Part shown: positions 1 to 25,428 of the stretch, piece after piece | Layout: the number at the start of each line of letters is the position of its first letter | How positions within the stretch are numbered: the stretch's first letter is position 1 | Source: a virus | IMG/VR virus record: IMGVR_UViG_3300034152_000332 | Coordinates: 1-25,428 of that record | Reading direction: 5' to 3' (one strand) | DNA: 25,428 nt | Notes under the pieces: model-generated | Database searches by the model: none | Told to the model about the DNA's origin: nothing | Seen by the model: only the letters and a program-made list of their open reading frames with translations | Program-made: the position numbers and the translations under genes

Positions 1-925
1 CGTAGCATTTTGATCCGTAAAAACGGAAAGATATATCTCTTGTGTTTGTGTCGTTTCCGGCATAATGCCGTGTGCTGTTCCACGCAAATGTTCCTTGTTC
101 GTTTATTGTTCCCCAAGTTCCGTTTAAAAGAGAAGTAAAAGGAGGACAATCGTCAAGGTCAGTCGCCCCACCGCTTGTGAGAGCATATTGTGTAGTGGGT
201 TTTTGCACCATGTAGGTGGTGTAGGAGAAATAAGCGATTACGATACTATCACCAGTATTACCAACAGTAATCCTTACTTGATAATCTCCATACGTAAGAC
301 CACCATATAATTCAAATAATACATTATAATAATTTGCTCCAACATCCGCAGTTAATGTTTTTTTATTTCTCCAAGTACTTCCACCATCGCTTGACAATTC
401 TACATCAAAATATTGAACTGTACTTAATGTATACATTGCAACGGCGCACGAAACTCCTGAAAATTTTAAAATTGCGGTATCACCACTTGTAGATGATGCC
501 TTAGATCTACCAAACTTATGGCTTGGGTGATCTAAATTGCTCCATGTCCCCGTATACTCTATCTCATGGCTATCAGCAGGGACAAGAACGGTGTCGACGT
601 TATGAAGAAAAAAATTGCTGTAATCCAGCGTGTCAAATCCCTGTTTAAACCCGAAAGAAATATGGCCGAACGCCATTTGATTGTCATACTCGCTTGACTC
701 CGTGTCCTCTTTGATGTGGATGGGCGAAAGGTTTGTAGACCATATTTGGGTCGTCGATATCGAGTCTACCAGTGCTTTTAATGCCTCCAACGTCGTCGTC
801 GGTGCAGTGCCCGGATCGCCGCCTTTCAAGAGGCGGTGATTTGCCATCAGTGCATTGATATCGGCTGCTGCGTTCGGATCGACGTTCGCGACTCGTTCTG
901 GTAAATCATTCCATGTGTCTGCCAT
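1..925 (-). CDS. Tail appendage / fibre-like protein, 3' end cut by window edge
   Basis: The frame is open from ATG 925 to the left edge without a stop (about 308 codons), so the C-terminus lies outside the window. A ribosome site AGGAG sits 7 bases before the ATG, and the start is 10 bases after the stop of the upstream fibre gene. The first ~55 residues (MADTWNDLPERV, then NANHRLL-type helical sequence) look like a short attachment region. The rest is rich in Ser, Thr, Gly, Asn and aromatic residues in alternating strands, for example SSDGGSTWR, typical of beta-sandwich receptor-binding modules. I recognise no named family. From roughly residue 120 onward the codons become clearly AT-rich compared with the rest of the window, which suggests a swapped-in receptor-binding segment. 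Role as a tail tip or fibre is inferred from position after the hub and fibre genes. Confidence 0.7.
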   Translation of the reverse strand, partial: MADTWNDLPERVANVDPNAAADINALMANHRLLKGGDPGTAPTTTLEALKALVDSISTTQIWSTNLSPIHIKEDTESSEYDNQMAFGHISFGFKQGFDTLDYSNFFLHNVDTVLVPADSHEIEYTGTWSNLDHPSHKFGRSKASSTSGDTAILKFSGVSCAVAMYTLSTVQYFDVELSSDGGSTWRNKKTLTADVGANYYNVLFELYGGLTYGDYQVRITVGNTGDSIVIAYFSYTTYMVQKPTTQYALTSGGATDLDDCPPFTSLLNGTWGTINEQGTFAWNSTRHYAGNDTNTRDISFRFYGSKCY

Positions 926-935
926 TGTGGTGCTC

Positions 936-2348
936 CTATCTGTGGATTAGGGCTATGAGAGTATAATACGCCGGTCCATTTTCTTTTTTTGTGTAAAGGT
1001 CTTGATCGTAACCGCCTCGGCCGACCAGCGTGTAATTTGTTAATCCGGCTGAGGTTAACTCAAGAGGATTTTGCTTTGTCGTCCCATCGGCTTGCCAGGT
1101 TTCGGTATTGTATCCACCGGAATAAGTCTTAAGCCATTGGTGGTTATGGCTACCGTCCCCGGTACCTCCGGTACCACCTGCGGCATCTTTATCAACGCGT
1201 AAAAATCTATCATCCATGGCAGTCAATTCGGACCAGCCATATTTCAACGATACAGCTTTTTGCGATGTCGTGCCGACAAATTTCACATCACTTTTCTGAT
1301 AGCCGTCTTCAATGTAATTTGTCGAGTTGTCAATATTGGTTGTCGAATAGTCCTGGTTGCCGGAATTATCAAGATTCCAATTTTGGTCTAGTACGAAATT
1401 GTCACCATGATCAATCACCCAGTTTTTATATATGGCTGTACTGGAATCGTTCCCATCAAACCGGCAGCCAATGATTTTAAACTCGTCGGTGTAATCGAAT
1501 TTAAGCAACTCAATGACCCCGGCCTTGCCGTTTCCTCGAAGATCGGCGCCGGTAATTTTGATGCCGGTTGTCTCGTTGCTGACCGTATTGATCGATTTGA
1601 TGCAGTAGCTTGAATCGTCAACACGGTAAAGGATGGCACCAGGCTGGAAGTCAAGCCAAATTTTATTTAAACCTGATAAATCAACAGATTCGAAATACAG
1701 TCCTTTATTAATCGTGATACGACCGGCATCAATGTAATTATCCCGATCGTTCACATAGCCGATAGCGTCCTGAATCGAAAAGTACCAATGCCCGTCAACG
1801 TAGCATCCCTGTTCGCTAATATCTGTGATTTCGGAATCGGTGATTTCTGTTGTGGTGCTCTGCAAATCAATAAGGGCTAAAGGCCGCTGTGAACTGGCAA
1901 TGGACGGCAGCACCCGATCATTACTGTCGTTGCCCAATTCAATGCTGATAGAATTATCCGAATTGAGGACCACAACCGCCCATCGCTTATTCGTCGGTGC
2001 GGTCAATGTGCCGCTGGTCCCGCCGGTCACGCTGCATAGGACGCCGTCAACCACCGCATACCCAGAAGAATAATCGACTGTCATGGCAGCCGGAGAGCTG
2101 GCCGACACTTCAAGCCCGGTAATAACAACATTTCCCTGGGCCTTGCCGGCATATCGCAATCGGTCACGGAGCACGGAAGCGTAATCACGGGCATTCGTGA
2201 CCTCGTTGCCGGCAGGCGGGGTCAGCATTTCGTCTATCTGGTCCTGTCGATTGTTTCCGGCATTTTCCAGTTCGGTCAACGCCGTCCTCGGGACAAGAGA
2301 ACGTAACTTGCTTTTAAACAGTGGTTTCGGTACGTTTGTTTTGCTCAT
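936..2348 (-). CDS. Tail fibre / receptor-binding protein with beta-helix-like middle
   Basis: A 470-residue protein starting at an ATG that overlaps the upstream stop (ATGA). The N-terminus to about residue 75 is mixed helical and probably attaches to the tail. Residues ~75-175 form a Gly/Ser/Thr-rich beta domain. Residues ~195-330 (after YFSIQDAIGYVNDRDNYIDAG) have the strand-turn pattern of right-handed beta-helix fibres and depolymerases (GITIN, GIKITGADLRGNGK, FKIIGCRFDGN). The C-terminal tip has a Gly-rich hinge (GGTGGTGDGSHNH) and ends in YYTLIALIHR, a type of ending common in trimeric phage fibres. No polysaccharide-lyase active site can be assigned by eye, so enzyme activity is not claimed. 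It lies between the tail hub protein and another appendage gene, which supports a host-recognition role. Confidence 0.7.
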   Translation of the reverse strand: MSKTNVPKPLFKSKLRSLVPRTALTELENAGNNRQDQIDEMLTPPAGNEVTNARDYASVLRDRLRYAGKAQGNVVITGLEVSASSPAAMTVDYSSGYAVVDGVLCSVTGGTSGTLTAPTNKRWAVVVLNSDNSISIELGNDSNDRVLPSIASSQRPLALIDLQSTTTEITDSEITDISEQGCYVDGHWYFSIQDAIGYVNDRDNYIDAGRITINKGLYFESVDLSGLNKIWLDFQPGAILYRVDDSSYCIKSINTVSNETTGIKITGADLRGNGKAGVIELLKFDYTDEFKIIGCRFDGNDSSTAIYKNWVIDHGDNFVLDQNWNLDNSGNQDYSTTNIDNSTNYIEDGYQKSDVKFVGTTSQKAVSLKYGWSELTAMDDRFLRVDKDAAGGTGGTGDGSHNHQWLKTYSGGYNTETWQADGTTKQNPLELTSAGLTNYTLVGRGGYDQDLYTKKENGPAYYTLIALIHR

Positions 2349-4369
2349 GATGCCCTCACAGGTCGATAGTCATCTACATTCGTAACAGTGTCCTCGTCAT
2401 AATTCCACAAATCCATATCCCAGAAGAGAAGATCCCTGTCGATATCATCGTCACCCTCGTTGGTCCCGCCGTTAACAATGTTGTTACGGTCCCAATTCAG
2501 ATGATCGAGGGTCGCCCCCAAATCCTTCAGGGTGATCGACTGTGTCAGCTTTGCCCCTTTCGCCGTAAACTTCCCCGATATTTTTTCGATCAAAAACAGG
2601 TTATAGGTCTTCGTGTTTTCCTCGATTAGGATAATGCGGTCATTGAGCTGAAGCGGTGGAAAAAGATTCTGGCTGACTGTGGCCTGCCATTTCCGGGTGC
2701 CGAAGCGGGAAATCAGATTTTCGGCAATGGCCTTTGCTTCGGCGTCAGACTGGACGAAAGGATTGATAACTTTATGCGTAAAGCCTTTTTTATAGGCCAT
2801 ATTATCGTCGTTTGTCGCCTCTCCGGCGTACCCGGTGTATGTCGTAAATTTATCACCATATACCTTGACGTTGATCTGTGGGCTGGTTCCAGAAATCGTG
2901 AATTTAATATTTTCGTTGTTGTATTCGTCGATCGTGACGGACCCGCTAGTCACTGTGAATTCATGACGCTTGTAAACGGCCGCCCCGGACCAGGAAAGCG
3001 TTTTTTGACCGGTGGTCGTATAGTCTTGGTCCGCCAGTTCAACCTCGGCATCTACCGTGCCTTCCTCGGAAAGGACCGTCACTCGCTGTAAAAGCTGGTC
3101 GGTGCGTAACGATTTCGAAAAATTCTTGAGGTGTTCCAGGTAGTTCAGCGCAAAATCAAGGCCGTCTGTGCTGATTTCAATGCTTTCTAACTGAAGATAA
3201 TTGTCATCATTGATAAAAAGTCGCCATTTCAAGCTTTTGCCGGTGAGATATTCCATGGCATCCTTGAAAATATCGATCGCTTTTTTATCGGTGTATCCTG
3301 GAATGGTGACGGTATAGCCGGTAGCTGGGATAAATTCGGTGACCCCGTCGTTATGCTCGATGCCGGCGCGTTTGGCCACGTCCTGCAGGATCGTGGCTAC
3401 ATCGGCATCGGTATAATCCGGCGTGCTGACTTTTGTTTCCAGGGCCTTTTTCATGGTGTCCCTGCAGGAAACAGTTACGGTTTTTGATTTATTGGCAGAG
3501 CCGAAATCGACGTTATCGATCAGGAATTTTCCCTGGTCGAAAAATTCTGCATTTTCGACGTAATCGATTTCGATGGCGCTGGCGTAATTTTCATCGACCC
3601 CGGAATACCAAGTGCATATCGAGAAGACGAGGACGAACTGAAAGTACCGGTCATTGATGTCCGGGAGTGTAAACTCATTGGCGCCGTTGGCTGTCTGGCC
3701 TAGGTATGTGAAGCTGACATCGTTATTTTCGAGCTTTAATTCATGATTGCTGCTGCGGTAATAGACCGTGATTCTGTCGGTATCGCAGGTCATTTTTAGC
3801 TTTTGCAGCTTGTGAATACCGGTAAGTCCGAAATCCTGTATGGAACTGAGATAATAACCTTCGCTCTGGTACACCCCGGCGTCGTAGAATCCCTGGTCAA
3901 AAAAAAGCCAATCGTCGGTGATTCCAGGCAGGGATAGGTAGTCGTCATTGCGGGGAGCACTGTTGTAGATTTTTTCGTTGACGACCTGGGTGTGAAAGGC
4001 CAGGACATATGAGCTTTCAGCGATTGCCCGGGTATACAACTTCGCTTCTCGGAGCTTGTATCCCACTGATATGCGGATCGGTAAGTCTTCCACGAGGATG
4101 TCGGCAAATTCCCCGAAACTGTTGGGGGAATAGGCCCCGTTCTCGTTGGTCAGGGCGAAAGACATCTTTTTAATGGCCGGTAGAGCGTTGAAGGTCCCGA
4201 CTTTATCATCCATGGAGTCGCGGCCGAAGAAAAACGATTTGACGTGGTCGATATTCTGCCACGCACCGTTACCGTCTTGGCGTTGCAGCTTGACGACCGG
4301 TTTCCACCGGGAGCTGTTGAACTTCTCGTAAAGTTCCTGTTCAATGGCTGTACTGCTCGCCGTCCTCAC
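2345..4369 (-). CDS. Tail tip / baseplate hub-like protein
   Basis: A 674-residue protein starting at a GTG in a GTGA overlap with the stop of the preceding gene; the ribosome site is weak, so translation is probably coupled. The N-terminal ~130 residues (WKPVVKLQRQDG, DSMDDKVGTFNALPAIKKMSFALTNENGAYSP) resemble the opening beta domain of siphovirus tail-tip proteins. Residues ~330-560 contain GYTVTIPGYTDKKAIDIFKD and long stretches reminiscent of hub domains (first-residue numbering is approximate). The acidic C-terminus is Asp/Asn-rich (GDDDIDRD, DMDLWNYDEDT). Position downstream of the tape measure and before the fibres is where siphoviruses place distal tail and hub proteins. I cannot assign it to a named family; no peptidase or lysozyme motif was seen. 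Confidence 0.65.
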   Translation of the reverse strand: MRTASSTAIEQELYEKFNSSRWKPVVKLQRQDGNGAWQNIDHVKSFFFGRDSMDDKVGTFNALPAIKKMSFALTNENGAYSPNSFGEFADILVEDLPIRISVGYKLREAKLYTRAIAESSYVLAFHTQVVNEKIYNSAPRNDDYLSLPGITDDWLFFDQGFYDAGVYQSEGYYLSSIQDFGLTGIHKLQKLKMTCDTDRITVYYRSSNHELKLENNDVSFTYLGQTANGANEFTLPDINDRYFQFVLVFSICTWYSGVDENYASAIEIDYVENAEFFDQGKFLIDNVDFGSANKSKTVTVSCRDTMKKALETKVSTPDYTDADVATILQDVAKRAGIEHNDGVTEFIPATGYTVTIPGYTDKKAIDIFKDAMEYLTGKSLKWRLFINDDNYLQLESIEISTDGLDFALNYLEHLKNFSKSLRTDQLLQRVTVLSEEGTVDAEVELADQDYTTTGQKTLSWSGAAVYKRHEFTVTSGSVTIDEYNNENIKFTISGTSPQINVKVYGDKFTTYTGYAGEATNDDNMAYKKGFTHKVINPFVQSDAEAKAIAENLISRFGTRKWQATVSQNLFPPLQLNDRIILIEENTKTYNLFLIEKISGKFTAKGAKLTQSITLKDLGATLDHLNWDRNNIVNGGTNEGDDDIDRDLLFWDMDLWNYDEDTVTNVDDYRPVRAS

Positions 4370-4743
4370 GTGATCTTGACTTCCTCCATCTCCAATTTCA
4401 GGTAATAGACTGTTTCTCCGTCCTCGTTTAGGCCTTGGTCCACCAATTCAGGTTCTTTCTTGAATACGACGGTTATGTCCTCGACTGTGCTTTTCCCGTA
4501 CAGGGCATACGGTGGCGTGAATGTGAGTTCCTCGCCGAAATTCTCGATCACTTCGTTCAGTTCTAGCAATTCGTCTTCAGTGACGGTCACCACCGCGATA
4601 ATTTCAAGCCGCTGCGTGTCTGCGGTGCTGACCGGCCGGCCGCCGATAGTGATATCGACGCTGGCGTTCCAGATCGGCGAAGACTGGACGTCAATCGCCT
4701 GGCCTGTGAAGGTGTTTGTACCGTCTGTGAAGGTGTAGGCCAT
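4366..4743 (-). CDS. Small tail protein, probably distal tail component
   Basis: A 125-residue, acidic, beta-rich protein (MAYTFTDGTNTFTGQ at the start; strands such as LEIIAVVTV and DITVVFKK). It starts at ATG 4743, with AAGGAG 12 bases upstream, a rather long spacing. It ends in a 4-base GTGA overlap with the hub-like gene. No family is recognised. Its place between tape measure and hub is where distal tail adaptor proteins are found, so a structural role in the tail tip is an inference from gene order only. Confidence 0.6.
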   Translation of the reverse strand: MAYTFTDGTNTFTGQAIDVQSSPIWNASVDITIGGRPVSTADTQRLEIIAVVTVTEDELLELNEVIENFGEELTFTPPYALYGKSTVEDITVVFKKEPELVDQGLNEDGETVYYLKLEMEEVKIT

Positions 4744-4809
4744 TTACCGGACAAGCTCCTTGACAAATCCCCCGCCGGTGCTTATATTCCGCATATTGGG
4801 GGAATTCAT
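4744..4809 (-). CDS. Possible 21-residue leader ORF before the small tail gene
   Basis: The 101-base gap between the tape measure stop and the next tail gene contains an ORF of 21 codons, ATG at 4809, whose TAA directly abuts the ATG at 4743. Its end (GGGFVKELVR) carries the AAGGAG used by the next gene. No ribosome site precedes it. It may be a coupling leader, a remnant, or chance; nothing else was seen in the gap. Confidence 0.2.
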   Translation of the reverse strand: MNSPNMRNISTGGGFVKELVR

Positions 4810-4844
4810 GAAAAAGACGCTTTTCTTCGTAAAAAGAATTATGA

Positions 4845-7547
4845 CTACGCCTCCGTCGCTATAATACCGTTCTGACGCTGCCATGCCGTCATTTGCTCCT
4901 GAAAATCATCAAAGTCCGTCACACTTTCAATTGTAATATTATAAGTGTTGTAATTTGTTTGCGTCCTATTTGACGTCCGATAATTGTTGATATTGTTCTG
5001 CCGTGTTGCATAACGCATGGCGCGCATTTCTTCCAAGAGTGGAAAATAGCGAAGCGTCGCTTCCTTGGGCATGACGTACTCGCCGCCTTCGGCGTTGATA
5101 TTTACGCCGCCACGATCATGACCTGGTCCTAAAATACGACCACCCTGCCGGAATGATGGGACTTCGGGTAGGGGTTGACTGGAAATAACGCCGATCTGAA
5201 CCGCGGTCAAACCACCAACAACAGCCGCAGCTATCTGGCCAAACGGAGGCGGAATAGTAAGTGCCGCGATAATTGCATTCGCGGCATCCATAACGGCTTT
5301 TGCGATCGACGATGCTTTGTTATAGATGGCCGTTTTTCGTTCATACTCGGCAACCTTTTTGCGATATTCCTTCTCAACCTTCTCTTTTTGGTCGGCGATT
5401 TCCTTTTCACGTTTCTTGGCCGCTTCGGCAAGCTCTTTTTTCTCTTTTTCTTCTTTTAATTGACGTTCTTGATCTTTTTTCCAATTCTCGTTTTTAATCC
5501 GCTCGGTTTCGTTTTCGGCGATCTGTTTTTCAAGTTCTTTCTGCTGTTCGGCATCTGTTTCGGCCGCGAGTCGTTCTTGCAGATCCGCGAGTTCCTGATC
5601 CAGTTTTTCCTTCTGTTCGTTATAGGATTTCTCTGCTTCCTGCTGTCGACGATCAAAACTCTCGGCATCAAGTTTCCGTATGTAGGCATCATATTTCTCT
5701 TGGGCACGATTGGTGGCGTCGATCGCGTCAAGGCGCGCCTTTTTCTCGCGCTCGATGTTGGCCAGATTAGCCTGATGAGATTGGTTAACTATACTGTTAA
5801 GCTGTCCGAGACGATCTGAAATTTGCCCATAGGCCGTCTGCCAAGCCTGAACAGCATTATCCGATGTCTTTTTGTCACTTTCAGCAATTTTTGCATTAAC
5901 CCGCGCTATCCTATCGGCACGCTTGTCAAGTTCTTTCTGAATTTTTGTCTGTGTTTCAACTGCTATCTGTTCGCGTTTTGTAGCCGAAATTTTGTCATTT
6001 GCTAAAACTTTTTGCGCATCAAGTTGAATTATTTCAGATCGTTTTAAGGAGGCTTTCCTTTCCAGCTCTATACGCTTTCTGCCGCTTTTTTCGTCGACAA
6101 CTTCAATCTTTTTAACCTGTGCCTCTATTTCGGCCAGTTCCTGTTTGCGAACAGAAATAATAAAGTCAAACCGATCCCGTTCTGCTTTAGCTGCTTTTTT
6201 AGGATCAGGGGTTACAGGAGTTTTTTCGAGCTCCTTGCGCTGCCTTTTGTATTGATTCCCTAATTGACTGTTTTCCCCCCTTAGCCGTCTGATTTCTGCT
6301 CTTATCTGAGGAATCGTTGTGAGTTGTCCGTGATATCGCGCAAGCAGTTTTTCTTCCTCACGCGTAAAAGAACGCAAAACATCGGCATTTGATCTGCGAA
6401 CCCGGATCAGCTTTTGTAAAACCTTTATAAGCTTGTCGTTTTGAGATATTGCAAAAAATGTCCCTTTGACAATATTCCTGCTTACATCCGCCTCGGCCGT
6501 TCTTTTCAGCTCGTCGTTATATTTCTTTTGCGCCTTCTGCGCCTTATCGGCAGCACGAGCTGCCGCCAAAAGCTGACTGGCCAGCTTCCCGAGGGGACCA
6601 AACGACTTTTCAAGATTTTCCTGGAACTTTTCGAATTTTTCATTGCTTAAGCCCATGATCTCATCGAGCTTTTGGTAAGCGACAACGAGACCGGCGGTCG
6701 CCGCACCGATAGCGACAAAAGCCAGACCAATAGGACCGAGTGCAGCATTTAAGGCGATCGCTGCTGGGACAAGAAGACCGATGGTAACGAGCGCCCCACG
6801 AATTGCAGGGGAAAGCTGCTGGAATGCGACGGCAAGCTTGGCCACGCCCCGCAGGAACGGGGCCAGAACCGGAAGGAGAGCCTCACCGATTTTTTCCTGG
6901 ACATCACCGAGGGCATTGCTGATATTTGCCAGTTGACCGACTGCGCTTTTGCCCTCTTCTTTCGCGAACCCGCCAAACTTTGCGTTGAGATTTGCTATAA
7001 CTTTCTCGGCACGGACACCCTTGTCGGTGATGCCCTCAAGACCAGATTTTCCGATATATCGAGAGAGTGCATCAGTACCCGACCCGATTGTTTTACCGAG
7101 CAGCTGTGCTGCTGTTTTCAGGTCGATGCCGAGAGCGGATGCCAGGTCTTGTGCAGCGACAGTGGCTTTTTTCAGCCCATCACCGGTCAGGCCGGTCAGG
7201 GCCGATAATTGAGAAGCCGCGACCAACGTGACTTCGTCACCAAACTTCGTGACCTGCTGCTGTGCGGAAGCGAACTCCCTGAAATCTTTGGTGAGCTCTT
7301 TCGAGTTCTTGGAAAACTTTTCGAAAGTTTTAGCGAGAAGCCGTTCCGCTTTCTCCTGTTCAGCGTATACAGTGAGAGATTTTTTTACCGCAAGGATAGT
7401 ACCGCCGATCGCGGCAGTCAGCCCGATCCAATTGGACTTCATCTTCGCAATGAGCGAAGTGTTTTCCTGCGCAAGTTGCCGCTGGCCACGGGTGGCGTCT
7501 GACCCATCCCAATCGACTCGAACGTTAATTTTCTTATTGATTGGCAT
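4845..7547 (-). CDS. Tape measure protein
   Basis: A 900-residue protein that sets tail length and is ejected with the DNA. It begins at ATG 7547, 14 bases inside the end of the frameshifted chaperone reading frame. The N-terminal third is Ala/Leu/Gly-rich with hydrophobic stretches around residues 40-55 and 245-305 (ALVTIGLLVPAAIALNAALG), typical of tape measures. Residues ~330-760 are long charged helices with strong coiled-coil character, extremely Lys/Glu/Gln-rich near 620-740. The C-terminal part has another hydrophobic segment (PPPFGQIAAAVVGGLTAVQIG) followed by the common tape-measure ending pattern GGRILGPGHDRGGVNINAEG and EYVMPKEA. From the usual ~0.15 nm of tail per residue, a tail of very roughly 135 nm would be expected. 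Confidence 0.93.
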   Translation of the reverse strand: MPINKKINVRVDWDGSDATRGQRQLAQENTSLIAKMKSNWIGLTAAIGGTILAVKKSLTVYAEQEKAERLLAKTFEKFSKNSKELTKDFREFASAQQQVTKFGDEVTLVAASQLSALTGLTGDGLKKATVAAQDLASALGIDLKTAAQLLGKTIGSGTDALSRYIGKSGLEGITDKGVRAEKVIANLNAKFGGFAKEEGKSAVGQLANISNALGDVQEKIGEALLPVLAPFLRGVAKLAVAFQQLSPAIRGALVTIGLLVPAAIALNAALGPIGLAFVAIGAATAGLVVAYQKLDEIMGLSNEKFEKFQENLEKSFGPLGKLASQLLAAARAADKAQKAQKKYNDELKRTAEADVSRNIVKGTFFAISQNDKLIKVLQKLIRVRRSNADVLRSFTREEEKLLARYHGQLTTIPQIRAEIRRLRGENSQLGNQYKRQRKELEKTPVTPDPKKAAKAERDRFDFIISVRKQELAEIEAQVKKIEVVDEKSGRKRIELERKASLKRSEIIQLDAQKVLANDKISATKREQIAVETQTKIQKELDKRADRIARVNAKIAESDKKTSDNAVQAWQTAYGQISDRLGQLNSIVNQSHQANLANIEREKKARLDAIDATNRAQEKYDAYIRKLDAESFDRRQQEAEKSYNEQKEKLDQELADLQERLAAETDAEQQKELEKQIAENETERIKNENWKKDQERQLKEEKEKKELAEAAKKREKEIADQKEKVEKEYRKKVAEYERKTAIYNKASSIAKAVMDAANAIIAALTIPPPFGQIAAAVVGGLTAVQIGVISSQPLPEVPSFRQGGRILGPGHDRGGVNINAEGGEYVMPKEATLRYFPLLEEMRAMRYATRQNNINNYRTSNRTQTNYNTYNITIESVTDFDDFQEQMTAWQRQNGIIATEA

Positions 7548-8273
7548 CGTTTCTGCGCTTCAAAATCTCGTTCCGCAAATCGCTCAGCTTGCCTTTGTGG
7601 CCGCCGTTTTCCATCGCGTGCTTTGCGTTCATCGATTCAATGTAATCCGCCTCCGCCTTTCGGTAGAGGAGCGTATTGATCTGCAAATACGAATGCTTCA
7701 GCCGCTTCAGTTCATTGACCGCGCCGGGGCGTCGATCTTGTCGACGATCATCAGCTTGTTTCTCAATCCACCCATGGCGCTCGCATTCAAGGATGAAATC
7801 CCCGAGCTCGAAGGTGTTTCGGTAAACACCATTTCCGCGAGGGAGATCAATTTTTTTTTTAACCCGTCCGAATTAAACTTGTACAAGAGCACAAAAATCT
7901 CGGGCAACTGGACCTCAGATATTCGCTTCTGGAATTTCGCCAAGCTACCTTTGAATACGCCGAGCTTGCGGAGCAGCTTGATATAGAAAAGCCGCATCTT
8001 GTGACTGCGCAGCAGCTCCGTGAAGGTCTCGTGGAACAGCTGCACTTTGCCAGCGTCCTTCAGGTCCTCCAGGAGCGTCAGGTCCGGGATAATGAGCTTG
8101 CAATACTTGAAAAAGCTCTGCATCCCGGGCAGGTAGACATAAAACCAGTTATAGGCCGAAAGCTGGCCGATGAACGCGTACGAGCCGTCCATGAGCGGCA
8201 TATGGACGCCCTTGAAGTTGAAAATATCAACGTCCTCAAGTTTGTAATCGTCTGGCAGTTTGGCGATTTTCAT
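7534..8273 (-). CDS. Tail assembly chaperone, -1 frameshift fusion (GT-like)
   Basis: Tail chaperones of siphoviruses are made as a short form and a -1 frameshifted long form that binds the tape measure during tail assembly. Here residues 1-141 are read in the frame starting at ATG 8273; after the A10 run at 7851-7860 a shift back by one base opens a frame with no stop until TAA at 7534-7536, giving about 246 residues. The shifted part (ELGDFILECERHGWIEKQ, NELKRLKHSYLQINTLLYRK, GKLSDLRNEILKRR) is strongly helical and charged, far more protein-like than the unshifted tail. It ends 14 bases inside the tape measure gene, exactly as expected for this gene pair. A plain indel in the homopolymer would give the same picture, so programmed slippage is an inference. 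Confidence 0.72.
7707..8273 (-). CDS. Tail assembly chaperone, unshifted short form (G-like)
   Basis: A 188-residue product from ATG 8273 (AGGA about 8 bases upstream), terminating at TGA 7707-7709. It sits between tail tube and tape measure, the standard place of the G/GT chaperone pair. Residues 1-141 (for example YKLEDVDIFNFKGVHMPLMDG and LPEIFVLLYKFNSDGLKKK, the latter encoded at the slip site) are shared with the fused form. The 47 residues after the slip site (PSSSGISSLNASAMGG) are low-complexity and may be just the unshifted read-out. I recognise no exact family by sequence; the call rests on gene order and the frameshift signature. Confidence 0.68.
   Translation of the reverse strand: MKIAKLPDDYKLEDVDIFNFKGVHMPLMDGSYAFIGQLSAYNWFYVYLPGMQSFFKYCKLIIPDLTLLEDLKDAGKVQLFHETFTELLRSHKMRLFYIKLLRKLGVFKGSLAKFQKRISEVQLPEIFVLLYKFNSDGLKKKLISLAEMVFTETPSSSGISSLNASAMGGLRNKLMIVDKIDAPARSMN
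7849..7862 (-). other. Slippery homopolymer, putative -1 frameshift site
   Basis: On the minus strand the sequence reads TTAAAAAAAAAATTG, with ten A between 7860 and 7851. In the zero frame this is TTA AAA AAA AAA TTG, containing A AAA AAA, a classical slippery heptamer. Both frames remain open downstream, for 47 codons (zero) and 105 codons (-1). No obvious long pseudoknot was identified by eye. Confidence 0.65.
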
Positions 8274-8360
8274 TACATTTTTCCTAAATCCGCCGATAAT
8301 TTAGCAGAGGCCCTTAATGACGACGCTGAAAAAATCGACAGGATAGCCAATACTATCTGG

Positions 8361-8389
8361 TTAAACAAGGGCAGGCATCCACCCGCCCT
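8361..8389 (-). terminator. Probable intrinsic terminator after the tail tube gene
   Basis: Just after the tail tube stop, the minus strand forms an 8-bp hairpin AGGGCGGG / CCTGCCCT (one G-T pair) with loop TGGATG, followed by TGTTTAA. The T-rich run is short and interrupted, so it is probably a partial terminator that lowers expression of chaperone and tape measure relative to the abundant tail tube protein. The remaining bases of the 121-base gap (8274-8394) show only the ribosome site of the chaperone. Confidence 0.6.
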
Positions 8390-8394
8390 GTCCG

Positions 8395-8919
8395 TTACGC
8401 GGCGTCGGCCACGTCGATGTATGCCATGACCTCGTCATTGTCGCCGACAGTTTCGGGGTACGGCTTGAAGATGCAGGGAACAGCCGAAAAATCCTGGCCG
8501 TCGAACGCCACGTCACCGTAATTGGTGTTTTTGGCGTTGTTCAAGTAGATCGTGACTTCGCGGCCGTCCACCAGTTCACCTTTGAAGGTAAAGTTATGGT
8601 TACCGGCCGGCGTCATTTTCTGCTTGAAATTGAGCCGGGTGGATCCGCTTCGCAGCTCGACATCCCCGCCGTAGATGATCTGCATTGCTTGGGGGGTGAT
8701 TTCATGCACGTTGCACTGCATGGCAATGCCGAACTGGCGCAGGTGCTCCGCCGTCAGAACCTTGACGCCCTTACCGGCAAACAGCTGGGCAAATTCCGCC
8801 GAGAACTGCAGCGTTTCACCCGAGATCGTTGCCGATGCGTTGACGTCATCGTCGATATACATCACCAGTCCGGTCAGCGCCAGACTGTTGGTGCTCGCTT
8901 GAATTCCTGAAAGACCCAT
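8395..8919 (-). CDS. Major tail tube protein
   Basis: A 174-residue protein with an ideal ribosome site (AGGAGG, 8 bases before ATG 8919). The composition is beta-rich and Asp/Gly/Thr-rich: TGLVMYIDDDVNASATISGE near residues 17-36, an internal ELRSGSTRLNFKQKM strand pair and EVTIYLNNAKNTNYGDVAFD near 126-145. This is the size and pattern of siphovirus tail tube subunits. It is followed by a terminator-like hairpin and then by the frameshifted chaperone and tape measure, the expected order. Assignment rests on gene order and composition rather than a diagnostic motif. Confidence 0.75.
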   Translation of the reverse strand: MGLSGIQASTNSLALTGLVMYIDDDVNASATISGETLQFSAEFAQLFAGKGVKVLTAEHLRQFGIAMQCNVHEITPQAMQIIYGGDVELRSGSTRLNFKQKMTPAGNHNFTFKGELVDGREVTIYLNNAKNTNYGDVAFDGQDFSAVPCIFKPYPETVGDNDEVMAYIDVADAA

Positions 8920-8922
8920 GTT

Positions 8923-9291
8923 TTAATCCTCCTGTGGGTTCGTGTTGCGCCGCCCTCTCCGGGAAGACCGTCGGCCGCGCCGGCGGGAGCCGGTGGCCGC
9001 GGCCGTGCTGACCGGATCCGGATTCCCGCCAAGCTCGTCTTTGAACTCATCGCCGACGAGAGTGAAATCCGGCTCGATATTCTCGGCCTGTTCCCGGCTG
9101 ATCTCCCCTTTCTTCTTTACAGAATCGATGATCTTGAACGACAACGGCTTTTTGTGCTGCATGAACCGGGCCGCATCCAAAGAGATCTCATCAGGAATGA
9201 TCTTGTAGTTCTCATTCTTGAAAAGATGCTCAGTCGTGCCGTCCATGACGGTCATCGGGGCGGTATTGAGATACTGTAAAATCACTGTCAC
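8923..9291 (-). CDS. Uncharacterised head-tail joining region protein with Arg-rich tail
   Basis: A 122-residue protein whose start overlaps the end of the upstream gene by 4 bases and whose stop lies 4 bases before the tail tube start. Residues 1-95 form a small alpha/beta region (MTVILQYLNTAPMTVMDG; SLDAARFMQHKKPLSFKIID). The last ~25 residues are an extremely basic, disordered tail (GSRRRGRRSSRRGRR) ending in the acidic NTNPQED. No family is recognised. The tail could contact DNA or a negatively charged surface at the head-tail interface, but this is speculation. Confidence 0.6.
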   Translation of the reverse strand: MTVILQYLNTAPMTVMDGTTEHLFKNENYKIIPDEISLDAARFMQHKKPLSFKIIDSVKKKGEISREQAENIEPDFTLVGDEFKDELGGNPDPVSTAAATGSRRRGRRSSRRGRRNTNPQED

Positions 9292-9683
9292 ATCTCCGTA
9301 TACTGAACATTAACGGCATACACGTAATACTGATTATTCGGGAGCACCCGGCTGCCGGCCACCTCGACCAGCTTTACCGAGGGATAATTCACAGCGTCAA
9401 GATCGATCGCCGAAAGCAGCTTTGTCCGGCAATCCTTGATGTACTCCCCGATCGTCGTCGACTTTTTCAGGTCGACGAAATTCAGCTGAAGAGCCGTTAC
9501 GGTGGGTTTCACCTTGGAAGTATTCCGGAGCGCGAAATAGGCCGATTGCTTCGGATTGATGGTGATGTCCGAAATGAAAAAGGATTTCGAACGGACGGTG
9601 TCCGGAATCTTTTCCACGTCATTGACATCAGGCTCGAACTTGTAGCCATTGGCTTCGAGCTTCTGAACGACTTCATCCATCAT
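9288..9683 (-). CDS. Probable tail completion / tail terminator protein
   Basis: A 131-residue alpha/beta protein starting at ATG 9683 inside the end of the connector gene. The opening helix (MMDEVVQKLEANGYKF) followed by strands and the ending NNQYYVYAVNVQYTEM fit the size and layout of tail terminator proteins, which sit between connector and tail tube genes in siphoviruses. No diagnostic motif was found, so the role is inferred from position. Both ends overlap neighbours by 4 bases, indicating tight translational coupling. Confidence 0.5.
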   Translation of the reverse strand: MMDEVVQKLEANGYKFEPDVNDVEKIPDTVRSKSFFISDITINPKQSAYFALRNTSKVKPTVTALQLNFVDLKKSTTIGEYIKDCRTKLLSAIDLDAVNYPSVKLVEVAGSRVLPNNQYYVYAVNVQYTEM

Positions 9684-10567
9684 CGTCTCAGCCTCACTGT
9701 TCCAAAGTTGACCGGGGCTTCGTCTTCCTGAATCACGCCGTCCTCATTGGTGTCGTATTTCAGAACGAGAGACGCCATCAACCGATCGCGCTCCGATTTG
9801 TACTCCTCGTACTCATCTCGCTTGTCGTCGCCCATGCCGAGAAGAATCAGCATGAGGGACCAAACGATATGCAGCTCGCGAATGTCAGTGTCGTCAATTA
9901 CGAGAGCGGGACGATTTCCCTGGCTGCGGATATAGTCTTTGATCTTTTCAAAAGCCCGGCGAATTTCGGTGGTATACGACTTGCTGACGCAGAATTTGTC
10001 ACCTGCGGCAAAAGCCGCCGTCGCGCTTTTTTCCAGAGTGAAACGGCCGGTGGACGCCGTAAACGACGTGACGATCGAGTTGAATCCCTTATTATTCCCG
10101 GACAGAAAAGAAATGAATCCGCCGCGGAAATAGTTGTCTTCCTTCTTGAAGGATTTGTTATCGATAATTTGATTCACGCCGCCGGACGTGACGACCTCGC
10201 CGGTTTCCCGGTACCCGTACCGATTGAGCATTGAATGCTCGTCGATCAGGTCGTCATCTGTGATGATCGATTCCAACCGTTTCTTGACAATATCGAAGTA
10301 AACGACGCTCGTATAGGATTCGCTATCGTACTCGTAATCAAAACGGGCCCGATAGTTTTCCCCAAGATTCGCCGTGTCTTCCTCCGCCAGTGTGTAGGAC
10401 ATTGTCCCGTCTGCGGAGATAGTACAGGCCGTTTCATCCACGAGCACCTCTCCCGCGCTGTTGTAGATAGCGACGAGGGCGGTGGTCGGGACGATCTGAA
10501 TGTTGTCGATGTACTTCTTGAAGTACACCGCTTCAGATTCGGCCTGCAGCATCTCCTGGTGCGTCAT
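9680..10567 (-). CDS. Head-tail connector-like protein with an EF-hand-type loop
   Basis: A 295-residue protein 3 bases downstream of the capsid gene, where SPP1-like phages encode connector (adaptor) proteins. Residues ~25-95 and ~115-195 are beta-rich (DETACTISADGTMSYTL; TASTGRFTLEKSATAAFAAG), while ~200-270 is helical (RRAFEKIKDYIRSQG; RELHIVWSLMLILLGMGDDKRDEYEEY), resembling the helical core of connector subunits. Residues 272-283 read DTNEDGVIQEDE, a perfect EF-hand calcium loop (D1, N3, D5, G6, I8, E12). A beta insertion before a connector-like core is unusual, and the large size exceeds the ~100-residue minimum of this class. Function beyond head-tail joining is unknown. Confidence 0.6.
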   Translation of the reverse strand: MTHQEMLQAESEAVYFKKYIDNIQIVPTTALVAIYNSAGEVLVDETACTISADGTMSYTLAEEDTANLGENYRARFDYEYDSESYTSVVYFDIVKKRLESIITDDDLIDEHSMLNRYGYRETGEVVTSGGVNQIIDNKSFKKEDNYFRGGFISFLSGNNKGFNSIVTSFTASTGRFTLEKSATAAFAAGDKFCVSKSYTTEIRRAFEKIKDYIRSQGNRPALVIDDTDIRELHIVWSLMLILLGMGDDKRDEYEEYKSERDRLMASLVLKYDTNEDGVIQEDEAPVNFGTVRLRR

Positions 10568-10570
10568 GGC

Positions 10571-11563
10571 TTACTGGCTCTCGATGCGAACGGCCCCGAT
10601 GTCCTTCTGGTCGAACTTCAGCGTGTAATTCGAGGTATTTTTCAGAGCGGCTGAAGTATAGGACTGCGGGTCGCTGCCTTCCGAATAGGAAACGCCGTGC
10701 AGGCACATGACGAAATCGAGGCGCGGGATGACGATGTCATATCCGCCGTCGATCAGGGATTCGCGATCGTATTCGATGGTCAGCATGCGCTGGTAGAACA
10801 GGCCCATGGCCTTCTCGCTAAGCAGGTACGTCGGATACAGCGTCGGAGACGAACCTGATGCGGCGATCGCATCGGTGACGATCAGAATCATGCCGGCAAC
10901 GGTGGGAACCAGGTTCTGGCCCTGGGCAGCGCCCAGCTGGTTGACCTGCGTACCGTACAGCGGCAGGACCTGCGACATTGGCTGAAAAGAAATGGCGCCA
11001 GCGACTTCCAGGTCCTTCTGTACCTTGGAGGTGCAAAGCATGAACTTCAGCTTCACGTGCTTGTCACCGAGCTTGTAACGAGCGGCCCGGACGTCGGAGG
11101 CCTCCAAGGTGCCGTCGGTGGCGTCTTGCCGGTTCGCGGTGGGGATAGCCCCTTCAATCACATCAAACCGGCGGGCCAACATATACTCGGCAACTTTACC
11201 GGCAATGTTGTCCGCGTATTCGTTCGTGATCTTGTCGGTGATCTCGTCGGTCAGGTTACGCCGCGGGCTGTACTTGGCCACCATCTCGTCGATGTCGGGC
11301 ACTTTGTACGCCTGGCCGGCACGCTGGACGACCATCTTATAGCGGCCCTGAGAAAGGCCCTGGGGCGTAAGGGTCACCCCTTCACCGTCACGGACCAGAT
11401 CCTGAAGCGCGCCTGTGGTGGGGATTTCCCACGAGGTACCAGGGGTACCGACCGCGAATTCGGACGTGGTGTCCAGGCCGGGAACATTCGGCAGCAGGTT
11501 CGGAAGGCGAAGGTGAACCAGTGCTCCGAGTACTTCCGGGTTAATAATATTTGCAATACTCAT
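10571..11563 (-). CDS. Major capsid protein
   Basis: A 330-residue protein directly after a scaffold-like gene, with a strong ribosome site (GGGAGGG) before ATG 11563. The sequence has the long opening helix and extended arm, then the pattern of coat proteins with the HK97 fold: TSWEIPTTGALQDLVRDGEG around residues 43-62, NEYADNIAGKVAEYMLARRFD near 113-133, and an immunoglobulin-like or beta-rich end (YTLKFDQKDIGAVRIESQ). It is highly ordered, Gly/Ala-rich and free of low-complexity sequence, as expected for the most abundant virion protein. A dedicated promoter lies upstream of the scaffold-capsid pair. The HK97 fold is inferred from context and size. Confidence 0.85.
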   Translation of the reverse strand: MSIANIINPEVLGALVHLRLPNLLPNVPGLDTTSEFAVGTPGTSWEIPTTGALQDLVRDGEGVTLTPQGLSQGRYKMVVQRAGQAYKVPDIDEMVAKYSPRRNLTDEITDKITNEYADNIAGKVAEYMLARRFDVIEGAIPTANRQDATDGTLEASDVRAARYKLGDKHVKLKFMLCTSKVQKDLEVAGAISFQPMSQVLPLYGTQVNQLGAAQGQNLVPTVAGMILIVTDAIAASGSSPTLYPTYLLSEKAMGLFYQRMLTIEYDRESLIDGGYDIVIPRLDFVMCLHGVSYSEGSDPQSYTSAALKNTSNYTLKFDQKDIGAVRIESQ

Positions 11564-11590
11564 AAAATTTCCCTCCCAAGGAAATGACTT

Positions 11591-12280
11591 TTACCCGCCG
11601 TGTACAATTCGATCGTATTCGGCCGGGTTTTCGTCTTTCAGCTTTTGCAGCTTCATTGGGCTTTTCAGGATTTCTTCACGAGTCGTCACGTCAGGCGGTC
11701 GCGGCCGGCTGCTATCGGTACCCACCGGCTTCTGGCCGAAAAGATACGGTTTATCCGTCTTGAGCTTTTCGACCGCTTCCTTGACGCCCATCACCTTGCC
11801 GTCCTGGACCGTAATGGTTTCCAGGTCGATCAGGGCTTCAGCATCGCGGACATCGGCGATTCCCTGCGCTTTGGCTTCCAGACCCAGCTCGTAGACCTTC
11901 CGGTCCCGTTCTCTTGTCTTTTTAGAGTCATCCAACTCAGTTTGAAGCTTTTCAGCGCGGTCCTTTTCCTTCTGATACAGGTTCTCGAATTCCTTCTGGT
12001 TTTCAAGTTTCTGACGCTCCTGCTCCTGCTGCTGCGCCTCCAGGTCACGGGCTTTTTTTTTGGCTTCGTCCCGCTGTTTCACTACTTCCTGGAATTCGTC
12101 AGCAGCGTAAGTCCTTCCCTCTGGCGGCTGCTGTGGTTGCTGCGGCTGTGAACCGCCCGTACCTCCATCACCCGTCCGGGTGTCAGGAGAACCGCCATCC
12201 GGCGGAGCACTGGCGCCACCATCCAACGCGCCGTTGTCGGGGCTGAACTTTCGTATCAGCCGCTTTAAAAATTTACGCAT
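11591..12280 (-). CDS. Scaffolding protein
   Basis: A 229-residue protein translated from ATG 12280; longer upstream frames run through the terminator and are not credible. GGAGGAG and AAAGGA precede the start. The N-terminus is a basic helix (MRKFLKRLIRKF), then a Gly/Pro/Gln-rich linker (residues ~14-55). Residues ~60-130 are a charged coiled coil (DEFQEVVKQRDEAKKKARDL), and the later GKVMGVKEAVEKLKTDKPYL and PMKLQKLKDENPAEYDRI blocks match the typical ending of siphovirus scaffolds. The protein is expected to guide assembly of the capsid encoded immediately downstream and then leave. It is the first gene after the second regulatory gap. Confidence 0.85.
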   Translation of the reverse strand: MRKFLKRLIRKFSPDNGALDGGASAPPDGGSPDTRTGDGGTGGSQPQQPQQPPEGRTYAADEFQEVVKQRDEAKKKARDLEAQQQEQERQKLENQKEFENLYQKEKDRAEKLQTELDDSKKTRERDRKVYELGLEAKAQGIADVRDAEALIDLETITVQDGKVMGVKEAVEKLKTDKPYLFGQKPVGTDSSRPRPPDVTTREEILKSPMKLQKLKDENPAEYDRIVHGG

Positions 12281-12311
12281 TTTTCCTTTACTCCTCCTCG
12301 TGTTGGAGCAC

Positions 12312-12370
12312 AAAAAAAAGGCCCAGATAAAAAACACCGTTCGGGAACGATGCTTCCTGCCTGGGCCTTT
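12312..12370 (-). terminator. Nested intrinsic terminators upstream of the scaffold gene
   Basis: Outer hairpin: AAAGGCCCAG (12370-12361) pairs perfectly with CTGGGCCTTT (12326-12317) and is followed by more T. Inner hairpin: CATCGTT (12352-12346) and AACGGTG (12341-12335) close a CCCG loop and are followed by TTTTTT (12334-12329), so a second complete terminator lies inside the loop of the first. Both point into the scaffold-capsid genes and end about 30 bases before the scaffold start. Transcripts starting at the promoter 12424-12451 must pass both. Confidence 0.8.
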
Positions 12371-12398
12371 GTGTGAAGGTACTCCGGGTCAGTAAAAA
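12366..12398 (-). promoter_or_regulatory. Conserved leader motif, copy B (ACTGA / CGGAGTA / CACACA hairpin)
   Basis: Minus strand order: TTTTT, ACTGA (12393-12389), CGGAGTA (12386-12380), then a 4-bp hairpin CCTT-CACACA-AAGG (12379-12366) and CCC. A second copy occurs at 24079-24118 with the same boxes and loop but a different, still complementary stem (CTCG/CGAG). The 3' arm AAGG is also part of the outer terminator stem, so the small hairpin and the full terminator cannot both form. I know no named RNA family with this sequence. Confidence 0.65.
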
Positions 12399-12423
12399 TT
12401 TAAATAAGAACTGTTATACTTAA

Positions 12424-12451
12424 AATATATTTAATCCGTGATAAATGTCAA
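12424..12451 (-). promoter_or_regulatory. Sigma70-like promoter for scaffold and capsid genes
   Basis: A perfect -35 box TTGACA (12451-12446) is followed after 16 bases by TATATT (12429-12424); a TATTTT alternative with 18-base spacing overlaps it. It lies immediately after the stop of the upstream head gene (12458) in the AT-rich part of a ~180-base gap. Transcription would begin near 12417, about 25 bases before the conserved leader motif. It would give extra expression to the scaffold, capsid and tail genes. Confidence 0.65.
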
Positions 12452-12457
12452 TACTCC

Positions 12458-12892
12458 TTAAAGCTTCCGCTGCAGCTCTTCCTCCACCCACTGATCGATG
12501 ATTTTGTCAATCTCCCGCTCATCGGTCCGGGAGAAACCCATGAAATCCCGCAGCCGGTTCGGGTTTTTCGTGTCGATGTGATACCCCGCGATCCGGGCGG
12601 CCTCGCCGGTCAAGCCAATTTCCATCATCGTAGCGGTCCGCCGGATTACCCGGAGGGATTGCATCATGCGGCCGGTGACGGTCAGGTTCACCTTGCTGGA
12701 TAGCTGGTTTTTCTGCCGGCGCCGCAAGTACTTCCTGCTGTACGGTTTGAATGGCCGCTCGTCGGCGTCGACGCTCATTTCCTGAGTCCGCCGGCGGATG
12801 GCTGCGATCTGGTACGAAGCGATCCGGGAGAGAAGGACCTCGGGATCTCGTAGGTCCCCATTTTTAAAATCGTGCGAGATTACGAGCTTCAT
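12458..12892 (-). CDS. Virion morphogenesis-type minor head/tail protein
   Basis: A 144-residue protein. The start is taken at ATG 12892, which overlaps the upstream stop (ATGA) and follows an AGAGG sequence; an in-frame upstream start would extend it within the MuF gene and is less likely. The content is basic and helical: IASYQIAAIRRRTQEMSVD, then KPYSRKYLRRRQKN and VNLTVTGRMMQSLRVI. The Arg-rich block followed by a TGRMMQSL motif and a Gly-containing region with YHIDTKNPNRLRDFMGFS is the pattern of Mu gpG-like virion morphogenesis proteins, which normally follow MuF genes. It is the last gene before the internal promoter. Confidence 0.7.
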   Translation of the reverse strand: MKLVISHDFKNGDLRDPEVLLSRIASYQIAAIRRRTQEMSVDADERPFKPYSRKYLRRRQKNQLSSKVNLTVTGRMMQSLRVIRRTATMMEIGLTGEAARIAGYHIDTKNPNRLRDFMGFSRTDEREIDKIIDQWVEEELQRKL

Positions 12893-13683
12893 GCCTCTTT
12901 CTTCCCCTTGAAACCAGGCGGTACCGCGATCCACCCGTGCCGGCAGTTGTAACCACCGCCGTCGGTAAAGACGTTACCGGTCTGGCCGTTGTCCAGTTTC
13001 AGAATCTCTGATTTGGTGAGGACCTGGAAGACGTGCACCGTGCAGAACGGCCGCGTCTTGCCGTCGCTCGGCCCGGCGTAGTAATAATGGTCCCACCCGG
13101 TCTTTTCGGCCACCACATTATTCACGGTACGGTTAAAACGCATTATGGCGTCATTGGCATAGGTGTAGGCGTATTTTTCCAGCCTGGTACCGTCCAAGGC
13201 GTTTCGGATTTCGTCCACGGTTTCCGAAAAACTCAGTTCCGTCAACGTGTTACGGTACAGACCCTTGTAAACCGAGTCCATGGCCTCGTCGGCCAGCTGG
13301 TAGAAAAAATCCAGATCGAACTGCTGCAACTGGATAATAGATTCCCGGGTCACGTCGTCGAATTTCAGCTTGTAGTCGAAAATCCCGTACTGCTTCTTGA
13401 TGTTGTCGATGATCTCCTTGTACCCGTTCAGATAATCGCCCACGGCGTCATAATACCCGCTGTCCACGAAAATCTGATTCAGGTTGTTTTTGGCTTCTAG
13501 GGCGAATTCGATGTTGACCTTTTTCGTCTTCCCGGTGGCCACGTAATCATCCAGGAGCCGGATCAAATCCCGCTCGATGTCGTCATAAAGGCCCTCCAGG
13601 CGCTTTAGAAAAGCGGCCTGGTGGTTGTCTACGATTCGGATCCCGTTGCGGTGGACCCGCTCGAGCTCATCAAGCTTCCCCAC
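12889..13683 (-). CDS. MuF / SPP1 gp7-like minor head protein
   Basis: A 264-residue protein beginning at GTG 13683 with GAGGGAG upstream, overlapping the portal gene by 14 bases. Residues ~150-258 carry the MuF-type head morphogenesis domain: YAYTYANDAIMRFNRTVNNV, YAGPSDGKTRPFC (202-214) and GGGYNCRHGW (242-251), with the conserved Cys and His positions. The N-terminal half is helical. Such proteins enter the capsid with or near the portal and may be ejected with DNA. Gene order portal-MuF-morphogenesis matches SPP1-like and Mu-like head modules. There is no C-terminal toxin extension, which some MuF proteins have. Confidence 0.85.
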   Translation of the reverse strand: MGKLDELERVHRNGIRIVDNHQAAFLKRLEGLYDDIERDLIRLLDDYVATGKTKKVNIEFALEAKNNLNQIFVDSGYYDAVGDYLNGYKEIIDNIKKQYGIFDYKLKFDDVTRESIIQLQQFDLDFFYQLADEAMDSVYKGLYRNTLTELSFSETVDEIRNALDGTRLEKYAYTYANDAIMRFNRTVNNVVAEKTGWDHYYYAGPSDGKTRPFCTVHVFQVLTKSEILKLDNGQTGNVFTDGGGYNCRHGWIAVPPGFKGKKEA

Positions 13684-15097
13684 TCAGCGCTCCCTCGAGG
13701 TCGGCCCTGGCCTGCTCGACCCGGCCGTTCTGCTGCTGAAAGAACTGCTTGTTTTCTTCGTATTTTTTTCTAGCCTCTTTCTCGGTCAATCCGTATTTTT
13801 CCATCATGTAATCGATCGGTGTTGACATATTATTCGTAAACTCCCATGTTTTCTTTTTAACCTGTTCTTCCACGGTTTCTTCGATTTGCATGGGAGTAAA
13901 ATCGATAGAGAACTTCTTGGGATCCATTTTCTTTTTCGGATATGCTGCGTTATTGACGATTGCCACCTTTTTGTACAGTTCCGCCTCATAATCCCGATAG
14001 AACTTGATCTGCTGGTTGCGGCGCTCAATCAACGGCTCCTTTTTCACTTTGATCGAATATCCACTGGCCGCGTCGCCGGTCCGCTTGAACTGCTCGAGGG
14101 CCAGGCCCTCTTGATTCAGGGCGCGCTCAATCTTGCTGTCCACGACTTTGTTGAAGGCGTCCAGATTCGCCTGCAGATCGAGGGTGCCGATTTCAATATC
14201 GGTACCAACAATCTGGAACAACTCGGCCGGATCCAAGATTTGTTCTTTCGATTTCTCAAGATCGTAGTTACCGGTGACATAAATCTGCTTGAAAGACTGC
14301 CATTTGCAGTAGTAGTTGAAAAGGGTGCTAAGGACGGAAACCTGCTTCTGGGCCGAAAACATCTTATTCCCGGCCGTAGAGTTCCAGATCGAGTTTTCAT
14401 TCATCTCCTTGTGGAAAAACACGATCGGCAGAATATACTCGCCCTTTTCGTCCATGTAGGGATTGACGCCTTCCTTGTTGTCGGGATCCTTGATGATCCC
14501 GAAATTCTTATCGAAGCGGAAATGCTTCCCATCCTTTCCCCAGTAAACAAAATACCGATCGTCAGCCGATGCCTGCGTCACCGGTGAAGTCTGGGTGTCG
14601 ACGAAGTTCACTTCGTAGATGATCGCCCAAGCTTTGGTCGGATCCTTTTTATCCTGGACGACCGTCAGCACGTCAGGCGCCACCACATCGAGCTCGATTG
14701 AATCGTTCCGCGGCATGATGAGAACGCAGGATTCATTGCAGCAGTTCGAGATCTTATTGGCCTTGTCCAACTTCAGGTTGTACTGGGCATGCTTCACGAT
14801 TTCGTCGAAGCGCTCCTGACTGCCGTCGGCGACGGTCCTTTTCGGGTCCATGAAATAGACCTTACTGACCTCATTCACGATAAACTCGACAATATTGATC
14901 GAGTCGTCGATCTGCAGCTTCAGGGCGTTATAGTTTTCCTTGACGAACAGGTTCTTGAGTTCCTGCTGAATGTAATTCCCGAAATTGTCGTCATAGAAAT
15001 ACATGCGCTCTTCGATTGCCTGCTTCCGTTCGACTTCCGCCGTATCCTTGTATTTTGCAAGGATTTCATCCAGAAAGAGTTGAGTAAATTCGGGCAT
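13670..15097 (-). CDS. Portal protein, SPP1 gp6 type
   Basis: A 475-residue protein with an excellent ribosome site (GGGAGGG) before ATG 15097. The N-terminal helix-rich wing contains QIDDSINIVEFIVNEVSKVY and MDPKRTVADGSQERF, a central region has QKQVSVLSTLFNYYCKWQ and QEGLALEQFKRTGDAASGYS (clip-stem region ~340-360), and the long charged C-terminal helices (MEKYGLTEKEARKKYEENK) end in a Gln/Glu-rich tail. This is the pattern of SPP1-type portals, which form the dodecameric DNA gate at the capsid vertex. It follows the large terminase by 10 bases and overlaps the MuF gene. Confidence 0.9.
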   Translation of the reverse strand: MPEFTQLFLDEILAKYKDTAEVERKQAIEERMYFYDDNFGNYIQQELKNLFVKENYNALKLQIDDSINIVEFIVNEVSKVYFMDPKRTVADGSQERFDEIVKHAQYNLKLDKANKISNCCNESCVLIMPRNDSIELDVVAPDVLTVVQDKKDPTKAWAIIYEVNFVDTQTSPVTQASADDRYFVYWGKDGKHFRFDKNFGIIKDPDNKEGVNPYMDEKGEYILPIVFFHKEMNENSIWNSTAGNKMFSAQKQVSVLSTLFNYYCKWQSFKQIYVTGNYDLEKSKEQILDPAELFQIVGTDIEIGTLDLQANLDAFNKVVDSKIERALNQEGLALEQFKRTGDAASGYSIKVKKEPLIERRNQQIKFYRDYEAELYKKVAIVNNAAYPKKKMDPKKFSIDFTPMQIEETVEEQVKKKTWEFTNNMSTPIDYMMEKYGLTEKEARKKYEENKQFFQQQNGRVEQARADLEGALSGEA

Positions 15098-15107
15098 ATT
15101 TCCCTCC

Positions 15108-16580
15108 CTAATACACGATTGCCTTTTTCGTCAATTGATGCCATCCGGTACTGACCGCATCGACCTGGTCGTCGTGGGCACCACCGGGAAACTGCGCAAA
15201 TTCACGGATAAATTCTCGATTCCATGCCCCGCGGACTAGGTAGACGTCGCCGGCCTCGAAAAGCGGTTCAAGCGGCGCCGCGCGGACTTCTTTGTCACTC
15301 GTGGTCGTTACCTTGTGGACCACCCGGACGCCCTTCATCATTTCCCGGAGCGTGTTATAGGCGTCCTTGTAACCGGCCACCGATTCGATCGCCAATCGCA
15401 CCGATTGACCGTCCCTTTCAGCGGTCCTGACGATCAACCGGTTGCGCTCAGGTGCTTCCTGCTGTATTCGGACCATATCGCGGATATAGAGTTTATACCG
15501 AGGAATAGAATGTGTTTTCTGTTCGATCTTCTCGACCGCCATGAGGACGCCGGCCGTGTAGTCAGGATCGTCGCTACTGCGCTCCTTTTTCGAGGACGCC
15601 AAATCCCAGGCACGGATCCACTTCAGGCCCTCTGGCAAACGGCCCTCTGAAATAATCTTCGCATTGCCGATGCGGAAGCGGTTCCCGCCCTTGACCACCG
15701 GATTGCAATCCAAGAGAGCGGCGGCCGCGTAGCTTCCGAGTATGATATACTCACCTTCGTAGTACTCGGGCGAAAATCGTTCCGGAAACAAATAGCCCTC
15801 TTCATAGTCACGGCTTTTGGCCGGGTAGTTGATTAGATCGATTTCAAATTCCTGTTCGAATTTGGTTTTGTTTTTCAGCAATCGACCGATAATATCGTCC
15901 GTGTGCCAGCGTGTAGCCAGGACAATGGTGATGGAGACCGGCGCGCGGCGAGTAAAGAAGCTGTTTGTGAATTCCTCCCATAGCTTATTCCGAATGACGT
16001 CGCTTTCCGCGTCTTCACGGTTTTTCAGATAGTCATCAAGAATGCCAAGATGATACCCGCTGCCGGAGATACCCCCAGTCAGGCCCGCGTATTGCACATG
16101 GCCGGAATATGTCTCGTCCGGATTCTTCGATTCGATCGCCCAATCTCGAATATCCGATTTATTCTTCGAAAGCTGAATCTGAGGCCAAAGCCTGTTATAG
16201 GCCTTGCTGGGCATGATTTTCCCCCGGGTGTCATAGCTGAACTTCCGGAGCAGATCGGCGCTGTAAGAGGTGAGAAACACCTCATAATCCGGGTACCGAC
16301 CGAGGAAATAGGCCGGCAGCATGCGGGAGACGATCTCACTTTTCCCGTGCCGCGGCGGCATGGTGATAATCAGGAAAGAGCTTTTTCCCTGGGCGAATCT
16401 CTCGATCGCCGCATCGATGCGATTACAGATATCTTCGGTATGTCGCCCGATAATGAACGGCTCGCTTTTGTACCATGTGTACTGCATGAAATCGAGGAGC
16501 GAGCGCCGGGCCAGTTCCGCGTCAACATCGATATTCAGTAAATTGGCGATCATAACCAGGCTAAGAATTAGTTTCGTCAT
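15108..16580 (-). CDS. terL: Terminase large subunit
   Basis: A 490-residue packaging motor ATPase and nuclease. Walker A is MPPRHGKS (residues 74-81) and Walker B is LGILDD (178-183); a coupling-type LATRWH follows at 221-226. The RNase H-like nuclease domain shows RAWDLASS with Asp326, AIESVAGYKD with Glu399, and HDDQVDA with Asp470/471/474. All catalytic acidic residues are present, so it should be active. The ATG 16580 (GGAAGGA just upstream) overlaps the small subunit gene by 20 bases; an internal ATG at 16553 lacks a ribosome site and is the less likely start. Confidence 0.97.
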   Translation of the reverse strand: MTKLILSLVMIANLLNIDVDAELARRSLLDFMQYTWYKSEPFIIGRHTEDICNRIDAAIERFAQGKSSFLIITMPPRHGKSEIVSRMLPAYFLGRYPDYEVFLTSYSADLLRKFSYDTRGKIMPSKAYNRLWPQIQLSKNKSDIRDWAIESKNPDETYSGHVQYAGLTGGISGSGYHLGILDDYLKNREDAESDVIRNKLWEEFTNSFFTRRAPVSITIVLATRWHTDDIIGRLLKNKTKFEQEFEIDLINYPAKSRDYEEGYLFPERFSPEYYEGEYIILGSYAAAALLDCNPVVKGGNRFRIGNAKIISEGRLPEGLKWIRAWDLASSKKERSSDDPDYTAGVLMAVEKIEQKTHSIPRYKLYIRDMVRIQQEAPERNRLIVRTAERDGQSVRLAIESVAGYKDAYNTLREMMKGVRVVHKVTTTSDKEVRAAPLEPLFEAGDVYLVRGAWNREFIREFAQFPGGAHDDQVDAVSTGWHQLTKKAIVY

Positions 16581-17178
16581 TGTCCTTCCCGATGATGCCC
16601 AAAATCTCTTGCTGCAGGTTGCGGATTTTCATGAGCTGCCCCCGGCTCAGGCCGGAAAGGTCCGGGCCCTGCGTCGGCGTGACATCCTTGATATTTTCGG
16701 TAAACATGGCCTTCACTTTCCCGAGCATTTCCAGAGCCTTGTCTTTGCTGTGCATGCGAAAACGGATGATTCTGTTCCCTGTCCGCATATTGTAGGTCTC
16801 AGATACGTCCTGAATGACCGACGTGTCGAGATCCTTCATACTCCTGATTCTTATGCCTTCCGGTCCGATATCGACATAATCCCCGATATCAGAGAATGCA
16901 AGCTTCATCATTTCGCAAATGATTTGCAGCTCAGTGGCCTCAATTTTGCCAGCTAGGGCCTCTACCTCCCGGTTTACCGCGGCCCTGATCTCAACGTCCG
17001 CCAAAAGCCGCGTCGCTGCCTGCCGGGAGGTTTTCTTGCTGTATCCGCAGGCCTCCGCCGCCCGGGCGCCGTTGAACATGCATTCCACATACTTCTTGGG
17101 AAAAAGCTTCTGCCGGTGGGCGGCCGTGATCTTCGGCTTCGCCGCTTTCTTTTTGGCTGATTTTTTCTTAGCTGTCAT
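16561..17178 (-). CDS. terS: Terminase small subunit
   Basis: A 205-residue DNA-recognition subunit of the packaging motor. Start is set at ATG 17178, which overlaps the sulfotransferase stop (ATGA); a TTG two codons upstream is possible. A Lys-rich leader (KKKSAKKKAAK) precedes a helix-turn-helix typical of small terminases (residues ~20-70: FNGARAAEACGYSKKTSRQA, AATRLLADVEIRAAV). The middle holds a mixed alpha/beta region with FSDIGDYVDIGPEGI, and the C-terminal helices (RGQLMKIRNLQQEIL) probably bind the large subunit. It directly follows the sugar cassette, which means the cassette and packaging genes are on one transcript. Confidence 0.9.
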   Translation of the reverse strand: MTAKKKSAKKKAAKPKITAAHRQKLFPKKYVECMFNGARAAEACGYSKKTSRQAATRLLADVEIRAAVNREVEALAGKIEATELQIICEMMKLAFSDIGDYVDIGPEGIRIRSMKDLDTSVIQDVSETYNMRTGNRIIRFRMHSKDKALEMLGKVKAMFTENIKDVTPTQGPDLSGLSRGQLMKIRNLQQEILGIIGKDNDETNS

Positions 17179-17756
17179 GCCCAATAGCCAAAAATCTGAA
17201 AATCTTGTCTGTAATATTCAAATACTGCACTCATTGTCTTTGTGTCATAGTATTCCTGGTAATTCTTGTGTGGTGTCTTGTTTAAATGCATCAACTTTAG
17301 ATCACGATTTATGAGTACCCCGAGTAATTCTATATCCGTTGCCAGATCTTCAAAACGCCCCACGAAATCGACGATCTTGGCTGACTTCATATGGCTCAGG
17401 TAAAACGACTGCGGTCGCAGGGTCATTTCATGCTTCATTAGCTGGAAATAATCAAAAAAGGACATTTTTTTCAGGTCTGGGTGTCGGCTCGCGTATATCC
17501 CCTGATAATCCTCGGAGGTGTGATAGGCGTAACTGCTGACCAGGCGATCGTATGGGTTCCGGACAAAGAGGATGGAAAAATAAGTCTCCCAGGTTTCAGC
17601 GTCGCACAGCAACGAGGGTACGTGGTGCAGAGTAGATCCTGTAATGCCCAGTGCCGCAGCGATCGAATTCCCGGCCGCTTTGGGATTGTGCAGAAAAATG
17701 ATCTTCCGATCATGAATGATGTTCGGTGCGTCTTTCATGCTTTCATCTTCACCCAT
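17175..17756 (-). CDS. Carbohydrate sulfotransferase-like protein
   Basis: A 193-residue PAPS-dependent sulfotransferase, by motif. The phosphosulfate-binding loop is FLHNPKAAGNS (21-31; family pattern HxPKxAGxS) and the 3'-phosphate-binding motif is FVRNPYDRLVSSY (64-76). Later FVGRFEDLATDIELL and LNKTPHKNYQEYY match the end of the Golgi-type carbohydrate sulfotransferase family, where the NKxPH block is common. It would transfer sulfate from PAPS to a sugar hydroxyl. ATG 17756 has AGGA 6 bases upstream and overlaps the synthase gene by 8 bases; it ends in a 4-base overlap with the small terminase. PAPS must come from the host. The acceptor is unknown; the neighbouring sugar genes suggest a phage-directed glycan. 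Confidence 0.85.
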   Translation of the reverse strand: MGEDESMKDAPNIIHDRKIIFLHNPKAAGNSIAAALGITGSTLHHVPSLLCDAETWETYFSILFVRNPYDRLVSSYAYHTSEDYQGIYASRHPDLKKMSFFDYFQLMKHEMTLRPQSFYLSHMKSAKIVDFVGRFEDLATDIELLGVLINRDLKLMHLNKTPHKNYQEYYDTKTMSAVFEYYRQDFQIFGYWA

Positions 17757-18651
17757 GATGTATCCTGGTATCGGAATGCCTCAGTCCTGTTTCTTCTTTA
17801 AGGTCCGCCCGGAGCTTAATTATGGACGGCCATTCGCTACGCACTATCGTTTTAACGCCATCGCCCATTGCCTGGGAAATTGTTTTTATCGACCGCAGCA
17901 GGGATATAACCTCATGCAGCTCGAGGCTGATGCGGTGATCACCACCCTTCATTTTCCGATCTAGAGTATAATGCCGCTCGATGACCCGGGCCCCCATGGT
18001 GTATGCGGCTAGGTCCGGGACAAAGCCGCGCCAGTGGCCGCTGATACCGTCAAAATTGCATTCAGTCATCACCCGCAGGTTAATGTCCTGAGCATCGCAG
18101 GGATAGGCACTGGTACACTGCAGGACGAAGGTTTCGCAGTTCTTTAGGATGGAAAATGCCATTCCCACGTCAAAAAGCCTTGACATACCGGTGGATAGGA
18201 AAATCGTCGGCGGAGGGATCCGGGTGGCATTGACGCAGGCCACGTATTCCAGAAGCTTGATATCCGTCACCCGCTGGCTGGCGATTTTCAGATATTTGAC
18301 GCCGATCTGAGTCAGGAAATCGAAACTTGGCCGATCGGTGAAGCTCGATATGAAATCAAAGCCCTTTTCCTCGGCGTACTCCTTCAACTCCGTGAGATCA
18401 GATTTTGACAGCTCAAGGGCTTTGCGGTGTTCGTAATACGTCTCACCGAAGGAGTTAGGGCCGGGATACGGTGCTTTTTTCTGGTTCTCGGTTAGGCACA
18501 CGTCAATATCGCGCTTCGCCGTTTTGATGGCCGAAACGCCAGTACCGACCAGACTGTCCACCATTTCCTTGGCAATCGAAAGTCTCCCCTGGTGGTTCTG
18601 ACCGATCTCAGCGATGAAGTAGATGTCAGGATTGATTCGCTTTAAGTTCAC
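17749..18651 (-). CDS. NeuB-family sialic/nonulosonic acid synthase, SAF domain missing
   Basis: A 300-residue enzyme that would condense phosphoenolpyruvate with an N-acyl-mannosamine or related sugar (or its 6-phosphate). Family motifs: FIAEIGQNHQG (12-22), the substrate-loop block PYPGPNSFGETYYEHR (61-76), LQCTSAYP (177-184), SGH with His206, ERHYTLD with His227, and KGGDH (235-239). His206 and His227 are 21 residues apart, as are the two metal-binding histidines of meningococcal NeuB. The PY..SFGETYYEH block resembles animal and Bacteroides 9-phosphate synthases more than classical NeuB (by memory). The protein ends before the antifreeze-like SAF domain that normally closes the neighbouring active site. 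GTG 18651 has AGGA upstream and lies 26 bases inside the CMP-transferase gene. Confidence 0.88.
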   Translation of the reverse strand: MNLKRINPDIYFIAEIGQNHQGRLSIAKEMVDSLVGTGVSAIKTAKRDIDVCLTENQKKAPYPGPNSFGETYYEHRKALELSKSDLTELKEYAEEKGFDFISSFTDRPSFDFLTQIGVKYLKIASQRVTDIKLLEYVACVNATRIPPPTIFLSTGMSRLFDVGMAFSILKNCETFVLQCTSAYPCDAQDINLRVMTECNFDGISGHWRGFVPDLAAYTMGARVIERHYTLDRKMKGGDHRISLELHEVISLLRSIKTISQAMGDGVKTIVRSEWPSIIKLRADLKEETGLRHSDTRIHHG

Positions 18652-19171
18652 TCAGATCCTTCTTGTAATGAATTTCTTTGGCCCGGGAATCAATGGCGCC
18701 GAGATACGTGGATACCTCGTGCTTTCCGATGAGCACTTCTCGCCTAAAGGCCAGCAGGCCGGCCTCATGGCCGTCGTTGTCAAAAGAGCGCACCTCCTTC
18801 TTGCCGTCGATGGTCAGCAGCTTGATGGCGCTGCGGACGTCCTTCACCGTATGGCCCGGGCAATTCGCCATGATCGATACGACGATCTGGCAGGCAGCCG
18901 GCAGAGCCTTGAATGCGTACTTGATGGCATCAAAAATCGGTTCTTCGGGCAGCGCGGCGTTCGCATTGCGGTGGATGACCTTGATATTGTGCAGATCGCA
19001 GTATGCAGTGATTTTCGGCGAATCCGTGGCAACGTAGACCTCGTCTATTAGGTCGCAGCCCTGCAGCGGCCGGACGCTGTGCATGAAAAGCGGCATGTCG
19101 TAGTACAGGGCCAGGTTCTTATTCGGGAAGCGCTTCGACTCCCCCTTGGCGCAGACGATTCCGACCTTCAA
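18626..19171 (-). CDS. Acylneuraminate cytidylyltransferase-like (CMP-sugar synthetase)
   Basis: A 181-residue nucleotidyltransferase that would activate a nonulosonic acid or similar sugar with CTP. The CTP-binding N-terminus CAKGESKRFPNKNL (7-20) matches the family pattern ARxGSKRxPxKN, and VYVATDSPKI (45-54) matches the VSTDS motif. It is shorter than the usual ~220-230 residues, mainly in the C-terminal dimerisation and sugar-binding half, so specificity is open; a CMP-KDO synthetase-like role is the alternative. The start is TTG 19171, overlapping the phosphatase stop (TTGA), with GGAGGG 8 bases upstream. It sits directly before the synthase gene. Confidence 0.85.
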   Translation of the reverse strand: MKVGIVCAKGESKRFPNKNLALYYDMPLFMHSVRPLQGCDLIDEVYVATDSPKITAYCDLHNIKVIHRNANAALPEEPIFDAIKYAFKALPAACQIVVSIMANCPGHTVKDVRSAIKLLTIDGKKEVRSFDNDGHEAGLLAFRREVLIGKHEVSTYLGAIDSRAKEIHYKKDLSELKANQS

Positions 19172-19470
19172 AGCCCGGCCCTCCGAAAGAAGTCCTGGAA
19201 CGATCCCGCATCATTGTCAATGTAGAAGCAGGCCGGCGGCTTGCCGTAGACAATGTGGTCGTATGGTATCCTCAATTTTTTGAGTCTCCTTTCTGTAACT
19301 TCGGCTTGGAGAAAATGCCGACCCGTATAAAGCACAACAACATAACCCGCCTTGCGAATCTTCCGCAGCGCCTTCTGCGCCCCCGGGCGCAGCTTGCTTT
19401 TTGAGTAATCCGCGATTTTTTTAAAGATGGTATTGTCGATGTCGACCGACACGATCTGCGCCGGCTTCAC
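19168..19470 (-). CDS. Small capless HAD-family phosphatase
   Basis: A 100-residue protein starting at GTG 19470, chosen because GGAGG lies 5 bases upstream and GTGA overlaps the glycosyltransferase stop; a longer in-frame extension would run through the glycosyltransferase coding region and is rejected. HAD motifs: VDIDNTIF (DxD, residues 8-15), VVLYTGR (motif II Thr), the YGKPP Lys and YIDND (motif IV). No cap domain is present. Next to a synthase resembling the 9-phosphate type, it could remove the phosphate of a nonulosonate 9-phosphate, as NANP does in animals and HAD enzymes do in Bacteroides. Its homology at this level does not fix a substrate. Confidence 0.82.
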   Translation of the reverse strand: MKPAQIVSVDIDNTIFKKIADYSKSKLRPGAQKALRKIRKAGYVVVLYTGRHFLQAEVTERRLKKLRIPYDHIVYGKPPACFYIDNDAGSFQDFFRRAGL

Positions 19471-20720
19471 GATCGCCTCCCATTGAGCAGAACCGGATCC
19501 TTCACTGGGTGCAGTGCATAGGTCCGCTGCTCGTATCCTTTTCTGACATCTGTTCGCGACAGGCTGGCGCCGCGGATAAAGCAGAAATACTTCGGATCTA
19601 TATACGGATTCTGCGCCACCCATAATCGGTTGCGCTGCAGCTGGGTGAACATGTCGATCTCATGCCACTTCGGAGTGAAGTTGCGCGAATACCAGGTCAG
19701 GGCATCGTGAGAAAGAACCACGCAACCGAGAATGGACCAAAAGTCTTCGCGGCCATTTATGACGCCTTTCCGTTCATGGCCGGTCCGATAAAAATACTCG
19801 CTGTCGCCGGTGTGAAGGTGCGGTGCCAAAGCATGCAGCTGGTTCAGCCGCATGAAGCGGATGCAGTCGCGTTCAAAATTATGATTGATGATGTAGGCGT
19901 CGTTTTCCATTAGGATGTAATAATCCGCCGGAAAACGGAGGGCCATTGGGAAACAGCGCTTGGCCAGCCAAGGCTTGATATCGGGCATATCGAAATACGT
20001 GACGTCGTCGGTATCAACGCCCTGGCCGTTAAAGAAAATGTGAACATTTGACAGTTTGCGCCGGTGCCAGGACAAAATATGTCCGGGCTCTGTATGGGTA
20101 AATATGGCCGTCTGAACGCGAATAGCGTCCTTTTTAATCTTCCGAACGGGAAAAATCGTCAGGTCTGTACGATCGGCGGCGTGAAAGATGTTGTCACCCC
20201 ATTCAATGTGGTCGAATTCCTTGATCTGCTCTCGCAACCATTGCTCGACTTCGACCTTTTTCTTAGTCAGGGCATAGTCCCGGGAAAAGTGGCCGGAAGG
20301 TCTTTCCTGCTCCCGGTATCGGAAGGAAAATCCGATGAGATAGATCTCGTCGAATTCCATCAGCTGTGCGATGTAAACGGCCCGAACGCCGCAGCGGAAA
20401 GGATTCGACCTGGCCGACCGTGGCGGAAATTTGTGGATCTCAAAATAATAATGACCGATGTCTTTGCCCCACTGGCCTGTGATAATCCTGGTGCGACGCT
20501 GCAGCTTGATTTTCCCTGACCGTATGGCCTCACACTGGATCTTGTCGTAGCAAACGTAGTAATCGAGCCGCGGGGCGTGCTCAGTGCAGTTCACGCCAAA
20601 AATCACCCAGTCAGCCGGGATGATTGAGAAATCGAAATCATCGACGTTTTCACCGTGGCCGACGATCAGGCACTTCCGGCCCTTACCCTTCCCCTGCAGG
20701 GATTCAATCTTCCGCATCAT
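19467..20720 (-). CDS. Two-domain glycosyltransferase (GT42/DUF115-like plus second domain)
   Basis: A 417-residue protein. Residues 1-~195 form a Rossmann-like region: KCLIVGHGENVDDFDFSIIP (17-36), FGVNCTEHAPRLDYYVCYD (41-59), then CGVRAVYIAQLMEFDEIYLI (110-129) and GFSF. The VGxGxS-like start and the SGV..A..A...GY..IYLCG.DF-like later block recall the GT42 sialyltransferase and DUF115 folds; PSGHFSRDY (141-149) lies where CST-type sialyltransferases have their catalytic His. Residues ~200-417 are a second domain (AIFTHTEPGHILSWHRRKLS; YYILMENDAYIINH with an acidic END triplet) that looks like a GT-A-type transferase. A fused transferase would fit attachment of the sugar made by the neighbours, but neither activity is proven. 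Confidence 0.6.
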   Translation of the reverse strand: MMRKIESLQGKGKGRKCLIVGHGENVDDFDFSIIPADWVIFGVNCTEHAPRLDYYVCYDKIQCEAIRSGKIKLQRRTRIITGQWGKDIGHYYFEIHKFPPRSARSNPFRCGVRAVYIAQLMEFDEIYLIGFSFRYREQERPSGHFSRDYALTKKKVEVEQWLREQIKEFDHIEWGDNIFHAADRTDLTIFPVRKIKKDAIRVQTAIFTHTEPGHILSWHRRKLSNVHIFFNGQGVDTDDVTYFDMPDIKPWLAKRCFPMALRFPADYYILMENDAYIINHNFERDCIRFMRLNQLHALAPHLHTGDSEYFYRTGHERKGVINGREDFWSILGCVVLSHDALTWYSRNFTPKWHEIDMFTQLQRNRLWVAQNPYIDPKYFCFIRGASLSRTDVRKGYEQRTYALHPVKDPVLLNGRRS

Positions 20721-21697
20721 ACGTCGTTGATTCCCCGCATGACCTGGGCGATAACCTGATCCATGTCTAGGTACTTGTATGTCCCAAGGCGGCCAAGAAA
20801 AATGGTGTTGCGCTCCTGGCGCGCGAGCTTCCGGTATCGGTTGAACCGGGAAATGTTTACCGGATCCGGAAACGGGTAAAATGGGATGTCGTCCTTCTTG
20901 GCGTCGCGCGGATACTCCCGGCCGAGAAGAACGCTTTTCAGCTTGCGCTTATAAAAATGGCTGCAATCGAACCGCCGGGTGGCGCCGGTCTCGGAGTTGC
21001 ACTCATTCACGACGCCGGCCGGCAGCGGAGCCCCGCGGGTGAAGAGAATGTCGCTGGTCCGATATTTCAAAGCCCCGTACTTGAAATTGAAATATTCGTC
21101 GATCTTTCCGGTGTAGATTGTCAGGTCCGCGCGGCCGGCCTGCCAATCCTTGGGATGAGAGTCGGGGATAATATTGATTTTCCGGGCCATCCGCTCAAAA
21201 AGCCGGTGGAATCCTTTCGAGGGGATCCCCTGGTAGCGATCGAGAAAGTAGCGGCAGTCCTTGCCGGCACGCCAGACCTTAACGCGGCCGATAATTTCCG
21301 TGGGGATCTTGTCAAAAGGAACCCCCCACTGCTTCTGGGAATACGGGACGAAAAGCAGCTTCAGGATCTCGTTGTCCGAAAGCATGCCGACAATCCCCTG
21401 GGAGATGTCGTTGAAAGGGATCGGAATCGTGACGCCGTTGCCGATATGGGCCAGGACCTTGTGCCGGTACCGGTTAAAAGCAGAGAATCGCCGGATAAAT
21501 TTCCAAATTGCGTTGCTGCGCGTGTGGAAAATGTGCGCCCCGTATAGCTGAATGATGTTGTCACCGGTGTCGATATCGTAGCAGTTCCCGCCGATGTGCG
21601 TCCGCGTCTCGTAGACGGTGCACAGGTGGCCGCGATCGGTTAGGAGCCGGGCCGCCGTCAGGCCGGCCAGGCCGGCGCCAACAATTCGGATTCTCAT
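20717..21697 (-). CDS. glf: UDP-galactopyranose mutase
   Basis: A 326-residue flavoenzyme that interconverts UDP-galactopyranose and UDP-galactofuranose, the donor for galactofuranose-containing glycans. The FAD-binding start is VGAGLAGLTAARLL (6-19), followed by HIGGNCYD (34-41), YGAHIFHT (52-59), IPIPFN (91-96), PYSQKQWGVP (118-127) and RYQGIPSKGF (154-163). YTGKIDEYF (195-203), ALKYRT and the C-terminal GRLGTYKYLDMDQVI (302-316) with its conserved Arg and Tyr are all present, so the enzyme is likely active. It is somewhat shorter than the usual 360-390. ATG 21697 overlaps the LamG gene stop (ATGA) and its end overlaps the glycosyltransferase start (ATGATG). Confidence 0.95.
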   Translation of the reverse strand: MRIRIVGAGLAGLTAARLLTDRGHLCTVYETRTHIGGNCYDIDTGDNIIQLYGAHIFHTRSNAIWKFIRRFSAFNRYRHKVLAHIGNGVTIPIPFNDISQGIVGMLSDNEILKLLFVPYSQKQWGVPFDKIPTEIIGRVKVWRAGKDCRYFLDRYQGIPSKGFHRLFERMARKINIIPDSHPKDWQAGRADLTIYTGKIDEYFNFKYGALKYRTSDILFTRGAPLPAGVVNECNSETGATRRFDCSHFYKRKLKSVLLGREYPRDAKKDDIPFYPFPDPVNISRFNRYRKLARQERNTIFLGRLGTYKYLDMDQVIAQVMRGINDV

Positions 21698-23079
21698 GCG
21701 GCGATCTTCTCCCAGGCAATTCGAGAGACGAGCGGGATCTGCTTGCCTTCGATGTTCCCGTCGCCGAAATCGGCGTTGTAGTACTGATCGCCCTGCATGC
21801 TGGCGGTATCAGGCAACTTGACTTCCCAATAGCCCTTGGCGTCCGGGGTGACAGGGATGTCCTTTGCGCGAATCTTCGCGTATTCACCGTAAATCGCGAA
21901 ATCATTGGCCAGGCGAAAGGTGATCTGCGTCTGGTCGGGATCTCCCTGTTCGTCCCGGCCCCAGCCCCACACCTCGACGAGAGTGACGGTATCCGGGTCC
22001 TCGCCGGCCGGATCATATTCCACCTGCAGTTCCCGGACCAATGGCGTCGTGCCCCCGTCATCGGAGTGGAAAAAAATCCTGACGGCAGAACGAACGCTGG
22101 AATCGGTGAAAGCTGCCCAGTTCGCATTCGCCACGGCGATGGTCGTCGTTTCCGAATAGGTCTTGCCGTCGGTTTCCTCCCATTCGCCCTCAGTTTCGTT
22201 GAAATAGTACCATTTGCCGTCCTTGGAAAAGGCCAGGGTGATTTCATCGTTACCCTCAATGTCCGCGTCCATGAGCATCTGCTTGATCTCATGGTGCCTC
22301 CAGTCGGTATTCGGCTGCATGTACGGATTGTCTGTGTAATACAGCGAAGGGATGGTATACGTAGGATCGTAGTCCGCCGTGTGCTGGATCGCATCGAACA
22401 GCATGACGTTCTTGATGAATCCGTCGAAGCCGTTACCGATCGTCGGGTACCGGCCGATATACAGAGACCCCGTGTCCGTTGTCCGCGTCCCGATACCGGC
22501 ATGAGTGGTCCCAGTTTGGGTGCCCTGTAAGAAAATTCGGGAAGCGCCGGAGATGACGTCAACGTTGCATTCGATGACATACCAGGTATTCGAGTCCCAG
22601 GCAATCACAGGCGTCGTCCTGTCGACGAGTGCGCCACCAGAACTGTTTTTCGCATTCAAGCGCAGTGATCCGTTCGAGGCCATGTATAGATACGCTTCAT
22701 TCGCACCACCATTGCCAAATTGCCACAGATACGCTTTCGCACCAGGTGAGCCATCAAAATTAGGTTTGATGCGAATGCGCACGCAGAAGCGGCTGCCAAG
22801 GGGATGATTGCCGTTGACGAAGCTGACGCCGTCCTGATCGCTGGAGGTCAGATCCAGAGCGCCATCAGTAATGACGGCGCCGGCGATCGCAGTCCCGGCC
22901 AGTTTCGACATGTCGTCTCCCCATTTCTGGTTGAAGTTCACAGAAAACGGAATCGCGGCCGTTGCATCCTCCGGTCGGTTGTCCTTAAGGGCGCCCCCCA
23001 AAGCGGTCACCTGCAGCTTTGAATCGTCAAACGTGAAATCGTCAGGATTTGCGAAAGCGATTACCTCAGTGAAGCTCAT
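21694..23079 (-). CDS. LamG-domain protein, probable virion adhesin
   Basis: A 461-residue protein with an ideal ribosome site (GGAGG, 8 bases before ATG 23079). Residues ~45-235 form a concanavalin-A/LamG jelly roll: GSRFCVRIRIKPNFDGSPG, AKAYLWQFGNGGANEAYLYM, TWYVIECNVDVISGASRIFL and LYIGRYPTIGNGFDGFIKNV, the last with the FDGFIKNV-type ending of LamG folds. Residues ~290-460 are further beta-rich modules. No signal peptide is visible. Such domains bind sugars or act as glycan-binding decoration in phage fibres. It lies between lysis genes and the sugar cassette, away from the other fibres at the far end of the operon, so it could be a capsid decoration or adhesin acting on the glycan made downstream; role unproven. 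Confidence 0.75.
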   Translation of the reverse strand: MSFTEVIAFANPDDFTFDDSKLQVTALGGALKDNRPEDATAAIPFSVNFNQKWGDDMSKLAGTAIAGAVITDGALDLTSSDQDGVSFVNGNHPLGSRFCVRIRIKPNFDGSPGAKAYLWQFGNGGANEAYLYMASNGSLRLNAKNSSGGALVDRTTPVIAWDSNTWYVIECNVDVISGASRIFLQGTQTGTTHAGIGTRTTDTGSLYIGRYPTIGNGFDGFIKNVMLFDAIQHTADYDPTYTIPSLYYTDNPYMQPNTDWRHHEIKQMLMDADIEGNDEITLAFSKDGKWYYFNETEGEWEETDGKTYSETTTIAVANANWAAFTDSSVRSAVRIFFHSDDGGTTPLVRELQVEYDPAGEDPDTVTLVEVWGWGRDEQGDPDQTQITFRLANDFAIYGEYAKIRAKDIPVTPDAKGYWEVKLPDTASMQGDQYYNADFGDGNIEGKQIPLVSRIAWEKIAA

Positions 23080-23383
23080 GGGAAACCTCCACGATTTGTT
23101 TGATTACCTGCATCCAGGTATGCGCCATCCGATCCACTTTGTCCTCGTCGTCTCGGTCCGCCGGGTAGCAGAGAATGCGATAAATCCAGTGTTGCACCTC
23201 ATGGAGATAAGCCTGGAAAATCTGATCATCGGTTCGCTCGACGCCGAGCGTCTTTTTCTGCATGATGATGATGCCCTGATGGAAATCCGCCCGGGCATAG
23301 ACTTCCTTGTCGTCACACAGCTTGTCGTCCCAGACCGTGGGGATCTCGACCCCGAGGATTTGGATTTTTTCGGGAATTTTCAT
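23066..23383 (-). CDS. Mini-zincin-like small protein (HExxH)
   Basis: A 105-residue protein started at ATG 23383, which overlaps the membrane protein stop (TGATG); a GTG at 23395 is an alternative. After an N-terminal beta region (MKIPEKIQILGVEIP; YARADFHQGIIIMQKK) comes AYLHEVQHWIYRIL with the zinc motif HEVQH at residues 61-65, and a later MAHTW. This is the layout of small phage metalloprotease-like proteins that begin with a KIxIxG strand and end in a HExxH helix. The target is unknown; candidates are host regulators or phage proteins. It ends 14 bases inside the LamG gene. Confidence 0.7.
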   Translation of the reverse strand: MKIPEKIQILGVEIPTVWDDKLCDDKEVYARADFHQGIIIMQKKTLGVERTDDQIFQAYLHEVQHWIYRILCYPADRDDEDKVDRMAHTWMQVIKQIVEVSHELH

Positions 23384-23574
23384 CAGAAGATCCACCCGAG
23401 GACCGCAATGATGAGAAGCACGACGGAAATGGTGACGACCACGTAAAAGCGGATTTCATACCGGCGCGCGGCATCCGTCAGAGACTGACGGTACTGCTGA
23501 AAATCGTCGTCCGCCAGCTTTGCGATCTGGCGCTTGTATTCCTTGCGGATTTTTCTGGGCTGTCTATTCGGCAC
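23383..23574 (-). CDS. Small one-pass membrane protein, possible holin or spanin part
   Basis: A 63-residue protein beginning at GTG 23574 with AAGGAGA upstream, overlapping the 3D-domain gene by 11 bases. The first ~40 residues are strongly charged and helical (RKIRKEYKRQIAKLADDD), then a single C-terminal membrane helix (YVVVTISVVLLIIAVLGWIF). Because it directly follows the murein enzyme, a lysis role such as pinholin or spanin-like component is plausible. The C-terminal (tail-anchored) position of the helix is unlike most holins, so this is uncertain. Confidence 0.6.
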   Translation of the reverse strand: MPNRQPRKIRKEYKRQIAKLADDDFQQYRQSLTDAARRYEIRFYVVVTISVVLLIIAVLGWIF

Positions 23575-24034
23575 CGAGTCTCCTTGCGCGCATCCGCTTT
23601 AGGAACCGGGAACGCGACTTTATTTCCACTAATATCTTGATTTTCTGATCGCGCTTCACGCCGAATTTATTCGCGACCTTCAGGGCGGCCTTCTCGGAGG
23701 TGTATATCGGGATGTGAAGATCTAACCGCTTGCCCTTTATCATGCCGCCGCGGTCCAGCGCGAAATACTCCTTCCCCTTGTAGATGATGCAGCTGTACAG
23801 CGGGATCACCCGGGTGTCGACGGCCATGATCCGAAGACCGCGATCGGTGTAGTAGCGCATTTTCCGGCCGGTGGCCACCTTGTCCCCGTACTGCCCATTG
23901 CAGCAGGGGAAAGGGGTATAGGCCGTAACCGTGAAACCCCACATTTCACGATATAGCTTTCGCGGCGGCGATGATTTCGGAGAAAAAAGCATCGCGCATA
24001 GAAGAAGAAATGTCACTGCCACCATCCTTTTCAT
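23564..24034 (-). CDS. 3D-domain murein hydrolase, probable endolysin or lytic transglycosylase
   Basis: A 156-residue protein. Residues 1-~19 (MKRMVAVTFLLLCAMLFSPK) are a signal peptide or anchor, though the Cys at 13 lacks a good lipobox. The 3D fold follows: GFTVTAYTPFPCCNGQYGD (33-51), a GRKM region, IMAVDTRVIPLYSCIIYKG (69-87), FALDRGGMIKGKRLDLHIP (91-109), with the three eponymous aspartates at 73, 94 and 105. 3D-domain enzymes include the MltA catalytic barrel and YuiC-type lytic transglycosylases, which cut peptidoglycan. Start ATG 24034 lies only 3 bases after the terminator T-run and lacks a ribosome site; internal ATG 24025 or GTG 24016 are alternatives. It is the first gene of the late block. 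Confidence 0.82.
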   Translation of the reverse strand: MKRMVAVTFLLLCAMLFSPKSSPPRKLYREMWGFTVTAYTPFPCCNGQYGDKVATGRKMRYYTDRGLRIMAVDTRVIPLYSCIIYKGKEYFALDRGGMIKGKRLDLHIPIYTSEKAALKVANKFGVKRDQKIKILVEIKSRSRFLKRMRARRLGAE

Positions 24035-24037
24035 AAC

Positions 24038-24077
24038 AAAAAAGCCGCTACCAATCGCCTGTTGCGACTGATAACGG
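24038..24077 (-). terminator. Strong intrinsic terminator abutting the first late gene
   Basis: On the minus strand CCGTTATCAGTCGC (24077-24064) pairs over 14 positions with GCGATTGGTAGCGG (24058-24045), using a few G-T pairs, around loop AACAG, then C and TTTTTT (24043-24038). It stands after the conserved leader motif and only 3 bases before the ATG of the 3D-domain gene. It would stop transcripts entering the lysis, sugar, packaging and structural genes unless read-through is promoted. Confidence 0.85.
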
Positions 24078-24078
24078 G

Positions 24079-24118
24079 CTCGTGTGTGCGAGTACTCCGC
24101 AGCTCAGTAAAAAAAAAA
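24079..24118 (-). promoter_or_regulatory. Conserved leader motif, copy A (ACTGA / CGGAGTA / CACACA hairpin)
   Basis: Minus strand order: a T10 run (24118-24109), ACTGA (24108-24104), CGGAGTA (24099-24093), a 4-bp hairpin CTCG-CACACA-CGAG (24092-24079), then CCC. Copy B at 12366-12398 keeps ACTGA, CGGAGTA and the CACACA loop while both stem arms change to CCTT/AAGG, so pairing is preserved. The spacer between the two boxes differs by 2 bases. The terminator begins one base after the hairpin. No other copy was found in the window by eye. Confidence 0.65.
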
Positions 24119-24138
24119 TACCGGGAATGTCTAAAAAA

Positions 24139-24306
24139 TTAACAGTTAAATTCAGTTATGTGCAGCTTTGTCCGACCTCCTGCGCTGACGTTGATCTCGA
24201 TCTTGATATTCGCGCAATTGCAGTAAAAAGAGCTCAATTTACCGGCAGATGCCTTTATCTCGCCGATAATCTCACTTCTCAATATTTTACCGTTTTTGAT
24301 GTCCAT
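24139..24306 (-). CDS. Possible small protein gene, perhaps a broken ORF
   Basis: The ~350-base gap before the 3D gene holds a 55-codon ORF from ATG 24306 to TAA 24139-24141 (MDIKNGKILRSEIIGEIKAS at the start; IKIEINVSAGGRTKLHITEF near the end), with an amphipathic strand-helix pattern that looks real. No ribosome site precedes the ATG at proper spacing. The same frame continues upstream through FKEYVAFD to an in-frame TAA and then ATG 24351 (MKTLIE), so a 70-codon gene interrupted by one nonsense codon is also possible. No function is recognised. Confidence 0.4.
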   Translation of the reverse strand: MDIKNGKILRSEIIGEIKASAGKLSSFYCNCANIKIEINVSAGGRTKLHITEFNC

Positions 24307-24311
24307 ATCAA
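24284..24311 (-). promoter_or_regulatory. Candidate promoter for the late operon
   Basis: TTGATA (24311-24306) and TAAAAT (24289-24284) are separated by 16 bases and would start transcription near 24277, giving a leader of ~240 bases that contains the conserved motif and terminator. The match is moderate and overlaps the possible small ORF. No better sigma70 pair was seen closer to the motif, so a phage-specific activator or promoter is equally possible. Confidence 0.3.
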
Positions 24312-24384
24312 ATGCTACATATTCCTTGAATTATTCAATAAGGGTTTTCATGGGGGATTCCCCGACTAGGGATAATACATTTTA

Positions 24385-24948
24385 TCAAAATTGTATCTCC
24401 GCGTCAAGAATTTTTTTTGTTTCCTGTTTGTAGTATGCAGCTATATCCTTTAAATCCTGATTCGTAATTTTTGATCCGCCGTTGCTATCAAGAACGAGTT
24501 TGTCATATGCCGCCTGCCCGTTTTCGTCGATCCATTTCTGCGTATATCGCTCGGGCTGGTATTCATGAAGTTGATTGCACCCGGCGCACTGGGCGCGGCC
24601 ATTGCGTTCGTCCCAGCGAACAGCGTATTTTGAACGGGTGATAAGGTGCCCACACTGTATGACGTGCGTTGCGTTTGTGGCTCCGCAAGTATAGCACCGG
24701 AAGTGATCGCGGGTCCGGATAAAGAGGCTGAATGCCTTGTCGGCTTTTTCGACAAGCCGCTGCCGCTCCGTTTTTGGTTTGTTTCGGAACTCGCCAAGTT
24801 CCTCAATTTCTTTTCGCTTTTGCTCAATAAATTCGCGTTTGCATTTATCCGAGCATTCGGCTTGCATTGACAGCCATGGCGTGAAGCGTTCGCCACAGAC
24901 ACGGCATTTTTTCGTCGGCATCTTTCGGTCGGGCCGGGGTACTCTCAT
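24385..24948 (-). CDS. ninG: NinG-like recombination nuclease (Rap family)
   Basis: A 187-residue protein. Residues ~13-36 carry a zinc-ribbon (KKCRVCGERFTPW, then MQAECSDKCK). Residues ~35-75 are a basic helix (RKEIEELGEF, RQRLVEKADKAF). The second half is an HNH-type domain: FRCYTCGATNATHVIQCGHL (83-102), CGHLITRSKYAVRWDERNGR and CAGCNQLHEYQPERYTQKWI. This order of N-terminal CxxC, basic linker, CxxCG then GH and CxxCN matches the lambda NinG/Rap family, Holliday-junction-type nucleases used in phage recombination. ATG 24948 overlaps the micro-ORF stop (ATGA); ATG 24921 is an alternative start. It is the last gene before the late-operon regulatory gap, as in lambda ninR. Confidence 0.85.
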   Translation of the reverse strand: MRVPRPDRKMPTKKCRVCGERFTPWLSMQAECSDKCKREFIEQKRKEIEELGEFRNKPKTERQRLVEKADKAFSLFIRTRDHFRCYTCGATNATHVIQCGHLITRSKYAVRWDERNGRAQCAGCNQLHEYQPERYTQKWIDENGQAAYDKLVLDSNGGSKITNQDLKDIAAYYKQETKKILDAEIQF

Positions 24949-25022
24949 TCGATATACGGCTGTTTATTATCGCATTCCCAGTATGCGTTTTTATCCTTAT
25001 TGAATTTATCGCGCCAGTTCAT
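24945..25022 (-). CDS. 25-residue micro-ORF coupled to its neighbours
   Basis: ATG 25022 overlaps the stop of the upstream 73-residue gene (ATGA) and is preceded by GGAGG at 5-base spacing; its own TGA overlaps the NinG ATG (ATGA). The peptide ([20 protein letters not shown] and a further PYIE) is charged and aromatic, with no family recognised. Coupling at both ends with a full ribosome site suggests it is translated, at least to deliver ribosomes to the nuclease gene. Confidence 0.5.
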   Translation of the reverse strand: MNWRDKFNKDKNAYWECDNKQPYIE

Positions 25023-25042
25023 TCGTCCTCCGGTGGTGTGGG
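25019..25042 (-). repeat. Duplicated gene junction, copy 1 (copy 2 at 25237-25260)
   Basis: A 24-base sequence is present at 25019-25042 and 25237-25260 with one mismatch. In each copy it encodes the end of one protein (PPEDE), the ribosome site GGAGG and the ATGA stop-start of the next gene. The duplication thus carries a complete translation-coupling junction. Confidence 0.85.
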
Positions 25043-25240
25043 GTGAAGATATTCGGTTTCATACGTCCGCTTTCGAGGGTCACGGTATCCGTGAATTTTG
25101 CACCGTTGCTCGGGAAGCAAAATAGACGGTGACGCTTTCGGCAAAAGGCGCACACATTCGGGACAGGGAACGCCGAATTTTTTCCGCTTTTCTTTTCGCG
25201 CTTCTCTAATCTCTCTACACATATCTCCGTATTCGCTCAT
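25019..25240 (-). CDS. Small Cys/His phage protein, zinc-ribbon-like
   Basis: A 73-residue protein from ATG 25240, which overlaps the pentapeptide gene stop (ATGA) and has GGAGG 5 bases upstream. A basic helix ([15 protein letters not shown], ~9-23) precedes [20 protein letters not shown] (26-45) and [14 protein letters not shown] (46-59), giving a CxxC...C..H zinc site. This [15 protein letters not shown] pattern is seen in small uncharacterised phage proteins (by memory). It ends in PTPPEDE, identical to the end of the upstream pentapeptide protein because the gene junction DNA is duplicated. Confidence 0.65.
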
Positions 25241-25428
25241 TCGTCCTCCGGTGGGGTGGGTTCAAATTTAATCCTTACGCTTTTGCCCCTGTAGGTTATG
25301 ATGGCGTTGTTAAGATTCGCATCACATAACACGGCCCCGCGCAAGTCGGCCCAGCGCAAGTTGGCCCCGCGCAAGTTGGCCCCGCTCAAGTTGGCCCCGC
25401 TCAAGTTGGCCCCGCTCAAGTTGGCCCC
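25237..25428 (-). CDS. Pentapeptide-repeat protein, N-terminus outside window
   Basis: The frame is open to the right edge, so the start is missing. The visible ~63 residues contain at least 8 pentapeptide units of the A(N/D)LxG type ([30 protein letters not shown]), which build a right-handed quadrilateral beta-helix. The protein then leaves the repeat ([15 protein letters not shown]) and ends in PTPPEDE. In phages such proteins are often of unknown role; DNA mimicry against gyrase is known for some family members but cannot be claimed here. The DNA repeats are almost identical, indicating recent expansion. Confidence 0.85.
25333..25428 (-). repeat. 15-bp tandem repeats in the pentapeptide gene
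   Basis: Six consecutive units of the plus-strand type GGCCCCGCTCAAGTT plus 6 bases at the right edge. The three units nearest the edge are identical; older units differ by one or two bases (GCGC for GCTC, CAGTC-type changes). Each unit encodes one pentapeptide, and the near identity suggests slippage-driven expansion that may continue beyond the window. Confidence 0.9.

Follow-up and report, generated by a model that had tools for sequence, protein, structure and literature searches.

A short leader element occurs twice in the virus record analysed here (the window, 25,428 nucleotides, its genes almost wholly on the minus strand), each time directly before a predicted intrinsic terminator and a major block of late genes. 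There is good evidence, short of a proven structure and drawn from two sequences of one genome, that this two-copy element is real, and judging from the sequence it probably serves the late (lysis and capsid) genes as a common on/off switch. The explanation towards which we lean, at slightly better than even chances, is that a cis-acting leader RNA sets terminator read-through of both late operons via a common factor. That it represents a new class of phage antitermination RNA, gating two late blocks through a hexaloop hairpin plus ACUGA and GGAGUA read by a phage factor or by polymerase, is a more tentative proposal, which we consider possible but doubtful.

Results

Gene order around the two leaders

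Read from its high end, the window encodes pentapeptide repeats, small ORFs, NinG and a possible 55-aa ORF, after which comes the leader containing copy 1 (Table 1). This leader is followed by a 3D-domain peptidase-like gene, a small membrane protein, a small protein of unknown function and a laminin-G-like protein, then by a sugar/sialic-acid-type cassette, TerS, TerL, a portal-like gene, a MuF-like gene (these two labels being based on position and weak matches) and a neck protein. The leader containing copy 2 comes next and precedes the scaffold, the major head protein and the tail genes, including the tape measure. The preliminary description had placed a major gene block right after each copy, and this is what we find: the 3D-domain gene and the packaging block follow copy 1, the scaffold and major capsid genes copy 2. 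The 3D-domain protein is, by its sequence matches, peptidase-like and a lysis candidate. Its N-terminus resembles a signal peptide, and its ATG lies a few bases past the terminator T-run with no clear ribosome-binding site (window 24034-24045).

The sugar-modification cassette (17175-21697) lies within the late gene order, with lysis-like genes on one side and the terminase on the other. It contains a sulfotransferase, a NeuB-type synthase, a cytidylyltransferase, a HAD-like gene, a UDP-galactopyranose mutase and a large gene with weak sialyltransferase similarity. Two adjacent small ORFs have near-identical 29-nt 3' ends (25019-25047 and 25237-25265, 90%), both of which encode a C-terminal PTPPEDE tail.

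Table 1. Leader elements, predicted signals and flanking genes, in window positions; parts of the element are given in minus-strand order.
Feature	Position	Strand	Description and basis
NinG/Rap-like endonuclease gene, 5' of copy 1	24385..24948	-	Pfam PF05766 1.1e-17; phrog_5034 3.2e-26
Promoter-like TTGACG-17-TAAAAT with TG, about 270 nt 5' of copy 1	24379..24407	-	Consensus scan
Second promoter-like site 5' of copy 1	24311-24284	-	Consensus scan
Possible 55-aa ORF between NinG and copy 1	24139..24306	-	No convincing relatives
Copy 1 of the element	24079..24118	-	T10 24118-24109, ACTGA 24108-24104, GCTG, CGGAGTA 24099-24093, stem CTCG 24092-24089, loop CACACA 24088-24083, stem CGAG 24082-24079, then C and the terminator stem; direct reading, pattern and model searches
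First bases past copy 1 mini-stem, CCC of common GCCC	24076..24078	-	Alignment; overlaps terminator 5' arm
Copy 1 intrinsic terminator (predicted)	24038..24077	-	14-bp stem 24077-24045, AACAG loop, C-TTTTTT to 24038
3D-domain protein, first gene 3' of copy 1	23564..24034	-	PF06725 1.5e-6; phrog_2307 2e-13
Promoter-like TTGACA-16-TATATT, just 5' of copy 2	12424..12451	-	Consensus scan, 11/12
Copy 2 of the element	12366..12398	-	T5 12398-12394, ACTGA 12393-12389, CC, CGGAGTA 12386-12380, stem CCTT 12379-12376, loop CACACA 12375-12370, stem AAGG 12369-12366, which doubles as start of the long terminator; direct reading, pattern and model searches
Copy 2 long nested terminator (predicted)	12312..12370	-	Outer arms AAGGCCCAG/CTGGGCCTT and T8 12319-12312
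Head scaffolding protein, first gene 3' of copy 2	11591..12280	-	PF06810 3.7e-17
Major head protein, second gene 3' of copy 2	10571..11563	-	phrog_247 3.4e-25

A repeated element with a covarying mini-hairpin

The letters and coordinates originally given for both copies proved exact on direct reading. Eighteen key bases are identical between the copies, and alignment of the two leaders gives the T-run, ACTGA, CGGAGTAC, CACACA and GCCC as the letters that they have in common. GCCC, which lies 3' of the mini-stem in both copies, was absent from the preliminary list. Between ACTGA and CGGAGTA, copy 1 has a linker of 4 nt and copy 2 one of 2 nt.

The strict pattern has only two matches in the window, each lying between genes on the coding strand; its reversed control pattern has none, and the expected number of ACTGA-N4-CGGAGTA-N4-CACACA in shuffles is 0.00. 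A covariance model built from both copies scored 58 and 53 bits on them and 13 bits on the next best match; the copies being the training set, only the gap to the next match is informative. The third-best model match (21448-21480) was dismissed as lying inside a coding gene. The score of the leader-to-leader alignment was reached by 5 of 20,000 dinucleotide shuffles (26 of 20,000 with the T-runs masked), and each leader is the other's best match in the genome, copy 2's own palindrome aside. As had been claimed, the mini-hairpin covaries: all four pairs of the mini-stem are Watson-Crick in each copy, while three of them differ between the copies, changed on both sides. With random flanks such pairing would arise by chance at a rate of about (1/4)^8 = 1.5e-5, a figure that has two sequences as its basis.

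Terminators and promoter-like sites

A scan for hairpins followed by T-runs returned many weak sites within genes and two strong intergenic sites on the coding strand. Both of the latter start at the 3' end of the element, in agreement with the original proposal that an intrinsic terminator adjoins or overlaps each copy, and the element is carried by these two terminators and by no others. The copy 1 leader folds with z = -4.4, the copy 2 terminator with z = -5.0 and an MFE of about -32 kcal/mol. Within the latter lies an inner hairpin (CATCGTT/AACGGTG) followed by T6, and the whole (12312-12370) resembles two terminators in one, an inner T6 hairpin within an outer T8 stem. The two terminators have little mutual similarity, while the element is conserved.

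All promoter-like sites are consensus matches only, and those near copy 1 are about as frequent in shuffles. The distance from promoter-like site to element varies about tenfold, from about 20 nt at copy 2 to about 180-270 nt at copy 1, whereas the distance from element to terminator is nearly constant across the copies.

An extended hairpin that may exclude the terminator

In folding of the growing transcript, both copies passed through an intermediate that pairs CGGAG to the common GCCC, A and UA being bulged, and whose outer pairs join ACUGA to CAG inside the terminator 5' arm; this extended hairpin is later displaced by the completed terminator. The outer pairs do not exceed chance expectation when compared with shuffled tails (P = 0.18 and 0.26), and the shuffle z-scores of the extended hairpin are modest (-1.5 and -0.7). 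By itself, the mini-stem of copy 1 does not disrupt the terminator stem in the folding, and in copy 2 the inner T6 hairpin would survive the extended hairpin. These models make an antiterminator/terminator switch via the extended hairpin possible, a feature that the preliminary description had overlooked, and such a hairpin would explain the common GCCC. Another candidate, a first hairpin UACU/AGUA of only 4 bp, was rejected: it is invariant, so that it cannot be confirmed, and has a low probability in copy 1.

Search for relatives

No Rfam covariance model matched either leader up to E = 5, and the element is as unfamiliar as had been supposed. The patterns used gave no further copy over INPHARED, IMG/VR and GTDB contigs; among the matches listed from the exact and gapped IMG/VR searches and from the GTDB contigs, none combines a T-run with a pairable stem and a terminator, and they look like chance, and blastn of each leader against phages returned chance-level matches only. 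No relatives were obtained in searches with the capsid and portal proteins or with TerL as a single sequence. An alignment search with TerL yielded 80 loci (28-45% identity). Beyond TerL these have almost nothing in common with the window; they contain no match to the element model, and the best of them has no intergenic leader before the scaffold. The whole records of four TerL relatives and six bacterial genomes contained no copy, a result that is uninformative.

The portal-like and major head genes (10571-15097) have no relatives, or only relatives of ~24% identity, in 50,697 phage records, which indicates that the phage belongs to a poorly sampled lineage. Near relatives of the window were found in none of the collections. 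The preliminary description had looked to related phages for further copies; since no close relative of this phage was found in the collections, the absence of such copies is uninformative on conservation and does not refute the element, known from two copies on one 25-kb fragment of one genome.

Discussion

In the mechanism that we favour, transcription of both leaders would by default stop at the terminators and yield short RNAs. A late factor, either a phage protein encoded elsewhere or a host factor, would bind conserved unpaired bases, namely ACUGA, GGAGUA and the CACACA loop, as presented by the mini-hairpin; being common to both copies, it would switch the lysis/packaging block and the scaffold/capsid/tail block together. 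Its action could be local, the RNA being held in the extended hairpin that occupies the terminator 5' arm, or processive, the factor loading onto polymerase. We infer the transcription of the element, its effect on termination, the factor and the choice between these modes. An RNA is preferred to a DNA operator because the 2-nt difference in linker length is better tolerated by RNA, and regulation at the terminator is favoured because the distance to the terminator is nearly fixed and that to the promoter is not. Copy 1 lies after NinG and before a lysis-like gene, the very place where the late gate is located in lambdoid phages. No antiterminator gene was recognised in the window.

The local and processive modes both fall within this explanation, and each has its difficulties. 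In a local antiterminator (RAT- or ANTAR-like), a bound protein would stabilise an alternative hairpin at the expense of the terminator. The ability of the element to pair with the terminator 5' arm lets this mode compete seriously with a processive element, even if on its own it seems to us doubtful. It is suggested by the CGGAG/GCCC and ACUGA/CAG intermediates that folding predicts for both copies inside the terminator 5' arm, it accounts for the otherwise unexplained GCCC, and a hairpin with a 6-nt loop directly before the terminator is also found in ANTAR leaders (PMC3369931). However, the outer pairs of the extended hairpin are not significant, the inner terminator hairpin of copy 2 escapes exclusion, and the loop departs from the ANTAR rule (A1, G4). 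A processive antitermination site (nut- or put-like), at which RNA with or without a phage protein would modify polymerase such that later terminators are ignored too, seems to us rather unlikely. The arrangement of conserved linear bases and then a hairpin whose loop is invariant is indeed nut-like, and since mini-stem and terminator can coexist in copy 1, such a site would not need to block the terminator by pairing. The copies lie ~20 and ~180-270 nt from promoter-like sites, which compares with the spacing in HK022, where one of the two put RNAs stands directly after its promoter and ~270 nt separate the second from the other promoter, which lies upstream (PMC9378689). Yet the conserved part spans about 35 nt with one supported stem of 4 bp, against about 70 nt, two long stem-loops and a triplex in put RNA (PMC9378689), and boxA, boxB and an N-like protein were not recognised at both sites. 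Moreover, no further terminator downstream was found to need read-through, and if copy 1 took effect over 12 kb, the capsid block would have no use for an element of its own.

A duplicated terminator cassette, or a hairpin for RNA processing or stability without a regulatory role, would also place both copies against terminators and leave only two of them. We consider it unlikely: plain duplication should keep element and terminator alike, but the terminators resemble each other little, and within the element the loop and linear motifs are conserved and the stem is not. In phages, late promoters often take the form of short repeated motifs, and a repeated, intergenic, same-strand element at the head of late blocks could also be a DNA site from which an activator or alternative sigma factor would initiate late transcription, the terminators insulating it from upstream transcripts. 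This reading strikes us as improbable: the two sides of the stem vary in concert, the copies differ by 2 nt in their internal spacing, and a promoter right before a terminator would defeat its own purpose unless antitermination came with it. A T7-type phage promoter was set aside on the same 2-nt difference in spacing. The preliminary description had also suggested a coat-like repressor; a translational operator of this kind is unlikely, copy 2 lying at least ~65 nt upstream of the scaffold ribosome-binding site.

If the favoured mechanism is right, a compact leader RNA joins the short list of phage elements for terminator read-through, the same RNA gating late genes at two points of one genome, and its small size would ease testing and reuse. 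Repeated leaders that combine an element with a terminator may then reveal antitermination systems in uncultured phages without a recognisable N or Q homologue.

Comparison with known systems

Like HK022 put, the element occurs in two copies per genome as a short, putatively cis-acting leader RNA that would gate phage genes from a variable distance to the promoter; unlike put, which serves early operons, it stands next to a terminator and before late genes. Read-through at put is factor-independent and proceeds via the beta' zinc-binding domain. Like lambda nut, the element has a conserved linear box and then a small hairpin, constant in its loop and free to vary in its stem, but nut belongs to early operons and the element to late ones. 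By eye, GTTCTTA 5' of copy 2 is boxA-like and nothing comparable lies 5' of copy 1, the CACACA loop is not the A-rich boxB loop of N-like systems (PMC11893012), and no N-like arginine-rich protein was recognised among the proteins scanned in the window, which is a fragment.

A likeness to the lambda Q/tR' late gate had been put forward, and copy 1, as at lambda Q/qut/tR', follows the NinG gene, has a terminator in its leader and precedes a lysis-like gene. A site of this type fits less well, however: the DNA site of Q is at the promoter, but the element keeps its place relative to the terminator and has its match 12 kb downstream, and a Q-type promoter-bound site is disfavoured because the distance to the (predicted) promoters is variable and that to the terminator nearly fixed.

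In the hexanucleotide loops of ANTAR targets, positions 1 and 4 are A and G (PMC3369931), where CACACA has C and A in both copies; the mini-hairpin does lie, as ANTAR targets do, directly upstream of an intrinsic terminator and overlaps it. The ANTAR antiterminators of the eut, nas and ami leaders are dual hairpins, unlike the element with its one well-supported hairpin. Terminator read-through, proposed here for the element, is also what the LicT/SacY RAT, EAR, canT and conAn leaders permit, but these serve sugar, capsule and conjugation operons, no sequence similarity to them was noted, and canT is larger (452 nt tested; PMC11658703). We file the element as a member of none of these groups; by analogy, it may work like the known leader antiterminators.
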